This document shows, piece after piece, positions 1-64,000 of a stretch of DNA of 64,000 nucleotides; within the stretch, counting starts at the first letter, position 1, and every line of letters starts with the position of its first letter. A model generated the notes under the pieces. That model saw nothing but the letters and a program-made list of their open reading frames with translations, searched no databases and was not told the origin of the DNA. Source of the DNA: Eubacteriales bacterium (lineage in GTDB: Bacteria > Bacillota > Clostridia > Lachnospirales > Lachnospiraceae); the NCBI GenBank assembly GCA_030536755.1, contig JAUNPJ010000003.1, forward strand, positions 25,949 through 89,948, read 5' to 3'. Made by a program: the position numbers and the translations under genes.

Positions 1-25
1 TGAGCATTTTTAGGATAAATTCCAT
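1..25 (-). CDS. Possible 5' end of a gene cut by the window edge
   Basis: Reading leftward, an ATG at 25 is preceded by AGGA about nine bases upstream and opens MEFILKML before the window ends. Only eight codons are visible, so the product cannot be named. It would lie downstream of the RraA-like gene on the same strand, separated from it by the palindromic repeat at 52-113. It could be a chance ATG. Confidence 0.3.
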
Positions 26-51
26 AGTATTCATTCCTCATAAAAAATTGT

Positions 52-113
52 GGGACAAAGGGGACGGTTCTGTGTCCGGATGGATTCCGGACACAGAACC
101 GTCCCCTTGTCCC
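52..113. repeat. Palindromic dispersed repeat, copy 1
   Basis: This is a near-perfect 62-bp palindrome whose arms read GGGACAAAGGGGACGGTTCT and the complement, meeting at a short TGGATT centre. A closely related copy sits at 19412-19470. No poly-T tail follows on either strand, so it is more than a simple terminator. Palindromes built on GGGGACGGTTCTGTGTCC recur in many Lachnospiraceae genomes and resemble REP-type elements (general knowledge, not searched). It lies immediately downstream of the RraA-like gene. Confidence 0.8.
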
Positions 114-135
114 ATGGGGGAGTTATCAATTCGAT

Positions 136-822
136 TTAATCCGGCTCTTCTGTCAGATTGAGAGACTCTACAATTTTGTTGAATCCAGATAAATCGTAGG
201 TGGTTCCTTCGTGATTTTTGATTCTCTGTAAAAGAATTTCTTCTTTCTGTTCTCTTGCGAGCGTGATATCATAAACTTCCTGTGCAATTTCTTTTGGAAC
301 GATCACAACGTCATCGTTGTCAGCAAAAACGAGATCTCCAGGATTTACAGTAACACCGCACATCACAACTGGATGATTAATTTTTCCTGGGAATGCCTTG
401 GTTGTTCCTACGACATTGATTGCCTGAGAAAATACAGGGAAGTTCAGTTCTTTCATGAGCATAGTGTCTCTGACTGCTCCGTCTGTGATCATACCAACAC
501 AGCCTTTTGCCTGTGCGGATGCACTCATCATACCGCCCCACATACCGCCGGTACGTGTATCTCCGGAATAAGCGATCATCAGAACATCGCCTGGTTTTAA
601 CATATCAATGGCTTTGTGAATAATAACATTGTCACCCGGTCTTGCTTCTACAGTCATAGCAGTACCACAGATTCTGGAGCCAGGCCATACCGGATGGATT
701 TTTCCGCCCATAGCACCTTTTCTTCCCATACTTTCATGGATGGAAGCACTTTCTTCGAATTTGGAAAATTTTTCAACTAATTCAGGTGATACCTTATCGT
801 AATGTTTAATAATATCGAACAT
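136..822 (-). CDS. RraA family protein (aldolase/decarboxylase-like)
   Basis: This 228-residue protein has the RraA/demethylmenaquinone methyltransferase-like fold. The family includes 4-hydroxy-4-methyl-2-oxoglutarate aldolases, oxaloacetate decarboxylases and the RNase E inhibitor RraA. A glycine-rich segment (GGMWGG, about residues 92-97) and the DGAVRD motif at 114-119 match the loop whose Arg and Asp bind metal and substrate in the aldolase branch, so a small 2-oxo-acid enzyme is likelier than an RNase regulator. The start has a good upstream AGGAGG-type site (cctcc at 830-834 on the plus strand). It diverges from a LysR regulator across 186 bp, a usual arrangement for a regulated metabolic gene. 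The substrate is not readable from sequence. Confidence 0.85.
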   Translation of the reverse strand: MFDIIKHYDKVSPELVEKFSKFEESASIHESMGRKGAMGGKIHPVWPGSRICGTAMTVEARPGDNVIIHKAIDMLKPGDVLMIAYSGDTRTGGMWGGMMSASAQAKGCVGMITDGAVRDTMLMKELNFPVFSQAINVVGTTKAFPGKINHPVVMCGVTVNPGDLVFADNDDVVIVPKEIAQEVYDITLAREQKEEILLQRIKNHEGTTYDLSGFNKIVESLNLTEEPD

Positions 823-947
823 ATCTTTTTCCTCCTGTTTTTCGGACTCCTTTTAAGCCTTTTGTTTGCGCATCGGCTTTGTTAAGGTGAATATAGCACA
901 AATAAAGACATTTGAAAAATGAATTAATTTGCTTAATAAAATTAATA

Positions 948-976
948 TTGTTAATGATTCAAAACGAGTGTATAAT
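948..976 (+). promoter_or_regulatory. Sigma-A-type promoter for the LysR gene
   Basis: TTGTTA and TATAAT are separated by exactly 17 bases, 33 bp before the LysR start codon. The A/T-rich stretch just upstream (924-946) contains two ATTAAT blocks and could hold LysR binding sites serving both divergent genes; that part is inference. Confidence 0.65.
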
Positions 977-1008
977 AAACATAGAAGAAACGGGTTGGAG
1001 GTGTTCGG

Positions 1009-1941
1009 ATGAACCAGGCAGATATTGAAACATTTCTTATGCTGGTGAAGACCAGAAATATCACGAAAACAGCGGAGAGCCTTTATGTTTCCCAGCCGAC
1101 CGTCAGTCATCGTCTGAAGCTTTTGGAAGAGGAACTGGGTGTGCCGCTGCTGATACGAAAAAAGGGTTACAAAAAGATAGAGCTGACTCCAAAAGGTGAG
1201 GAATTCATTGTCATTGCGCAAAGATGGCTTTCACTTATGAAAGAAACAATGCTTCTGAAAAGTGCCGGGGAAGAAATGTATCTGTCTGTTGCCAGTACTG
1301 ATACATTAAACAGCTGTATTTTTAAAGGCCTGTACCGGTCGATTCTTCATGATACGAATCTGAATCTGAAATTGAACATTTCTACGCATTATTCGTACGA
1401 GATTTATGAACTGTTAGAAAAGCATACCGTCGATGTTGGATTTGTGTATCATCACCTTCATTACAAAAATATTATTTCGGAACCCGTACTTCGGGAAAAA
1501 ATGTATGTAGTGCAGGAGTGGGACAGCGCAATTCGTAAAGATCAGATCAACATTGAGGAGCTGGATCCGGAAAATGAAGTTGCCTTTTTGTGGGAAACCA
1601 ATTACCAGATCTGGCATGAGCAGATGATCTCGAAGGGAAAAAGAAACAGTCTTGAAGTAGATATTTATTCACTGTTTTCTGAATTCCTGCGTGATAAAGG
1701 AAGATGGGCGATTGCGCCGGTAACGGTAGTTAATCGTCTGCAGAGTGAACAGAAGGTTTTCGTCAGTGAAATTGCCAATAAGAAGAAACCACCGGAAAGA
1801 ATTACATACATTATCCGTCATAAGGATATGAATGAAGCAAAAATAAATACACTGAAGATTTTTGAAGAGCGGATTAACCAGTATTTTACAGACAGCGGGC
1901 TGGATCGTTATATGGAACGGTATAATACAACAATTGTATAA
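1009..1941 (+). CDS. LysR family transcriptional regulator
   Basis: This 310-residue protein is of normal LysR length. The N-terminal winged helix-turn-helix covers about residues 1-60 (FLMLVKTRNITKTAESLYVS, then QPTVSHRLKLLEEELG). The rest is the type-2 periplasmic-binding-protein-like effector domain. The ATG follows GGAGGTG at a good distance. It diverges from the RraA-like gene and precedes pxpBCA and a symporter in the same direction, so it probably controls one or both sets in response to a small acid such as 5-oxoproline or a 2-oxo acid. The effector is inferred from context only. Confidence 0.9.
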   Translation: MNQADIETFLMLVKTRNITKTAESLYVSQPTVSHRLKLLEEELGVPLLIRKKGYKKIELTPKGEEFIVIAQRWLSLMKETMLLKSAGEEMYLSVASTDTLNSCIFKGLYRSILHDTNLNLKLNISTHYSYEIYELLEKHTVDVGFVYHHLHYKNIISEPVLREKMYVVQEWDSAIRKDQINIEELDPENEVAFLWETNYQIWHEQMISKGKRNSLEVDIYSLFSEFLRDKGRWAIAPVTVVNRLQSEQKVFVSEIANKKKPPERITYIIRHKDMNEAKINTLKIFEERINQYFTDSGLDRYMERYNTTIV

Positions 1942-1976
1942 GTGTGAAAAGAAAATCATGAAATGTCTTGAAAGAG

Positions 1977-2013
1977 CAGGGTATGTAGAAAAAATATGTA
2001 CTCTGTTTTTTTT
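1977..2013 (+). terminator. Rho-independent terminator after the LysR gene
   Basis: CAGGGTATGTA pairs with TATGTACTCTG (G-U pairs included) around a GAAAAAA loop and is followed by eight T residues. It separates the regulator from pxpB, so pxpBCA needs its own promoter in the A/T-rich 2020-2190 stretch. Confidence 0.75.
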
Positions 2014-2204
2014 ATTGTGATGTAAATGAATTATAAAAATTGTTAATAAAAGGTAAATAAATAATTTGTTTTTATTTCGTGCTTTCCTGTGATATATTTT
2101 CAGGCATAGACATATAATATTCATTTGATTTATTATAAAACGTAGTGATTTTGTTTAAATTTAAAATACTGTTTAAGAAATAAGGAATAACCGGAGGTAA
2201 TAGG

Positions 2205-2927
2205 ATGGATGTAAAAATTTTGATGTCCGGAGATCAGGCTGTTTCCGTTCAGATGGGAGATGAGATCAGCCTGGAAGTAAATCGAAAAGTCCTGATGCTG
2301 CAGGAAGAACTGAAAAAGCATCCTGTAGAGGGAATTCGGGAGATGGTCCCTACATATGCGTCACTGATGATTCATTATCGTCCGGAAATCATAAAGCTGG
2401 ACAAGCTGATTGATGAAATTTATCAGCGCATCGACAATATGAAGGACATTGCGGGTTCGAAAAAAATTGTTCGTGAAGTACCGATTCTTTATGGAGGTGA
2501 AACAGGTCCTGATCTGGAGCTGTGTGCACAGTTGGAAAACACGACTGTGGAGGAAATCATACGAAAACATTCTGCACATGACTATTATGTGTATATGCTC
2601 GGATTTGCTCCGGGACATCCTTATTCTGCAAGATTTGAAGAGCCGTTTTCGTTTAAGAGAAGAGATACGGCACGTGTGAAAATACCGGCAGGATCGGTTG
2701 TGGTACAGCTCAACCTTTCTGATCTGATCCCGTTTGAGCAGCCATGTGGCTGGAACATTATTGGTTCTACACCACTGACAATCTGTGATTATAAAAAAGA
2801 AGATCCGTTCCTGGTACATGCAGGAGAGTGGATTCGATATATTCCGGTAAGCAAAAAAGAATATGAGCAGATTAAACGCGCGGACGAAGCGGGCACCTAT
2901 CAGGTGAAGGTTCGTGTGGAAGAGTAG
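2205..2927 (+). CDS. pxpB: 5-oxoprolinase subunit PxpB (KipI/AHS1 family)
   Basis: This 240-residue protein is one subunit of the ATP-dependent 5-oxoprolinase PxpABC, which hydrolyses pyroglutamate to glutamate. The AHS1/KipI signature GFAPGHPYSA lies near residues 130-140, followed by KRRDTARVKIPAGSV and the GWNIIGSTP segment typical of the family. The start follows CCGGAGGT. pxpC begins 42 bp downstream and pxpA follows, so all three subunits are present in B-C-A order. Formerly such genes were called KipI (kinase inhibitor) or allophanate hydrolase-like; the adjacent pxpA and pxpC favour oxoprolinase. Confidence 0.9.
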   Translation: MDVKILMSGDQAVSVQMGDEISLEVNRKVLMLQEELKKHPVEGIREMVPTYASLMIHYRPEIIKLDKLIDEIYQRIDNMKDIAGSKKIVREVPILYGGETGPDLELCAQLENTTVEEIIRKHSAHDYYVYMLGFAPGHPYSARFEEPFSFKRRDTARVKIPAGSVVVQLNLSDLIPFEQPCGWNIIGSTPLTICDYKKEDPFLVHAGEWIRYIPVSKKEYEQIKRADEAGTYQVKVRVEE

Positions 2928-2969
2928 ACATAACGACACATTGATTCAGATAAAGCATGGAGGTCAGAT

Positions 2970-3920
2970 ATGGGAATTCTGGTAAGAGATTCCGGTCCGC
3001 TTACAACAATACAGGACGAGGGAAGATTTGGATATCAGCAGTATGGCGTGACTCCATCGGGACCGATGGACGCCAGAGCTTTTCACATTGCCAACATTCT
3101 TGTGGGAAATCCACAGGGAGAGGGAGCGATGGAGATTACTTTTAAAGGACCTGAACTTGAATTTGATCAGGATATTGTGATTGCAGTCACAGGCGGTGAT
3201 ATGCAGCCAACCGTCAACGGCAAAAAAATTCCGATGTACACAGCGGTACAGATGCACGCCGGGGATGTACTGAAGTTTGGATTTGCATGTGCGGGTGGAT
3301 GTCGTGGATATATTGCCTTCGCCGGTGGACTGGACATTCCTTTGGTTATGGGATCGAAGTCAACACTGGCATCAAAAAAATTAGGGGGATATGAAGGCAG
3401 AGCACTGCAAAAAGGAGATAAAATCGGATTTTCATCACCAAAGAGTACTCTGGAGAGAATGGAAAAAAGAAAGGTTCCAACTCCGGTATATCCGACGAAG
3501 GAAGTGACGCTTCGAGTCGTTCTCGGACCGCAGGAGGATGCTTTTTCGGAAGAAGAGCAGAGAAAGTTTTTCTGGTACAGTTCCAGGGTGACGAATGAAT
3601 TTGACCGTCAGGGATGCCGACTGGAACGTGAAGTTCCGGTAAAACATTTGAAAGACGGCAATATCATCAGTGATGGAATTGCGTTTGGTTCCATTCAGGT
3701 GCCTACGACAGGACAGCCATTTATCATGATGGCGGACCGACAGACGGTAGGCGGTTATACAAAAATTGGAACGGTCATTACCGTAGATCTTCCCAAAATT
3801 GCGCAGGCAAAGCCGGGAATGAAGATTCGTTTTGTGCAGGTCAGCATGGAGCTGGCGCATTTGTTATACATCAGGGAACTGGAAGAATTAAAGCAGCTGG
3901 ATGAAGCCCTGAATCATTAA
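2970..3920 (+). CDS. pxpC: 5-oxoprolinase subunit PxpC (biotin-dependent carboxyltransferase-like, AHS2)
   Basis: This 316-residue protein is the AHS2/KipA-family subunit of 5-oxoprolinase. It opens with the characteristic GPLTTIQDEGR, followed by GVTPSGPMD and the NPQGEGAMEIT segment; the latter half carries the TGQPFIMMADRQTVGGYTKIG type motif. The ATG follows GGAGGTCAGAT. It sits between pxpB and pxpA (pxpA starts 154 bp later after its own AGGAGGAG site). No biotin carboxylase or carrier gene lies nearby, which argues against a carboxylase role. Confidence 0.9.
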   Translation: MGILVRDSGPLTTIQDEGRFGYQQYGVTPSGPMDARAFHIANILVGNPQGEGAMEITFKGPELEFDQDIVIAVTGGDMQPTVNGKKIPMYTAVQMHAGDVLKFGFACAGGCRGYIAFAGGLDIPLVMGSKSTLASKKLGGYEGRALQKGDKIGFSSPKSTLERMEKRKVPTPVYPTKEVTLRVVLGPQEDAFSEEEQRKFFWYSSRVTNEFDRQGCRLEREVPVKHLKDGNIISDGIAFGSIQVPTTGQPFIMMADRQTVGGYTKIGTVITVDLPKIAQAKPGMKIRFVQVSMELAHLLYIRELEELKQLDEALNH

Positions 3921-4074
3921 TTCTGGTTACATCTGTATATGTTTCGGACTTTTGCGGACGCGCAGGAGGACTTTATACAGATGCAATATACAACGGTACC
4001 GGTCAGTGTACAGTCCGTACACGAGGAAATTATGAAAAAATTTATCGATCAACGGTGACACAAGGAGGAGTAAT

Positions 4075-4833
4075 ATGTATGCAGTAGATTTGAACAGCGA
4101 CATTGGCGAAAGCTTTGGCGCATATAAGCTTGGAGATGATGAAGAAATCTTAAAATATGTTACCGCAGCAAATGTGGCATGTGGCTGGCATGCAGGTGAT
4201 CCGATGGTAATGGAGCGCGTTGTCAAAATGGCAGCTGAGAGAGGCGTTGTTGTGGGTGCACATCCAAGTTATCCGGACCTTATGGGATTTGGCAGAAGAA
4301 AAATGTATCTGTCCTTTGACGAAGCCAAAAATTATGTGAAGTATCAGATTGGAGCGCTTTCTGCGTTTACCACAAGTTATGGAATCAAGATTCATCATGT
4401 TGCACCACATGGAGCGATGGGCAACATGTGCCAGAATGACAGACAGCTTGCAAGAGCAATCTGTGAAGCATGTTATGAAATTGATCCGGAAATTATCATG
4501 TATTATTGTGCAGGTGCTGTTTTGGGAGAAGAAGCAGAAAAAATCGGTCTTCGCACTGCCTGTGAAATTTTTGCAGACCGCGCATATGAGGATGATCTCT
4601 CATTGAGAGGAAGAAAACTGGAAGGTTCTATGATTACGGATGAAGACGAGGCAATCAAACGCTGCATTCGCATGATCAAAGAAGGCAAGGTTACCGGATA
4701 CAGCGGCAAAGAACTGGATATTCAAGGTGATACTCTTTGTGTACATGGAGATGGACCGAAGGCAATTGCTTTTGTCAAGAAAATCACTGAGGCGTTTAAA
4801 CAGGAAGGTATCGAGATAAGAGCATTTCGATAA
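4075..4833 (+). CDS. pxpA: 5-oxoprolinase subunit PxpA (LamB/YcsF family)
   Basis: This 252-residue protein is the LamB/YcsF subunit of 5-oxoprolinase. The hallmark DLNSDIGESFG lies near the N-terminus, followed by ANVACGWHAGDP and GAHPSYPD, the conserved His/Asp-containing segments of this TIM-barrel-like family. Length matches the family (about 250). AGGAGGAGTAAT precedes the ATG. It closes the pxpBCA set and is followed 54 bp later by a glutamate/dicarboxylate symporter, so pyroglutamate opening and glutamate transport are probably co-expressed. Confidence 0.93.
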   Translation: MYAVDLNSDIGESFGAYKLGDDEEILKYVTAANVACGWHAGDPMVMERVVKMAAERGVVVGAHPSYPDLMGFGRRKMYLSFDEAKNYVKYQIGALSAFTTSYGIKIHHVAPHGAMGNMCQNDRQLARAICEACYEIDPEIIMYYCAGAVLGEEAEKIGLRTACEIFADRAYEDDLSLRGRKLEGSMITDEDEAIKRCIRMIKEGKVTGYSGKELDIQGDTLCVHGDGPKAIAFVKKITEAFKQEGIEIRAFR

Positions 4834-4887
4834 TATTTTCATAAATGGATGTTTCAGTTAAAAATGAATCAGATGGGAGAGAGAAAG

Positions 4888-6237
4888 ATGGGAAAAAACA
4901 AGAAGAAAGAAAGACCGATCGCGCAGAAAATGATTGCTGCACTGGTCGGCGGTATCGTTGTAGGTCTGATTTTCATGATGATTCGTCAGAATCTGTTAAA
5001 TAACGGTGGAGACGCTACATGGAAAACAATCAATGATCTTCTGTTCCAGGATATTACTGTAGAAGCCGGTGTGAAGGCTGTTGGTATTTTTTACATAATC
5101 GGTCAGTTATTTATGAAAGGTCTTCAGGCAGCGATCGTTCCGCTGGTACTGGTATCTTTGAGTCTGGCACTTTGCAGTATTTCCGATTCCACAAAGCTTG
5201 GAAAAATTGCAGCAAAAACATTACTCGGATTTTTCGCATTCTACGCAGTTGGTGCGTTGATTGCATGTACGGTAGCTTATATCGTGAAATCAGCAGGACT
5301 GTTTAACGTAACGCTGGTTGCGGATGGTCTTGGCGAAGCCAGCACAATTGATGCATTCAACCCACTGGCAGTAATCGTAAATGCAGTTCCGAATAACATT
5401 ACTTCTGCATTCAGTACAAACAACAGTATTCTTGCCGTTGTATTTACAGCAGTGGTAATCGGTATCTGTATGAATGCACTCGGAGAGAAAGCAGCTCCGC
5501 TGAAAAAAGTATTTGAAAGCGCAAATGAAATCATTCAGATGTATCTGAACTTCCTGATCAACAAGGTTGGCCCGATTGCAGTGTTCTGTCTGGTAACAAG
5601 AACCTTCGCAATCTACGGTGCTGAATACCTGAAACCGGCAGCTGCCTACGTGATTTCTGCTATGGCTACACTGCTGATTACCTGCTGTGTGCTGTATCCG
5701 ATCGGAATTTTTGTTACAACTGGTCTGAATCCGGTGAAATTCCTTAAGAAAATGGCTAAGGTTGGTGTATTTGGATTCTCTGTAAACTCTTCTGCAGCAA
5801 CACTTCCGCTGAACACAAAGACCTGTCTGGAAGAATTGGGATGCTCTCAGGAAATTACAAGCTTTGTACTTCCTACCGGTATGACAATTAACATGAATGG
5901 TACAACTATGATGCATATGTTTGCGGTAACCTTTATTGCTACCGCAGCAGGTATGAACGTTACACCTGCAAACCTGATTGTAATGGCGCTTCTGTCTATC
6001 TGTGCGGCTGCGGGTACACCGGCTATCCCGATCGCAGGAACAACCATGATCTTTACGGTTTTATCCGGTATGGGCTGGACAACAGATGTTTGTCTTCTTG
6101 GATATGCACTGGTTGTTGCAATCAACAGACCGGTTGAGATGTCTCTGCTTCCGCTGAATGTTATCGGTGATGCAGCAGTAAACGTTATTGTAAATGCATC
6201 GGAAGGTCAGCTGGATAAAAACGTTTACAATTCTTAA
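4888..6237 (+). CDS. Dicarboxylate/amino acid:cation symporter (SLC1/DAACS family)
   Basis: This 449-residue integral membrane protein of the glutamate/aspartate/serine symporter family takes up substrate with Na+ or H+. The serine-rich re-entrant loop SVNSSAATLPLN (around residue 300) and the NMNGTTMMHM segment, equivalent to the family's NMDGT sodium/substrate motif, are visible, with about eight hydrophobic segments and hairpins. The ATG at 4888 is preferred over one at 4849 because GGGAGAG lies upstream of it and the N-terminus then starts with the lysine-rich MGKNKKKERP. It follows pxpA closely, which suggests glutamate or a related acid as substrate. Confidence 0.88.
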   Translation: MGKNKKKERPIAQKMIAALVGGIVVGLIFMMIRQNLLNNGGDATWKTINDLLFQDITVEAGVKAVGIFYIIGQLFMKGLQAAIVPLVLVSLSLALCSISDSTKLGKIAAKTLLGFFAFYAVGALIACTVAYIVKSAGLFNVTLVADGLGEASTIDAFNPLAVIVNAVPNNITSAFSTNNSILAVVFTAVVIGICMNALGEKAAPLKKVFESANEIIQMYLNFLINKVGPIAVFCLVTRTFAIYGAEYLKPAAAYVISAMATLLITCCVLYPIGIFVTTGLNPVKFLKKMAKVGVFGFSVNSSAATLPLNTKTCLEELGCSQEITSFVLPTGMTINMNGTTMMHMFAVTFIATAAGMNVTPANLIVMALLSICAAAGTPAIPIAGTTMIFTVLSGMGWTTDVCLLGYALVVAINRPVEMSLLPLNVIGDAAVNVIVNASEGQLDKNVYNS

Positions 6238-6300
6238 AATAAAATCGTTACAATCTGTTTTTCGGCTATCTTCCGAAAAGACAGTGTGATAACCCCACAG

Positions 6301-6334
6301 AAGAAGGAATGCCGGAAATGGTATTCCTTCTTTT
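6301..6334 (+). terminator. Terminator after the pxp/symporter operon
   Basis: A 13-bp stem, AAGAAGGAATGCC paired with GGTATTCCTTCTT around GGAAAT, runs into TTTT. It ends the symporter transcript and shows that the next gene starts downstream of it, at 6364, not at an earlier in-frame ATG at 6286. Confidence 0.75.
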
Positions 6335-6363
6335 GCTATAGAAGCGGAAAGGAAAGAAACATT

Positions 6364-9300
6364 ATGCTGCAATATGAAATACCAAAAAGTGGAGTAAATT
6401 TACGAGAGGTACTTTGTCTGTGCCAGCCATATATGGATCGAGTCTGTGAGCATACACCGAAGCAGGGATGGATGGATTATACATTTCAATGGCTTCTGGC
6501 ACAGTATTTTCCTGAAAATTATACAGTGGAAAAAATTCCGGGGGCAGAGCAGGCAGTTGGCTATTTTACGGAAATGCTGAATGAATTGTTTAGGAGGGAG
6601 GCACTGGAGCTGCCGTTTGATCCCTGCCGTCATTTTGCTCTTCTGAAAAAAGAAGAAGAACCGTACTGCAGGATTCTGAGTGAATACCAGCGTTTTCAGG
6701 AATGCTTCGATCAGGGCCTGATTTATGTATTTATGCGTCTTGCACAGGAATGTACTCCTTATGAAACTCTGGGGCATATTGCCGGAGTACATCATGTATC
6801 CATGTTTATGGCAAGACAGCTGGTACAAAAAGGTGTTCCCGTAGATTTGGGCCTGATGTCCGGAGCTGCTTTGATGCATGATATTGGAAAATACGGATGC
6901 CGGCCGGAAGAAGGAAGGCGGGTTCCGTATCTGCATTACTATTATACCTTTCAGTATTGCCGGAATCATCATCTGGAAGCAATCGGAGATATCGCCTCCA
7001 ATCATTCCGTTTGGGATCTGGAACTGGAAAATCTGTCGGCAGAGAGTCTGCTTCTGATTTATGCAGATTTTCGGGTGAAAAGTGTTTATGACAAAAATGG
7101 AAAAGAGAGGATTCGTTTCTGGAGTCTGGACGAAGCTTATGAAGTGATTCTGAGTAAACTTGACAACGTGGATGAAGCCAAAAAGAAACGATATGCCAGA
7201 GTATATGCGAAACTGAAGGATTTTGAGGACTATATGATTTCACTGGGCTGCGCAGTTGATCTGGTATCAAAAGCAGAAGAACCAGCAGAAGAAGCCTATG
7301 ATTCTCTTAGGAATGAAGAGGAGATTATATGCCGTTTTAAAACACTTGCCATCCGTTCGAATCTTACCATTATGAGTACCACATCCAGAGAAGAGCAGTT
7401 CATCAGTTTTCTGGAAAACATACGTTCGGAGAGAGACTGGAGACATGTGCGTGCGTATCTGACAGCAATAGAAGAATATTCTGCATATCTGCCGCAGAAT
7501 CAGAAAGATGTGATTCTGGAATTTCTGTTCGATATGATGTCTCATAAAGACGGAGATATCCGGCGGCAGGCGGCCAGAATCGCCGGTGTTTTAATTGCCG
7601 GTTATGAGATTCGTTTTACCAAGGAAATTCCGGACGGCTATCAGGCGCCCGGGGTTGGCAGAAGTCTGGAAACGGTTTTTCAAAATTTTCTGCAAAGAAT
7701 GTTGTGCCCGCAGGTACATGAGGCAGAGAGGGAACGTCGTTTTGCCGGATTTGCCATGAAACGAGTCCTGCACACATTGCTGGAAAAACTGGATGGGGAA
7801 AAACAGAGAGTGATTCTGGAAATTTACATCCAGTGCTGCCACAGAAAGCACGATTCGCTCACATTATTTTTCCTGATGGATTGCAGTGCGGAAATTTCTT
7901 ATGGACAGTGCAGCCAGGCACAGATTGACAGGCTGGAAGAATTTTCTTCTTCTCTGGTTGCGGGAGATGCAGGAGAAGAAAGTCAGGTGGCTGCTCTTCG
8001 TTTCATTCTTCTATGGATGCGGCAGGGCTGGAAACCACACAAAAATATATCAGATCTGATTACGGAGAGCATTCCGGATATCAAACAGAAACCTTACAGC
8101 GTACAGTTTCTGGCGGCCAGAATCCGGGAATTTTATGGTATCCCCAGTGAGCATGGTATGATCTACTACGATATGACAAATCTGTATCTGGAAAATCAGC
8201 GTTCGGAGGTTCCGTGGATTTATAAGTATATGAATATGGAGATTTTAAGAAAACGACAGGGTGCGGAAAACAGTATCGAGCAGTTGTATCAGTATGCTTC
8301 TCATCTTCTTCATATGCTGCAGTTTTCCGGACAGATCGTGAACCGTCTGCAGGCAGGGGAAAATCTGCTGGCCATCGTCCCATGTTTATCGGAAACACAG
8401 TGTCATGAGATTGTTTTGGAATTGATTCGGGCGCTGGAAATCGAGGAATATGCAGTTTCAAAGTATATTCCACCCTGTCTTGGCAGAATGTTTGCTCTGC
8501 TTCGTCGGGAGGAACGGGAATATATTCTTTTGCAGCTTCGGCGGCTGTGCTGCACAACGCATAACCGGACCGTGATCGCGGCGCTGGAAACCGCCGGGAA
8601 AATTCTTCACAGTTGTCCGGAAAAACTTACGGTACAGGAGTGCGCTCAGGCAGAAGGCATTTTATGTATTGGTATGGCGGACTATCGCGATGAAATTGCG
8701 CAGGAGGCATTTTATATCACAGGTCATGAGCTGTTTGGAGACGACACGCTTACACTGGCAGAAAAACAGCGCTATTTTTCCGGGCTTGCAAGAAAAATAC
8801 TGACTCTTCTGAACTGGGAAAAGCTTGGACTGTATGTATATTTCAATGGAGCGGCACTCAATCGCATTTATCGTTTTATTAATGATTTTATTGTGGAAAA
8901 CAACGCACATCCATTTACAGAAACAAAACTTCCGGTTGCGTTTTTTCCGGGAACGTTTGACCCATTCTCACTTGGCCATAAGCAGATTGTAGAAGAAATT
9001 CGAAAAATGGGATTTCGTGTATACCTGGCTGTGGATGAGTTTTCCTGGTCGAAAAAACCGCAGCCTTTTGAAGTGAGAAGGAAGATTCTTTCCATGTCAA
9101 CGGCAGACATGGAAGAAGTCTATCTGTTCCCGGAGGAAATACCGGTAAATATAGCAAATCCGAAGGATATGAGAAATCTGTCAAACGTATTTGCAGGGAA
9201 AGAAGTCCACCTGGTTGTGGGGAGTGATGTGGTGAAACATGCATCTGCCTATAAACAGATTCCGCAGGAAGGATCGGTTCACCAGTTCCCGCATCTTATT

Positions 9301-10974
9301 TTTTCCAGAAATGTTGGAAACGATACGCAGGAAATGGAAAAAGAAATGGCAGTCTGTAGGGAACGGATACTTGCGGATAAACAGTATATGAAGCTTCCGC
9401 CTCTGCTGGAGCATGTCAGTTCTACACGGATCAGGGAAAATATCAATGCAGGAAAAGACATTCTGGGGCTGGTGGATGATGGTGTGCAGAATTACATTTA
9501 TCAATTAGGTTTATATACCATGGAAGCGGCTTACAAAAAGATTGCAAGGTTTACACCAGTTGATGTGAAAATGGAGCAATCGGAACATGGTTCGCAGATC
9601 ATGAATCTGTTGAATGGGGAAAATGTTTTTTCCAGTGTGGAGTTTCATGACGTGGATGCCTCTGATCTGATGAGGGAGTGCGGCAGTATTGAAAAGGCAG
9701 AAGTGCTTAGAACGCTGATCTCAGGAAGAACGGCGATGATCACCAGAATACAGGGAGAAGTCAGTGTATTTGATGACGGAAGACTGACCGTTTTGAATGA
9801 AGCATTGGAATATTTTCAGGAAAACAGCTATTCGTTTGCGCTTTGTGTGGACACGGGTGAGAATGAGGAGGTTTTGAGACTTCATGGATTTCTCCCTGTT
9901 CCTGGAATGGAGTGTATGTTTTTGCTGGATCTTCGGTATCCGCTTGTGATTTTTTATGATACACCGTCTTCCATCAAAGAATCGATGGCTGACAGCGAGG
10001 AAGTACGCCTTGTTCTTCGAAACAGCCATATTCGTCTTCTGGAGGCGCTGACGAGTTTGTATCCGGGAAGACTGATTTTGTGTTTTGCCTCAGAAATTAT
10101 GAACTATCGGCTGATACAGCTGATTACCAGAGAAAATCATGTGCCGATGCAGCAGAACCTTCCGGGGAAAAACGGGGAGAAAATGTGTGTACCTTTTGGC
10201 AAGATTCTCAAGGGTGTAAAAATTCCAAATACGGTTACGAAGGGATTGGATACAGAGAAAGTATATGAGAAAGATCTGTCCTCCTTTACGATTTCCAGCT
10301 TCCCGGGTTATGCATCGCTTCCGATTCAGATCAGAACCGTACATTCTTTCCAAAGACCGGTACTTCTGGTAGATGACCTGTATCACAGCGGTCATCGAAT
10401 GCAGGAAATTTCGGGGCATTTTCAGCGGGAAGAAATAGAGCCAGAACTTCTTGTCGGAGTAATATCAGGAAAAGGACAGGATCTGGCGCGTGTAAACGGA
10501 CAGAAGGTCAAAGCTGTCTATCGTGTACCGAATCTGTCCACTTGTCTGATTGAGTCAGATCTCTATCCATTTCTCGGAGGAGATGGCGTAAAAACGGAGC
10601 AAAACAGAACGGAAATGCTTATGGCGATTCCCTCGATTAATACAATTTTGCCTTATGGGATACCGGAATTTTTGAAAAAGGAATCTCTTGGAGCTTTTTA
10701 TGAATTATCCAGAGTATGCATAGAAAATGCCAGGGATATTTATCAGGTGCTGGAAAAGGAGTACAGGCGGCAGTATGGCAGACAGCTGACGCTGGACCGC
10801 ATCGGCGAGGTTGCAGCAGAACCCAGATACCCGGATGGTGTGGGGCTGAACTGGGAAAAACTGCAGCAGGCACCGTCTCAGATTCTGGAAGAAGAACTGG
10901 AAAAACTTCACAGACTTTCTTTTTTGGCGAAGGAAGAGATTACTGGAAGTATGCAGAGCAGAAAGGAGCGTTGA
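6364..10974 (+). CDS. Giant HD-domain / helical-repeat / NadD-like nucleotidyltransferase / PRTase-like fusion
   Basis: This 1536-residue protein is of unknown function. In order: an HD phosphohydrolase-like domain (H143/H144, then H172-D173 in MHDIGK, about residues 130-300); a long helical region, about 350-850, with HEAT-like segments (for example DIRRQAARIAGVL); a cytidylyltransferase-fold domain with GTFDPFSLGH at 863-872 and SSTRIR at 1019-1024, the two nucleotide-binding motifs of nicotinate-nucleotide adenylyltransferase; an unassigned stretch that may be GNAT-like; and a phosphoribosyltransferase-type loop, LLVDDLYHSG, near 1334-1343. The start uses AAAGGAAAG upstream of ATG 6364. 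Only one base separates its stop from the next ATG. I infer a role touching NAD or related nucleotides; no known pathway fits. Confidence 0.75.
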   Translation: MLQYEIPKSGVNLREVLCLCQPYMDRVCEHTPKQGWMDYTFQWLLAQYFPENYTVEKIPGAEQAVGYFTEMLNELFRREALELPFDPCRHFALLKKEEEPYCRILSEYQRFQECFDQGLIYVFMRLAQECTPYETLGHIAGVHHVSMFMARQLVQKGVPVDLGLMSGAALMHDIGKYGCRPEEGRRVPYLHYYYTFQYCRNHHLEAIGDIASNHSVWDLELENLSAESLLLIYADFRVKSVYDKNGKERIRFWSLDEAYEVILSKLDNVDEAKKKRYARVYAKLKDFEDYMISLGCAVDLVSKAEEPAEEAYDSLRNEEEIICRFKTLAIRSNLTIMSTTSREEQFISFLENIRSERDWRHVRAYLTAIEEYSAYLPQNQKDVILEFLFDMMSHKDGDIRRQAARIAGVLIAGYEIRFTKEIPDGYQAPGVGRSLETVFQNFLQRMLCPQVHEAERERRFAGFAMKRVLHTLLEKLDGEKQRVILEIYIQCCHRKHDSLTLFFLMDCSAEISYGQCSQAQIDRLEEFSSSLVAGDAGEESQVAALRFILLWMRQGWKPHKNISDLITESIPDIKQKPYSVQFLAARIREFYGIPSEHGMIYYDMTNLYLENQRSEVPWIYKYMNMEILRKRQGAENSIEQLYQYASHLLHMLQFSGQIVNRLQAGENLLAIVPCLSETQCHEIVLELIRALEIEEYAVSKYIPPCLGRMFALLRREEREYILLQLRRLCCTTHNRTVIAALETAGKILHSCPEKLTVQECAQAEGILCIGMADYRDEIAQEAFYITGHELFGDDTLTLAEKQRYFSGLARKILTLLNWEKLGLYVYFNGAALNRIYRFINDFIVENNAHPFTETKLPVAFFPGTFDPFSLGHKQIVEEIRKMGFRVYLAVDEFSWSKKPQPFEVRRKILSMSTADMEEVYLFPEEIPVNIANPKDMRNLSNVFAGKEVHLVVGSDVVKHASAYKQIPQEGSVHQFPHLIFSRNVGNDTQEMEKEMAVCRERILADKQYMKLPPLLEHVSSTRIRENINAGKDILGLVDDGVQNYIYQLGLYTMEAAYKKIARFTPVDVKMEQSEHGSQIMNLLNGENVFSSVEFHDVDASDLMRECGSIEKAEVLRTLISGRTAMITRIQGEVSVFDDGRLTVLNEALEYFQENSYSFALCVDTGENEEVLRLHGFLPVPGMECMFLLDLRYPLVIFYDTPSSIKESMADSEEVRLVLRNSHIRLLEALTSLYPGRLILCFASEIMNYRLIQLITRENHVPMQQNLPGKNGEKMCVPFGKILKGVKIPNTVTKGLDTEKVYEKDLSSFTISSFPGYASLPIQIRTVHSFQRPVLLVDDLYHSGHRMQEISGHFQREEIEPELLVGVISGKGQDLARVNGQKVKAVYRVPNLSTCLIESDLYPFLGGDGVKTEQNRTEMLMAIPSINTILPYGIPEFLKKESLGAFYELSRVCIENARDIYQVLEKEYRRQYGRQLTLDRIGEVAAEPRYPDGVGLNWEKLQQAPSQILEEELEKLHRLSFLAKEEITGSMQSRKER

Positions 10975-10975
10975 C

Positions 10976-11986
10976 ATGAAAACAATTATGGAACTGGGAC
11001 TTTCCCAGGACAACAAAAAGGATGATACAAAAGAAAAAACAAAGCCGGTATGGCTGCAGAAGGACAGAACAGATCGAAAACGAATCCATCTGGCAGGACT
11101 TGGCGATGTCGGCAGAAATGTGGCAATTGGTCTTACGCTTCTAGGGGAAGATGCAGTTGAAAGTATTGGGCTGTATGATCTGAATGAATCACAGTGCAAA
11201 AGAATGGAAACAGAACTGTCGCAGATTGCAGCGCCGCCAGGAGGAAAGCGTATTCCGCAGGTATCGTCTGTTTCATGGGAAGACATTTTTGCGTGCGATG
11301 TCTTTTTGTTCTGCGCGACAAAGAGTGTTCCGGCACTTGGAAGTGACGTAAAAGATGTGCGCATGGCACAGTACGAGGCAAATAGTGAAATCGTTGCGCT
11401 TTATGCCAGGGAAGCTGCCCGTACAGGCTATCAGGGACTGTTTGTTGTTGTTTCCGATCCTGTGGATCTGCTGTGTATGGAAGCGCTCAGAGCATCCCGT
11501 GGAGAAGAAAGAGCAAGAGCACTGACAACAGACCAGATTCGAGGATGCGGTCTTGGTGTGATGAATGCACGTGCCGCATATTATGCGAGAAAATATCCGG
11601 AATTTTCTTTATACCTGGAAGAGGGACGTGCCTTTGGTCCGCATGGGCAGAATCTTGTGATTGCAAACAGTATTGTCCCGGAACATTATGATGATTTGTG
11701 TTCCAGAAAATTAACGGAATTGACTGTCAAAGCAAATATGGAAGTGCGTGCGCTGGGATTTAAGCCGTTTCTGGCACCTGCCATGTCCTCTGCGGTACTG
11801 ACCATTTTGGCATTGCTTCGCGGGGAATGGAATTACAGTGCAGCCTATCTGAACGGACTTTATTTTGGGGCATTAAACCGTCAGACATCGGAAGGCGTGG
11901 AATGGGAATCCTGTCCGATTCCGGATCTGTTGTTTGCAAGACTGGAGGAAGCGTTTGACAGTCTGAGGGAGATTTTATGGAAATGA
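10976..11986 (+). CDS. Lactate/malate dehydrogenase-like NAD-binding protein
   Basis: This 336-residue protein has the lactate/malate dehydrogenase fold. The dinucleotide-binding loop GLGDVG (41-46) follows a lysine-rich N-terminal extension; VVSDPVDLL corresponds to the NPVD strand, and GPHGQN with H223 corresponds to the catalytic His loop (GEHGDS in classical LDH). The surroundings of the family's substrate-binding Arg are divergent, so the substrate is probably not plain lactate or malate. It starts one base after the giant HD/NadD-like gene and overlaps the following flavoprotein gene by 10 bp, so the three are almost certainly translated as one unit. Confidence 0.75.
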   Translation: MKTIMELGLSQDNKKDDTKEKTKPVWLQKDRTDRKRIHLAGLGDVGRNVAIGLTLLGEDAVESIGLYDLNESQCKRMETELSQIAAPPGGKRIPQVSSVSWEDIFACDVFLFCATKSVPALGSDVKDVRMAQYEANSEIVALYAREAARTGYQGLFVVVSDPVDLLCMEALRASRGEERARALTTDQIRGCGLGVMNARAAYYARKYPEFSLYLEEGRAFGPHGQNLVIANSIVPEHYDDLCSRKLTELTVKANMEVRALGFKPFLAPAMSSAVLTILALLRGEWNYSAAYLNGLYFGALNRQTSEGVEWESCPIPDLLFARLEEAFDSLREILWK

Positions 11987-13065
11987 TTTTAATCTGGCCG
12001 AGGCAGGGGGAAGAATCCCGTCTGGAACAGGTGCTGCTGTTTGCTTTGGAAAACATCACCGTGAAGCAGATCATTCGGGAGCCAGCGCAGCTAAAGAAAG
12101 CAGTGCATGAAAAGAAACTTCAAAAGGAAAGACTTTTGTTTGCAATGTCTCTGGGAGAGGCGGGCATCAACCTCAAATTATATGAAATGCTGGCGATTCT
12201 TCGAACAAACGGAGAATGTCTGCAGGACAGTGTGGCAGGAATTCTGGTGGATGGAAACGGAGAGGCCTATACAAAGTTCATTGCCCGGGAAGTGGTGAGA
12301 ACTGCGAATGAAGCCGGGTGCTGGTTTGTCGGACGGCCGCTGGCAGAAGGAACCGGAAGTCTTCAGAATTATAAGATTATCGCCGGAAATGAGAACTGCA
12401 CTTTTTACGAAGCGTATTTGCGCTCGGCAAAAGAAACAGTTGAGCGTGTCGCTGCATTTCAGAAACCGGTATACATAAATCCAAAGCTTTTGTGTGTGCA
12501 CGCCTGCAATCCTTCCACGTCCAACACGTTACAGCTGTGGAGAGAAGTCAAAGCAAAACTTCCGGCTGAAATTCAGGTACAGGAAATCTCACTCAGGAAT
12601 GGCACCGTTTCAGACTGTGCAGGCTGTTCGTATGACATGTGTATGTATTTCAGCCAGAATTCCAGCTGTTTTTACGGAGGACCTATTGTGGAGGAGGTCT
12701 ACCCTGCATTGGAGGAATGCAATGGTCTGGTGCTTCTCTGTCCAAACTACAACGATGCTCTGGGGGCGAATTTGACAGCATTTATCAATCGGCTGACGGC
12801 TCTGTTTCGCAAGAAGCCATTTGCGGATAAATGTCTGTTTTCCCTGATCGTTTCCGGGTACAGCGGCGGAGATATTCTGGAGCAGCAGCTGATTGGAAGT
12901 CTGAATATGAATAAATCTTTTATACTGCCGGGAAATTTTGCGATGACAGAGACGGCCAATCAGCCGGGAAGCATTCTGGAAATCCGTGATATTCACAAAA
13001 AAACGTCAGAATTTGCGACTCGTATTGCTTCCTGTATGACAGATTTTCAGAGAAATAATCATTAA
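11977..13065 (+). CDS. NADPH-dependent FMN reductase-like / iron-sulfur-flavoprotein-like protein
   Basis: This 362-residue protein has two parts. The N-terminal 165 residues are unassigned. The C-terminal part is a flavodoxin-fold FMN reductase domain: HACNPSTSNT resembles the phosphate-binding loop, and LLCPNYNDALGANLTAFINR matches the 'SPxYxxxxxxxLKxxxDR' segment. A cysteine cluster, C214-x2-C217-x4-C222-x8-C231, occupies the place where archaeal-type iron-sulfur flavoproteins carry their 4Fe-4S ligands, but the spacing differs from the classical motif. The start overlaps the preceding gene by 10 bp; ATG 11983 is an alternative. Probably an electron-transfer or oxidoreductase partner of the two upstream proteins. 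Confidence 0.7.
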   Translation: MEMILIWPRQGEESRLEQVLLFALENITVKQIIREPAQLKKAVHEKKLQKERLLFAMSLGEAGINLKLYEMLAILRTNGECLQDSVAGILVDGNGEAYTKFIAREVVRTANEAGCWFVGRPLAEGTGSLQNYKIIAGNENCTFYEAYLRSAKETVERVAAFQKPVYINPKLLCVHACNPSTSNTLQLWREVKAKLPAEIQVQEISLRNGTVSDCAGCSYDMCMYFSQNSSCFYGGPIVEEVYPALEECNGLVLLCPNYNDALGANLTAFINRLTALFRKKPFADKCLFSLIVSGYSGGDILEQQLIGSLNMNKSFILPGNFAMTETANQPGSILEIRDIHKKTSEFATRIASCMTDFQRNNH

Positions 13066-13187
13066 CATTGTAAATAATTTATATAGAATTAATTCATTTT
13101 ACTTTATGATTAGATATGCCTATAATGAGGATAGAAACAAGGAAAAGTTCATACATAAATAGATAAAAAATGAGAGGAGATAAAAAA

Positions 13188-14366
13188 ATGTTCAATACGG
13201 CTGAAAGAATGGAAGCACTTCCTTTTTCCGGAATTCGTGTGATGATGGAACGTGCAAACAAAATGCAGAAAGAGGGACGCGATATTATCCATATGGAAAT
13301 TGGTCGTCCGGACTTTGATACACCGGAAGTGATCAAAAAGGCTGCGAATGACAGCCTGGCGCAGGGACATGTTTTTTACACATCCAATTACGGAACACCG
13401 GAGCTTCGCGCTGCAATTGCAGAGAAACTGACAAAGGAAAATGGTGTGGAGTACAAACCGGAAGAAATTCTGGTTACGATTGGTGTCGGTGAAGGTACGT
13501 ATGCTTCTATGGCAGCATTCCTGAATCCTGGAGATGAAGTGCTTGTGCCAAACCCAGTATGGTTAAATTATATTCATGTTCCGAAATTCTTTGGTGTGGT
13601 TCCGGTAACGTATTCTCTGAAGGAAGAGAATGACTACCAGATCAACATGGAGGAGATTGAAAGCAAAATTACCGATAAGACAAAAATGATGGTCATCAAT
13701 ACACCTGGAAATCCAACCGGTACGGTACAGAGTCGTGAAACATTGGAGAAACTGGCTGAGATTGCAAAGAAACATGATCTGATCGTAGTGGCAGACGAGA
13801 TTTACGAGAAGCTGGTATACGGCGGTGCAAAACATGTCAGCATTGCTTCTCTTCCAGGAATGAAAGAGCGCACGATCACATTAAACGGCTTTTCCAAATG
13901 TTATTCCATGACAGGATGGAGACTTGGTTATTGTGCGGCTCCTGTAGAGATGATTCAGGGACTGGTTCGTGTACATCAGTACATCAATACCTGTGCTGCT
14001 TCTTTTGTACAGGATGCTGGTGTGACAGCACTTCGTGAGGCTGAGCCAGATGTACAGATGATGGTAAAAGAGTATGAGAAACGCAGAAATTATGCAGTAG
14101 AAGCACTCAACGCAATGGAAGGAATCAGCTGCAAGGTTCCGGAAGGCGCATTTTATATTTTCGTAAATGTAAAATCACTTGGAATGACATCTGCACAGGT
14201 TGCCGATTATCTGTTAGACGAGGCCGGTGTTGCCTGTGTTCCGGGTTCGGCATTTGGAACAGAGGGAGAAGGATATATCCGTCTTTCCTACGCATGCAGT
14301 TATGAACGTATTGTAGAAGCAATGAACCGTATGGCAAAAGCATTTGAAGAATTAAGAACAAAATAA
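13188..14366 (+). CDS. Pyridoxal phosphate-dependent aminotransferase (class I/II)
   Basis: This 392-residue fold-type I aminotransferase matches the aspartate/aromatic aminotransferase subgroup I-gamma. Visible are NTPGNPTG (cofactor-binding), VADEIYEKLVYGG, the Schiff-base lysine K237 in NGFSKCYSMTGWRLGY, and RLSYACS near the C-terminus with the carboxylate-binding Arg. ATG 13188 is chosen because AGGAG sits eight or so bases before it; an ATG at 13170 overlaps that site. It heads an operon with glutamate dehydrogenase and a D-2-hydroxyacid dehydrogenase, so it probably moves an amino group to 2-oxoglutarate and passes the resulting keto acid on. The preferred amino acid cannot be read. Confidence 0.9.
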   Translation: MFNTAERMEALPFSGIRVMMERANKMQKEGRDIIHMEIGRPDFDTPEVIKKAANDSLAQGHVFYTSNYGTPELRAAIAEKLTKENGVEYKPEEILVTIGVGEGTYASMAAFLNPGDEVLVPNPVWLNYIHVPKFFGVVPVTYSLKEENDYQINMEEIESKITDKTKMMVINTPGNPTGTVQSRETLEKLAEIAKKHDLIVVADEIYEKLVYGGAKHVSIASLPGMKERTITLNGFSKCYSMTGWRLGYCAAPVEMIQGLVRVHQYINTCAASFVQDAGVTALREAEPDVQMMVKEYEKRRNYAVEALNAMEGISCKVPEGAFYIFVNVKSLGMTSAQVADYLLDEAGVACVPGSAFGTEGEGYIRLSYACSYERIVEAMNRMAKAFEELRTK

Positions 14367-14395
14367 AAGCAAAATTGCTTTAGGAGGAAAAGAAA

Positions 14396-15745
14396 ATGAA
14401 TGCATATATCAACAGCGTGATTGAACGTGTAAAAAAGAAATATCCGGAACAGCCGGAATTCTGCCAGACCGTAGAAGAGGTTCTTTCTTCTCTCGAGCCG
14501 GTCGTGGAGAGACATCCGGAATACGAAAAGGTGGATTTGCTGAATCGTATGGTAGAGCCGGAGAGAATGTTTACATTTCGCGTTGTATGGCAGGATGATA
14601 ATGGAAATTGGCACACAAATACAGGATATCGCTGCCAGTTCAATGGCGCGATCGGACCATATAAAGGCGGACTCCGATTCCAGCCGAATGTAAATCCAAG
14701 CATTATGAAATTCCTTGGATTTGAGCAGACCTTTAAAAACAGCCTGACCGGTCTTCCGATTGGAGGCGGCAAGGGCGGTTCTGACTTTGATCCGACTGGA
14801 AAAAGTGATGATGAAATCCTTCGTTTCTGCCAGAGTTTTATGCAGGCATTATATCGCTACATCGGACCGGATGTAGATGTTCCGGCAGGTGATATGGGAT
14901 GCGGAGGAAGAGAAATCGGATACCTTTTTGGAGAATACAGAAGATTAAAAGGCGTTTTTGAAAACGGTGTTCTGACTGGTAAGGGATTTTCTTACGGCGG
15001 CAGCCTGATTCGGCCGGAGGCAACAGGTTATGGTTCTGTTTACTATCTGGAAAATGTGTTAAGAGATGACGGACAGGATATTAAAGGAAAAACAATTGCG
15101 TGTGCAGGTTTCGGTAATGTCACATGGGGAATCTGCAAAAAAGCAACAGAACTTGGCGCAAAGGTTGTAACGCTTTCCGGTCCGGATGGCTATGTATATG
15201 ATCCGGATGGAGTCAATACTCCGGAAAAGATTGCGTATCTGGTTACTATGAGAAATTCCGGAAGAAATAAAGTGCAGGATTATGCAGATAAATTTGGCGT
15301 AGAATTCTTCCCGGGAGAAAAACCATGGGGCGTAAAAGTGGATATTTGTATGCCGTCTGCGATGCAGAATGATGTACATATGGAGGATGCCAAAAAGATT
15401 GCAGCAAACCATGTCCGTTATTACATTGAAGTGGCAAATATGCCAACCACAAACGAGGCACTTCGTTTTCTGATGGATCAGGATGATATTATCGTTGCTC
15501 CTTCCAAGGCAGTGAATGCCGGCGGCGTAGCAACCTCTGCGCTGGAGATGAGCCAGAACAGTGAGAGACTGGTATGGACAGAGGAAGAAGTGGATGCGCA
15601 GCTTCGTAATATTATGAATACGATTTACAAAAATTCAGTAGATGCTGCAAAAAGAAACGGATTGGGTTATAATCTTGTTGCAGGCGCAAATATTGCAGGT
15701 TTTGAGCGTGTTGCAGATGCGATGATGCAGCAGGGAGTATTTTAA
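14396..15745 (+). CDS. gdhA: NADP-type glutamate dehydrogenase
   Basis: This 449-residue hexameric-type glutamate dehydrogenase interconverts glutamate and 2-oxoglutarate plus ammonium. The substrate-binding block YKGGLRFQPNVNPSIMKFLG, followed by GGGKGGSDFDP with the catalytic lysine environment, is intact, as is the dinucleotide-binding region CAGFGNVTWG and the C-terminal VNAGGVATSALEMSQN. The length (about 450) and GGGKGG context fit the NADP-dependent enterobacterial/clostridial class. AGGAGG precedes the ATG at ideal spacing. It lies 29 bp after the aminotransferase and 21 bp before the hydroxyacid dehydrogenase, so it recycles the glutamate formed in transamination. Confidence 0.95.
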   Translation: MNAYINSVIERVKKKYPEQPEFCQTVEEVLSSLEPVVERHPEYEKVDLLNRMVEPERMFTFRVVWQDDNGNWHTNTGYRCQFNGAIGPYKGGLRFQPNVNPSIMKFLGFEQTFKNSLTGLPIGGGKGGSDFDPTGKSDDEILRFCQSFMQALYRYIGPDVDVPAGDMGCGGREIGYLFGEYRRLKGVFENGVLTGKGFSYGGSLIRPEATGYGSVYYLENVLRDDGQDIKGKTIACAGFGNVTWGICKKATELGAKVVTLSGPDGYVYDPDGVNTPEKIAYLVTMRNSGRNKVQDYADKFGVEFFPGEKPWGVKVDICMPSAMQNDVHMEDAKKIAANHVRYYIEVANMPTTNEALRFLMDQDDIIVAPSKAVNAGGVATSALEMSQNSERLVWTEEEVDAQLRNIMNTIYKNSVDAAKRNGLGYNLVAGANIAGFERVADAMMQQGVF

Positions 15746-15766
15746 AGAAAGGAAGAGAAATAAAAA

Positions 15767-16732
15767 ATGAAGATTGTAGTACTTGATGGATACACCGAAA
15801 ACCCTGGAGATCTTTCCTGGGACGCACTTGCAGAACTTGGAGAACTGGTTGTATATGACCGCGTTTCTTATGCAGAAGATCCAATCATCCGTGAAAAGAT
15901 TGGAGATGCAGATGTTGTAATCACAAATAAAACACCGATTTCGAAAGAAACTCTGGATGCATGCCCGAATATCAAAGCAATCGCAGTTCTGGCTACCGGA
16001 TACAATGTGGTAGATTATGAGTATGCAAAAGAAAAAGGAATTCCGGTCATGAATGTACCAACTTATGGAACACAGATCGTTGGTCAGTATGCAGTCGGAC
16101 TTCTGATGGAAATCTGCTCTCATTACGGACATCATGATCAGACTGTAAAAGAAGGAAAATGGGAAAACAATGCAGACTGGTGTTACTGGGATTACCCAAT
16201 GATTGAGCTGTATGGAAAAACAGCAGGTATCATCGGTCTTGGAAGAATCGGACAGTCTACTGCAAGAATTCTGAACGCTATGGATATGAAGGTTCTTGCT
16301 TACGATGCATTTGAGTCTGAGGCAGGAAAAAAAGTAGCAGAATATGTAGACCTTGACACTCTGCTGGCACAGTCCGATGTGATTTTCCTGCATTGCCCTC
16401 TGTTCCCATCCACAGAGGGAATCATCAACAAAGATAACATCGCAAAAATGAAAGACGGTGTCATCCTGATCAACAACAGCCGTGGACAGCTTGTGGTAGA
16501 GCAGGATCTGGCAGATGCTTTGAACAGCGGAAAAGTATATGCAGCTGGTCTGGATGTTGTATCCACAGAGCCGATCAAAGGAGACAACCCGCTTCTTACC
16601 GCAAAGAACTGTCTGATCACTCCTCATATTTCCTGGGCAGCACAGGCAGCACGCCAGAGAATTATGGATATTACAGTAAATAATGTAAAATCCTTCGTAG
16701 AAGGTAACCCAACAAATGTGGTAAACAAATAA
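15767..16732 (+). CDS. D-2-hydroxyacid dehydrogenase (glycerate/hydroxypyruvate reductase-like), copy 1
   Basis: This 321-residue NAD(P)-dependent reductase belongs to the D-isomer 2-hydroxyacid dehydrogenase family. The dinucleotide loop GLGRIG lies near residue 155; the catalytic triad is visible as R239 (NNSRGQ), E268 (STEP) and H287 (PHISW). The ATGYNVVD segment and TYGTQIVGQYAVGLL match the glycerate dehydrogenase/hydroxypyruvate reductase subgroup. A paralogue about 87% identical by hand count lies at 49557-50522. It ends the aminotransferase-gdhA operon, so its substrate is probably the 2-keto acid produced there. A strong terminator follows. Confidence 0.92.
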   Translation: MKIVVLDGYTENPGDLSWDALAELGELVVYDRVSYAEDPIIREKIGDADVVITNKTPISKETLDACPNIKAIAVLATGYNVVDYEYAKEKGIPVMNVPTYGTQIVGQYAVGLLMEICSHYGHHDQTVKEGKWENNADWCYWDYPMIELYGKTAGIIGLGRIGQSTARILNAMDMKVLAYDAFESEAGKKVAEYVDLDTLLAQSDVIFLHCPLFPSTEGIINKDNIAKMKDGVILINNSRGQLVVEQDLADALNSGKVYAAGLDVVSTEPIKGDNPLLTAKNCLITPHISWAAQAARQRIMDITVNNVKSFVEGNPTNVVNK

Positions 16733-16756
16733 GACAGATTTATTGAAACAGAAAGA

Positions 16757-16796
16757 AAATTCCGGGATTTTGGTGAAGGAAATCCCGGAATTTTTT
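16757..16796 (+). terminator. Terminator of the aminotransferase/GDH/hydroxyacid dehydrogenase operon
   Basis: AAATTCCGGGATTT pairs with AAATCCCGGAATTT around a TGGTGAAGG loop and is followed by TTTTTT. It lies between the dehydrogenase stop and the real start of the next gene at 16848. Confidence 0.9.
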
Positions 16797-16847
16797 CGCA
16801 TCAAAATTTCTACAGGACAAATAAAAATCATATGGAAGAGGTGTAGT

Positions 16848-19409
16848 ATGGCAGAAACTATTTTTAAGTCAGGCATGGAAGGGCTTGATAAAAAACTGGA
16901 TTATATCAGATCCGGAGAAAATGTTGTGTTTCGTGTAAAGGAGCTGGAACATTTTTGTTTCTTTTCGGAAGAATTTCTGAAAGAACAGATTCTGGATGGA
17001 AGAAAGGTTATTTATATTCAATTTGGCGGGGAAAAAGTGTTAACAGACATTCGGGAGGGACTGATTGTACATCAGCTGGATCCCGCGATCGGTTTTGAAT
17101 TGTTTACACTGGCTGTTCATGAAATCATAGAGGAAGCTGGAGAAGGAGCTGTCTTTTTGTTTGATTGTCTGACAAAATTGCAGGAAATATGGTATTCGGA
17201 TTTGATGATGGATAACTTTATGCGGGTAACCTGCCCCTGTATCAGGGAATGCGGATCGGTTGCCTTTTATCCGCTTATGAGAGGAAGTCATTCTTATGAT
17301 TCTGTTTCACGAATCAGAGAAGCTGTACAGATTTTTCTCGATGTATTCTTTTCTGGAACCAGTTATTATCTGACACCTTTGAAGGTGGAAAATCGCTATC
17401 ACGGGGAGATGTATCTGACACATCGAATTGATTTGGATCAAAGTTTTCATCCGATGACGTATTCCACTTCGCTCAGTCGGTACTATACGGTTCTGGAAGA
17501 AGCGGGACCGGGAGAATGTATGCAGGATTCGTGGGAAGATTTCTTTTTGAAAATGAGGCTTGCTCTTGCGGAAGGAAAAATCAATCAGGATGATATGGAT
17601 AGAATGTGCGGTATGATGATGACGCGGGATAAAAAAATTCTGGAACTGATTCGTCGTTATTTTACGCCAAGAGACTATATGACGGTAAAAGCGCGCATGG
17701 TAGGTACGGGCATGATTGGAGGAAAAGCCTGTGGCATGCTGCTGGCTCGTAAGATCGTACGGGAGTTTTGTCCGCAGGCACAGGAACATCTGGAGCCGCA
17801 TGATTCTTACTATATTGCATCGGATATTTATTATACATACATCATTCATAATGGATGCTGGCGTCTGTGGATGTACCAGAAGACGCATCCGGAAGATCAT
17901 GAGGCTGCAGAAAAATTGCGGGAGAAATTGTTTTCCGGTGTCTTTCCAGACAATATCCGCAGCCAGTTAAGACGACTTTTGGATTATTTTGGAAGCAGTC
18001 CAATGATTGTTCGTTCGAGCAGCTTTCTGGAGGACGGATTCGGAAATGCCTTTGCCGGAAAATATGAATCTGTTTTCTGTATTAATGCCGGTTCGATGGA
18101 AGAGCGAATGAAAAAATTTGAAAATGCTATTCGCACAGTCTATGCAAGTACGATGTCACCGTCAGCACTTGAATACCGACGTGTGCGGGGATTGCTGAAA
18201 AAAGATGAACAGATGGCTCTTCTGGTACAGAGAGTATCTGGTTCCCGATGGGGAAAATATTATTTTCCAATGGCAGCAGGTGTGGGATATTCCTACAACA
18301 ATTATCCGTGGAGCAGAGAACTGGATCCGAAAGCCGGCATGCTCAGGCTGGTAGTTGGACTTGGCACACGTGCTGTCGATCGTACACCGGGTGATTATCC
18401 GAGACTGGTCAATCTGGATGCCCCACAGATGACAACATTTGCTTCGCAGTCAGAACATCACAAGTTTTCACAGCATCGCATGGATGTGCTGAATCTGGAA
18501 AAAAATCAGTTGGAGAGCCATCCGGTGGAACATATGATTCCAATGATTCCATTCTGGCAGAAAAAATATATGTTTTCGCACGATATGGATACAGAAAGAA
18601 TGTTTCGTGACAGGGGTATATATAGAGATATTTTATTTGCAGACTGCGGGCAGTTGGTGAAAAATCAGGAGTTTGTTGATTGTATGCAGGAAATTCTGAC
18701 AAAGCTGCAGGAGCATTATGGGAAAGCGGTTGATATTGAATACACGGTAAATATTTCGGAAACGGGAGAGTTTCTGATTAATCTGCTTCAATGTCGTCCC
18801 CTTCAGACGGGAGAGCATGAATCGGTTCAAATACCGGTATGCAAAGAAGAAGATACGTTTTTCCACATCGTCAAAAATGTGATGGGATCGTCACGAAAGC
18901 AGAAAATCGATGTGATTGTATATGTAGATCCCTATGAATATTACAATTACGAATACGCAAAAAAACCGGATATCGCAAGGGCGATCGGTATCGTCAACCG
19001 CTATTTTGAAAACCAGAACAAACATATGCTTCTGGTTACACCGGGGCGGATTGGCACCTCTTCGCCGGAACTTGGTGTACCGGTGGTCTATGCGGAAATC
19101 AGCCAGTTCTCTGCCATTATGGAAGTGGCATACAGCAAGGCAGGATATATGCCGGAGCTTTCCTTTGGAAGCCATATGTTCCAGGATCTGGTGGAAGCTA
19201 ATATTTTGTATATTGCCTGTATGGAAAATACAAAAACGATGGCCTATCATCCGGAACTTCTGAATGGAGTAAAAGAAATCGGAGAAGGATTGCTGGAGGA
19301 ATCGGTAAGAAATGTGCTGAAAGTATATGATACGTCTGAGAGTGGATGGATGCTTTGCATGGATGCATTAAGCAGCGAGGTAATCTGTGCGATGGCCGAA
19401 AGTTCTTAA
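16848..19409 (+). CDS. PEP/pyruvate-binding (PPDK N-terminal) domain protein with unusual N-terminal domain
   Basis: This 853-residue protein has an ATP-grasp domain like that of PEP synthase/pyruvate phosphate dikinase: GMIGGKACGMLLAR near 288-301, MIVRSSSFLEDGFGNAFAGK near 385-405, and LLQCRPLQ near 645. It lacks the phosphohistidine swivel domain and the PEP-binding TIM barrel, so it is not a normal PEP synthase. The first 250 residues begin GLDKKLDYIRSGENV, reminiscent of a RecA/KaiC-like domain but without a P-loop lysine. The last 200 residues are unassigned. ATG 16848 is used because GAAGAGGTG precedes it and the longer reading frame runs back through a terminator. The role is unknown; it may phosphorylate or sense a metabolite. 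Confidence 0.7.
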   Translation: MAETIFKSGMEGLDKKLDYIRSGENVVFRVKELEHFCFFSEEFLKEQILDGRKVIYIQFGGEKVLTDIREGLIVHQLDPAIGFELFTLAVHEIIEEAGEGAVFLFDCLTKLQEIWYSDLMMDNFMRVTCPCIRECGSVAFYPLMRGSHSYDSVSRIREAVQIFLDVFFSGTSYYLTPLKVENRYHGEMYLTHRIDLDQSFHPMTYSTSLSRYYTVLEEAGPGECMQDSWEDFFLKMRLALAEGKINQDDMDRMCGMMMTRDKKILELIRRYFTPRDYMTVKARMVGTGMIGGKACGMLLARKIVREFCPQAQEHLEPHDSYYIASDIYYTYIIHNGCWRLWMYQKTHPEDHEAAEKLREKLFSGVFPDNIRSQLRRLLDYFGSSPMIVRSSSFLEDGFGNAFAGKYESVFCINAGSMEERMKKFENAIRTVYASTMSPSALEYRRVRGLLKKDEQMALLVQRVSGSRWGKYYFPMAAGVGYSYNNYPWSRELDPKAGMLRLVVGLGTRAVDRTPGDYPRLVNLDAPQMTTFASQSEHHKFSQHRMDVLNLEKNQLESHPVEHMIPMIPFWQKKYMFSHDMDTERMFRDRGIYRDILFADCGQLVKNQEFVDCMQEILTKLQEHYGKAVDIEYTVNISETGEFLINLLQCRPLQTGEHESVQIPVCKEEDTFFHIVKNVMGSSRKQKIDVIVYVDPYEYYNYEYAKKPDIARAIGIVNRYFENQNKHMLLVTPGRIGTSSPELGVPVVYAEISQFSAIMEVAYSKAGYMPELSFGSHMFQDLVEANILYIACMENTKTMAYHPELLNGVKEIGEGLLEESVRNVLKVYDTSESGWMLCMDALSSEVICAMAESS

Positions 19410-19411
19410 CA

Positions 19412-19470
19412 GGGACAGGGGGGACGGTTCTGTGTCCGTAGACACGGACGCAGAACCGTCCCCCTGTCCC
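19412..19470. repeat. Palindromic dispersed repeat, copy 2
   Basis: This 59-bp palindrome has outer arms GGGACAGGGGGGACGGTTCT and the complement, and starts two bases after the previous stop codon. It shares the core GGGACGGTTCTGTGTCC with the copy at 52-113 but differs at the centre and in the flanking G-run, so the two are diverged members of one family. It may double as a transcription end for the gene at 16848. Confidence 0.8.
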
Positions 19471-19475
19471 CTTCT

Positions 19476-20203
19476 CTATACAATTGCCTCGACTAATGTT
19501 TTTCCTTCAATCACAATTTCATGTGTGCGTAAAGATCTTTGTTCTGCATATCAGCTGTGGACAAATAAAGATTATACAGCCATGTCTCAAAAATTCGATT
19601 TGAAACAGCAAGAGTGCCGTTTTGATTTTTTACAAATCCAAACATTGTGGCAATGTTGATGGACAGTTCGTAGTAATTGTAAACGATAGATTTTCCTGTG
19701 AATAATAAAGATTGGAGAATATGGTTTAATTCTGGATTGCTTATCAGTTTTTCATCAATCATCAATACGATTGGTTTATCAGAAATACTGCAGATATCAC
19801 TCAGTTCCTCGAAGAGCCTTTGCAATCTGAAATTAGATCGTTCTTCTCTCACAATTGCATTCAGATGAGAAAGAATAGCTTCAAACTCTTCCGCAGGTGA
19901 AAGGATATTTCTTTTCAATATTCGTAAAAATGCTCTTAGAAAAGAAAGTGCAAATGTATTTTCGTTTTCAAATTCTTCTGCTCCAAATGTCTGAAAATCC
20001 ATCAAGACAACAACATAATCTGTTTGTAAATAACGGTTCAGGGCACGAAGTGTGGTTGTTTTTCCATACTGGCGTGCTCTGTTGATCGTAAAGTACTGAC
20101 CGGCATCAATCAGCTTTTTTATTTCCATCAGTCTCTCATTCAGGTTTACCATATAATGCTGAGCTGGTTTACAATCAGCAGTTACATTGAAAATTTTTGT
20201 CAT
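19476..20203 (-). pseudogene. AAA-ATPase/PD-(D/E)XK family protein, broken by deletions
   Basis: The gene starts at 20203 after a perfect AGGAGG and reads like the widespread ATPase family of gut Firmicutes: Walker A-like NRARQYGKTTT, Walker B VLMIDE. Directly after VLMIDE the reading jumps to KLISNPELNHILQSLLFTGK, which normally lies well over 100 residues further on, so an internal segment is lost. The frame ends at 19511, but a frame shift brings in THEIVIEGKTLVEAIV ending at 19476, resembling the extreme C-terminus of this family. The nuclease domain is therefore missing and the product is unlikely to work. An intact distant relative is at 57700-59286. Domain boundaries are inferred from family knowledge. 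Confidence 0.65.
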
Positions 20204-20233
20204 TACCTTTGCCTCCTTTCCTGTTTTTAAAAC

Positions 20234-21361
20234 ATGGATGATACGATTCAAAAAGTGATGCAGAGAGAGTTTCCTCTGCCAGAACAGGTAAAAAAAGCCC
20301 AAGCGGAGGCATTTTCCAAAATAAGAGCCTCTCAGGAACAAAAAAGTACGCCTGAGTTACAGCAGTCTGCAAAGAAAACAGCTGAGAAGAAAACAATGCA
20401 CAAGAAACAACATTTCTTTTTCAAAGCCTGTGTCGGATTTGCAGCAGCGGCAGCGGTTTTTTCTGGAGTCTGTATTGTAAATCCCACATTTGCAGCGCAG
20501 ATTCCTCTGCTTGGCCATGTCTTTGAAAAATTAGGAGAATCTCTGCGCTTTTCCGGTGACTTTCAAAAGTATGCAAAAGTAGAAAACATAAACAGCCAGA
20601 CAGCCAATGGCATGACTGTTACGTTGTCAGAGGTATACTGCAACGATGCTGCTCTTTATGTCAGTCTGGTAATTGAGTCAGAAGATACATTTCCGGAAAC
20701 GATGAATTTTCAGGACAGCGATACTCCGCTGATCAACCTGTATGACAGCACCTTGAAATTTTCTTATAGTGAACGGGAAGAACAGCTTTTCGGTGTTGCG
20801 AATGCGCTTGACGGGAAAATGGTTGATGAACACACTTATACAGGAGTACTGCGCTATGATCTTTCCTACTCCAATATCTTTATGAAAGAGGAAACAATTG
20901 AAATTCCGGAACAGTTTACGGTGGAATTTCACATCCCTCAAATCAGTGGACTCAAACCGGATGGAAAACTTCCGGAGATGCCGGAAGATCTTCGAGCGGA
21001 ATATGAACAGGCTATGAGGGATAACGGTCTGGGGCTGACGGATGAAGATTATGCCAACTTTACAGAAGAGCAGAAGGAAATTGAGCACCAGCTTTTTACT
21101 AAAATGAACAATGCTTACGACGAACGCTATCCAGATACATGGGAACAGCCAAACCAAGAAAATCAACAGGTTGCCTGCACAAGCGGAGAGATTGCACTTG
21201 ATGTGGAAAGCCTTCCCTGTGCAAATGGCTGTTCGGAAGCCCCAAACCCAACCTTGCCGTTTGGAAGTGTTCCGTTGACCAGGAAAGCGGTGCACATACA
21301 ACTCAACAAACAGAAAGTTATTTTGGATTTTGTAACGTCTCCAGCTTTTCCTTTACGGTAG
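20234..21361 (+). pseudogene. DUF4179-like anti-sigma/surface protein, 3' end replaced by a repeat
   Basis: Residues 1-300 look like a DUF4179 protein: a cytoplasmic N-terminus (MDDTIQKVMQREFPLPEQV), one membrane segment near 62-82 (FKACVGFAAAAAVFSGVC), and an extracellular domain. From about residue 305 the frame reads through the 168-bp repeat at 21146-21313 (CTSGEIALDVESLPCANG) and stops soon after, so the authentic C-terminus is gone. No ribosome binding site precedes the ATG and no sigma factor gene, the usual partner, is adjacent. I treat it as a remnant; a translated chimera of 375 residues is possible but unlikely. Confidence 0.6.
21146..21313 (+). repeat. 168-bp dispersed repeat, copy 1
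   Basis: The stretch is about 95% identical by eye to the reverse complement of 63741-63907. It begins near CAGCCAAAC and ends at CAACTCAACAAACAG in both copies, with unrelated sequence outside. In this copy it is read in frame as the tail of the DUF4179 remnant; in the other it is read in the same frame (CTSGEIALDVESLPCANG) upstream of topB. No transposase or terminal inverted repeat is seen. Confidence 0.8.
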
Positions 21362-22841
21362 GAAACAGTTCCATATTGGTGTGAGGAAGTGCCTGGGCTG
21401 CTACCATGAAATCCAGAAAATCTGCGGCTGCTCCGTACTGCAGGTAAACCATTTTTTCGAGAATGATGTCAATATCATCCAGAACTTCTTTGTGGAGAAG
21501 AACCTTTTGTGCACCTTCCAGGGATGAATTGCCGGCGCTGATGAGCCGATCACGATCCATATCCGGATACAGGCCGATGGTAATGGCGGATTCTTTGGAG
21601 ACGTGTTTTCCGAATGCTCCTGCTACGTAAAACTTGGAAATGTCCTGTGCAGTGATTCCGGATTCGCGCAGCATATAGGCGACCATTGTATAACCGGCTG
21701 CTTTGGTCCGCATAAATTCGTTGATGTCATTTTGAGAAAAGAAGAGTCCCGGTGCATATTCTACTGCATAGGAGTCCCCTTTTTTCTGAATAAGACGGCT
21801 TTCTTCCGGATGAAGCGTTCCCTTGATGTCTACCCATCCGTGAAGGAATAATTCTGCCAGAAGATCAATGATTCCAGAACCACAGATTCCCAGTGGCTTT
21901 GTTTCTCCAATCACATGAATCTGAATTTGCTCATCTTTGATGTGCACCTCATCGACTGCGCCTTCGGTAGCGCGCATGCCTGTCTCAACGACGCCTCCCT
22001 CCAGCGCCGGTCCGGCTGCACCGGCACCGCACAGAAGAAATTCCTCATTTCCGATAACCAGTTCACCATTGGTTCCGATGTCAAAAAAGACACAGATATC
22101 CTTTTCTTTATAAAGTTCCGTAGCAACCATACCGCTGATGATGTCGCCGCCAAGGTAGTTTGATTTGTTGGGGTAGCAGTAGACATAACCCAAAACAGGG
22201 ATATCCAGCTCTTTTCCCAGGATAAAATCAGGATGGTCTGCCCGGACGGCATAAGGCGTAGAGAAAACACAGAAGGCATCCATTCCGAGCAGAAAATGAA
22301 TCATCGTCGTGTTGGCTGCAACTGTCATCTGGATACAGGATTGGATGGAAATTCCGGTTGCTGCCTCGATTTTTTCAAAGTTTTCTAGTAAAGTATCAAT
22401 CGTTGCGTTGCGGATTTCCTCTAATGCAGTCGGATTGTCTTTGCAGTAAAAAATGCGTGTGAGAATATCTGTTCCATACGCAATCTGATGATTGTAGCTG
22501 CTGACTTCCGCCAGGCATTCTCCGGTATTGCAGTTCAAAAGTCTGGTCACGACAGTCGTGCTTCCGATATCCGTAGCCAGTCCGTAGTGTTCATTCGAGG
22601 TATCTCCCGGTTCTGCATTTACAATTTCCCAGCAGAGTCCGTCCCAGGCAAGAGAGACTGTGATTTTCCAGTTGGATGTATCGCAGAGCGGATACAATTT
22701 TCTCATGACTGTAAGACTCATGCGGGTGTTCAACCCCTGTTCTGTGAGGGCATCCATGATGCGAACCTGGTAGGAGAGGGCATCATCCTCCGTCGGTGGG
22801 GTTAAGGTAAGATATATTTTTTTGCTGATTGGATTCAACAT
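21318..22841 (-). CDS. ASKHA/DUF4445 protein, RACo-like corrinoid-activation ATPase without ferredoxin domain
   Basis: This 507-residue protein matches the C-terminal ATPase part of reductive activators of corrinoid methyltransferases (RACo/RamA type, DUF4445). The actin-like nucleotide-binding motifs are clear: ATDIGSTTVVTRL near 89, YLGGDIISGM near 230, FFDIGTNGELV near 254, GICGSGIIDLLAELF near 325 and VAGAFGKHV near 420. Typical members are about 600 residues with an N-terminal 2Fe-2S ferredoxin domain; here the first 85 residues show no CxxxxCxxC cluster. No corrinoid protein or methyltransferase gene is in the window. Its 3' end abuts the 168-bp repeat. The real electron donor and target are unknown. 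Confidence 0.8.
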   Translation of the reverse strand: MLNPISKKIYLTLTPPTEDDALSYQVRIMDALTEQGLNTRMSLTVMRKLYPLCDTSNWKITVSLAWDGLCWEIVNAEPGDTSNEHYGLATDIGSTTVVTRLLNCNTGECLAEVSSYNHQIAYGTDILTRIFYCKDNPTALEEIRNATIDTLLENFEKIEAATGISIQSCIQMTVAANTTMIHFLLGMDAFCVFSTPYAVRADHPDFILGKELDIPVLGYVYCYPNKSNYLGGDIISGMVATELYKEKDICVFFDIGTNGELVIGNEEFLLCGAGAAGPALEGGVVETGMRATEGAVDEVHIKDEQIQIHVIGETKPLGICGSGIIDLLAELFLHGWVDIKGTLHPEESRLIQKKGDSYAVEYAPGLFFSQNDINEFMRTKAAGYTMVAYMLRESGITAQDISKFYVAGAFGKHVSKESAITIGLYPDMDRDRLISAGNSSLEGAQKVLLHKEVLDDIDIILEKMVYLQYGAAADFLDFMVAAQALPHTNMELFPTVKEKLETLQNPK

Positions 22842-23012
22842 AATCGCCTCCGTTTGTTATATATGGGATACTATAGCACAGTTTGGAATCAAAATGGGAA
22901 AATTCTGTGAACTTGCGTACAAGAAAGATTTTCTAAACTTCGATTAAGGTTCATACATTAGAATGGGTTCGATAAAAGAAAGCGCGCATAGACAGGAAAG
23001 GATGAAGATAGA

Positions 23013-24782
23013 ATGAAGAGAAAAAAGGTAATGGCAATTTTGATGGCAGGAACTCTGGTATTTTCCTGTGTAGGATGTGGTTCAACGACAAAAGAAGGGG
23101 AATCTGATTCTACAATTACAGGAAAGGTTACAGAAATTAATGATACTTCCGTAACGATTCAGCTGGGCGAACTAATGCAGGGAGGCGAACCGAATGGAGA
23201 GAAACCAGATGGAGAAGCACCAGACGGGGAGAAACCAGAAATGCCAGATGGAGAAACTCCGGATGGGGAGAAGCCAGAAATGCCAGATGGAGAAACTCCA
23301 GACGGAGAGAAGCCGGAAATGCCGGAAGGAGAAGCGCCGGATGGCGAAAATCCACCACAGGGAGGTGGTATTCCGTTTGAGGCAGGTGATGAGACGAAGA
23401 CCATTGATTTGAAAGACGCTGAAATTGTGGAGGAATCAGGGCAGGAGACGGAAGAAGCAGATTTTGCGGATATTGAAGTGGATGATATTCTGGTGATTGA
23501 GCTTGGTGATGATGGAACTGTGGAAAGTGTAACGATTAAAAGCGGCAGAATGGGAGGCCCAGGAGGATTTGGCGGTTCCGGCGAGGTGACGCAGGGTACG
23601 GCAGCCAATACGATTGAGAACGATGCAGAAGTGACAGAAGAATCGTATACATCCTCCGGTGACGATGAAAATGCGCTTCGTGTGAAAGAGGCAACAGTCA
23701 CGCTGGATGGAATTACTGTCGAGAAGACGGCAGGTGAATCTTCCAATACGGAGGATGGTGATTTTTATGGACAAAATGCGGCTTTACTGGCAACAGACGG
23801 TGCACAGGTAACGATTAAAAATGCAAAAATCAGTTCATCTGCCCAGAACGGAAATGGTGTTTTCAGTTATGGGGAGGGCACTGTAGTGACGATTTCGGAT
23901 TCGTCCATTGAGACGACAAAAGATAATTCCGGCGGTATTCAGACAACAGGAGGAGGTACCACGAAAGCTTCAAATCTGACTATAAATACAAAGGGAAATT
24001 CCTCGGCAGCAATCCGCTCTGACCGGGGAGGCGGCACAGTAGAGGTGGATGGCGGAACTTATCTCAGTGAAGGATATAATTCACCATCCGTTTACTCTAC
24101 GGCAGCAATTACTGTAAAAAATGCCACACTTACAGCAGCAAATTCAGAGGCTCTGGTCATTGAAGGACAGAATTCGATCAGTCTGGAAAACTGCAATGTG
24201 ACCGGAAATATGAGTGACACAGAAGGTTCCAGTTCGGATATCAATGTGCATAATGTAATGATTTATCAGTCCATGTCCGGTGATGCAGAAGTTGGAACAT
24301 CTGAATTTTCGATGGAAGGCGGCTCTTTGACTTCACAGAACGGTGATATGTTTTATGTTACGAATACACACTGCACGATTCGTCTGTCAGGAGTACTGCT
24401 GGTGAACCAGGATGAGGAAGGCAATCTTATGACAATTACCGGAAACGATGCAAGTCATGGATGGGGTGAGGCAGGTTCGAATGGCGGACAGGTGAATTTC
24501 ACAGCTGATGGACAGACGCTGGATGGAAATATTGTGGTAGATACGATTTCCAATCTAAATCTGACGCTAAGCAATGGCAGCCAGTTTACCGGAAGCATTA
24601 ATATTACCGAAAATGAGGAAGGCGGCGAAGCTGTGGAAGATAATGCGGTCATCACTGTTGACGAGGGATGCACATGGACGCTGACCGGTGATTGTACGGT
24701 TACAAGCGTGACAGATAACGGTACGATTAACTTTAATGGACATACCATTACACTGGCGGATGGAACCGTTCTAAGTGAATAA
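23013..24782 (+). CDS. Lipoprotein with Pro-Asp-Gly-Glu repeats and beta-helix carbohydrate-binding-like domain
   Basis: This 589-residue secreted lipoprotein has a signal peptide ending at the lipobox SCVGC (lipidated Cys about residue 22). Residues 54-115 are an acidic low-complexity linker of repeating units such as GEKPEMPDGETPD. The remainder, rich in G, T, S and N with regular VTIKNAKI-like strands (SAAIRSDRGGGTVEVDGGTY), resembles the right-handed beta-helix 'carbohydrate-binding domain' (Cthe_2159-like) family found in Lachnospiraceae; these bind acidic polysaccharides and calcium. AGGAAAGGATG precedes the start. It stands alone upstream of the Tad pilus operon and may act at the cell surface. 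Confidence 0.75.
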   Translation: MKRKKVMAILMAGTLVFSCVGCGSTTKEGESDSTITGKVTEINDTSVTIQLGELMQGGEPNGEKPDGEAPDGEKPEMPDGETPDGEKPEMPDGETPDGEKPEMPEGEAPDGENPPQGGGIPFEAGDETKTIDLKDAEIVEESGQETEEADFADIEVDDILVIELGDDGTVESVTIKSGRMGGPGGFGGSGEVTQGTAANTIENDAEVTEESYTSSGDDENALRVKEATVTLDGITVEKTAGESSNTEDGDFYGQNAALLATDGAQVTIKNAKISSSAQNGNGVFSYGEGTVVTISDSSIETTKDNSGGIQTTGGGTTKASNLTINTKGNSSAAIRSDRGGGTVEVDGGTYLSEGYNSPSVYSTAAITVKNATLTAANSEALVIEGQNSISLENCNVTGNMSDTEGSSSDINVHNVMIYQSMSGDAEVGTSEFSMEGGSLTSQNGDMFYVTNTHCTIRLSGVLLVNQDEEGNLMTITGNDASHGWGEAGSNGGQVNFTADGQTLDGNIVVDTISNLNLTLSNGSQFTGSINITENEEGGEAVEDNAVITVDEGCTWTLTGDCTVTSVTDNGTINFNGHTITLADGTVLSE

Positions 24783-24818
24783 GTAAAATAATAATTTGCA
24801 AAAAATAAAAATTAGGTC

Positions 24819-24847
24819 TGGACAAACGTCCGGACCTGAGCTATAAT
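24819..24847 (+). promoter_or_regulatory. Probable promoter of the Tad operon with overlapping inverted repeat
   Basis: TGGACA and TATAAT are 17 bp apart, about 100 bp before the first tad gene. The inverted repeat AGGTCTGGAC-AAAC-GTCCGGACCT (24814-24837) covers the -35 box, which looks like an operator; no T-tract follows, so it is less likely to be a terminator for the lipoprotein gene. Confidence 0.55.
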
Positions 24848-24944
24848 GAGTCTCAAGATAGCAGTCAGCTATTGAATGCAATCCGTTCGGAATGTATGTT
24901 TTTCCTTTATTTTTTACAATTTTATATTCAGGAAAGAGGTGTGT

Positions 24945-25454
24945 ATGACCTTTTCAGCTATTTTTGCTCTGACAGCGGCAGTGGTAGCGGCGATGATGGA
25001 TATTTCCACGGGAAAAGTCAAAAATCAATGGATTTGTTTTCTGTGGATTGTGGGCATGGTTTATCAGATGATTTCGGGACAGCGGCAGGGAATCTGGCGG
25101 TTTCTGGCTGGAAGTATGCTTCCCATTGCAGTGCTGTTTCCACTGTTTCGATTTCGAATGCTGGGACCTGGCGACATCAAGCTGTTTTCCGCTCTGGGCG
25201 GTGTGATGGGTGCAGGTGCTGTTTTGACCTGCATGACAATTTCCTTTTTGTGCGGGGGAATTCTATCCCTTGTATTTCTTCTTTTGTATGGGGAGCTTGC
25301 TTCCCGTCTTCGGCATTTCGCCGTATATATCCAATTTGTGATCAGCAACAGGCAGATTGTGCCCTATTACAGGAAGGGTAAACAGTGGGAAAACCTCCAC
25401 TTTACCGTACCTGTTTTGATGGGCGTGATTCTTTATGCAGGAGGTATGTATTGA
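24945..25454 (+). CDS. Prepilin peptidase TadV/CpaA-like (A24 family)
   Basis: This 169-residue membrane aspartic protease cleaves the leader from Flp-type prepilins. The two catalytic aspartates are visible: D19 in MMDIST and D77 in the GPGDIKL (GxGD) motif, set among about six hydrophobic segments. ATG 24945, after AGAGGTG, is chosen rather than one at 24876 because the protein then begins directly with the first membrane helix. It overlaps the TTG start of tadZ by 4 bp and is the first gene of the Tad pilus operon. A second, shorter A24 peptidase lies at 31916. Confidence 0.88.
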   Translation: MTFSAIFALTAAVVAAMMDISTGKVKNQWICFLWIVGMVYQMISGQRQGIWRFLAGSMLPIAVLFPLFRFRMLGPGDIKLFSALGGVMGAGAVLTCMTISFLCGGILSLVFLLLYGELASRLRHFAVYIQFVISNRQIVPYYRKGKQWENLHFTVPVLMGVILYAGGMY

Positions 25455-26455
25455 AAAAACGAATATTGGCTATTTGTGACCTGGAGGCGCTGTATGCCTG
25501 CAATTTTATGCAGTATATCAGCCAGAAAAAGTCGGTTCCCTTTGAAATTCAGGCGTTCACAAATACAGAAAAATTAATTGAGACTGCGAAAAAGGAGCGT
25601 ATCGAAGTGCTTCTCATCTCAGATAAGGCGATGGATGAACGGATTCGCCAGCTCTCCGTCGGGCAGATCATTATTTTGTCGGAAGGGGTACATGATCCGA
25701 AGCTGGATCAGTATCCAAGCATTTATAAGTATCAGTCTTCGGAAAGTGTAATTCGTGAGGTGATGGCTTGTTATGGGGAATCTATGCAGGAACCGATGGA
25801 AGTTACGGCACTCAAAAGGCCAGTGGTGATTTATGGCGTGTATTCGCCTTTGGGTCGTGTGCTCAAAACCTCGTTTGCGCTTTCGATGGGACAGATTCTG
25901 GCGAAAGAAAAGGCGGTACTGTATCTGAATCTGGAAGAATATGCCGGGTTCGAGCAATTGTTTGAACAAAATTTTGACCGCAATCTGAGTGACCTGATTT
26001 ATTACATGAAACAAAGACAGAGAAATCTGACCCACCGCATCAGTCAGATGGTGCAGTCCGCTAACAATATGGACTATATTCCGCCAGCCGTGTCGCCGGC
26101 AGATATCCGAAATACGCAATATCAGGATTGGGATTTTTTGTTGGATGAGCTGGAGCTTCGCAGCTCTTATGAGGTTATCATTCTGGATCTTGGAGATGGC
26201 GTGGATGAGTTGTATCAGATTCTGGGACGCTGCAACCGGATTTTCATGCCCGTTCTGGAAGACACTGTTTCTAAAGCCAAGATTTTGCAGTTTGAGAATC
26301 TTCTTCGGCTTTGGAATGCTGTTTCTGTGCTGGAAAAGATTGAGAAGGTGAAACCGCCGTTTTACAAATGTTCTGGCAGCGGAACACAGTATATGGAGCA
26401 ATTGGTGTGGAGCCAGCTTGGCGATTACGTCAGGGAGGTTTTGAGAAAGGATTGA
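25451..26455 (+). CDS. TadZ/CpaE-like pilus-localisation ATPase
   Basis: This 334-residue protein has the TadZ plan: an atypical receiver-like N-terminal domain (about 1-115), then a ParA/MinD-like domain. The P-loop position reads YSPLGRVLKTSFAL, a degenerate Walker A, and VIILDLGDGVDE is the Walker B-like strand, typical of clostridial TadZ. TTG 25451 is taken as start because AGGAGGT lies just upstream and it overlaps the previous gene's stop. It sits between the prepilin peptidase and tadA, where TadZ is expected; it probably places the secretion machinery at the cell surface. Confidence 0.8.
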   Translation: MKKRILAICDLEALYACNFMQYISQKKSVPFEIQAFTNTEKLIETAKKERIEVLLISDKAMDERIRQLSVGQIIILSEGVHDPKLDQYPSIYKYQSSESVIREVMACYGESMQEPMEVTALKRPVVIYGVYSPLGRVLKTSFALSMGQILAKEKAVLYLNLEEYAGFEQLFEQNFDRNLSDLIYYMKQRQRNLTHRISQMVQSANNMDYIPPAVSPADIRNTQYQDWDFLLDELELRSSYEVIILDLGDGVDELYQILGRCNRIFMPVLEDTVSKAKILQFENLLRLWNAVSVLEKIEKVKPPFYKCSGSGTQYMEQLVWSQLGDYVREVLRKD

Positions 26456-26457
26456 AC

Positions 26458-27648
26458 ATGAGCAGAGATAGATTTTTGGAGATCCGCAGTCTGTTGATGG
26501 AGAGGCTGGATCTGTCCAGAGAGCTGGAGGATGAGGAAATTCTGGAAATGATTGATGAGCTGATTATCAGTTATTCGAAAGTACATTATCTGGCACTCAA
26601 GGAGATGGTTCAGCTTCGGCAGGAGCTATTCTACTCCATACGAAAACTGGATGTTCTTCAGGAATTGATCGACGACAATGAGGTGACGGAAATCATGGTA
26701 AACGGACCGGAGAAAATTTTTGTGGAGCGGCGGGGACAGCTGACTCTCTGGGACAAAGAATTTACGTCGCAGGAGAAGCTGGAGGATGTTATCCAGCAGA
26801 TTGTCGGGCGCTGCAACCGCGTCGTGAATGAGTCGATGCCGATTGTCGATGCAAGGCTGGATAATGGCGCCCGTGTCAATGTGGTGATTCCGCCAGTGGC
26901 ACTGGATGGACCGATTATGACGATAAGAAGGTTTCCGGATGCGCCGATTACAATGAAAAGACTGATCGAGCTTGGAAGCATTACGCAGGAGTGCGCAGAT
27001 TTTCTGCAGAAGCTGGTGGAAGCCAGGTATTCACTTTTGATCGGCGGAGGAACCAGCAGCGGGAAGACAACTTTTTTGAGTGCGTTGTCAAATTACATTC
27101 CGGAAGATGAGCGAATCATCACGATTGAGGACAATGCGGAGCTTCAGATACAGGGAGTCAAAAATCTGGTGCGGATGGAGGCGAAGATGGCAAACATGGA
27201 AGGAAACCGTGAAATCAGTATTCGTGATCTGATTAAGACGAGTCTTCGCATGCGGCCGGATCGAATTGTCGTCGGCGAAGTACGGGGTGAGGAAGCCTGT
27301 GATCTTCTGACGAGTTTCAATACGGGACACGAAGGCGGAATCGCCACACTTCATTCGAATTCCTGCCGCGATACGGTCAGCCGTCTGGAGACGATGGTGC
27401 TCATGGGGATGGAGATTCCGCTGGAGGCGATTCGCAGACAGATTGCTTCCGGGGTGGACATTCTGGTGCATCTGGGAAGATTAAAGGACAAGAGCAGAAA
27501 GCTTCTGGAGGTCAGTGAGATTCTTGGATTTGCACAGGGAGAGGTACAGCTGCAGACGCTGTTTTCGTATGATTACCGAAATGGTCTGCAGCAGGTGAGT
27601 GATTTGCAGCATACGGAAAAGTTAGAGAGAGCGGGGATAAAATTATGA
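26458..27648 (+). CDS. tadA: Tad pilus assembly ATPase TadA/CpaF
   Basis: This 396-residue secretion ATPase powers Flp pilus assembly. Walker A is GGGTSSGKT (196-204, K203), the Asp box and RIIVGEVRGEEACDLL (Walker B region) follow, then the His box near GHEGGIATLHSNSC. The N-terminal half includes NEVTEIMVNGPEKIFVER, characteristic of CpaF. ATG 26458 comes three bases after tadZ ends, with GAAAGGA upstream. Its stop overlaps the tadB start (ATGA). Length fits the clostridial CpaF class, which lacks the long N-terminal extension of proteobacterial versions. Confidence 0.95.
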   Translation: MSRDRFLEIRSLLMERLDLSRELEDEEILEMIDELIISYSKVHYLALKEMVQLRQELFYSIRKLDVLQELIDDNEVTEIMVNGPEKIFVERRGQLTLWDKEFTSQEKLEDVIQQIVGRCNRVVNESMPIVDARLDNGARVNVVIPPVALDGPIMTIRRFPDAPITMKRLIELGSITQECADFLQKLVEARYSLLIGGGTSSGKTTFLSALSNYIPEDERIITIEDNAELQIQGVKNLVRMEAKMANMEGNREISIRDLIKTSLRMRPDRIVVGEVRGEEACDLLTSFNTGHEGGIATLHSNSCRDTVSRLETMVLMGMEIPLEAIRRQIASGVDILVHLGRLKDKSRKLLEVSEILGFAQGEVQLQTLFSYDYRNGLQQVSDLQHTEKLERAGIKL

Positions 27649-28388
27649 AGAGAAATTATGACACGTATCATTTTTCTGCAAAAGAGTGGGCTTTGTATCT
27701 GGCAGAAAGTCTGGCAATCTGCGGAGGTATCAATTACCTGTTTTACAAGAATTGGTGGGTGTTTTTAGGGATGCTTCCGGTTCCGTTTTTGTTTCTTCGA
27801 TACAAACGAAACGACTGTAAAAAGCAGCGCAGAAAACAGTTGAACTATCAGTTTAAGGATGCGCTGTCTTCACTCAGCGTAGCCTTGCAGGCGGGTTATT
27901 CAGTCGAAAACGCAGTCTGTGCCTGTACCAGAGATTTGGAGAAATTGTACAAACCGGGAGAAGATATTTTGGAAGAATTTCACTATATGGAGGCACAATT
28001 GCAGGTGAGCGTACCGGTGGAAGAACTGTTTCTCGATCTTGGCAATCGATGCAAAGTGGAGGATATCGCCAATTTTGCTTCGGTATTTGCCACAGCAAAA
28101 CGCACCGGTGGGGATATGGTCGCGATTTTGCAGAAAACAGCCCGCATTTTGGGGGATAAGATTGATGTGAAGAAAGAAATCGAGGCAACTGTGGCGGGAA
28201 AAAAGTCAGAACAATGGATTATGAGTATGATGCCGTTTGGAATCATTTTGTATATGCAGATTACTTCTCCGGGATTTTTGCAGGTGTTGTATGGGAATGC
28301 GTTTGGTGTGGTGACTATGACAGTTTGTCTTGTGATTTATTTTGTGGCTTACTGGATGGGAAAAAAGATTGTGGATATTGAAGTTTGA
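27645..28388 (+). CDS. tadB: Tad inner-membrane platform protein TadB
   Basis: This 247-residue type II secretion F-domain protein forms part of the platform that transfers TadA's motion to the pilus. A hydrophobic N-terminal pair (about 15-50) precedes the cytoplasmic T2SF domain (FKDALSSLSVALQAGYSVENAV, then ANFASVFATAKRTGGDMVAIL), and two C-terminal membrane segments end the protein. Its ATG overlaps the tadA stop by 4 bp. tadC follows after 13 bp. Confidence 0.9.
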   Translation: MKRNYDTYHFSAKEWALYLAESLAICGGINYLFYKNWWVFLGMLPVPFLFLRYKRNDCKKQRRKQLNYQFKDALSSLSVALQAGYSVENAVCACTRDLEKLYKPGEDILEEFHYMEAQLQVSVPVEELFLDLGNRCKVEDIANFASVFATAKRTGGDMVAILQKTARILGDKIDVKKEIEATVAGKKSEQWIMSMMPFGIILYMQITSPGFLQVLYGNAFGVVTMTVCLVIYFVAYWMGKKIVDIEV

Positions 28389-28401
28389 GTGAGGTGAGTG
28401 T

Positions 28402-29442
28402 TTGATCGGAATTCATATCGGGATGATGGCAGTGGTGCTGATTCTGTGGATTGGAGGAAAAGCGGGTTGGATTCCCTACAGAAGGTATGTGGAGCCGCCG
28501 GAATATAGAAAAATTCTTCTGGTGCTTTTGCTCGGCAATCTGGTTGGCATGTGCATCACCTGGCAAAACAATCAGGGAAGAGTTCTGCAGGATGGCTGTT
28601 ATCTGGAACGGCCGCTGTATGGACAGGGGAATCGGACAGAGCAGTTTCTTGCCAGTGTGGAGGAAGAAGAGGTTATCATTTCCATGAGCATTCCGCAGCA
28701 GCAGGGAGAAGAGGAAACGCAGGAGAAAGAAGAGAAAAAGCTGAGTCCGCAAGAAGCACTGCGCGAGGCGATTCGAAAGGAAACACTGGCATTGAACGAG
28801 GAAAAACAGGAGCAGGATAAGTATTATCTGCCCTCACAGGTCAATGGAAAGCACATTCAGTGGGCGTATCCGGCGGATCACAGCGGTATGATCTTGATGA
28901 GTCTTGCGATTCTTGCCGGCATTTTGCTGATCTTAATGAAGGATCGGCGAAAAAAGCAGGAATTGGAAAAACGAAAGGAGCAGATGCTTTGCGATTATCC
29001 GAATCTCGTCACAAAGCTCAGTCTGTTGGTGCGGGCGGGTATGACGATGCGAAGGGCGTTTAGCAAGACGGCGCTTGATTACCGTAAAAATAAACGGGAC
29101 GATGAGGAACCGCGCTATGCATACGAAGAGATGTTGGTCACTTACTATGAGATGGAGAGCGGGGTGTTGGAAGCCCAGGCGTATGAAAATTTCGGAAGAA
29201 GGTGCAATCAGGCACAATATCGGACACTTGCCACACTGTTGTCGCAGAATCTGAAGAAAGGCAGCCAGGGGCTTTTGGATATGCTGGAGCGGGAGTCGGT
29301 ATCCGCCTTTGAAGACAGGAAAAGGCAGGCGAGGATTTTGGGCGAGGCAGCGGCGACTAAACTTTTGATTCCGATGGTACTGATGCTTCTGGTGGTGCTG
29401 GTGATTATTATGGTTCCGGCCTGTATGTCTTTTTATGGCTGA
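28402..29442 (+). CDS. Tad inner-membrane platform protein TadC-like
   Basis: This 346-residue protein has two hydrophobic N-terminal segments, an acidic glutamine/glutamate-rich linker (about 95-150) and a C-terminal T2SF domain (LVTKLSLLVRAGMTMRRAFSK, then AQYRTLATLLSQNLKKGSQGLL) with closing membrane segments. That makes it the TadC partner of TadB, longer than the usual TadC because of the linker. The start is TTG 28402 behind GAGGTGAG; no ATG fits. Function: platform of the Flp pilus. Confidence 0.82.
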   Translation: MIGIHIGMMAVVLILWIGGKAGWIPYRRYVEPPEYRKILLVLLLGNLVGMCITWQNNQGRVLQDGCYLERPLYGQGNRTEQFLASVEEEEVIISMSIPQQQGEEETQEKEEKKLSPQEALREAIRKETLALNEEKQEQDKYYLPSQVNGKHIQWAYPADHSGMILMSLAILAGILLILMKDRRKKQELEKRKEQMLCDYPNLVTKLSLLVRAGMTMRRAFSKTALDYRKNKRDDEEPRYAYEEMLVTYYEMESGVLEAQAYENFGRRCNQAQYRTLATLLSQNLKKGSQGLLDMLERESVSAFEDRKRQARILGEAAATKLLIPMVLMLLVVLVIIMVPACMSFYG

Positions 29443-29469
29443 CGCATATTGTGGAAAGGGGGTGAGCAT

Positions 29470-29637
29470 ATGGGTGAAATTCTGGCGTTTTGTCAGGAAG
29501 AGGATGCCATCGGTGTGGTGGAAATTCTGCTGATCTTAGTTGTTCTTATTGCTCTGGTCGTGATTTTTAAGGAGCAGCTCGTAAGTCTGGTCAATACACT
29601 TCTTGAGAAAATCACATCACAGAGCAACGATATCTAA
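29470..29637 (+). CDS. Flp1-like type IVb pilin
   Basis: This 55-residue protein is the probable major pilin of the Tad system. A short polar leader (MGEILAFCQEEDAIG) is followed by VVEILLILVVLIALVVIF, the hydrophobic assembly helix with a glutamate shortly after the likely peptidase site (after G15, giving VVE). The ATG follows a strong AAAGGGGGTGAG site, consistent with high expression; an upstream ATG at 29449 would place that site inside the gene. It lies between tadC and the pseudopilin-like genes. Confidence 0.75.
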   Translation: MGEILAFCQEEDAIGVVEILLILVVLIALVVIFKEQLVSLVNTLLEKITSQSNDI

Positions 29638-29662
29638 TGCATGAAAGAAAGGAGGATGTTCC

Positions 29663-31120
29663 TTGGGAAGAAGAGGAAGTGTGACGGTATTTTTTGCGTT
29701 GATTCTGTCCCTGTTGATCACGTTGGTGGTCAGTTGTTTTTGGTCAGCTCAGATGGCGGCGGCCAGAGTACAGATTGCCGACGGAGCTGAGATCGGGTTG
29801 TATTCTCTGTTTGCGCAGTATGACAGCGAACTGCTGGAAACTTATAACCTATTTTATCTGGACGGCGGTTTTGGGCAGGGAGAGCTGAATATGGGAAAGG
29901 TCTACGATACGGTAACCTCCTATATGGAGCCGGTGCTGCACCAGAATTACCAGAATCTTCGATTGGAATCCGGCGGAATTACAGGGTATCGTCTGGCTAC
30001 GGATCATCAGGGAGAGTCGTTTCGGCAGCAGGCATCTGCCTACATGCGGGAAACACTCGGAGCCCAGGGAATACAGCTCCTTCTGGATAAAGTAGAAAGG
30101 GGAAGTGAAGATGTACAGGAACAACAGAATACAAAGGAAGCTGCTCAGCAGGGAAACAGACTGGAAGATTACGACCGAGCTTTATCTGAGGCCTCAGGAA
30201 GCGGCGAAGAATCGGAAGGAGTCGTGGAAGTGGAACCGGGGGGAGAGGTGGAAGAAGTGATACCGCCGGTGGAAAATCCAATCGATACGATTCGCAGCAT
30301 CCAGCAGATGGGAATTCTGGATTTGGTGCTTACGAATCCTTCGACAGTTTCACAGAAGACGGCAGATGTATCTGCATTAGCGTCGAATCGGACTCTGCAG
30401 AAGGGAATGGGAATTTTTGAAGGTTGGGAAACACAGGGTGATGCAGCAGAAACTCTTTTGTTTCAGGAATATATACTGAGGCAGGTGGGGAATTTTCGGC
30501 GGCCTGCCCAGAGTGGACAGTTGGAATATTTATGTGAATATATCATTGGAAAAAATGGCAGTGATGTGGATAACTTAAAATCTGTGGCGCATAGACTGCT
30601 GATGATTCGGGAAGGAATTAATTTTGTTTATCTGCTGGGAGATGCGCCAAAGCGGGCGCAGGCGGCAAGTCTGGCTGCCGCAATTTCGTCCGCACTTCTC
30701 ATTCCGATGGCGTCCGGAATTGTGGAGATGGTTCTTCTTGGATGCTGGGCATATGGAGAGAGCATTTTGGATGTGCGGGAATTGTTTGAAGGAGGAAAGG
30801 TTTCTTTGATGAAGAATGCTTCCAACTGGCAGTTGGAGCTGGAAAATCTCGGCCAGCTTCTGCAGCGGATGGACACAGACCGCAGAGAGGATGCGCAGGG
30901 GATGGATTATGAAGATTATCTGCGGGTGCTGCTTTATCTGGAAGATTCGCAGACGAAGACAATGAAGTGTCTGGATGCGTTTGAACTGACGGTGCGTGCG
31001 GTGCAGGGACATGAACAGTTTCGGATGGATTCCTGCCTGGATGCACTGGAGATATCCGTGGATGTCCGTGCAAATAACCGAAAAACCTATTGTGTGACGA
31101 GACAGTATCGTTATCGATGA
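29663..31120 (+). CDS. DUF5702-type pilus-locus protein
   Basis: This 485-residue protein opens with GRRGSVTVFFALILSLLITL, a positively charged end plus one membrane helix as in TadE/TadG pseudopilins, followed by a large extracellular region with an acidic linker (about 150-200, rich in E, S and G) and hydrophobic patches near 330-370. This matches the DUF5702 proteins seen in clostridial Tad loci. The start is TTG 29663 after GGAGG; a nearby ATG is out of frame. Probably a minor pilin or surface-exposed tip component; this is inference. Confidence 0.7.
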   Translation: MGRRGSVTVFFALILSLLITLVVSCFWSAQMAAARVQIADGAEIGLYSLFAQYDSELLETYNLFYLDGGFGQGELNMGKVYDTVTSYMEPVLHQNYQNLRLESGGITGYRLATDHQGESFRQQASAYMRETLGAQGIQLLLDKVERGSEDVQEQQNTKEAAQQGNRLEDYDRALSEASGSGEESEGVVEVEPGGEVEEVIPPVENPIDTIRSIQQMGILDLVLTNPSTVSQKTADVSALASNRTLQKGMGIFEGWETQGDAAETLLFQEYILRQVGNFRRPAQSGQLEYLCEYIIGKNGSDVDNLKSVAHRLLMIREGINFVYLLGDAPKRAQAASLAAAISSALLIPMASGIVEMVLLGCWAYGESILDVRELFEGGKVSLMKNASNWQLELENLGQLLQRMDTDRREDAQGMDYEDYLRVLLYLEDSQTKTMKCLDAFELTVRAVQGHEQFRMDSCLDALEISVDVRANNRKTYCVTRQYRYR

Positions 31121-31146
31121 AATCAGAGACAGGGAGGTGACTGCAG

Positions 31147-31902
31147 ATGCTTTTTCGTTCGAAGACAACAAAGAAAAAAATAAAAAAAGAAAACTCTCTT
31201 CAGGCCCGGTTTTGCCGCTTATCTATCCCCAAGGGTAAGAGGCACTTCGGCGAAAAGGTATCTTCAGGCATCTCCCGGTGTGCCAGTCTGACCGTGGAGA
31301 GCGCCGTGATCTTGCCCGTGTTCTTTCTGTGCATGTGCACCATGATCTGCTTTATGGATATTTATAAACTGCAGACGGAAAAATTGACGCAGCTGTGCGA
31401 GCAGGCGCGGGAGATGGGCATGTATGCCTATCCGCTTGGAACGGAGTCGGATATCGAACTGCCTTCCGTATATACATATCAGGCTCCGGTATCGTTTGTA
31501 CGTCTTCCAACGCTTGTGATGGTTAATCGTGTGAAAGTGCATCCGTGGACAGGCTATCATCCGAATCAGGACGAGGAAAATGAACAGGAAGAGATGGTTT
31601 ACATAACGGAGAATGGAGGCGTCTATCATACCAGTACGTCATGCAGCTATGTGGATTTGTCGGTGCGCCAGGAGCCGGGAATTTCGATTGAGAGTCTGCG
31701 AAACAAAGGCGGTGCAAAGTATCATGCATGCGAGCGGTGCGCGTACGGGCAGGAACCTGCGGGTGTGGTGTATGTAACGGATTATGGGACACGCTATCAC
31801 AATCTGGCAGGCTGCAGTGGGCTGAAGCGTTCAGTCAGACTGGTGAAAAAGTCGGAAATTCCGGATTTGAGACAGTGCAGCAGGTGTCAGGCAATGCATT
31901 AA
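31147..31902 (+). CDS. TadE-like pseudopilin with two His/Cys metal-site-like repeats
   Basis: This 251-residue protein has a basic N-terminus, then SLTVESAVILPVFFLCMCTM (about 47-66), a TadE-type pilin helix with glutamate. The C-terminal 110 residues hold two similar units: VYITENGGVYHTSTSC...CERC and VYVTDYGTRYHNLAGC...CSRC, each giving H-x5-C and then C-x2-C, the spacing of a small metal or disulfide site like that of Ada-type zinc modules. AGGGAGGTG precedes the ATG. It is likely a minor pilin exposing a rigid cysteine-stabilised module. Confidence 0.7.
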   Translation: MLFRSKTTKKKIKKENSLQARFCRLSIPKGKRHFGEKVSSGISRCASLTVESAVILPVFFLCMCTMICFMDIYKLQTEKLTQLCEQAREMGMYAYPLGTESDIELPSVYTYQAPVSFVRLPTLVMVNRVKVHPWTGYHPNQDEENEQEEMVYITENGGVYHTSTSCSYVDLSVRQEPGISIESLRNKGGAKYHACERCAYGQEPAGVVYVTDYGTRYHNLAGCSGLKRSVRLVKKSEIPDLRQCSRCQAMH

Positions 31903-31915
31903 AAAAGGAGTAGAT

Positions 31916-32335
31916 ATGGAACATTTTTTAATCATGAGTTTTCTGGGAATCAATTCCTGGATTGACATCCGAAAAAAGCAGATTTCGCTTTTGTCAGTTG
32001 GATTTTTTATGGTAGTTGGAATCGTCTATGAGTGCGTTGTGCTCGACAAAAATCCGGCTGTCTTCTGGGGACTTTTGCCGGGCGCAGTACTGCTTGGCGT
32101 GAGCAAATTAAGCCGGGAGGCGCTTGGAATGGGAGATGCACTGCTGATGTTGGTGCTGGGAATTTATCTTGGACTGGAGGCGGCGTTTGATGTGCTCTTG
32201 CTGGCGTTATTTCTGGCGGCTGTCTGGGCAGGAATTCTTATTTTGGCAAAAAAGAAGAGCAGGAGTTATGCATTTCCCTTCGTGCCGTTTTTGATGATCG
32301 GATATGTAGGGAGGTGGATCTTGTGTCATCTTTAA
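31916..32335 (+). CDS. Second short A24 prepilin peptidase
   Basis: This 139-residue membrane protein has the two catalytic aspartates of A24 peptidases, D17 in SWIDIRK and D74 in GMGDALL, with about four hydrophobic segments. It is shorter than the TadV-like enzyme at 24945 and lacks a cytoplasmic loop. AAAAAAGGAG precedes the ATG. It overlaps the next gene by 13 bp. Two peptidases in one operon may divide labour between the Flp pilin and the TadE-like pseudopilins, which flank this gene. Confidence 0.8.
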   Translation: MEHFLIMSFLGINSWIDIRKKQISLLSVGFFMVVGIVYECVVLDKNPAVFWGLLPGAVLLGVSKLSREALGMGDALLMLVLGIYLGLEAAFDVLLLALFLAAVWAGILILAKKKSRSYAFPFVPFLMIGYVGRWILCHL

Positions 32336-32751
32336 AATACAGAAAAGGAAGCTTTACGATTGAGACGGCCTGTCTGATGCCGCTGTTTTTGCTGGTTATT
32401 TTTGTTTGCATTTATCTCTGCTTTTATGTGCATAATCGGGCATGGCTGACCGCTGCGGCGCATGAGGCTGCGCTGGTCGGATGTCAGGAGATGCGCCTTC
32501 CCTCTGGAAATCCAGAGCAGGCGGCTTATGAGAGGGCAAGAATGCTGCTGTCCACGAAGCTGTTTGGTGCAGAAAATCTTCAGGTGCAGATTGAAAAGCA
32601 GGGAAAGGAAATGGTCGTGCGGTTTGATGCAGATACTGTCTGCGTCTATGGGCGGAGACGGTGGCATCTGCAGACGGAGGCAAAAGAAAAATATACCGAT
32701 CCAGTGGCGTTTATCTGGAGGCTGAAGGGATTGGAAGGAATCGTTCATTAA
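32323..32751 (+). CDS. TadE-like minor pilin
   Basis: This 142-residue protein begins with a short basic leader (SSLKYRKGS) and FTIETACLMPLFLLVIFVCI, the classical TadE helix with glutamate at +4 or so after the processing site. The remainder is a small extracellular domain. GTG 32323 is taken as start because GGGAGGTG lies six to eight bases upstream; GTG 32314 would fall inside that site. It overlaps the preceding peptidase gene and precedes the FHA gene by 13 bp. Confidence 0.75.
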   Translation: MSSLKYRKGSFTIETACLMPLFLLVIFVCIYLCFYVHNRAWLTAAAHEAALVGCQEMRLPSGNPEQAAYERARMLLSTKLFGAENLQVQIEKQGKEMVVRFDADTVCVYGRRRWHLQTEAKEKYTDPVAFIWRLKGLEGIVH

Positions 32752-32764
32752 AAGGAGAAAAAGT

Positions 32765-34090
32765 ATGCAAGTAAATTATCAGAAGGATATTAACCACAAT
32801 TATATGACCATTCAGGCGGAAAAGGAAATTGATATGGATTCCTATCCGATTCGCATGCTGCTGGGAAATGAAATCGCATCGCTGGTTCCCTGCAGGATTC
32901 AGGCCGTAGATGGAGGAAGAGTGTTTTGTTATGAAATCGGAAGCAGAGAGACCGTCGAGTCCTGTTTTTTAAAAAAGAAGCTGGGGAAGGAAGCTATCCG
33001 GTTTCTGATGCAGGGAATGATCCAGGCGATCCAGGATATGCAGGCGTTTTTGCTGGATGTCAACCAGCTTGTCATCCGACCGGATCTGCTGTATTTCGAT
33101 CGGGAAAAGAATGGACTGCAGTTTTGTTATTTTCCCGGTTATGATCATCAGATTCAGGATCAGATTCGGAGTTTTCTGGAAACGATACTGCCTCTGATCG
33201 ATCATGGAGATTCCGGTGCAGTTTCGATGGGATATGGCATGTATCAGAAAACGATAGAAAAAAGCTTTCAGCTTGAACAGCTGAAGGAATATCTTTATAA
33301 AGAGGATGAACCGGCAGTGGAACAGATTACAAAAGAAGTAAAGGTAGAGCTGACGGAGGAAGAACCACAGATGCAGCCGGAAGAGCCAGCGGAAAAAGAG
33401 AAGGTTCCGTGGGATACTCTGATTTTCAGCTGCATCTGGACGGTGGTGCTGCTTGGCATCTGCTGTCTTCGTTTTCTGGGATATTTGGATTTTCTCACAG
33501 TGCCGATGATACTTGGAATCTTTATTTTTGTGATGAGCGCGGTGTGCATCAACGCCTTTTTGTGGAAAAGACAGCAGAAGAAAGGGAACGGCTGTGGAAA
33601 AGTATGGGCGGAAAGCAGCGCACTCCAGGCATCCATCCAGTGGCCGGGAAAGAATGAGGTGGATACGAAGCAGGTTCAGAAAATTTATCATGAAGAACAG
33701 CAAAAACAGGAAACAATATTTCCGGAAGAAACGCTTGCGGACAGCCGTCCATTGTCTCTGGATGACACACAGCCGCTTCCTGTTATAAAGCTTCCTGCAA
33801 ATGCGTGGCTGATCAGCAAAGAGGCAGAAAAGCGGCCGGATATCGAATTGACGGGAGATCTGACGGTGATTGGAAAAGCAGAGGAAGTGGATGTGCAGAT
33901 TCTTCTTCCTACTGTCAGCAGAGTGCATGCGAAGGTCTGGCGGGATGATGAACAGTATTATATCCGTGATCTGGACTCCAGAAACGGAACCTTCGTGAAT
34001 GGCATTCAGATTTCCGGAAAAAATAACTGCCGGATTCTTCCGGGCGACGAAGTATGCTTTGCAGATGCAGGCTATACCTTCCGTGTGTGA
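32765..34090 (+). CDS. FHA-domain membrane protein with DUF6382-type N-terminal domain
   Basis: This 441-residue protein has an N-terminal cytoplasmic domain (about 1-190, of the DUF6382 type), an acidic linker, two membrane helices (about 218-260) and a C-terminal FHA domain: LTVIGKAEEVDVQI, then TVSRVHAKVW and LDSRNGTFVNG, the conserved phosphothreonine-binding S/R/H/N-G residues. FHA proteins dock onto Ser/Thr-phosphorylated partners. Being the last gene of the Tad operon, it may link pilus assembly to a Ser/Thr kinase encoded elsewhere; no kinase gene is in the window. Confidence 0.82.
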   Translation: MQVNYQKDINHNYMTIQAEKEIDMDSYPIRMLLGNEIASLVPCRIQAVDGGRVFCYEIGSRETVESCFLKKKLGKEAIRFLMQGMIQAIQDMQAFLLDVNQLVIRPDLLYFDREKNGLQFCYFPGYDHQIQDQIRSFLETILPLIDHGDSGAVSMGYGMYQKTIEKSFQLEQLKEYLYKEDEPAVEQITKEVKVELTEEEPQMQPEEPAEKEKVPWDTLIFSCIWTVVLLGICCLRFLGYLDFLTVPMILGIFIFVMSAVCINAFLWKRQQKKGNGCGKVWAESSALQASIQWPGKNEVDTKQVQKIYHEEQQKQETIFPEETLADSRPLSLDDTQPLPVIKLPANAWLISKEAEKRPDIELTGDLTVIGKAEEVDVQILLPTVSRVHAKVWRDDEQYYIRDLDSRNGTFVNGIQISGKNNCRILPGDEVCFADAGYTFRV

Positions 34091-34097
34091 TCCCCCG

Positions 34098-34126
34098 TTG
34101 CAATTGGAAATACCTTGTTTTATAAT
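34098..34126 (+). promoter_or_regulatory. Promoter of the rhomboid gene
   Basis: TTGCAA and TATAAT are separated by 17 bp, 31 bp before the start codon. Its presence marks the end of the Tad operon. Confidence 0.65.
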
Positions 34127-34157
34127 AGAAGGAATTCTGTGGAAACGAGGTATTTGA

Positions 34158-34775
34158 ATGGAAGAACTGAAAAAAAGTCCGGTCACCTGGACGCTGATCG
34201 CAGTCAATGCACTTGTTTTTCTGGCAGTGGAACTGGCTGGAGGAAGCAATGACATTTCCAATATGGTCCGATGGGGCGCTTCGTATGCACCGCTGATTCG
34301 GGAGCAGGGGCAGTACTATCGTCTGTTCACCTGTATGTTTCTGCATTTCGGACTGGAGCATCTCGGCTACAATATGCTGATTTTGTATTTTGTGGGCGGA
34401 CATCTGGAACGAGCAGTGGGAAAGCTGCGCTTTTTGCTGATTTATGTGATTGGCGGAACAGGAGCAAGTTACTGCTCCTATTATGTCGATGTTTTCCGCC
34501 AGGATGCGGTCGTTTCGGCCGGAGCGTCCGGCGCAGTCTTTGCTGCGCTTGGAGGACTGATCTGGATTTTGATTCTCAACCGCGGTCGTCTGGAAGAGAT
34601 TTCTCTGAAAAAGCTGCTGTTGATGGCGCTGCTTTGTCTGTATTACGGGTTTGCAAGTAACGGAGTGGACAACACAGCGCACATCGGCGGCTTTGTTTTG
34701 GGTTTTTTGCTTGCTGTCTTATTGTGTCATCGCCCGCAGCAGAAAAAGCAGCAGTCAGTGATGGACGGGCAGTGA
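34158..34775 (+). CDS. Rhomboid family intramembrane serine protease
   Basis: This 205-residue membrane protein has about six transmembrane segments and the rhomboid catalytic dyad: S124 in GASGAVFAALGG and H175 in AHIGGFVLG. The HFGLEHLGYNML segment matches the helix-2 HxxxN-type signature. It cuts membrane helices of unknown targets. Its own promoter lies just upstream. It converges with the histidine kinase gene, with which it overlaps by 21 bp at the 3' end. Confidence 0.92.
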   Translation: MEELKKSPVTWTLIAVNALVFLAVELAGGSNDISNMVRWGASYAPLIREQGQYYRLFTCMFLHFGLEHLGYNMLILYFVGGHLERAVGKLRFLLIYVIGGTGASYCSYYVDVFRQDAVVSAGASGAVFAALGGLIWILILNRGRLEEISLKKLLLMALLCLYYGFASNGVDNTAHIGGFVLGFLLAVLLCHRPQQKKQQSVMDGQ

Positions 34776-35411
34776 GATTTGAAACGAACTGCCCTGTCCT
34801 GGTGTGGAAGTGACGCGGATATTTCCGCCGTGTGCTTCCACGACTTGTTTGGCAATGGGAAGGCCAAGTCCGGTGCCTTCCTTTTTGTGTGTGACAAAGG
34901 GATCAAACAGAGTGGAAAGATATTCTTTCGGAATCCCACATCCATCATCTGTGATTGTCAGAAGAAGCTGTCCCTGTTCTTCCTGTGCGCGGATGGAGAT
35001 TGTTCCCTCTGCCTGGATGGCTTCCGATGCGTTGCGCACAATATTTAAAATTGCTTCACGCAGTTTCACCTTATCTACTTCCATGGAAGGAAGTACGGAA
35101 ACGACTTCATAGTCCAGCGTGATGTTCAGGTAAGTAAGCGTTGGGCGCATGGAATCTGCAACTGATTTCAGATATGTATTCATGTCGATGGTCTCTTGGT
35201 TCAGCCGGAATGCATTGTTGTATTTGGACAGTTCATTCAGCAGATCAATCAGAAATTCCATATTTTCCTGAATATCTTCCCAGTAATCAAACTGTTCTAC
35301 CTGTGGATATTTCGCTGCCATCATCTGCAGAAAGCTGTTGATGAGGGTAACGGGATTTCGTATCTCGTGTGAGATCTTTGAGAGTGTAAATTCAAATTCT
35401 TCTTTCTTCAT
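34755..35411 (-). CDS. Orphan soluble sensor histidine kinase
   Basis: This 218-residue kinase consists only of a HisKA dimerisation/phosphoacceptor domain (H15 in KISHEIRNPVTLI) and an HATPase domain (N box IVRNASEAI, G1 DDGCGIP, G2 TGLGLPIAK). There is no sensor domain or membrane segment and no response regulator next to it, so its partner is elsewhere. This layout resembles cytoplasmic sporulation-type orphan kinases of Firmicutes that feed Spo0A; that link is inference. AGGAGG lies about 11 bases before the ATG, slightly far. Confidence 0.85.
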   Translation of the reverse strand: MKKEEFEFTLSKISHEIRNPVTLINSFLQMMAAKYPQVEQFDYWEDIQENMEFLIDLLNELSKYNNAFRLNQETIDMNTYLKSVADSMRPTLTYLNITLDYEVVSVLPSMEVDKVKLREAILNIVRNASEAIQAEGTISIRAQEEQGQLLLTITDDGCGIPKEYLSTLFDPFVTHKKEGTGLGLPIAKQVVEAHGGNIRVTSTPGQGSSFQISLPVHH

Positions 35412-35486
35412 GTTCGTGAAAACCTCCTCAAACTATTCTATGTATAATAATACGAATGTAAAACCAAATCATAACAGGTGATTTTC

Positions 35487-35629
35487 GTTACTGTTCACAC
35501 GGCACTATCCCGCGAGGTGTTTTGGCATGAATATGCCAAAATCCCGAGACATACAAGCCAAAATTCCATTGCCGAAGGCAATCTGGAATGAATTTTGGCT
35601 AAGTTACTGTGAACGGAGTGAACAGTAAC
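35487..35629. repeat. 143-bp inverted-repeat element with nested hairpins
   Basis: The ends are exact inverted repeats, GTTACTGTTCAC and GTGAACAGTAAC. Inside lie TTTTGGCAT-GAAT-ATGCCAAAA (35520-35541) and a long imperfect hairpin whose arms start AGCCAAAATTCC and end GGAATGAATTTTGGCT (35557-35600). There is no coding capacity. It is built like a MITE or REP-type element and fills most of the 330-bp gap between the kinase and HIT genes; the rest of that gap is A/T-rich with a TATACT box at 35692 for the HIT gene. Confidence 0.75.
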
Positions 35630-35741
35630 TGATTTTCAGAAAAATCCACCGTACATTCCGGAAAAATGTACTGTAACGAAAGAAAATATGCTATACTAGG
35701 GACACTTAAAAGTAATTTTATGCATAGGAGGGTATGGACAA

Positions 35742-36149
35742 ATGAATGATTGTATTTTTTGTAAAATTGCGAATGGAGAGATTCCTGCAGCTACGATTTA
35801 TGAGGATGATGATTTTCGCGTGATTCTTGATCTTGGTCCTGCAAGCAAAGGTCATGCATTGATTTTGCCGAAGACGCATGCGGCAAATATTTATGAACTG
35901 CCGGATGAACTGGCTGCAAAAGCAATGATTCTGGCGAAAAAAATGGCAGCAAAAATGACGGATAAGCTGGAATGCGATGGATTTAACATTGTGCAGAACA
36001 ATGGAGAGGTTGCAGGTCAGACTGTTTTTCATTTCCATATGCATCTGATTCCGAGATATGCAAATGACGGCGTAAAGCTTGGATGGGTGCCAGGTACATT
36101 GACGGATGAAGTAAAGGAAGAAGTGTTGGAAAAGTTACATGAAGAATAG
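35742..36149 (+). CDS. HIT family nucleotide-binding protein
   Basis: This 135-residue histidine-triad protein of the HinT/Hit class hydrolyses adenosine phosphoramidates or dinucleoside polyphosphates. The N-terminal CIFCKIANGEIPA has the zinc-type Cys pair, and the catalytic triad HFHMHLIPR is intact near residues 95-103. AGGAGGG precedes the ATG. It is monocistronic or co-transcribed with the sigma factor gene 24 bp downstream. Confidence 0.93.
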   Translation: MNDCIFCKIANGEIPAATIYEDDDFRVILDLGPASKGHALILPKTHAANIYELPDELAAKAMILAKKMAAKMTDKLECDGFNIVQNNGEVAGQTVFHFHMHLIPRYANDGVKLGWVPGTLTDEVKEEVLEKLHEE

Positions 36150-36173
36150 ACGGTTCTACAGGAGATGCAGAAA

Positions 36174-36689
36174 ATGAATTTGGAAAATTATATGGAAATT
36201 TACCAAAAGTATTTCAGGTTTGCGCGTAAGGTGGCTTACGATGTTGTGAGAAATTATCATCTGGCAGGCGACATTGTGCAGGATGTGTTTGCCGAGATGT
36301 TTGAAAAGAGAGGGAAATTGGATGCAGAGCAAATTAAGTACTGGATTGTGCTGAATGTCAACAGAAGAGCGATCGATCAGCTTCGCAAACCCTATCAAAG
36401 GATGGAAGAGTGGAGGAACGGAGAAATCGTAAGTCCGTTGCTCAGTCCGATTCAGCCGGAAGAAATCGTGTTGAGAAAAGAAGAGGCAGAATTTCAGAAA
36501 ACAGCATTGATATGTCTGAAGGAACACAATGCTGACTGGTATGACATTCTGATGCGAATTGTTATTGGAGATGAAAGTTACCAGGATCTGGCACTGGCCT
36601 ACGGAATGAAGGTAGAAACGCTTCGTGTGCAGGTAAGCCGTGCCAGAAAATGGCTGGATAAAAAAGTTTATGAATTTTATGAGGATTAG
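36174..36689 (+). CDS. ECF-type RNA polymerase sigma factor
   Basis: This 171-residue sigma-70 family protein has region 2 near 10-75 ([16 protein letters not shown]) and region 4 near 115-165 ([25 protein letters not shown] helix-turn-helix). ATG 36174 is preferred because AGGAG lies about nine bases upstream; the ATG at 36165 touches that site. A DUF4367 membrane protein gene (37863) lies about 1.2 kb downstream and may be its anti-sigma partner, with convergent murG in between. Its stop codon overlaps that of murG on the other strand. Confidence 0.85.
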
Positions 36690-37753
36690 TGGCTCACACA
36701 GTCCTCAATCAAATCGGTAATTTTGGTGATGGAATCGATGGAGTTGGACTGCTTCATAACCGTGATAAAGTCGTTCCGCTTCTCATAAAGGGTATGAATG
36801 GTTTCGAGGAGTTTTTCATCGGTGATCTCTTCTTCCTCAAGAACCATGCTGTAGCCCTGTTTTTCGAAAGAACGGGCATTGAGGATCTGATCTCCGCGGC
36901 TTGCTTTGGCGGACAGCGGAATCAGAAGGTTTGGTTTCTGGAGAGCAAGAATCTCACAGATGGCATTGGCTCCCGCGCGTGATACGACGATATCGGCAAG
37001 TGCGAATAAGTCGGCCAGTTCTTTTTTGATGTACTCAAACTGAATATACCCTTCGGTGTTTTGCAGGGATTCATCCAGCTTGCCTTTTCCGCAGAGATGT
37101 ACAACCTGGAAATCTTTCAGCAGTTCTGGAAGAATCTTGCGCATACTGTCATTGACAGCAGCGGCGCCGAGGCTTCCGCCGATGATCATGATCACAGGTT
37201 TGTTGGCAGTAAAGCCGCAGAATTTCAGGGCTTCCAGTCTGTCGCCGGAGAGAAGCTCCTGGCGAATCGGTGTGCCCGTGAGGACTGCTTTTTCTTCCGG
37301 GAGGTGTTTGATCGTTTCCGGGAAATTGCAGCATACTTTTGTGGCAGATGGAATGGCGAGCTTGTTGGCAAGCCCCGGTGTCATGTCAGATTCATGGATG
37401 ATGGCCGGGATTTTGCAGCCTTTGGCAGCAACGACTACAGGGACAGTGACAAAGCCGCCCTTGGAGAAGACAACGTCTGGTTTGAGCTTCTTTAACAGCT
37501 TGCGCGACTGTGCGTAGCCTTTCAGAACCTTGAACGGGTCAGAAAAATTCTTCAGATCGAAGTAGCGGCGCAATTTGCCGGAAGAGATTCCGTAGTAAGG
37601 GATGTTCATCTCTTCGATTAGTTTTTTCTCGATTCCATCCAGAGAACCGATGTAGGAAATTTCATAGCCCAGCTCTTTGAGTCTGGGGATTAATGCGATG
37701 TTGGGTGTAACATGGCCGGCAGTACCGCCGCCAGTAAGTACGATATGTTTCAT
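36686..37753 (-). CDS. murG: UDP-N-acetylglucosamine--N-acetylmuramyl-(pentapeptide) transferase MurG
   Basis: This 355-residue family GT28 glycosyltransferase adds GlcNAc to lipid I to form lipid II at the inner face of the membrane. The N-terminal [11 protein letters not shown] loop, the GGFVTVP motif near 100, the GGSLGA motif near 186 and the donor-site region [10 protein letters not shown] near 262 are intact. ATG 37753 follows GAGGAGG; a longer frame upstream lacks signals. It stands outside a division/cell-wall cluster, between a sigma factor and an anti-sigma-like gene, converging with the former. Confidence 0.92.
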
Positions 37754-37862
37754 GGGGTTCCTCCTCACAGTATATTTCAAATGGTGTGTCTGCCGAAAAG
37801 ACGGACATCTAAGAATACTATGAACCCCTTCGGATAAAATGTCAAGGACAGTTAGGAGCAAC

Positions 37863-38714
37863 ATGAAGAAAAAGGAACGTGTAGAGAAAACGAAAAATGA
37901 ATATGAGGCTGAAAAGCTGGAGCGCAGGGCCATGAGGGGAATGGACCGCTTTCCGCAAGATCAGGAGGATGCAGTGAGGCGCCTGCGTGTGATGATGGAA
38001 CAGTTTGACCGGGAGGGAAAGCTGACCGGGGAGGAGAGGGAGAAAATATTTGGTCTGGGAGGCTACCTTGAGCAGGCGGAACAGGCAGCGACAAGCCCCA
38101 GGGTTGTGCAGGTCGAAGTACCGGCGAAGCGAAGTATCTGGCATCGTGTCGTGAAATGGGCATCGGTGGCAGCTATTTTTTGCGTGAGTATTGTGGTGCT
38201 GACGATGAGCAGTGAGGCGAACCGGGAGTATGTGAAGGATACGGTAAGCTATTACACTGGGGACGATGTGGTGGTGAAATCCGGTGGTGGGAAAGATAAT
38301 GTTATAAGAGGTGTACCTGAAGCTGAGATGCGTGACGATATCAAGGAAACGTTGAATATGGAAGTTCCAGTGTTTCGATATAAACCTAAGCGTATGGAGT
38401 TTGAGGGATATACAATCTATGAGAATGATAAAGTTGCATTAGTTTATTATATGATGAAAGAGAAGACAATAATTTTGACGATATCTGAAGGTGGTAATAC
38501 AAAACATGTGATGAAAACGTATGGGGGAGAGAAAATAGATACTATTTCTGATAAGCATCATGAGTTTTCGATTGATATTTTTGAAAATTCGAATGAAAAT
38601 AGTGAGTTTAAGACTTATTCTGCAAAATGGGATAGGTATAAAAATAGTTATACGTTAGTGGGAATGGAAGAAAAAGAAGAATTTTATAAAATTTTAAAAA
38701 AAATGACGTTTTAA
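37863..38714 (+). CDS. DUF4367-type membrane protein, possible anti-sigma factor
   Basis: This 283-residue protein has a charged cytoplasmic N-terminal domain (1-90, rich in E, R and K), one membrane helix near 103-123 ([17 protein letters not shown]) and an extracellular domain ending [22 protein letters not shown], as in DUF4367 proteins. AGGAG precedes ATG 37863. The second half of the gene (after about 38290) is clearly more A/T-rich than the first, hinting at a mosaic origin. The distance to the sigma gene at 36174 makes regulation of that sigma plausible but unproven. Confidence 0.6.
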
Positions 38715-38780
38715 GTGTTATGTTTTACGTTTTCGTACGTATTATTAATGTAGAGCGAGTGACAGGTAGAGGAGAGAGTA

Positions 38781-39314
38781 GTGAAAAGAAGAACAGGTGC
38801 CTTTGGAAAGGCGGCAGCGGCGGCGATTGTTTCCCTTGCATTGATTGCGGTGCTGCCGGCACAGACAAAAGCAGCAACTCTTCAGGAGACGGTAACACAG
38901 ACGACCAGGCAGCGTTCCCTGCTGAATGATGTGGATACCGTTTCCGATCAAGTGAGTATACTCCAGAGAAGTGCGCATCTTGCGTATGGAGAAATCTCAC
39001 TGACCAAGCTTTCTCCGACAAGGGCCTCTATTTTTGGGACAACCCAGGCATTTCATACATGTCCAACGGTAGAACTTGATCTCTATGTGGACAAGTATGA
39101 TGCAGATACAGAAGAGTGGGAACAGTGGCGTTACTGGGAATTCTCTGCGGATAATGCTCAGCATTTGGATAAAAGTCTGGAGATCATTGTCCAGAGCGGC
39201 TATTATTATTCTGTTCGTGGCTACCACTCTTGCCTTCATGGCAATGTGATAGAGACGGCAGAAACTGTAACCGATGGTCTGTACATCGGTATCACCGACA
39301 GTCCAGTGAAATAA
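38781..39314 (+). CDS. Secreted DUF6147-like protein
   Basis: This 177-residue protein starts at GTG behind GGAGAGAG and has a clear Sec signal peptide (KRRTGAFGKAAAAAIVSLAL, cut after TKAA, about residue 32). The mature part is soluble, with Trp/Tyr-rich strands and two cysteines (AFHTCP and HSCLHG), and resembles the small secreted DUF6147 family. It follows the DUF4367 gene by 66 bp. The function is unknown. Confidence 0.65.
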   Translation: MKRRTGAFGKAAAAAIVSLALIAVLPAQTKAATLQETVTQTTRQRSLLNDVDTVSDQVSILQRSAHLAYGEISLTKLSPTRASIFGTTQAFHTCPTVELDLYVDKYDADTEEWEQWRYWEFSADNAQHLDKSLEIIVQSGYYYSVRGYHSCLHGNVIETAETVTDGLYIGITDSPVK

Positions 39315-39316
39315 AA

Positions 39317-39347
39317 CTGCGAACTTCCCTGCAAACCTAGTTCGCAG
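39317..39347 (+). terminator. Hairpin after the DUF6147-like gene
   Basis: CTGCGAAC and GTTCGCAG form a perfect 8-bp stem with a 15-base loop directly after the stop codon, followed by CGTTTT. It is a plausible weak terminator. Confidence 0.5.
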
Positions 39348-39445
39348 CGTTTTCCGCCCCGGAATAGTTGAACAGCATCCGGGGAAGAAGACCGCTTGTC
39401 TGTCAAACATTGCTTTCCCTGGCACAAAATAATATAGAAGCAAAT

Positions 39446-39724
39446 CTCCCCTTTACCTTGGGGGAGCGCAAATTACAACTGGGAAGTTACAGCAATGTAC
39501 AACTGAATACCGGGACAACCTATCCATCAGGCAAATGTTTTCTTCTGATCGGCGTAATTTTCGTGACATTACGCAGGATCAGAAATCTGCACCGCTGTCA
39601 GTCCTTCAGGTGACAGCTGCAGAACAAAAAATACGGTCACTTGCCTACCCTTTGCGTGGTGTAACGGGGCGTCCGGACGGAGAGGAGCGGTTCCTGCACA
39701 CATGCCGCTTCTCTTTCTTTTTTT
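39446..39724 (+). ncRNA. Candidate structured non-coding RNA region
   Basis: The 540-bp gap between the secreted protein and the beta-CASP gene holds no convincing gene but a run of hairpins: CTCCCC/GGGGAG (39446-39466); a 15-bp stem TTCTGATC-GGCGTAAT with ATTACGC-AG-GATCAGAA (39543-39584); GCTGTCA/TGACAGC (39594-39617); palindrome GTCCGGAC (39671-39678); and a terminator stem AGAGGAGCGG/CCGCTTCTCT with a T-run (39681-39724). The order suggests an independently terminated RNA or a leader with attenuation. No riboswitch class was recognised. Short open frames here look random. Confidence 0.3.
39681..39724 (+). terminator. Rho-independent terminator before the beta-CASP gene
   Basis: A 10-bp stem (AGAGGAGCGG with CCGCTTCTCT, one G-U) and a run of T residues interrupted once. 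It ends whatever is transcribed across 39350-39680. A separate TATAAT at 39776-39781 then serves the next gene. Confidence 0.75.
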
Positions 39725-39854
39725 AGCAAAATATTTTTCATCCCCAAAACACTGTTAATAACGTCAGAAAATGTGTATAATAAAGTATAAGAAGACTGAT
39801 ATTTCCGGTGTGGAAACGCTTTCTGTGCCGGAATTGCAGAAAGGGGTTTTGGCG

Positions 39855-41471
39855 ATGAAGCTAACGTTTATTGGGGCGACACATGAAGTGACCGGAAGCT
39901 GTTTTCTGATAGAAGCTGCCGGTAAGAAGTTTCTCGTTGACTGTGGAATGGAGCAGGGACCGAATCTTTATGAAAATGTACAACTGCCGGTAAGTCCCGG
40001 CGATCTTGATTTTGTCCTGCTGACGCATGCCCATATTGATCATTCCGGCAACCTGCCGAAGTTATATAAAGACGGATTCCGTGGTGTTGTCTATGCGACA
40101 GAGGCTACCTGTGATCTGTGTGACATCATGCTCCGCGACAGCGCACATATTCAGATGTTTGAGGCGGAGTGGCGCAACCGCAAAGGCCGCCGTGCCGGAA
40201 AAGAGGAGTTTATCCCTGCCTACACAATGGAAGATGCCATGGGGGTCATTCGCAGTTTTGTTGCCTGTGATTACAACAAACAGATTCCGTTATCGGAAGG
40301 AATTACCGTTCGTTTTGTGGATGCAGGTCACCTGCTGGGATCTTCTTCCATTGAAATCCGGCTGACGGAGGATGGTGAGCAGAGAAAGCTGATTTTCTCC
40401 GGAGATATCGGCAACACCGACCAGCCTCTGATTAAAGATCCCACGTATCTGACGGAGGGCGCGGATTATGTGATCATGGAATCTACCTATGGTGATCGAA
40501 CCCATGGCGAACGACCGGAATATGTGACGGCACTGGCAAAAGTGATCCAGCGCACCTTTGACCGGGGCGGCAATCTTGTCATTCCTTCTTTTGCGGTAGG
40601 GAGAACGCAGGAAATGCTGTACTTTATCCGCCAGATCAAGGCGGAGAAGCTGGTTCATGGACATGACAATTTCCAGGTTTATGTGGACAGTCCTCTGGCT
40701 GTAGAGGCGACCTCGATCTTTGGCAGGCACAGACTGGACTGTTACGATGAGGAGGCCATTGATCTGATCAACCGGGGCATCAATCCGATTGGTTTCCCGG
40801 GGCTTAAGACCTCGATTACCAGTGAAGATTCGAAGATGATCAATGAAAATGACGAACCGAAGGTGATCATATCCGCGAGCGGCATGTGCGACGCGGGACG
40901 TATCAAACATCATCTCAAGCACAATCTGTGGCGCAGAGAATGTACGATTCTGTTTGTCGGATATCAGGCAGTGGGTACGCTGGGACGGGCACTGGTTGAG
41001 GGCGCAGCGACGGCAAAACTGTTTGGTGAGGAGATTCAGGTGGCGGCAGAGATCTGCCAGCTTCCCGGCATCAGCGGCCATGCAGACAACGAAGGTCTGA
41101 TGCGGTGGGCGGCTGCCATGCAGGAACACAGACCGAAGCGTGTATTTGTGGTTCATGGAGAAGATCAGGTGACGGAAACGTTTGCAGCGCGGCTTCATGA
41201 GGAATTGGGGTATGAAGCGACTGCACCTTTCAGCGGTGCGGAGTTTGATCTGGCTGAAAATGTCTATGTGAAAGAACCGGCTGGAATCCCGATTCCGAGA
41301 AAGACGATGGGAGTTGCCAAGAGCAGCAAGGCGGCGGCTGTCTTTGATCGTCTGCTGGCGGCAGGTCATCGCCTGATGCAGGTGATCCGTCACAACGAGG
41401 GCGGCACCAACAAAGAACTTGATAAATTTGCCAAAGAGATTAACAGCCTTTGCGATAAATGGGACAGATAG
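39855..41471 (+). CDS. MBL-fold/beta-CASP metallo-hydrolase with RMMBL domain (RNase-like)
   Basis: This 538-residue protein is of the bacterial CPSF73-like/YsgA-type class. Metallo-beta-lactamase motif HAHIDHSG (H58, H60, D62, H63), then the Asp at the GDIGNTD loop, the beta-CASP domain with SFAVGRTQEML, and the RNA-specificity C-terminal motif SGHADNEGL, are all intact, so it should be a zinc-dependent ribonuclease. ATG 39855 follows AAAGGGG; an earlier frame start at 39771 precedes the TATAAT promoter box and is rejected. The last 60 residues form an unassigned charged tail. A strong terminator follows. Confidence 0.88.
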   Translation: MKLTFIGATHEVTGSCFLIEAAGKKFLVDCGMEQGPNLYENVQLPVSPGDLDFVLLTHAHIDHSGNLPKLYKDGFRGVVYATEATCDLCDIMLRDSAHIQMFEAEWRNRKGRRAGKEEFIPAYTMEDAMGVIRSFVACDYNKQIPLSEGITVRFVDAGHLLGSSSIEIRLTEDGEQRKLIFSGDIGNTDQPLIKDPTYLTEGADYVIMESTYGDRTHGERPEYVTALAKVIQRTFDRGGNLVIPSFAVGRTQEMLYFIRQIKAEKLVHGHDNFQVYVDSPLAVEATSIFGRHRLDCYDEEAIDLINRGINPIGFPGLKTSITSEDSKMINENDEPKVIISASGMCDAGRIKHHLKHNLWRRECTILFVGYQAVGTLGRALVEGAATAKLFGEEIQVAAEICQLPGISGHADNEGLMRWAAAMQEHRPKRVFVVHGEDQVTETFAARLHEELGYEATAPFSGAEFDLAENVYVKEPAGIPIPRKTMGVAKSSKAAAVFDRLLAAGHRLMQVIRHNEGGTNKELDKFAKEINSLCDKWDR

Positions 41472-41477
41472 AATAGA

Positions 41478-41534
41478 AGTCCGGGATTTTCTGTGGGAGT
41501 GAAAACTCTCAGATGAAAATCCCGGACTTTTTTT
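41478..41534 (+). terminator. Bidirectional terminator between convergent genes
   Basis: AGTCCGGGATTTTC pairs perfectly with GAAAATCCCGGACT and is followed by TTTTTT; the loop is 23 bases. It lies between the beta-CASP gene and the opposing TSCPD gene. Confidence 0.88.
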
Positions 41535-41541
41535 GAACGGT

Positions 41542-41781
41542 TTACTGTGCGGCTTTCAGTGCTTTTGCAAGCTGATCCGGACAGGAGGTTCCTCTGCCGC
41601 CGCAGTTGATGCCTTCCAGTCTGGAGATGACCTCATCGACCTTCATGCCCTCCACCAGAGCTGCCACACCCTGTGTATTTCCGGAACATCCGCCGATAAA
41701 CTTCACGTTATGGACAACGCCGTCCTGCACTTCATATTCAATCGCCTGTGAACAGACGCCTCTTGTACGATATACGTTCAT
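41542..41781 (-). CDS. TSCPD-domain protein (TIGR03905 type)
   Basis: This 79-residue protein has the TSCPD motif near its C-terminus (GRGTSCPDQLAKAL) and three further cysteines (GVCSQ, GGCSGN, INCGG). The TSCPD module also occurs at the C-terminus of ribonucleotide reductases; stand-alone copies are common in clostridia and of unknown function. AAGGAGG lies seven to nine bases before the ATG. It is divergent from the RpiR regulator, and the two share a 139-bp upstream region. Confidence 0.88.
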   Translation of the reverse strand: MNVYRTRGVCSQAIEYEVQDGVVHNVKFIGGCSGNTQGVAALVEGMKVDEVISRLEGINCGGRGTSCPDQLAKALKAAQ

Positions 41782-41865
41782 TTGCAGTTCCTCCTTCTTT
41801 TGAAAACTGCATCTATTATAGCAGAATTCACAAAAAGATAATAGTAGATTTTTACAGAAAAAATA

Positions 41866-41894
41866 TTGAAAATAATTTTCATACATGATATGTT
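41866..41894 (+). promoter_or_regulatory. Promoter and palindromic operator of the RpiR gene
   Basis: TTGAAA (41866-41871) and TATGTT (41889-41894) are 17 bp apart. The perfect palindrome TGAAAATAATTTTCA (41867-41881) covers the -35 box. The same 15 bp occurs at the same position relative to the -35 box of the operon downstream (42994-43008), so it is probably the RpiR operator and the gene is self-regulated. Confidence 0.7.
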
Positions 41895-41920
41895 TAAAGA
41901 AAAATGAGAGGAGATTACAA

Positions 41921-42769
41921 ATGTTTAGCGGAAGCTGCAAAGAAACGATAAAAGGGAGAATGCACCTTTTGACGAACACAGAAGGAAAGATTGCAAACTA
42001 TGTTTTGGAACATTATGATGAAGTGCTGAATTATAATATATCTGAATTGGCAGAAAATGCAGGGGTCAGCGATGCTTCCGTTGTTCGTTTTTGTAAAAAT
42101 CTGGGATATAAGGGGTACCAGGATTTTAAAGTCAACGCGGCAAGAGATGTCTTGCCAAGGGACAAACATTTTAATCCGAGTCTGGAGCAGGGGGATGACA
42201 CGGAGACAATTTGTAAAAAAATTTTCACATCAGAGATAAACGTATTAAATCGCACGATGGCAAGTATGGATATCGCATCCATTGAGGGTGCTGCGGAACA
42301 GATCTGGAAGGCCAGCCGCGTCGTGATTTTTGGGAGCGGAGGAAGCTTGAATGTAGCGAAGGATGCGCAGCACAAATTTATGAAAATCGGAGTGCGTGCA
42401 TTTGTGTATGACGATATGGATTTGCAGCTTATGGTGTCTTCTCTGATGAAACCGGATGAAGTTGCATTTGGAATCTCACATTCAGGAAGCAACTACAGTT
42501 TGATCAACTGCATGAAGAATGCGAAGGAAAACGGAGCATCTACTATTGGGCTGGTAGCGCAGGGAAAATCCCCGCTGTCTAAGATGGTGGACGTTCCTTT
42601 GTATTGTGCTTCTGAGGCAACGATGTTCCGGTCGGAATCTGTGAGCACAAGAATTGCACAGCTTGCAATGATTGATTCGATTGTTGCTGTTGTTGCATTT
42701 AAAGATTATGAAGAGTCCTATAATGCCATACAAAGAACGAGAAAAGCGACGATTGGAAATAAATTATAG
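41921..42769 (+). CDS. MurR/RpiR family transcriptional regulator
   Basis: This 282-residue protein has an N-terminal helix-turn-helix of the RpiR type (YNISELAENAGVSDASVVRF, about 42-61) and a C-terminal SIS sugar-phosphate-binding domain (VVIFGSGGSLNVAKDAQHKF near 132, FGISHSGSNYSLINCM near 180). RpiR regulators sense phosphosugars. AGAGGAG precedes the ATG. It lies just upstream of the dehydrogenase/aldolase/kinase/TRAP operon, whose promoter carries the same palindrome as its own, so it is the likely local regulator, with a phosphorylated intermediate of that pathway as inducer. Confidence 0.92.
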   Translation: MFSGSCKETIKGRMHLLTNTEGKIANYVLEHYDEVLNYNISELAENAGVSDASVVRFCKNLGYKGYQDFKVNAARDVLPRDKHFNPSLEQGDDTETICKKIFTSEINVLNRTMASMDIASIEGAAEQIWKASRVVIFGSGGSLNVAKDAQHKFMKIGVRAFVYDDMDLQLMVSSLMKPDEVAFGISHSGSNYSLINCMKNAKENGASTIGLVAQGKSPLSKMVDVPLYCASEATMFRSESVSTRIAQLAMIDSIVAVVAFKDYEESYNAIQRTRKATIGNKL

Positions 42770-42776
42770 GGAAATC

Positions 42777-42813
42777 CGGCTTTACAGTGTGTAGGCTGTA
42801 AAGCCGTTTTTTT
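42777..42813 (+). terminator. Terminator of the RpiR gene
   Basis: CGGCTTTACAG pairs perfectly with CTGTAAAGCCG around TGTGTAGG and is followed by seven T residues, so the regulator and the operon behind it are separate transcripts. Confidence 0.9.
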
Positions 42814-42961
42814 GCGTTAAATATGAAAAAAAATTACAAAAATTTGAAAAAGTTTATGAAAATGAAAAAACTGTAATTCTGAAAAATAATTTCTTAAAAA
42901 CTGGAAAAAAGTTGAAAAAATATGAAAAATCGTCGATTTAGCTAAAAAACAGAGGTATTTT

Positions 42962-43021
42962 TGAAAATAATTTACAAAAATAAAATAGGTACTTGAAAAT
43001 AATTTTCAGATATGATATGAT
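42962..43021 (+). promoter_or_regulatory. Promoter and tandem operators of the catabolic operon
   Basis: TTGAAA (42993-42998) and TATGAT (43016-43021) are 17 bp apart. The palindrome TGAAAATAATTTTCA (42994-43008) covers the -35 box, and a near copy, TGAAAATAATTTACA (42962-42976), lies exactly 32 bp upstream, about three helical turns. A weaker version is at 42880-42894. The whole 42820-43010 stretch is very A/T-rich with many GAAAA blocks. This suggests cooperative RpiR binding. Confidence 0.7.
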
Positions 43022-43051
43022 TCAATCAAGTTAAGAAAAGGAGTGAAAGTG

Positions 43052-44089
43052 ATGAGAGCAGTTGTTTTAAATGGACCAAATGATTTCGCACCAACAGATA
43101 TTCCAAAGCCTGTTATCGGAGACAATGATATGCTTTTGGAAATGAAAAAAGCAGCCATCTGCGGAACGGATATGAGAATCCTGGCAGGAACCAAAACGAA
43201 GGGTGTTCGTTATCCATCCGTAATCGGTCATGAGATGTGTGGTGTGATCGCAGAAGTAGGAAAAAATGTTACCGGTTTTCAGGTAGGAGACAAGGTATCG
43301 ATTGCAAACGTAATTCCATGCGGTTCCTGTCCGGCATGTCTGGCAGGCAGAGAAAATGCATGCATGAACCGTAAAGCGATTGGATATGAGTTCGACGGCG
43401 GTTTTGAGGAATATGTACTGATTCCTGAGATTGCAATCAAAAGCGGCAATGTCATCAAACTTCCAGAAGACGTTTCCTTTACCGCAGGTGCTTTGATTGA
43501 GCCTTTATCCTGCTGTATCCGCGGACTGAAAAACGCAGGCACAGGATTTAACGACACGGTACTGATTGTAGGAGCCGGTCCAATCGGACTGATGCACATG
43601 CAGCTTTCCAAAATTGCAGGAGCAAAACAGGTAATCGTCAGTGAACCAAATGAAATGAGACGTGAAGTTGCATTAGAGCTTGGCGCTGACCGCGTGGTAG
43701 ATCCTACAAAAGAAGATCTTGAGCAGATCATCAAAGATGCAACAAACGGAATGGGAGCAGATGTCATCGTGATGGCAATCGGCGTTCCGGCGCTTGTAAA
43801 TTCTACCTTAAAGCTGTGTAAGAAGGGCGGAACCGTCAATCTGTTCGCCGGCTTTGCAGGAACTGGAGAGTGCCAGATCGAAGTAAACACCATTCACTAC
43901 AATGAGATCAATGTAAACGGAAGCACCGCTTACAAGAGAGCAGATTATCTGGAAGCTGCGGATATGGTAATCACCAAGAAAATCAATCTTGATAAAATCG
44001 CAACACATACATTTAAGATTGATGAATTCCAGGATGCATATGAGATGTGCAAGAGCGGCCAGGGCTTAAAGGTCATGATCGAGCCGTAA
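43052..44089 (+). CDS. Zinc-dependent alcohol/polyol dehydrogenase (MDR family)
   Basis: This 345-residue medium-chain dehydrogenase has the catalytic-zinc motif GHEMCGVIAEVG, the structural-zinc cysteines in CGSCPACLAGRENAC, and the NAD-binding GAGPIGLMHMQ. It resembles sorbitol/threonine dehydrogenases, oxidising a secondary hydroxyl to a ketone. ATG 43052 is preferred: AGGAG lies eight bases upstream. It is the first gene of the RpiR-controlled operon, so it probably makes the ketose or keto acid used by the kinase and aldolase downstream. Confidence 0.9.
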   Translation: MRAVVLNGPNDFAPTDIPKPVIGDNDMLLEMKKAAICGTDMRILAGTKTKGVRYPSVIGHEMCGVIAEVGKNVTGFQVGDKVSIANVIPCGSCPACLAGRENACMNRKAIGYEFDGGFEEYVLIPEIAIKSGNVIKLPEDVSFTAGALIEPLSCCIRGLKNAGTGFNDTVLIVGAGPIGLMHMQLSKIAGAKQVIVSEPNEMRREVALELGADRVVDPTKEDLEQIIKDATNGMGADVIVMAIGVPALVNSTLKLCKKGGTVNLFAGFAGTGECQIEVNTIHYNEINVNGSTAYKRADYLEAADMVITKKINLDKIATHTFKIDEFQDAYEMCKSGQGLKVMIEP

Positions 44090-44152
44090 AGAGAAACAGA
44101 CAAAAAGCAAAGGTTTATGAAAAAAATATATTTATAAAAGGAGAATACAACT

Positions 44153-44995
44153 ATGGCAATGTTAGGTAAAGAAGTAAGAATGAGCAGACTGGTAAACCCA
44201 AAGAGCAATAAAATGATGGCAATCACTGTTGACCATGCGATTTCCAGAGGAATTGCACCAATGACAGGACTGCATCACATTCAGGATACCATTGACAAAA
44301 TCATCCTTGGAAGACCGGATGCGTTAACTTTAACAAAAGGAATTGCAGAGCACTGCATGTATAAAAATGCCGGCAAAGTTTCCATGCTGATGAAAATCTC
44401 CAGCTACTCTCCGGTTTCCCCGACTAATGATAATGTTTTCGGAACTGTAGACGAAGCAATTCGCATGGGCGCAGATGCTGTTTCCATGGGAGCTATGACA
44501 CTTGGTGATTTCCAGGGCGAGCAGTTTGAAGCAATCGGAAGAATTTCTGAAGAGTGTATGAGAAAAGGAATGCCTCTGATCGGTCATATTTATCCAAAGG
44601 GTGAGAGCGTTCCGGTTGAAGGAAGAACAGCATGGGAAAACATTGCTTACTCTGTAAGAAGTGCATGCGAGCTTGGAATGGACATTGTAAAAACTACATA
44701 CACAGGTGACCCGGACAGCATGGCAAAAGTAGTATCCTGCGTACCTTCTTCTTTCCGTATCGTAATCCAGGGCGGAGATGCATGCAAGACTCTTGATGAC
44801 TATCTGAATATGACAAGAGACGCTATGGACTGCGGCGTAGGCGGTGTAACAATGGGAAGATTCGTATGGGATTACAAAGATGTAACAGCTCTGGTAATCG
44901 CTCTTCGTTACATCATCCATGAGGGATACAGCGTAAAAGAAGCAAAAGAACTTCTGGCTCAGCTGGAGAACGATAAGAACTACGACGAGTTCTAA
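44153..44995 (+). CDS. DhnA/LsrF-type class I aldolase
   Basis: This 280-residue TIM-barrel protein is of the DeoC/FbaB group. MMAITVDHAIS near residue 20 and the DIVKTTYTGDP strand (Schiff-base lysine near 181) match class I fructose-bisphosphate aldolase DhnA and also LsrF, the thiolase of autoinducer-2 breakdown; VIQGGDACKT and GGVTMGRFVW form the phosphate-binding end. AAAAGGAG precedes the ATG. It lies between the dehydrogenase and FGGY kinase genes, so it likely cleaves the phosphorylated product of the kinase. The exact substrate is open. Confidence 0.85.
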   Translation: MAMLGKEVRMSRLVNPKSNKMMAITVDHAISRGIAPMTGLHHIQDTIDKIILGRPDALTLTKGIAEHCMYKNAGKVSMLMKISSYSPVSPTNDNVFGTVDEAIRMGADAVSMGAMTLGDFQGEQFEAIGRISEECMRKGMPLIGHIYPKGESVPVEGRTAWENIAYSVRSACELGMDIVKTTYTGDPDSMAKVVSCVPSSFRIVIQGGDACKTLDDYLNMTRDAMDCGVGGVTMGRFVWDYKDVTALVIALRYIIHEGYSVKEAKELLAQLENDKNYDEF

Positions 44996-45024
44996 AATAA
45001 TAACAAAAGAAACAGGTGTCTGAT

Positions 45025-46563
45025 ATGGGAAATAAATATTTGTTGGGCGTTGATGTTGGAACGACCAGTATTAAAGTGGCTATTATAAATGAAGATGCAC
45101 AGGTGCTTGGAATGAGCAGCAGCTCCTATAAATTAATTACGCCTAATCAGGATTATGCTCAGATTGACACAGAAAGTATGTGGAATGCATATTTGAAGTG
45201 CATCCGTCTTCTGCAGGAAGGAAAGGGGATTGATTTATCCAGAATTGCAGGTATCAGTATTTCCAGTCTCTGCCCGGGGTTAGCAGCTCTGGGAGAGAAT
45301 GGTGAGGTTCTGGTAGATCCGATCATTTATTCTGACAGAAGAAGCACGGAAGAAGCTGAAATGATAAGAGAAGCAGTCGGTGTGGATAAACTGTTTGAGA
45401 TTACTGCAAATACTGCTATGGCAGGTGCTATGTCAGGAACTTCTATGTTGTGGATTAAGAGAAATCTGCCGGAAATGTATGAGAAGACAAAATACTTTGG
45501 TCATGTCAATACATTGATGGCTCATAGAATGTCGGGCGAATTCGCAATCGATTATTCAAATGCCTCTTACACAAATCTCTTTGAAACGACAGGCGGTTAT
45601 CGCTGGTCTGAATTCCTGTGTGAGAAGACAGGAATTGACATAGAGAAATTGCCGCCTCTCCATGCTTCTACAGACGTGGTTGGCGGATTGATTAACAGGG
45701 AACTGATTGACATGGGAATACCGGAAGGCACTCCGATCATCATTGGAGGAGGCGATACAGCCTGTGCAACGCTGGCTGCCGGAGTAACAAAAGCCGGTGA
45801 TGTATGCGAGTCGGTAGGTACAACAAACGTTCTGACAATCTGCGTGGATCAACCGAAGTTTGACAGAGGATTTATTAACCGCTGTCATGTGGTTGAGGGA
45901 ACCTGGATCTACCAGGGAGCATTGTCCCATACAGGCGCCTCTTATCAGTGGTTTCGCGATAATTTCTGTCAGGATCTGGTGGAAAAAGCAGCAGGAAGTT
46001 CGAAAAATGCGTTCCATTTGATGAATGAAGAAGCAGAACAGGCAAATCCGGGAAGTGATGGAGTTGTATTTCTTCCATATATGCTCGGAGAGAGAAGCCC
46101 GATTTGGGATCCTTATGCAAGAGGTGTGTTCTTCGGAGTTTCGCTGCAGACAACACGCAAAGAGATGAACCGTGCCATTATGGAGGGATGTGGATACGGA
46201 CTTCGTCAGTTGTCAGAGATCGCAGAGCGTGTGACAGGAAAAGAAATCAAGGCATTTACTTCAATTGGCGGAGGGGCCAAGAGTGAGACATGGGCACAGA
46301 TTAAAGCTGACATTACAGGAAAAGATATTATGATTCTGGATATGAATGATATGGCACCGATTGGTGCGGCTTTGCTGGCTGGTGTTGGTTGTGGGGTATT
46401 TAAGGATGTGTATGAAGCTTCGGATAAAGTAGAGAAGAAGATATACAAGACAGTAACAAGCAGCCGCGATCACGATGAAGTATATAACAAAAGATTCCAG
46501 GTATATACACAATTATACCCACAGATCAAAGATCTGTATAAAATAGGAAGTAATTTACATTAA
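45025..46563 (+). CDS. FGGY family carbohydrate kinase
   Basis: This 512-residue kinase is of the xylulokinase/gluconokinase type. N-terminal ATP-binding motif LLGVDVGTTSIKVAI, a central IIGGGDTACATLAAG, and the C-terminal FGGY-type signature region AFTSIGGGAKSETWAQIKADITG are intact. It phosphorylates a ketose, sugar acid or similar (LsrK, the autoinducer-2 kinase, is in the same family). ATG 45025 follows CAGGTG; a GTG at 45016 is possible. It is the third gene of the operon, directly before the TRAP transporter genes. Confidence 0.92.
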   Translation: MGNKYLLGVDVGTTSIKVAIINEDAQVLGMSSSSYKLITPNQDYAQIDTESMWNAYLKCIRLLQEGKGIDLSRIAGISISSLCPGLAALGENGEVLVDPIIYSDRRSTEEAEMIREAVGVDKLFEITANTAMAGAMSGTSMLWIKRNLPEMYEKTKYFGHVNTLMAHRMSGEFAIDYSNASYTNLFETTGGYRWSEFLCEKTGIDIEKLPPLHASTDVVGGLINRELIDMGIPEGTPIIIGGGDTACATLAAGVTKAGDVCESVGTTNVLTICVDQPKFDRGFINRCHVVEGTWIYQGALSHTGASYQWFRDNFCQDLVEKAAGSSKNAFHLMNEEAEQANPGSDGVVFLPYMLGERSPIWDPYARGVFFGVSLQTTRKEMNRAIMEGCGYGLRQLSEIAERVTGKEIKAFTSIGGGAKSETWAQIKADITGKDIMILDMNDMAPIGAALLAGVGCGVFKDVYEASDKVEKKIYKTVTSSRDHDEVYNKRFQVYTQLYPQIKDLYKIGSNLH

Positions 46564-46586
46564 GGAAAGAAAGAGGGAAGGCATTT

Positions 46587-47648
46587 ATGAAGAAAAAAAT
46601 CTTAGCTGCAGTTTTGGCAGCAGCAATGGTGTGTACAAGTTTCGTTGGATGTGGCGGCGGAAGCTCCAGCAGTTCTGGATCAGACAGCGCAAAGACGGAA
46701 GAAAAAGCTTCTGGTGAAGTGAAAAAGATTACAATTGCAGTTCCGGACCCGGATGCATCTTACATTTATCAGGCAGCAACAGAATTTGCAAAACGTGCAG
46801 AAGAATATTCTGACGGAACACTGGAATTTACTGTTTCCGGTAATGGTTCTCTGTACGGCGGAGATACTGCAGCAGGTATCAAACAGCTTTCTGCCGGTTC
46901 TTTGCAGATGCTGATTCTTGCAAGCAGTGTATACGCAAGTTTTGAACCTGGATATAATGTCATTTCTGTTCCGTATATGTTTGATGATCAGCAGCAGCTT
47001 CTGGATTACTTAAACAGTGATACAGGTAAAGAATTGATGAATCGTGTATCCGATATGGGTATTACAACTGTTGGAAGCTGGACAAGATCTTTCCGTAAAG
47101 TAACAAACTCTAAAAATCCTGTAAATACACCGGCAGACTTGAAGGGTATGGTACTTCGTGTTCCGAACAATGCTCTTTATGTAGAATTCTTTGGTGCATG
47201 TGGTGCAGTTACAACACCAATGAACTTCAGTGAGGTTTACAATGCTCTGCAGCTGAACACACTGGATGGACAGGAAAACCCAGTAGACGTTCCATATTCA
47301 AACAAATTCTATGAAGTACAGAAATACATTTCCGGAACAAACCATATGGCAGACGCATGGCTGGTTGGTATCAACAGCAAACTGTTTGATGGTCTGACAG
47401 ACGTTCAGAAAGATGCAATCACAAAAGCTGGTGAAGAAGTACAGCAGTGGAATGTAGAATTCATGGAAAAAGAGGATGAAACAGCACTTCAGACTCTGCT
47501 TGACAATGGAATGGAATACAATGACATTACGGAAGAGGGACGTGAAGAGTTCATCAAAGTATCTCAGTCTTGCTATGACAAATTCAAAGAGTTGATCCAG
47601 GATGATGAACTGTTTGATGCTACCGCAGAATTCTGTGGAAAAAATTAG
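46587..47648 (+). CDS. TRAP transporter solute-binding lipoprotein (DctP family)
   Basis: This 353-residue exported lipoprotein has a signal peptide with lipobox TSFVGC (lipid Cys near 22), then a serine-rich linker. The mature part is DctP-like: the carboxylate-binding Arg lies in the LKGMVLRVPNNALYVEFFGACGA segment near 190, and NALQLNTLDGQENPVDV follows. DctP proteins capture organic acids, sugar acids or similar ligands for sodium-driven TRAP uptake. The two membrane subunit genes follow. AGAGGGAAGG precedes the ATG. Confidence 0.93.
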   Translation: MKKKILAAVLAAAMVCTSFVGCGGGSSSSSGSDSAKTEEKASGEVKKITIAVPDPDASYIYQAATEFAKRAEEYSDGTLEFTVSGNGSLYGGDTAAGIKQLSAGSLQMLILASSVYASFEPGYNVISVPYMFDDQQQLLDYLNSDTGKELMNRVSDMGITTVGSWTRSFRKVTNSKNPVNTPADLKGMVLRVPNNALYVEFFGACGAVTTPMNFSEVYNALQLNTLDGQENPVDVPYSNKFYEVQKYISGTNHMADAWLVGINSKLFDGLTDVQKDAITKAGEEVQQWNVEFMEKEDETALQTLLDNGMEYNDITEEGREEFIKVSQSCYDKFKELIQDDELFDATAEFCGKN

Positions 47649-47703
47649 TAATTTTTAAGAGGGGGAATACCCCCTCTGTATAAAAATAAGAGGAGGTATT
47701 CCT

Positions 47704-48237
47704 ATGGAACGAAAAAAGACGTCTCTGTCCAAATTTTTTGATATTGTAAATGGACTTGAGAATATTGTTCTGGCAATCATGGTTGTGGGAATGATTGTTA
47801 CGATTTTGATACAGATTATAGGCCGTATTACTGGAAAACCGGCAGCGTGGACAGAAGAAACGAGCCGTTACCTGTTTTTGTGGATGATGTTCGTTGCTCT
47901 GGCAGCCGGCTTTAATCAGGCTGAGTCATCCAGAGTAACGCTTCTGGTAGCCAAAGGACCAAAATGGCTGAGACAATTCAGTGAAATTCTGTATGCAGTG
48001 ATCGTTGTTGCATTTTTTGGATTTATGATCGTATATGGGGCACAGGTGGTACAGCAGCAGATCATGATGAACGAGGTTGGTACGGCACTTCCGATTCCGA
48101 TGTCAATCATTGGTATCTGCCAGCCGGTTGCAGGTGTTCTCGGTATCATTGGTGTTCTTCAGAGTTTTCTGGAATATCATGGAAATATTGTAGTTGAAGG
48201 AAAAACAAAAAAAGATAAGAAAGTGAAAGAGGGGTGA
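47704..48237 (+). CDS. TRAP transporter small permease subunit (DctQ family)
   Basis: This 177-residue protein has four hydrophobic segments and the DctQ signature region WTEETSRYLFLWMMFVALAA near 50-70. AGGAGGTATTCCT precedes the ATG. It partners the large permease, which begins six bases after its stop. Confidence 0.92.
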   Translation: MERKKTSLSKFFDIVNGLENIVLAIMVVGMIVTILIQIIGRITGKPAAWTEETSRYLFLWMMFVALAAGFNQAESSRVTLLVAKGPKWLRQFSEILYAVIVVAFFGFMIVYGAQVVQQQIMMNEVGTALPIPMSIIGICQPVAGVLGIIGVLQSFLEYHGNIVVEGKTKKDKKVKEG

Positions 48238-48243
48238 TAGAAG

Positions 48244-49530
48244 ATGGGCATGAGTATTACATTATTGGTGATTTTCCTTGTTTTAATGTTCTTAGGAGTA
48301 CCCATCGCAGTATCTCTTGGAGCTGCCTCTGTTATTTGTATTGTAACCATGTCTGATCTGCCTCTTTCTATGGCTGCACAGTCCATGTTTACATCTATGA
48401 ACAGCTTTATCATGGTAGCGGTACCTTTGTTCATCCTTTGCGGATCACTGATGGATGAAGGCGGAGTTGCTGATAAGATTTATGATCTGGCAGAATCCAT
48501 GGTAGGATGGATTTTCGGTGGACTTGGTCATGTATCCGTTGTAGTAAATATGCTCTTTGCCGGTATGTCCGGTTCTTCCGTAGCAGCGATTGCTTCTATT
48601 GGTAAGATGAGTATTAATGCACTTGAGAAAAAAGGTTACCCGAAGGACTATGCGACAGCCATCAACCTTTCCGGTTCTATGCTGGCATCGGTTATTCCCC
48701 CAAGTATTTTGATGATCAATGCAGCAGCTACTGCGAACGTGTCTATCGGACAGGCCTTGTTGGCAGGTTTGATTCCAGGTATTATTATCGGTCTGGTATT
48801 TATGATCTATAATTATCTGTACTGCAAAAAACATGGAATCGGTGACCGTACTCCATTCAATGGAAAGAATCTTGGAAAAGCGTTTGTCAGCGCAATTCCT
48901 GCTCTGTTAACACCAGTTATCCTTCTTGGCGGTGTTTATACAGGTTTCTACACTCCTACGGAAGGTGCGGCAATTGCCGTTGTATATACAATCCTGGTAT
49001 CTATCTATATTTACAAAAATCTGAAATGGAGCGACATTCCAAGAATTATCTGCAAAAATGCCCGTTCCACAGGAACGATCTTATTCGTAGCAATCGCAGC
49101 AAAACCGGCTTCTCTGATTTTTGAATTGGATGGACTCCCAAGTGCTGTAGCAAATATGATCACAGGAATTTCCGATAATCGTATCGTCATCATGTTTGTA
49201 CTGTATGCATTCCTGATCTGCGTTGGTATGTTCATGGACGCGACAGCGGCCATCTTCATCCTTGTACCAATCCTTCTTCCTGCTGTACAGGCTGTAGGTG
49301 TGTCACCATTGTTCTTCGTAGTATTCCTGGTCATCACATTATCTTTTGGACTCATCACTCCTCCGGTAGGTGTATGTTTGTATGCGGCGCAAAACGTAAC
49401 GGGGCTCGAATTGGAAAAAATTATCAAAGCATCCGTGCCATGGATTTTGTTGATCGCAATTGCCCTTTGCATCTTCATTATCTTCCCTGGAATCATTACA
49501 GCTCCGGTCGGATTGATATTTGGAACATGA
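48244..49530 (+). CDS. TRAP transporter large permease subunit (DctM family)
   Basis: This 428-residue membrane protein has about twelve hydrophobic segments and DctM motifs: FLGVPIAVSLGAAS near the start, MFAGMSGSSVAAIASIG near 110, MLASVIPPSILMI near 143, and TPVILLGGVYTGFYTPTEGAA near 220. It couples sodium flow to import of the ligand delivered by the binding protein. It is followed 26 bp later by the second hydroxyacid dehydrogenase gene, which suggests that the ligand or its product is a 2-hydroxy or 2-oxo acid. Confidence 0.94.
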   Translation: MGMSITLLVIFLVLMFLGVPIAVSLGAASVICIVTMSDLPLSMAAQSMFTSMNSFIMVAVPLFILCGSLMDEGGVADKIYDLAESMVGWIFGGLGHVSVVVNMLFAGMSGSSVAAIASIGKMSINALEKKGYPKDYATAINLSGSMLASVIPPSILMINAAATANVSIGQALLAGLIPGIIIGLVFMIYNYLYCKKHGIGDRTPFNGKNLGKAFVSAIPALLTPVILLGGVYTGFYTPTEGAAIAVVYTILVSIYIYKNLKWSDIPRIICKNARSTGTILFVAIAAKPASLIFELDGLPSAVANMITGISDNRIVIMFVLYAFLICVGMFMDATAAIFILVPILLPAVQAVGVSPLFFVVFLVITLSFGLITPPVGVCLYAAQNVTGLELEKIIKASVPWILLIAIALCIFIIFPGIITAPVGLIFGT

Positions 49531-49556
49531 TTTAAGTAAAATTGGAGGTAATCAGA

Positions 49557-50522
49557 ATGAAAATCGTTATTTTGGATGGATATACAGAAAATCCCGGCGA
49601 TTTGAGCTGGGGAGAACTGGAAAAACTGGGCGAAGTGACCGTTTATGACAGAACTTCTTATGTAGACGCCCCAATCATTGCTGAGAGAATCGGCGATGCG
49701 GAAATCGTTGTAATGAACAAAACACCGATTTCCAAAGACACACTTGATAAATGCCCGAACATCAAGCTGATCGCAGTTCTGGCTACAGGATATAATGTAG
49801 TGGATTATGAGTATGCAAAAGCAAAAGGAATCCCGGTTGTCAATGTTCCGACTTATGGAACACAGATCGTAGGTCAGTATGCAGTAGGACTTCTTATGGA
49901 AATCTGCTCTCACTACGGACATCACGATCAGACGGTAAAAGAAGGAAAATGGGAAAACAATGCAGACTGGTGTTACTGGGATTATCCAATGATTGAGCTG
50001 TATGGAAAAACCGCAGGTATCATTGGACTTGGACGAATTGGACAGGCAACTGCCAAGATTTTGAATGCATTAGATATGAAGGTACTTGCTTATGATGCAT
50101 TCCAGAGCGAAGCCGGCAAAAAACTGGCAGAGTACGTAGAGCTGGATGAACTTCTTGCAAAATCTGATGTCATTTTCCTGCATTGTCCGCTGTTCCCTTC
50201 AACAGAAGGTATTATCAATAAAGAAAATATTGAGAAAATGAAAGATGGCGTGATTATCATCAACAACAGCCGTGGTCAGCTGGTAGTAGAACAGGATCTT
50301 GCGGATGCTCTGAACAGCGGCAAAGTATATGCGGCAGGTCTTGATGTAGTTTCTACAGAACCGATCAAAGGAGATAATCCTCTGCTGAAAGCAAAGAACT
50401 GCCTGATTACTCCTCATATCTCTTGGGCAGCGCAGGCTTCTCGCCAGAGAATTATGGACATCACAGTAGATAATGTGAAAGCATTTCTGGCAGGCGAACC
50501 TGTGAATGTTGTAAATAAATAA
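49557..50522 (+). CDS. D-2-hydroxyacid dehydrogenase, copy 2
   Basis: This 321-residue paralogue of the enzyme at 15767 differs at about 42 positions by hand count, half of them in the first 75 residues; the central block from ATGYNVVDYEY to the dinucleotide loop GLGRIG is almost identical. The catalytic R239, E268 and H287 are kept. ATG 49557 follows GGAGGT; a TTG at 49542 would overlap that site. It ends the RpiR/TRAP operon, so it probably reduces or oxidises a 2-oxo/2-hydroxy acid formed there, such as hydroxypyruvate/glycerate (inference). Confidence 0.92.
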   Translation: MKIVILDGYTENPGDLSWGELEKLGEVTVYDRTSYVDAPIIAERIGDAEIVVMNKTPISKDTLDKCPNIKLIAVLATGYNVVDYEYAKAKGIPVVNVPTYGTQIVGQYAVGLLMEICSHYGHHDQTVKEGKWENNADWCYWDYPMIELYGKTAGIIGLGRIGQATAKILNALDMKVLAYDAFQSEAGKKLAEYVELDELLAKSDVIFLHCPLFPSTEGIINKENIEKMKDGVIIINNSRGQLVVEQDLADALNSGKVYAAGLDVVSTEPIKGDNPLLKAKNCLITPHISWAAQASRQRIMDITVDNVKAFLAGEPVNVVNK

Positions 50523-50553
50523 TCAACCTTTGAAGCTGTCACTGGCTTCAAGA

Positions 50554-50586
50554 GAAAACAGAGGCGTGTGACATGGCTCTGTTTTC
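50554..50586 (+). terminator. Probable terminator of the catabolic operon
   Basis: GAAAACAGAG pairs with CTCTGTTTTC around GCGTGTGACATGG. The downstream T-tract is broken (GTGTTGTTG). A second hairpin, TTGAAGC/GCTTCAA (50530-50550), lies just before it. Together they separate the operon from mtnN. Confidence 0.6.
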
Positions 50587-50682
50587 GTGTTGTTGAAAAA
50601 AATACCTTCTTTCTGGTCAAACATAACATACCATGATAAAATGGGTATATGTTTTACAATGAAATGAATGGAGGAAAAATAT

Positions 50683-51381
50683 ATGTATTGTATCGGCATT
50701 ATCGGTGCTATGGAAGTAGAAGTAGCGCAGTTAAAGGAAATGATGACAGAGGTTACCGTGACGGTAAAGGCAGGGATGGAATTCAATCAGGGCATTCTGG
50801 AAGGAAAAAAGGCAGTTGTTGTTCGTTCTGGAATCGGAAAGGTCAATGCGGCTGCATGTACACAGATTTTGATTGATGTATTCAGTGCAGATGTGATCAT
50901 CAATACGGGAATTGCGGGTTCTCTGAAAAATGAGATCAACATTGGCGACATTGTAATCTCCACAGAGGTACTTCACCACGATGTGGATGCCAGAGAATTT
51001 GGTTATCCGATTGGGGAGATTCCGCAGATGGGAAGACTGACCTTCCCGGCAGACGAGAAACTGGGAGAACTCTGCGAACAGATTTGCAGGGAAGTCAATC
51101 CTGAAATTTCTACCTTCCGCGGAAGGATCGTCAGTGGAGACCAGTTTATTGCGGATCATGAGAAGAAGCAGAGCATCATTGACAATTTCCATGGATATTG
51201 TACCGAGATGGAGGGCGCTGCGATTGGTCAGACTGCGTTTATCAATGGAGTGCCGTTTGTCATTCTGCGTGCCATTTCCGATAAGGCAGATAACAGTGCA
51301 ACGATGGATTATCCGACTTTTGAGAAGCAGGCAGTAGCTCACTGTGTCAAATTGACACGCGGATTGGTGAGAAATCTGTAA
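50683..51381 (+). CDS. mtnN: 5'-methylthioadenosine/S-adenosylhomocysteine nucleosidase
   Basis: This 232-residue nucleosidase (Pfs/MtnN) removes adenine from methylthioadenosine, S-adenosylhomocysteine and 5'-deoxyadenosine. It starts MYCIGIIGAMEVEV, with the purine-site Glu at E10 or E12, and carries VVRSGIGKVNAA, NTGIAGSL and the catalytic aspartate region AISDKADN, with EMEGAAIGQ for ribose binding. ATG 50683 follows GGAGG. It is separated by a probable terminator from the RpiR operon. It yields the S-ribosylhomocysteine precursor of autoinducer-2, but no luxS gene is in the window. Confidence 0.94.
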   Translation: MYCIGIIGAMEVEVAQLKEMMTEVTVTVKAGMEFNQGILEGKKAVVVRSGIGKVNAAACTQILIDVFSADVIINTGIAGSLKNEINIGDIVISTEVLHHDVDAREFGYPIGEIPQMGRLTFPADEKLGELCEQICREVNPEISTFRGRIVSGDQFIADHEKKQSIIDNFHGYCTEMEGAAIGQTAFINGVPFVILRAISDKADNSATMDYPTFEKQAVAHCVKLTRGLVRNL

Positions 51382-51568
51382 ATATGGCGATGAACGCGAG
51401 AATTTGACGAACGATTTCAGTTCAAAACCCGCACAGTATCTATTATAATATCTAATACCAGGATAGATTTGGACAGGTATGCATGTAAAAACTGGCCATT
51501 TTTGCGCGTATACAAAAACAGATCATCTGGATATGTTATCATAACAAGTATGTATGGAGGAGGATATT

Positions 51569-52159
51569 ATGATAGACAAATTGTTGGATATGCAAGTGTT
51601 ATTTTACTGTATGATTGCGGCAGGTATTTTTGGAGCAGTGGGAATGTTTCTCGTAAACCGTTCATACAAGAAAAAAGTCAGGTTTGCTCAGCAGATTTCC
51701 AAGATGAAAGAAAAGTGGATGAACCTGTGGAAGAGCAGAGATATACTCCTGCACCGTATGAACCGGTGGGTGTGGTATCCTTCTCTGGCTTGCATTTTCT
51801 TTTTGGGACTGGCTGTTATTTTGACAGGTGATGGTCCGGGAGATGGAATTTCGCTGAAATATCTGTATACCGGGCTTATGGTTCCCGTCAGCCTGCTTCT
51901 TTTGAGACAGGCTCTGGATATCAGTTATCGTGGTGAATTGCTGGCAGATTCGATGGCAGACTATATGGATTTTGCGCGCGATACAATGGAGGAAAAACAG
52001 GTGGAAAGCATTCCTCCGCAGGCGACAGAAGAGGTGGTCGACCATATTGCCAGGAGCATCAGGGAGTGTGCTGCTACGAAAGGACGGTTCTCTCAGATGC
52101 TTTCTCCGGAGGAGGAAGCGATCATGCGAGAGGTGATTAAGGAATTCATGGAATCATGA
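51569..52159 (+). CDS. Uncharacterised membrane protein
   Basis: This 196-residue protein has an N-terminal membrane helix (LFYCMIAAGIFGAVGMFLV, about 11-30), a basic stretch, two further hydrophobic segments near 72-92 and 103-122, and a cytoplasmic C-terminal helical domain (EEVVDHIARSIRECAATKGR). ATG 51569 follows GGAGGAGG. It has no motif I recognise. It is monocistronic, ending at a perfect terminator. A GTTATCATAAC near-palindrome at 51535-51545 could be a regulatory site. Confidence 0.7.
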   Translation: MIDKLLDMQVLFYCMIAAGIFGAVGMFLVNRSYKKKVRFAQQISKMKEKWMNLWKSRDILLHRMNRWVWYPSLACIFFLGLAVILTGDGPGDGISLKYLYTGLMVPVSLLLLRQALDISYRGELLADSMADYMDFARDTMEEKQVESIPPQATEEVVDHIARSIRECAATKGRFSQMLSPEEEAIMREVIKEFMES

Positions 52160-52206
52160 TGCCCTGAATAAATATAGAAAAGCAGGTATCGGAAATATTT
52201 GCAAAT

Positions 52207-52239
52207 AAAAAAGGATCGGTGGCGCCACCGGTCCTTTTT
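52207..52239. terminator. Bidirectional terminator
   Basis: AAAAAGGATCGGTG and its near-complement CACCGGTCCTTTTT flank GCGC, giving a U-tract on both strands. It serves the membrane-protein gene and the opposing small gene at 52243. Confidence 0.92.
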
Positions 52240-52242
52240 GCA

Positions 52243-52509
52243 TCAGCCTTCTTCAATCACTTCTACTTCAAGAAAATCAAATTCAATCTGTTCGATGAAG
52301 CTGTCCTGGTGAAACCTTACCTTCGCGTGGCGCTGAAATTCCTGAATGTTGGAGTCAAGCCAGACAGGAACGCCAAGATCAAGTTCGTAGCAGATGGCTT
52401 CCAGTCCCCTGAATACTTTGTGCGTTCTGGTATCCTCCGATTCCTCCTCATAAACCGTGTCCTTTAACAAGTGATTGTCTTTCCATATTTTTCCCCATAA
52501 ACGAAACAT
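52243..52509 (-). CDS. Small conserved-looking hypothetical protein
   Basis: This 88-residue, mainly acidic protein begins MFRLWGKIWKDNHLL and has an even spread of charged and hydrophobic residues, as in a small folded domain (beta/alpha). A GGAGG-like site (cctcc at 52521-52525 on the plus strand) precedes the ATG. It lies between a perfect terminator and the LytTR operon, on the same strand as that operon and 31 bp behind it. No known motif is seen; a stand-alone gene is likely because the frame is open with a good start and fills the gap exactly. Confidence 0.65.
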   Translation of the reverse strand: MFRLWGKIWKDNHLLKDTVYEEESEDTRTHKVFRGLEAICYELDLGVPVWLDSNIQEFQRHAKVRFHQDSFIEQIEFDFLEVEVIEEG

Positions 52510-52540
52510 GTAATTTTTTCCTCCATATCGTTACTGTGCC

Positions 52541-53380
52541 TTATTTTGTCATATCAAGTCGAAGCAGTACAGCAGAAACAAACTCTTCGCCCTGGTCTTT
52601 CCATTCGTAAACGCCATCGTATCTCTGGCAGATTTCCTCAATAATCGATAATCCCAGTCCATGAGAAGAAAAATCTTCTTTTGTTGTGGTGTGGGAAAAT
52701 TCCTGATTTGGATTTTTGGAATTGCGCATTTTGATGACAAGATAATTCTTATCTGTATATGCACTAAAAGTAAGAAACGGCTCTGGATTCCCGGAACAGA
52801 GGCAGCCTTCGATACCATTATCCAGTAGATTGAAAAAAATGCTGCTGACATCTGCAGGCGGAATCGTACACTTCTCTGTGAGCAGAATTTCATAATTGAC
52901 TTTTATGTGATGTTTTTGTGCGGTGCTGCGCTTGGCTTCCAGAATCGCATTCAGCAGATTATCGTGACAGTATGGGTGGAAACGCTCCGCCTGAAATTGT
53001 TGGGTAATTTCCTGTAAGTACTGCTTTGCATCCTCATATTTTTCCTGAGATAAAAGTTCCTGAAATGGCTGCAGCTTCTGTGAGAGTTCCTGTTGTTGCT
53101 GGTGTGTCTTTTCCTGGTGCTCAGAGAGCTCCTTGGCATATTGGGTTTTGAGTTTATTTTGCTGCTCCAGAGCAGAAAGCTCCACCTGCGTCTTCACATC
53201 TTCCAGTGTCTGAGTAATCAGAAGATAAAGCTGGGAAAATGCAAACAGCAGTAAAATCGCAATGATAAATGGAATCGTAGAAGGCTTTTGATTCATATGA
53301 AGGGAATCCATAAAAAAGCATATCTGGATGAAAAAGATACTCAGCATAAACAGCCAGACATTATATTTTTGTTTCATCAC
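52541..53380 (-). CDS. GHKL-type histidine kinase ATPase subunit with degenerate H-box
   Basis: This 279-residue protein has two N-terminal membrane helices (about 7-27 and 34-55), a long glutamine-rich coiled coil (60-130), and a complete HATPase/GHKL domain: FFNLLDNGIEGC (N184) and SSHGLGLSIIEEI. At the phosphoacceptor position the usual HDxxNH reads HQEKTH (88-93), losing the conserved Asp and Asn. Its ATG overlaps the response-regulator stop by 4 bp. It may work with the membrane protein at 54144, which has an intact HDIENH but no ATPase domain. Confidence 0.8.
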   Translation of the reverse strand: MMKQKYNVWLFMLSIFFIQICFFMDSLHMNQKPSTIPFIIAILLLFAFSQLYLLITQTLEDVKTQVELSALEQQNKLKTQYAKELSEHQEKTHQQQQELSQKLQPFQELLSQEKYEDAKQYLQEITQQFQAERFHPYCHDNLLNAILEAKRSTAQKHHIKVNYEILLTEKCTIPPADVSSIFFNLLDNGIEGCLCSGNPEPFLTFSAYTDKNYLVIKMRNSKNPNQEFSHTTTKEDFSSHGLGLSIIEEICQRYDGVYEWKDQGEEFVSAVLLRLDMTK

Positions 53381-54123
53381 GAACCTCCATGATGGGAATT
53401 GTTTGCAGGACGATGGTTTTTAAGCACCAATTCCGCAAAATGTTTTTTGGCATTTTCATAATACGTGCGCCCGACAGGAATATTCTGACCATCGGGGAAC
53501 GTGATTTCCGTACGCGTAAAGGTATTGATGGCATACAGATTCACGGCATAACTTCTGTGACAGCGGCAAAAAGAAGAAGGAAGCTGTTCCATCAAAGAGG
53601 GAATTTGTTCCCGTGTTGTATAGACCTCTGTAGCTGTATGGATTTCTGTAGTCGTCAGAATCCGCTCCATATACAGGATATCATTTTGTAAAATCTGATA
53701 TTTCTTTTTTCCGCTTTTAAAATACAAAAACTGCTTTTGGATGGCATGCAGTTTTTTCTGTGCAGCATGCAATGCTTTGGGGAGATATTCTTCCATTTTC
53801 TGTTTGTATACAAAATAGAGATGTTCTGTTTCATATACATCAGGGGCGTACTCCAGGTACTGGCTGAGGAAAATAATCTGGCATTGTCTGTTGAACTGAT
53901 TGAGCTTTTTGGCCAGATTAATACCGGAGAGTGCGTCTCCTTCCAATTCGATATCCAGAAGTGCGATCTGGCATGAAAAATCTGCCTCGGAAAAAGCAGA
54001 TAAAAGCTCTGTTGCAGAAGAAAAATCTACAATCTCCACCGAATTGTTGAAATGAGCTTTTACGGTATCTTCGATCATTTGTGTATGAATCGGGTTATCC
54101 TCACAAATTGCTATGTTTAGCAT
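53377..54123 (-). CDS. LytTR family response regulator (AgrA/ComE type)
   Basis: This 248-residue regulator has a receiver domain with the phosphoacceptor Asp in ALLDIELEG (about 58) and a C-terminal LytTR DNA-binding domain (about 140-240: ILQNDILYMERI, SFCRCHRSYAVNL). ATG 54123 follows CGGAGGAT; an earlier ATG lies within the upstream gene's end. It sits between the two halves of the histidine kinase, all three on the minus strand with short or overlapping junctions. Confidence 0.92.
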   Translation of the reverse strand: MLNIAICEDNPIHTQMIEDTVKAHFNNSVEIVDFSSATELLSAFSEADFSCQIALLDIELEGDALSGINLAKKLNQFNRQCQIIFLSQYLEYAPDVYETEHLYFVYKQKMEEYLPKALHAAQKKLHAIQKQFLYFKSGKKKYQILQNDILYMERILTTTEIHTATEVYTTREQIPSLMEQLPSSFCRCHRSYAVNLYAINTFTRTEITFPDGQNIPVGRTYYENAKKHFAELVLKNHRPANNSHHGGS

Positions 54124-54143
54124 AAAAATCCTCCGGTAGTTTA

Positions 54144-55013
54144 TCACGTCTCGTGCAGATCGGGCATTTTCTGTCCGACTGCCTGTGAATATTCCTGTGC
54201 AGTCTGGTATTGTTTCATATCCATCAGGTAGGAAAGCGACAGAAGATGATTTTCAATATCATGGTTCCACTTGCGCAACTCCATACATTCTTTTTCCAGT
54301 TCTTTGGAAAACTCCAACTGATCTTTTACAAACTCCAGTCGTTTTTTTTGCAGAACGCCTTTTTCCTGCTGAATTCTGATATTTTGGCTTCCCTTAAGAA
54401 AAAGAACATAACTCGTCAGGCATATGAGCCAGTACAAAACAGCCAGAACAGGAAAGTAAGCCTCAGATGCCTGGTAAATAATCAGGTTCTGTAACACAAT
54501 AGGAATAAAAATGGGATACAGAAGTTGAAAATAAATCCTGATATTTAAATATGAAAAGGACACCTTCATTACATGCACAAACTTTCGGATCAGGAAAATC
54601 CCCACAATCGTATACAACACAGATAAAAGCAGGATATCCGATACATCTGTGAGCTGATCGACAGTGATGGGAACAGATCCGAAAGAGAAAAGCTGCTTTG
54701 CAAACAGGTAAACACTTACGACCAGAGTTTCGATCATCGTTGAAACTGCTATCAGTAAAATGTAACAGAACAGTTTTTTTAGTGTCGATTCTTTAAAAAT
54801 AAAGAGTATGATCAGTAAAAGAAAACAATGTAAAAGCAATGTACCGGCAGTTGGATGAAAAATCTTTACAATACAAGTGGGACAGAGTACTGCGATGTAT
54901 AAAAGCATAACAGAAACCACAGGCTGTTTCAGGGGCTTCTTCAGTGTCAAAAGACCGCATAACAGGTAAGAAAAAGCCCAGCTTGTATAGGGAAGCAGAA
55001 GTAAATATTTCAT
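54144..55013 (-). CDS. Membrane sensor with phosphoacceptor helix only (AgrC-like, no ATPase domain)
   Basis: This 289-residue protein has about six transmembrane segments (residues 5-205), a coiled coil, and an AgrC-type H-box WNHDIENHL with H251, then YLMDMKQYQTAQEYSQAVGQ, the dimerisation helices. It stops at residue 289, where such kinases normally continue with a 100-residue GHKL ATPase domain. There is no frame shift with ATPase sequence behind it: the response regulator starts 20 bp later. It heads the operon; the 55030-55140 upstream region is A/T-rich with the palindrome TGCATATTTATGCA (55068-55081). Confidence 0.78.
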   Translation of the reverse strand: MKYLLLLPYTSWAFSYLLCGLLTLKKPLKQPVVSVMLLYIAVLCPTCIVKIFHPTAGTLLLHCFLLLIILFIFKESTLKKLFCYILLIAVSTMIETLVVSVYLFAKQLFSFGSVPITVDQLTDVSDILLLSVLYTIVGIFLIRKFVHVMKVSFSYLNIRIYFQLLYPIFIPIVLQNLIIYQASEAYFPVLAVLYWLICLTSYVLFLKGSQNIRIQQEKGVLQKKRLEFVKDQLEFSKELEKECMELRKWNHDIENHLLSLSYLMDMKQYQTAQEYSQAVGQKMPDLHET

Positions 55014-55278
55014 AAATAAAATCCTTTCTGCGAGTGGTTATTGAATGTCACACATGAAAATAAATAGTGCATATTTATGCATGTTTCGTGTGGGAAAATT
55101 AGTGGCTAAGATTAATTTATCATGGTTTTGGTAAGGTTACAAGAGAAAGATGGAGAGGACATGTTGTTGGTGATAGACAACATTAGGAACTTATAAGCTC
55201 GTCGTAACAGTTGGAACAAAGGTAGAACAAAAAGAATTTTCTGTTACTTGCAATAATCTGACAGAATTAAAAACAGGA

Positions 55279-57546
55279 ATGGCAAATCCAATTAAGATTG
55301 AGGAAGGAGAGCATGACAATTACTATCGCTTTACTCCTGAGAAAGACAGCGGATATTTTGTGTATGGTCCTGCAATCAAATTATTGAAAGAAATTCAAGA
55401 TGAAAATGGAAATAAAAGTATTTATGACAATTGGAATGACGACGATCCGAATGTTATGGTATCGTTGAAGAAGGGAAATACTTACATTTTGCATTTTCAA
55501 TCGCGTTATCATGACGGTGGCTTTGATGATAATAGTGGCTCCTATAGTATGAAAATCACAAGTATTATTGATGAAGCAAACCAAAAGCCTTTGTTGAGGG
55601 AAGGAGAAAATAAGATTGAGGCAGCACGGGGATATTATTTGAGATGTTATAAATTGCCGGATAGTAATGCGGTCTATAAAATAACGCAGTCAGTGCATCC
55701 GGCTGATTATGTTTCCATGAATGTCTGGTATAATGGAGAAATTGATTTGGGAGGAGGAAACGTTTCTAGTGTTATCATGTCAGGTGGAGATTGCCTGATG
55801 GTTGGTGTAGGGAACAGCAGCATTATTCCTACTACTACGATTACTGTAATGGTAGAAAAAATAACCCCCACAATAAAAGAAATCTCTTCGAAGGGGAAAT
55901 TGCCGGAAATCAGTGTAATGGATTATCTTGAACAGATCCCAGGAGAAGTATCTGTTACATTTACAGATCCTAAAACTGAGCGAAAACAGATTACATATAG
56001 TAAACTTTCGTATCAGAATTCTCATATAACAAAATTGTTTTTGAAAGATTTGGATGAAAGATTCCTTAATTATCCATATCCGACAGGAACATTTGATTTA
56101 TGTGCAATCACATCAGGGGTGGGAGTACAGAAGTTAGGAAAAATTACAGTAAATCCTTTGAAGACTGAAAAGACAATTGATGTAGATGAGGCAAAAAATA
56201 TTACACAGTCACTTTATGATTATTATCTTTTTGAACCGGAATATACATCAACATATCAAGTGACTTTGGAAAATCAGAGGAAAGATGAGAATGTCTCTCT
56301 TAGCTCTGCAACATTAAAAACATATATGGCAGAACAACAAGAACAGCAGGAAGAAGAGAAAAGATTAGTCCTTTGTGATGAAGAGTCTGAAGAAATCTGC
56401 AGCGGCTCTGCACTAGAGGTAAGGCTGGAATCAGGAAAGAAATATTATGTAGGAAGCAGAGGAAATAATGTCGAGGATGGAGAGGCAATCATGCTGACTA
56501 TGAAGGAAAATCTGATTCAAAATGCTGATGTTGATCCCGTTCCTGCACAAACCTACACAGGAACTGTAATCAGACCAAAACCGACAGTGCGTTATGGTAA
56601 AGAAACTTTGACTGAGGGAAAAGATTACAGATTCTTTTACGAAGATAATAAGAACCTGGGTACGGCGACAATGATCATTACTGGAGAAGGTGATTATGTT
56701 GGAACGAAGGAAATAACGTTCAATATTATTCAGCCTACATCTCCTGTAGTTCCTCCTGTGACTCCAGAAGTGATTGAGAAGTCTCTTGAAAAGATTGCGT
56801 TTATGGAAGCAATTCCGGATCAGGCTTATACAGGAAAAGCGATTGAGCCGGAGGCTGTAGTCAGACTGAAAGATGGTAATGAGCAATTGAAGAAGGATGT
56901 GGATTATACGGTATCTTATTCTTCAAATATAGAACCCGGAACTGTCCATGTGACTGTGACAGGTAAAGGGGATTACACAGGAACGCTTGAGGGAACCTTT
57001 GCAATCACAGGCAAGATGCCGCAGACAATTGCTGTGGATGCACGTCAGGTAAAAGGTTTGAAGAACAGGACTATGAGTGATAAGCCTGCAACAATCCGAT
57101 ACACAGAAGCACCAAAGACAAGTGTCACATATTCGTCCAGCAACAAGAAGGTTGCGACAGTAGATGAAAAGGGCGTGATTCGTTATGTCGGAACAGGCAC
57201 AGCCGTTATCACTGCAAAAGCAAAAGAGACAGAGCTGTATGAAGGAGCACAAATAAAGCTGACCGTAAATGTCGGTTTGAAAAAGGTAAGCTTTACACCG
57301 ATTGGCTACAATGACAAATTCAGAGTAACAACCAATACGGTTAAAGGTGCTGTCAAATGGCAGGTACAGTATTCCACAAAGAAAAATTTTGCGGATGCAA
57401 AAACTAAGACCTATACAAGTGCTGGAAGACTTTACAGACAGTATGTGAAGGCCGGAGATAAGACAACCTATTATATTCGAATCCGCGCGATTCGTGGAAA
57501 TTACAAATCAGGTTGGTCAGATGCGAAGAAGGTTACAACGAAATAA
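55279..57546 (+). CDS. Ig-like repeat surface protein, 5' end missing
   Basis: A 755-codon frame from the first ATG, but the reading is open back to 55177 (after stops TGA TAG) and that part (TYKLVVTVGTKVEQKEFSVT) still looks coding. There is no ribosome binding site at 55279 and no signal peptide, so the true 5' end, with signal sequence, seems lost. Domains: an N-terminal beta region, two tandem Ig-like units (AQTYTGTVIRPKPTV and DQAYTGKAIEPEAVV), a bacterial Ig-like group 2 domain (SSNKKVATVDEKGVI), and a C-terminal fibronectin-like unit (VKWQVQYSTKKNFADA) ending without a sorting signal. Probably a non-functional remnant of a secreted adhesin-like protein. Confidence 0.65.
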   Translation: MANPIKIEEGEHDNYYRFTPEKDSGYFVYGPAIKLLKEIQDENGNKSIYDNWNDDDPNVMVSLKKGNTYILHFQSRYHDGGFDDNSGSYSMKITSIIDEANQKPLLREGENKIEAARGYYLRCYKLPDSNAVYKITQSVHPADYVSMNVWYNGEIDLGGGNVSSVIMSGGDCLMVGVGNSSIIPTTTITVMVEKITPTIKEISSKGKLPEISVMDYLEQIPGEVSVTFTDPKTERKQITYSKLSYQNSHITKLFLKDLDERFLNYPYPTGTFDLCAITSGVGVQKLGKITVNPLKTEKTIDVDEAKNITQSLYDYYLFEPEYTSTYQVTLENQRKDENVSLSSATLKTYMAEQQEQQEEEKRLVLCDEESEEICSGSALEVRLESGKKYYVGSRGNNVEDGEAIMLTMKENLIQNADVDPVPAQTYTGTVIRPKPTVRYGKETLTEGKDYRFFYEDNKNLGTATMIITGEGDYVGTKEITFNIIQPTSPVVPPVTPEVIEKSLEKIAFMEAIPDQAYTGKAIEPEAVVRLKDGNEQLKKDVDYTVSYSSNIEPGTVHVTVTGKGDYTGTLEGTFAITGKMPQTIAVDARQVKGLKNRTMSDKPATIRYTEAPKTSVTYSSSNKKVATVDEKGVIRYVGTGTAVITAKAKETELYEGAQIKLTVNVGLKKVSFTPIGYNDKFRVTTNTVKGAVKWQVQYSTKKNFADAKTKTYTSAGRLYRQYVKAGDKTTYYIRIRAIRGNYKSGWSDAKKVTTK

Positions 57547-57575
57547 TATGTGATTCACAGATTAAACTTGTGAAA

Positions 57576-57621
57576 AATACCGCAGAATCATCTATTTTGG
57601 TGATTCTGCGGTATTATTTTT
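57576..57621 (+). terminator. Terminator after the Ig-like protein gene
   Basis: AATACCGCAGAATCA pairs perfectly with TGATTCTGCGGTATT around TCTATTTTGG, followed by ATTTTTG. The gene is at its 3' end intact. Confidence 0.9.
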
Positions 57622-57699
57622 GTAAGCCATTGGAAAATGCAAGGACATTTGTTATGATAGAGACAGAAAAATGGCATGAAGACAAGGGAGCGTGATTAC

Positions 57700-59286
57700 A
57701 TGGGAATATTTGTAAATCCGGACAACAGTGCATTTCAGGCCGCACTGAATGCAAGAATTTACGTAGACAAGACAGGACTGATTGAGTATACAAATAGCGT
57801 TTTGGAATCAACAGATGCGTTTATCTGCAACAGTCGTCCGCGCAGATTTGGAAAATCTGTTACTGCCGATATGCTTACTGCATATTACAGCAGAGGATGT
57901 GATTCGGAAAAAATGTTTTCTGAACTGGAAATTGTGCAGAGTAAGAACTTTAAAAAGTATTTGAATCAGTACGATGTGATTCATTTTGATGTACAATGGT
58001 GCATAGAACCGGCCGGTGGACCGGAAAAAGTAATTTCCTTTATTACAAAAAGTGTGCTTGCCGAGCTGCGCAATTTATATCCTGATATCATTTCAGAAAA
58101 TATTCATTCTCTTCCGGAGGCTCTTTCTCTGATTCATGTTGCAGAAAAAAAGAAGTTTGTTGTGATTATTGATGAATGGGATGTTCTGATTAGAGATGAA
58201 GCAGCCAATCAGGGGATTCAGGATGAATATATTAATTTTCTGAGAGGTATGTTTAAGGGAAATCTGCCGACAAGATATATGGCGCTTGCTTATTTGACAG
58301 GAATTCTTCCTGTGAAAAAAATTAAAACGCAATCTGCACTGAATAATTTTGATGAATTTACGATGCTTTCAGCAAATGAATTTGCTCCATATATTGGCTT
58401 TACGGAAGAAGAAGTGAAGCATTTATGTGAGGAATATGAGCAAAATTTTATGGAAGTAAAGAGATGGTACGATGGATATTTGCTCGAAGAATACCAGATT
58501 TATAATCCCAAAGCTGTGGTTAGCATCATGACAAAGCGAAAATTTAAAAGTTACTGGTCAAACACAGGTACTTATGATGCAATTGTGCCGTTGATTAATA
58601 TGGATTTTGATGGACTGAAAACAGCGGTGATTGCTATGATTTCCGGTTCATCGGTGGAAGTGGATGTATCCTGTTTTCAAAATGATATGATTCATTTTAC
58701 AAATAAGGATGATGTTCTTACCTGTCTGATTCATCTGGGATATCTGGGATACGATCAGGATGCAAAGACGGCATTTATTCCTAACGAGGAAATACGTCAG
58801 GAATTAACGGCGGCTACCAGAAGGAAAAAATGGAGCGAGATGATTATTTTCCAGAGAGAATCCGAAAGATTACTGGATGCCACATTAGATATGGATTCAG
58901 AGCTGGTTGCGTCAGGTATTGAAAAAATACACATGGAGTATGTTTCAACAATTGAGTACAATGATGAAAATTCTCTGAGCAGTGTGCTGACAATTGCGTA
59001 TTTAAGTTCGATGCAGTACTATTTCAAACCAATCAGGGAGTTGCCGACTGGCAGAGGATTTGCGGATTTTGTATATCTTCCGAAGCCGGAGTATGCGGGG
59101 GATTATCCGGCCTTGCTTGTGGAATTAAAGTGGAACAAGAATGCATCTTCGGCAATTGGGCAGATTAAGGAAAGAAAGTATACACAGGCACTGGAGGCCT
59201 ATACAGGGGATATTCTGCTGGTTGGAATTAATTACGATCAGAAAAGCAAAAAGCATGAGTGCTGTATAGAACCGTGGACACGGTGA
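57700..59286 (+). CDS. AAA-ATPase-like / PD-(D/E)XK nuclease family protein
   Basis: This 528-residue protein belongs to the two-domain family common in gut Bacteroidetes and Firmicutes (AAA-ATPase-like plus PDDEXK_9). Walker A-like SRPRRFGKSVTAD lies near 48-60, Walker B VVIIDEWDVLI near 157-167, and the C-terminal nuclease core shows RGFADFVYLPK, then LLVELKWNKNASSAIGQI, i.e. D...ExK with a downstream Q. ATG 57700 follows AAGGGAG. It is intact, unlike the relative at 19476-20203. The role is uncertain; DNA-related or mobile-element defence roles have been proposed for such proteins. Confidence 0.85.
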   Translation: MGIFVNPDNSAFQAALNARIYVDKTGLIEYTNSVLESTDAFICNSRPRRFGKSVTADMLTAYYSRGCDSEKMFSELEIVQSKNFKKYLNQYDVIHFDVQWCIEPAGGPEKVISFITKSVLAELRNLYPDIISENIHSLPEALSLIHVAEKKKFVVIIDEWDVLIRDEAANQGIQDEYINFLRGMFKGNLPTRYMALAYLTGILPVKKIKTQSALNNFDEFTMLSANEFAPYIGFTEEEVKHLCEEYEQNFMEVKRWYDGYLLEEYQIYNPKAVVSIMTKRKFKSYWSNTGTYDAIVPLINMDFDGLKTAVIAMISGSSVEVDVSCFQNDMIHFTNKDDVLTCLIHLGYLGYDQDAKTAFIPNEEIRQELTAATRRKKWSEMIIFQRESERLLDATLDMDSELVASGIEKIHMEYVSTIEYNDENSLSSVLTIAYLSSMQYYFKPIRELPTGRGFADFVYLPKPEYAGDYPALLVELKWNKNASSAIGQIKERKYTQALEAYTGDILLVGINYDQKSKKHECCIEPWTR

Positions 59287-59477
59287 TTTTGTATACGCAA
59301 AAATAGATGGCTGATGTGAATCGTACAGAAATTTATCAGGAAAATTTCTTTTTTGGAGTTATTTTCTAAAATTTTGATTGATAAAAAGGTGAAATTGGGA
59401 TAAGATATAGAAAGGTAAATAAATCGAAAAGCGACAATGTAATGCGCAAATGAAAGCAGACATTAGGAGGGTAAAAG

Positions 59478-59885
59478 ATGAAGGTAGAATTTGACAACAG
59501 CCTGGTAACTGGAAATGAAATGATTGACGGACAGCACAAAGAACTGATCGCAAAGATCGACAAGCTGGTAACCTGCTGCCAGGAAGGCGGAGAGAAAATG
59601 CAGGCGATCAAAATGCTGGATTATCTGGCTGAGTACACAGACTTCCATTTTTCAGCAGAGGAAAAACTTCAGAAAGAAGTTTCTTATCCGGCAATTGAAG
59701 GACACAAAGCAAAACATGAGGAGTTCAAAAAAGCTGTGGATGAGCTTCATGAGATGTTAGTGGAAGAGGAAGGACCTACCGATGCATTTGTAGCAGCAGT
59801 AGAGAAAAACGTAGTGAACTGGCTGTTTGATCATATTAAAAATATGGATCAGGCACTGGCTGCTTATATTCAGGAAAACAAATAA
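59478..59885 (+). CDS. Bacteriohemerythrin
   Basis: This 135-residue four-helix diiron protein binds oxygen. All seven ligands are present at the expected spacing: H20, H57, E61, H76, H80, H119 and D124. A good AGGAGGGTAAAAG precedes the ATG. In an obligate anaerobe it may scavenge oxygen or buffer iron. It is a single gene with its own terminator. Confidence 0.95.
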   Translation: MKVEFDNSLVTGNEMIDGQHKELIAKIDKLVTCCQEGGEKMQAIKMLDYLAEYTDFHFSAEEKLQKEVSYPAIEGHKAKHEEFKKAVDELHEMLVEEEGPTDAFVAAVEKNVVNWLFDHIKNMDQALAAYIQENK

Positions 59886-59892
59886 TCCGTAC

Positions 59893-59940
59893 ATAAAAAG
59901 ACAGGGATTTGCCACAAATGACAAATCCCTGTCTTTTTAT
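59893..59940. terminator. Bidirectional terminator between hemerythrin and trpB
   Basis: A 19-bp perfect stem, ATAAAAAGACAGGGATTTG with its complement, encloses a 10-base loop; each arm provides the U-tract for one strand. A second 12-bp hairpin, GTCTGACAAATA/TATTTGTCAGAC, follows at 59948-59982 without a T-tract. Confidence 0.93.
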
Positions 59941-59998
59941 GTATCGCGTCTGACAAATAACTGGAGCAGCTATTTGTCAGACACGCTATCTGTGTGAT

Positions 59999-61384
59999 TT
60001 AGAACTCATTTCCCGGAAATTTCGGAATGCCGTCGAATCCTGCCTGAAGATCTTCATCGGTAGGAATGTAATCGGTCATGCTGCCTTCATGGAATTTTTC
60101 ATAGGCAACCATATCAAAGTAGCCGGTACCGGTAAGGCCGAAAAGAATGGTCTTTTCTTCGCCGGTCTCTTTGCACTTGAGGGCTTCGTCGATGGCAACG
60201 CGGATTGCATGGCTGCTCTCCGGAGCCGGAAGGATTCCCTCTACGCGGGCAAACTGCTCTGCAGCTTCAAATACGGAAGTCTGCTCAACGGCACGTGCCT
60301 CCATATATCCATCATGATATAATTGAGAAAGTGTGGAACTCATACCGTGGAAACGCAGACCGCCTGCATGGTTAGCAGATGGGATGAAGCCGCTTCCCAG
60401 TGTGTACATTTTTGCCAGAGGACAGATCATACCGGTGTCGCAGAAGTCGTAAGCGAATTTTCCTCTTGTGAAGCTTGGGCAGGATGCAGGTTCTACTGCG
60501 ATAAACTGGTAATCTTTCTCACCGCGCAGTTTCTCACCCATAAATGGGCTGATGAGACCGCCGAGATTGGAACCGCCGCCGGCGCAGCCGATGATGATGT
60601 CCGGTTTGATGTCGTATTTGTCCATTGCAATCTTGGTCTCAAGACCGATGATGGACTGGTGCAGAAGTACCTGATTCAGCACGCTTCCCAGTACATAGCG
60701 GTAGCCTTCGTTGGTGGTAGCAACTTCCACTGCCTCGGAAATCGCACAGCCAAGGCTTCCGGTGGTGCCTGGATGCTTCTCGAGGATCTTGCGTCCGACT
60801 GCAGTTGTCTCGGATGGAGACGGAGTAACGGAAGCGCCGTAGGTGCGCATAACTTCACGGCGGAATGGTTTCTGCTCGTAAGAAACCTTAACCATGTATA
60901 CTTTGCAGTCAAGATCGAAGTAAGAGCACGCCATGGAAAGTGCGGTTCCCCACTGGCCTGCGCCTGTCTCGGTGGTGACACCTTTCAGCCCCTGTTTTTT
61001 CGCATAATAAGCCTGAGCAATTGCGGAGTTGAGCTTGTGGCTTCCGCTGGTGTTGTTTCCTTCGAATTTGTAGTAGATTTTTGCCGGTGTCTGCAGTTTT
61101 TTCTCCAGACAGTAAGCGCGGACAAGCGGAGCTGGACGGTACATTTTATAGAAGTTACGAATTTCCTGTGGAATCGGAATGTATGCGTCTGTTTCATTCA
61201 GCTCCTGGTCGATCAGTTCATCACAGAAAACTGGTGCGAGATCTTCTTTTGTCATAGGCTGCAGTGTTGCCGGATTTAAAAGCGGTGCCGGTTTGTTTTT
61301 CATGTCGGCACGTACGTTGTACCAGTCTTTCGGCATCTCGGATTCTTCTAAATAAATTTTGTAAGGGATTTCTTTGTTGGCCAT
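59999..61384 (-). CDS. TrpB-like pyridoxal phosphate enzyme (TrpB2 type tryptophan synthase beta chain)
   Basis: This 461-residue enzyme is of the TrpB2 class, longer than TrpB1, which condenses indole or a related nucleophile with serine. The Schiff-base lysine lies in NTSGSHKLNSAIAQ (about 111), GAGQWGTAL follows, and the phosphate loop is CAGGGSNLGG. ATG 61384 follows AAGGAGG. No trpA or other trp gene is near, so it may salvage indole or act on another amino acid. A promoter (61447-61475) precedes it; the gene ends at a bidirectional terminator. Confidence 0.9.
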   Translation of the reverse strand: MANKEIPYKIYLEESEMPKDWYNVRADMKNKPAPLLNPATLQPMTKEDLAPVFCDELIDQELNETDAYIPIPQEIRNFYKMYRPAPLVRAYCLEKKLQTPAKIYYKFEGNNTSGSHKLNSAIAQAYYAKKQGLKGVTTETGAGQWGTALSMACSYFDLDCKVYMVKVSYEQKPFRREVMRTYGASVTPSPSETTAVGRKILEKHPGTTGSLGCAISEAVEVATTNEGYRYVLGSVLNQVLLHQSIIGLETKIAMDKYDIKPDIIIGCAGGGSNLGGLISPFMGEKLRGEKDYQFIAVEPASCPSFTRGKFAYDFCDTGMICPLAKMYTLGSGFIPSANHAGGLRFHGMSSTLSQLYHDGYMEARAVEQTSVFEAAEQFARVEGILPAPESSHAIRVAIDEALKCKETGEEKTILFGLTGTGYFDMVAYEKFHEGSMTDYIPTDEDLQAGFDGIPKFPGNEF

Positions 61385-61446
61385 GTGGTCCTCCTTTTTC
61401 TTAGTATTTTTATGCACTTTACTGTACTGAAGTAAGATATAAAATA

Positions 61447-61475
61447 GTTATAGCATAGTTCTTCTTCCTGGTCAA
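61447..61475 (-). promoter_or_regulatory. Promoter of the TrpB-like gene
   Basis: On the minus strand TTGACC and TATAAC are 17 bp apart, about 60 bp before the start codon. No leader peptide, T-box or antitermination hairpin is visible between them. Confidence 0.6.
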
Positions 61476-61510
61476 TAGGACGAATGCTCTGCGTATGCGC
61501 AACATCCATT

Positions 61511-63691
61511 TTATAATTTGATTTTGGAAAGTGCATCGGCGAAGGCGTTGTTGAGCGGCTCTTCCTTCTGCTTTTTGAGGTATCTCTGCACATCTTTTTT
61601 GGAGACACCGGCGCCCTCCTTTTCTCGGCGAGCTTTGAAAGCCGACATTTTTTCTTTGTGTCCGCAGGTATTGCAGACAAACATTTCTTCCTCGCCTTTT
61701 TTGATGATTTCCATCTTCTTATGGCAATTTGGGCAGCGGGCGTTGGACAGCCTTGCAATGGTCTCTCGATAACCGCACTCACGGTCCTGGCAGACGAGAA
61801 GGCGGGCATTTTTGCCATTGACAGCAAGCATTGGCTTTCCGCAGTTCGGACATTTTTTGCTCGTCAGATTGTCATGACGGAACGTGCCTGTGCCTGTCTT
61901 GATCTGGGAAATCAGTTCTTCCGTATAGCCTTCGATGTCATGCAGGAATACGTCTTTTTTGAGAGTGCCTTTCGCAATTTTGCCAAGTTTCATCTCCCAG
62001 TCGGCGGTCAGTTCCGGCTTTTTGAGATCTTCCGGCACCAGCTCCAGAAGCTGTTTTGCCTTGGATGTGATGTGGATTTCCTGCCCTCTTTTTTCCATTA
62101 AGAAAGAATTGAATAATTTCTCGATGATGTCGGCGCGGGTTGCCACAGTGCCGAGTCCGCCTGTCTCGCCCAGTGTTTTTGCTGCCTTTGCATCGTGGGA
62201 TTCCATGTATTTTACGGGATTTTCCATCGCAGACAACAGGGTAGCCTCGTTGAAATAAGCGGGCGGTTTTGTCTTGCCGGTCGTTAGGTTGATGCGGTCG
62301 ATCGGATATTTTTCTCCCTGCTTCATTGAGGGGAGTGTCTGATCCTTTAATGTGTTTTCTTCCGTGTCATCCTCCTCGGCAGAAGCTTCATATACTTCCT
62401 TCCATCCGGCATACAGCACAGTCTTGCCTTTTGCAACGAAAGTCTCACCTTCCACAGATGCTTTGAGCGAAGTCTGTTCATATTCAAATGGCGGGTACAG
62501 AACACTGAGGAAACGGCGTACGACCAGGTCGTAGATTTTTCGCTCCTCGTTTGTCATGTGGTCGAGCTGAACAAATTGTTCCGTCGGGATGATTGCGTGG
62601 TGGTCGCTGACTTTCTTGTCGTCCACAAAGGACTTACTGGTCTTGAGCGGTTTCATGATCAAAGGGCCTGCCAGCTTTTTGTAAGGGCCAACACCGCAGG
62701 CTTTCAGACGTTCTTTCAGGGTTGGAACGACATCGGAGCCGATGTAGCGGGAATCGGTGCGAGGGTAGGTCAGCACTTTATGGTTCTCGTAGAGTCTCTG
62801 CATGATATTCAGCGTTTCTTTCGCGGAAAAACCAAAACGGCGGTTGGCATCCCTCTGAAGCTCTGTCAGGTCATATAATCCTGGCGCGTATGTTTTTTTA
62901 GCAGTCTTGTCTACCTTCTGAATCTCCAGTGAATGACCGTTTATGTTATTCATGATGCTGTTGATGCGGTCTTTGGAAAAAGAACGGTAGCCGCCGCTTT
63001 TGGTATCCTGCCAGGTCCAGGTGATTCCACCTGCTGTGCAGGTGATGCCGTAATATTCTTCTGGCTTGAATTTTCGGATTTCTTCTTCGCGTTTGGCAAT
63101 CATGGCAAGGGTTGGTGTCTGCACACGTCCGCAGGAAAGCTGGGCGTTGTGCTTGCAGGTCAGTGCTCTTGTGGCGTTGATGCCGACGAGCCAGTCCGCC
63201 TCGGCGCGGGATACGGCGGCTGCATAAAGATTGTTGTAATTTCTGCCGTCCTGCAAATGGGCAAAGCCTTCGCGGATGGCTTTGTCGGTCACGGAAGAAA
63301 TCCAGAGACGTTTGATTGGTTTGCGGCAGTTGGCTTTTTCCAGAATCCAGCGTGCGACCAGTTCACCTTCGCGTCCGGCATCGGTGGCGATGATGATTTC
63401 GTTGACATCTTTGCGGTAGAGCTGTGTCTTGACGGCGTTGTACTGTTTGGCAGTCTGTTTAATCACGACAAGCTCCATCTTTTTCGGAAGCATGGGCAGA
63501 TTTTCCATTTTCCATTCTTTGTATTTTTTATCGTAGCCTTCCGGATCTGCCAGGGTCACAAGATGCCCGAGCGCCCAGGTGACAACGTATTTGTCACCCT
63601 CCAGTGCGCCGTTAATCTTTTTGGAGCATTTCAATACACGGGCGATGTCGCGGGCAACGGAAGGCTTTTCTGCAATCACTAATGATTTCAT
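61511..63691 (-). CDS. topB: DNA topoisomerase III
   Basis: This 726-residue type IA topoisomerase relaxes or decatenates DNA via a covalent tyrosine link. The TOPRIM motif IATDAGREGELVARWIL near 101-117, the active-site region LTYPRTDSRYIGSD with the catalytic tyrosine, and HHAIIPTEQ are intact. The C-terminus carries two zinc ribbons (CPNCGKPM...CQDRECGY and CPNCHKKM...CNTCGHKE) followed by a lysine-rich tail. Length fits clostridial TopB. TGGAGG precedes the ATG. The repeat at 63741-63907 lies 50 bp upstream. Confidence 0.95.
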   Translation of the reverse strand: MKSLVIAEKPSVARDIARVLKCSKKINGALEGDKYVVTWALGHLVTLADPEGYDKKYKEWKMENLPMLPKKMELVVIKQTAKQYNAVKTQLYRKDVNEIIIATDAGREGELVARWILEKANCRKPIKRLWISSVTDKAIREGFAHLQDGRNYNNLYAAAVSRAEADWLVGINATRALTCKHNAQLSCGRVQTPTLAMIAKREEEIRKFKPEEYYGITCTAGGITWTWQDTKSGGYRSFSKDRINSIMNNINGHSLEIQKVDKTAKKTYAPGLYDLTELQRDANRRFGFSAKETLNIMQRLYENHKVLTYPRTDSRYIGSDVVPTLKERLKACGVGPYKKLAGPLIMKPLKTSKSFVDDKKVSDHHAIIPTEQFVQLDHMTNEERKIYDLVVRRFLSVLYPPFEYEQTSLKASVEGETFVAKGKTVLYAGWKEVYEASAEEDDTEENTLKDQTLPSMKQGEKYPIDRINLTTGKTKPPAYFNEATLLSAMENPVKYMESHDAKAAKTLGETGGLGTVATRADIIEKLFNSFLMEKRGQEIHITSKAKQLLELVPEDLKKPELTADWEMKLGKIAKGTLKKDVFLHDIEGYTEELISQIKTGTGTFRHDNLTSKKCPNCGKPMLAVNGKNARLLVCQDRECGYRETIARLSNARCPNCHKKMEIIKKGEEEMFVCNTCGHKEKMSAFKARREKEGAGVSKKDVQRYLKKQKEEPLNNAFADALSKIKL

Positions 63692-63740
63692 AATTTTAAA
63701 TCCTCCAGTTTTCGGTATGATTTTACATTTTTATCAATTC

Positions 63741-63907
63741 CTGTTTGTTGAGTTGTATGTGCACCACTTTCCTGGTCAACGGAACACTTTCAAACGGCAG
63801 GGTTTGGCTTGGGGCTTCCGAACAGCCATTTGCACAGGGAAGGCTTTCCACATCAAGTGCGATCTCTCCGCTTGTGCAGGCAACCTGTTGATTTTCTTGT
63901 TTGGCTG
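63741..63907 (-). repeat. 167-bp dispersed repeat, copy 2
   Basis: This is the reverse complement of the element at 21146-21313, about 95% identical by eye. Read on the minus strand it gives an open frame (CTSGEIALDVESLPCANG...) ending with a stop at 63723, without an ATG; the frame begins after a TGA at about 63953. The remaining 93 bases to the window edge continue open-looking in places but show nothing I recognise. No transposase is present. Confidence 0.8.
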
Positions 63908-64000
63908 CGCCGCCTATGGATTGCTTTTCAAACGAACTCGCGCCTTGCGCTCAAACAGTGTTTTCAAAGCAATCGCTCTGCTCGCCAAGCCTGCGAAAAT

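Follow-up and report, generated by a model that had tools for sequence, protein, structure and literature searches.

A conserved three-gene unit of Clostridia and Atribacterota joins a giant NadD-type multidomain protein to an LDH-like protein and a flavoprotein

Gene layout and features of the locus

The window analyzed here, a stretch of 64,000 nucleotides from a Eubacteriales bacterium (contig JAUNPJ010000003.1, positions 25,949 to 89,948), carries on its forward strand three closely packed genes encoding a giant protein, an LDH-like protein, and a flavoprotein. In window positions, the features are:

6298-6335, + strand: terminator-like hairpin (17 bp, 3' side rich in T) separating the trio from the symporter gene ahead of it
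6364-10974, + strand: giant protein of 1536 aa, counted from its ATG at 6364; full-length relatives found
6751-7083, + strand: HD domain of the giant, about residues 130-240, with H138, H172-D173, H191, H214, and D235
7261-8868, + strand: alpha-helical HEAT-like middle of the giant, about residues 300-835; Pfam HEAT matched in relatives
8932-9522, + strand: NadD-type nucleotidyltransferase domain, residues 857-1053; Pfam CTP_transf_like in 37/37 members
9526-9963, + strand: GNAT-like segment, residues 1055-1200; poorly conserved, a weak assignment
10141-10608, + strand: purine-PRTase-like domain, about residues 1260-1415, with VDDLYHSGHR; profile matches in relatives
10976-11986, + strand: LDH-like protein, 336 aa; 1-bp gap after the giant
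11977-13065, + strand: flavoprotein, 362 aa; 10-bp overlap with the LDH-like gene
11977-12480, + strand: N-terminal domain of the flavoprotein, residues 1-165, with invariant T99-K100 and E124
12616-12669, + strand: four-cysteine motif C-x2-C-x4-C-x8-C, in 58/58 flavoproteins of the census

An ORF check of the window reproduced the gene positions, gap, and overlap of the initial annotation, and all of the motifs that it had named were found in the window proteins: H172-D173, GTFDPFSLGH, SSTRIR, and VDDLYHSG in the giant, GPHGQN in the LDH-like protein, and C214-x2-C217-x4-C222-x8-C231 in the flavoprotein. Where it had placed a terminator ahead of the trio, there is the terminator-like hairpin (fold z-score -5.1); a simple terminator scan of the window did not list it. 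A GTG in frame with the giant ORF occurs at 6286, and AAAGGAG lies upstream of the LDH-like ATG. The trio is flanked in the window by ordinary-looking 5-oxoproline, glutamate, and 2-hydroxyacid genes. An Rfam scan of the window found no family, and a scan of six loci returned two SAM riboswitches and a T-box, none adjoining the trio. Of 63 upstream regions, 9 (near-copies in three cases) had a Rex-like operator with at most three mismatches, a frequency hardly above that in shuffles (10.8%).

Domain assignments rest on sequence profiles. Taken alone, the window copy of the giant passes the Pfam cut-off only in its NadD-type domain, the other parts being recognised through relatives. Residue conservation is given from a census of every full-length row, near-copies included (65 giants, 62 LDH-like proteins, and 58 flavoproteins). 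The alignments (A1, A5, and A6, 37 rows; A2, 38; A3, 33; A4, 30; A7, 31) were built without near-copies, incomplete loci, and one further set of genomes.

Co-occurrence and gene neighborhood

The three genes form a real, dedicated unit. All three were detected in the same 13 of 246 genomes of the order and the same 8 of 398 genomes of the phylum (samples that overlap in some genomes, G000 among them), and neither sample contained a strong match to one trio gene without the others. The initial annotation, which took the genes for a dedicated unit, had proposed a homologue search for lasting adjacency of the LDH-like and flavoprotein genes to the giant. This search upheld the claim: the order giant, LDH-like protein, flavoprotein was kept in 50 of the 52 fetched loci with room downstream, and the same order was found in six further loci. 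In G244 and G567 the giant and its partners lie on different contigs, with all three still present. Pairwise distances of the three proteins were also correlated across 56 loci (r 0.86-0.90, compared with at most 0.145 in shuffles). Relatives were found across many Clostridia and within a single clade of Atribacterota, and the tree separates the copies of Bacillota from those of Atribacterota.

The trio genes were present in 21-23 of 24 lineages, whereas the next neighbor clusters occurred in only seven and five, on which ground a conserved fourth partner was rejected. The seven-lineage cluster probably encodes ABC-transporter ATPases, judging from a scan of a linked protein, and the five-lineage cluster includes an aminotransferase; gene context beyond the trio was otherwise not conserved. 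Glutamate dehydrogenase lay near the trio in 4 of the 24 lineages (one a partial match at a locus end; 0.12-0.23 expected); the test came after the enrichment had been spotted, and it is no more than a lead. A malic enzyme is encoded directly upstream of the giant in locus L055, another member of that malic enzyme cluster immediately after the flavoprotein gene in L056, and an NAD(P)H-hydrate dehydratase among the neighbors in L084.

Conserved residues and likeness to known families

In the HD domain of the giant, H138, H172, D173, H191, H214, and D235 were each conserved in 65/65 sequences, and 20/38 members matched Pfam HD with an E-value of 1 or less (best 1.5e-6), the window copy being sub-threshold. 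All 65 giants thus share the H...HD...D plus two further histidines described as the dimetal-ligand pattern of YqeK (PMC8177086), and the individual histidines are candidate metal ligands. HD phosphatases are reported to have a strictly conserved Arg ahead of the first HD histidine, for which the relevant passage of PMC8177086 gives no spacing; no strictly conserved Arg was found among residues 105-137 of the 65 giants, the best column (125) having Arg in 41/65 and Lys in 21/65. The match of this domain to YqeK in hhalign was weak (probability 18%, E 0.0013, 12 of 19 YqeK rows used), and TIGR00488 was not among the NCBIfam matches of the giant HD region. In a comparison with the HD part of the DVU_1551 family (NCBIfam NF045665), whose proteins combine an NTP transferase with an HD domain, 36/38 giant HD regions matched; the window copy scored 22.4 bits, below the cut-off of 315. 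The helical middle matched Pfam HEAT in 20/38 members with an E-value of 1 or less (best 1.1e-5), with no match in the window copy alone.

The NadD-type domain scored below the NadD cut-off of TIGR00482 (44.7 bits versus 112.45 for the window copy; 36.5-60.7 bits for 19 relatives), and in hhalign it matched four ordinary NadDs at 99% (E 4e-19 for one target), its sequence being complete along its length. The nucleotidyltransferase superfamily is marked by motifs named GxFDP, (H/T)xGH, and SSTxIR. All three were found in the giant, with G863, F865, D866, P867, H872, S1019, S1020, and R1024 in 65/65 sequences; in the second motif, the first position is S in 57/65 and T in 8/65, and the third is G in 34/65 and S in 31/65. 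The invariance of the HD, NadD, and four-cysteine residues across full-length relatives indicates that the motifs are not there by chance. An ordinary NadD and YqeK are also encoded in the window's own genome and in 19/19 trio genomes tested; the trio is therefore not devoted to housekeeping NAD synthesis, and a housekeeping NadD role was rejected. The first reading of this locus listed an HD domain, helical middle, and NadD domain, all of which were recovered, but it overlooked the GNAT-like segment between the NadD-type and PRTase-like parts. The GNAT profile matched 1/37 members, the window copy of this segment had no Pfam or NCBIfam match, and a PDB profile search with it gave nothing credible.

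YqeK, an Ap4A hydrolase (PMC8177086), is the nearest functional analogue of the giant, and coupling of HD and NadD for proofreading has a published precedent (PMC9426524). Like the arrangement in which the NaMN adenylyltransferase NadD and the HD hydrolase YqeK are fused or share an operon (PMC9426524, PMC8177086), the giant couples an HD to a NadD-type domain, and both have the motifs GxFDP, (H/T/S)xGH, and SSTxIR and the six-ligand HD pattern. Unlike that arrangement, the giant has the reverse domain order, a HEAT-like middle, and GNAT-like and PRTase-like parts, and the trio adds two obligate redox partners and coexists with an ordinary NadD and YqeK.

For the C-terminal part of the giant, Pfam Pribosyltran matched 19/37 members (best 0.00039), the NCBIfam adenine PRTase model 26/37 (best 9.3e-5), and HGPRT-type models up to 17. 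Type I phosphoribosyltransferase profiles thus recognize relatives, but not the window copy alone, which had no Pfam or NCBIfam match in this part. The best match in a PDB profile search was a hypoxanthine PRTase (E 0.074), and comparison with the hypoxanthine PRTase of L130 gave 22% (E 0.00098). As in type I purine PRTases, an Asp pair (64/65 and 62/65) follows a hydrophobic strand and precedes a Gly; the giant differs from them in the H/K of its phosphate loop, its weak profile matches, and the position of the domain at its end. The canonical 13-residue PRPP motif has small residues in the phosphate loop. These are missing from the giant, whose loop consensus is VDDLLHKGYR (H at 1341 in 55/65, K at 1342 in 53/65), and PRPP may consequently not be its ligand. 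The VDDLYHSG loop described by the initial annotation as PRTase-like is present but non-canonical as a PRPP loop. The domain appears nearest, weakly, to adenine and hypoxanthine PRTases, which hints at purines rather than nicotinate; of the nicotinamide-type cofactor pathway proposed earlier, the dedicated unit is supported and the nicotinamide-type substrate is a candidate.

The second gene encodes an LDH/MDH-like Rossmann protein (Ldh_1_N, 25.2 bits versus a cut-off of 27; LDH matches in a PDB profile search, best 7.5e-9), which other LDH/MDH models scored at 27-33 bits against cut-offs of 283-339. Among 62 sequences, the Gly-rich loop residues G43 and G46 were conserved in 61 and the beta-2 Asp (D68) in 58, and R129, R199, H223, and M196 were invariant. 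From alignments to LDHs in the PDB, we take R129, R199, and H223 to be the counterparts of R109, R171, and H195 in LDH numbering, and M196 that of Asp168. As in L-lactate/malate dehydrogenases, the N-terminal NAD-binding fold and the substrate arginines are kept, whereas of the catalytic His195-Asp168 pair only the His remains, Asp168 being Met in 62/62 and the counterpart of N138 being Asp, also in 62/62.

The third protein contains an FMN_red domain (63.9 bits in the window copy; 30/30 members) and the invariant four cysteines (58/58), a combination that it shares with FMN_red iron-sulphur flavoproteins; its cysteine cluster lies in the region usual for them and is a possible Fe-S site. It departs from that family in its C-x2-C-x4-C-x8-C spacing, in having the giant as obligate partner, and in its N-terminal domain, which has no detectable relatives and drew nothing credible from PDB profiles. 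The FMN_red fold and cysteines had been seen correctly at the outset, but this extra domain had been overlooked. As a whole, the trio looks like an undescribed system assembled from known superfamilies, and, in keeping with the earlier claim that no described system has this combination, none was found in the open-access literature searched.

Possible roles in nucleotide-cofactor metabolism

Any complex formed by the three proteins, like each reaction, substrate, and physiological role considered below, is put forward conditionally. The reading that we tentatively prefer, at somewhat less than even odds, is that the giant produces or reworks an adenylated dinucleotide for which the LDH-like protein and the flavoprotein serve as redox partners. 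The three genes would then be one nucleotide-cofactor unit, in which the giant carries several enzymes on a HEAT-like scaffold. Its NadD-type domain would most likely transfer AMP from ATP to a phosphorylated mononucleotide, the PRTase-like domain may make, bind, or take apart that mononucleotide, and the HD domain, with its six invariant possible ligands, may cleave or edit a nucleotide. The redox partners using or restoring the product would be the LDH-like protein, which retains its NAD-binding features and substrate arginines, and the FMN flavoprotein, which has a probable Fe-S site. Because an ordinary NadD and YqeK are also present, we favor the version in which anaerobic fermenters make or remodel (for example, repair) a pyridine-type dinucleotide that is special or damaged. 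Co-occurrence, gene order, distance correlation, completeness of the NadD-type domain, PRTase matches, the NadD and YqeK beside the trio, and the NAD-linked neighbors (glutamate dehydrogenase, malic enzyme, and NAD(P)H-hydrate dehydratase) count in favor of this reading. Against it count the altered PRPP loop, the Asp168 to Met change, the lack of a strict HD Arg, the weak YqeK likeness, the purine-leaning PRTase profile, the unconserved context, the finding of no adjoining Rfam family, and the frequency of Rex-like operators hardly above that in shuffles.

It is unlikely, at about one chance in five, that the product is a new, non-canonical NAD-like cofactor, built by the giant through its PRTase, adenylyl transfer, and HD editor, used by the LDH-like protein as dehydrogenase, and recycled by the flavoprotein. 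This idea draws on the same co-occurrence and residue conservation as the preferred reading, on the NadD-type domain found in addition to an ordinary NadD in 19/19 genomes, and on the kept Gly-rich loop, beta-2 Asp, arginines, and His of the LDH-like protein, but no further gene accompanies the trio conservedly and the PRPP loop is altered. Slightly less probable again is its boldest form, in which the trio would be the first representative of a cofactor system not yet described, whose non-canonical dinucleotide, assembled, adenylated, and edited by the PRTase, NadD, and HD parts, would be used by the LDH-like enzyme and Fe-S flavoprotein for electron transfer in amino-acid fermentation; if so, cells would have a redox currency of their own, apart from NAD(H).

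Equally unlikely as the NAD-like cofactor is a redox or nucleotide sensor complex, in which the enzyme folds would be ligand-binding modules for sensing NAD(H), purine nucleotides, or PRPP, with the complex tuning amino-acid fermentation enzymes such as glutamate dehydrogenase. The HEAT-like scaffold, the alteration of LDH Asp168 and of the PRPP loop in nearly all members, and the glutamate dehydrogenase neighbors would suit a sensor, but the key HD and NadD residues are conserved beyond the needs of a pure sensor, and the trio showed no DNA-binding or kinase domain above threshold and no conserved target gene. Less probable still is metabolism of a signaling or damaged purine dinucleotide (Ap4A-like), or nucleotide-based RNA or protein modification, rather than of a redox cofactor. 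The union of HD, nucleotidyltransferase, and purine-PRTase-like domains is consistent with this, as is the Ap4A hydrolase activity of YqeK (PMC8177086), but YqeK is already present in all 19 trio genomes and two obligate redox partners would be left unexplained.

A mobile or anti-phage defense cassette is very improbable. The patchy distribution, very large multidomain protein, and lack of conserved flanking genes would fit one, but a defense or phage origin was rejected: the giant, LDH-like, flavoprotein, and PPDK_N proteins hit none of the PADLOC families at E up to 0.1, and the N-terminal 850 residues of the giant had no match among phage records. The sole record from the plasmid collection is a replicon of 2.6 Mb belonging to Acetoanaerobium noterae, and the Bacillota and Atribacterota copies lie apart in the tree. 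That the trio is a chance set of ordinary, mutually unrelated genes from a catabolic region, as its ordinary-looking flanks might suggest, is refuted by the unbroken co-occurrence in both samples and the conserved order, which leave chance neighbors a negligible probability.

The trio points to a metabolic function missed by current annotation. Should it make or repair a dinucleotide cofactor, as we tentatively prefer, redox-cofactor biology would gain a new step; should it be a sensor, it would represent a new kind of redox control. These proposals are testable, since the trio is present in several isolated anaerobes, namely Anaerovorax, Peptoclostridium, Alkalithermobacter, Fervidicella, and Acetoanaerobium.

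Organization and coupling of the three genes

The giant protein, the LDH-like protein and the flavoprotein constitute a real conserved unit. An open-frame check found the genes at the positions given by the initial annotation, with all three on the + strand and with the stated gaps (1 bp, then -10 bp); every motif that it had named was found in the predicted proteins. The features are as follows.

6298-6335, 17-bp hairpin, T-rich on its 3' side, 5' of the giant ORF
6364-10974, + strand, open frame of the giant (1536 aa)
10976-11986, + strand, open frame of the LDH-like protein, 1 bp after the giant
11977-13065, + strand, open frame of the flavoprotein, gap of -10 bp to the LDH-like gene
11977-12480, N-terminal flavoprotein domain, in which T99-K100, G114, G119 and E124 are invariant

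Among 246 genomes of the same order, a search recovered the full-length giant in carrier G000 and 12 others, all 12 from one other family, while 70 further genomes gave weak matches only, nearly all to the NadD region. Strong matches to the LDH-like profile (E 1.7e-140 or better) and the flavoprotein profile (E 8.5e-142 or better) occurred in exactly these 13 carriers; the next-best matches (1.6e-12 and 2.2e-16, respectively) were read as ordinary members of the LDH and FMN_red families. In a 398-genome phylum sample, which partly overlaps the first and shares G000 with it, the LDH-like protein (E < 1e-15), the giant's N-terminal half (E < 1e-30) and the flavoprotein (E < 1e-20) were each found in the same 8 genomes. 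Because two genomes split the giant from its partners across contigs (C14 and C9 in G244, C1 and C29 in G567), the coupling does not require linkage.

Adjacency of the partner genes to the giant was examined across 60 loci (48 named related loci and 12 others): the order giant-LDH-flavoprotein was kept on one strand in 50 of the 52 loci where the giant is followed by 2.2 kb or more of sequence, counting L060, whose flavoprotein was detected by tblastn only. The exceptions were L031 (genome G244) and L077 (Atribacteria), where no flavoprotein match was found from the LDH-like gene to the contig end. Six more loci from the phylum sample had the same order. Since some loci are near-copies (e.g., L036/L053, L047/L049/L050 and L063/L065/L067), 69 loci were grouped into 24 lineages, of which 21-23 contained the trio clusters and 7 the next gene cluster. 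Pairwise distances of the three proteins correlated at 0.86-0.90 (56 loci), compared with at most 0.145 in 500 shuffles.

Named carriers include Anaerovorax odorimutans, Peptoclostridium litorale, Fervidicella metallireducens, two Alkalithermobacter, Anoxynatronum buryatiense and a Tindallia MAG, and several of these probably ferment amino acids. A further copy occurs in Acetoanaerobium noterae (L137), whose 2.63-Mb record NZ_CP154629.1 is entered as a plasmid in a plasmid collection and, judged from its size, is probably a chromosome. A quick tree built from 47 giants placed the Bacillota copies and the Atribacterota copies on opposite sides of one branch, the latter adjoining Alkalithermobacter (support 96) within the clostridial part as drawn; subject to midpoint rooting and long branches, this suggests a single transfer behind the Atribacterota copies. 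The Atribacterota clade comprises L062, L064, L068, L069, L074, L076 and L077.

Domain features of the three proteins

The window giant's HD part scored 12.7 bits, below the Pfam cut-off of 22. In the N-terminal part of 38 giants, HD and HEAT were each matched in 20 at E up to 1 (best 1.5e-6 and 1.1e-5, respectively), and the HD part matched the HD region of DVU_1551 in 36. Six candidate metal ligands (H138, H172, D173, H191, H214 and D235), all conserved in 65/65 giants, resemble the dimetal ligand pattern of YqeK as described in PMC8177086; a direct profile comparison with YqeK was weak. HD phosphatases are described in that review as having a strictly conserved Arg ahead of the first His, whereas in residues 105-137 of the giants the column richest in Arg, R125, has it in 41 of 65 rows, with Lys in 21 more.

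The window giant also contains a cytidylyltransferase-like domain (Pfam, 30.9 bits). Its NadD-type part (residues 857-1053) was matched in 37/37 giants, with key residues in 65/65, and aligned with ordinary NadDs across the whole length (99%, E 4e-19, profile comparison), but it scored far under the NadD cut-off. Segment 1055-1200 matched GNAT in only 1/37. The window copy's GNAT-like and PRTase-like parts had no domain match of their own; they are recognized via relatives. The C-terminal part matched Pribosyltran in 19/37 members and an adenine PRTase model in 26/37, while HGPRT-type models hit as many as 17 members; its best PDB profile match was a hypoxanthine PRTase (E 0.074). The acidic pair is kept (64/65 and 62/65), whereas the HKGYR-like phosphate loop departs from the small residues usual in PRTases.

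The window LDH-like protein scored 25.2 bits for the LDH N-domain (Pfam cut-off 27). Correspondence to LDH was drawn from alignments and the customary LDH numbering (R109, N138, D168, R171 and H195). Counterparts of R109, R171 and H195 are shared with LDH in 62/62 proteins, whereas Asp168 and Asn138 are replaced by Met and Asp, both in 62/62. At least 380 residues, with an N-terminal extension, were found in 36/63 relatives (L059, L061, L062, L070, L072 and others); the window copy and Blautia-type copies are without it.

The flavoprotein matched FMN_red (Pfam, 63.9 bits), keeping the FMN-loop Ser-Asn in 57/58 and 58/58 and four cysteines in 58/58. No relative of its N-terminal domain was found, including among PDB profiles.

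Possible role and genomic context

Ordinary NadD and YqeK were present above curated cut-offs in 19/19 trio genomes (12 order, 7 phylum), and lie side by side on contig C22 of the window's own genome; the giant is therefore an extra system. In family-f17 genomes (G113, G145, G216, G244 and others), NadD and YqeK share one frame of about 414-424 codons and are apparently fused. No PADLOC family matched the trio proteins, no phage record matched the giant's N-terminal 850 residues, and no description of the combination was found in an open-access library, to which the literature search was confined.

The reading tentatively favoured for the trio is a nucleotide-cofactor unit: the giant would make or remodel an adenylated dinucleotide, with the LDH-like protein and the flavoprotein serving as its redox partners. 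By analogy, the nearest functional precedent is a YqeK domain fused to NadD, for which proofreading of NAD synthesis is reported in PMC9426524. Against the cofactor reading stand a weak, purine-like PRTase profile and the alteration or loss of three parent-family features. NAD-linked neighbour genes bear on this role as a lead, not proof. In 4/24 lineages (expected 0.12-0.23) the fetched stretch includes glutamate dehydrogenase, an enrichment tested after being noticed; malic enzyme lies directly upstream of the giant at L055, a malic-enzyme cluster member directly downstream of the flavoprotein at L056, and NAD(P)H-hydrate dehydratase four genes downstream of the giant at L084.

In the window, the trio is flanked on one side (2205-6237) by a dicarboxylate symporter and what are presumably 5-oxoprolinase-type genes, and on the other (13170-16732) by presumed aminotransferase, glutamate dehydrogenase and 2-hydroxyacid dehydrogenase genes. 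The protein encoded at 16743-19409 matches Pfam PPDK_N (157 bits), an ATP-binding domain of the PEP-synthase type, behind an N-terminal part with no Pfam match above threshold, and has relatives at L044 (80%) and L078 (32%).
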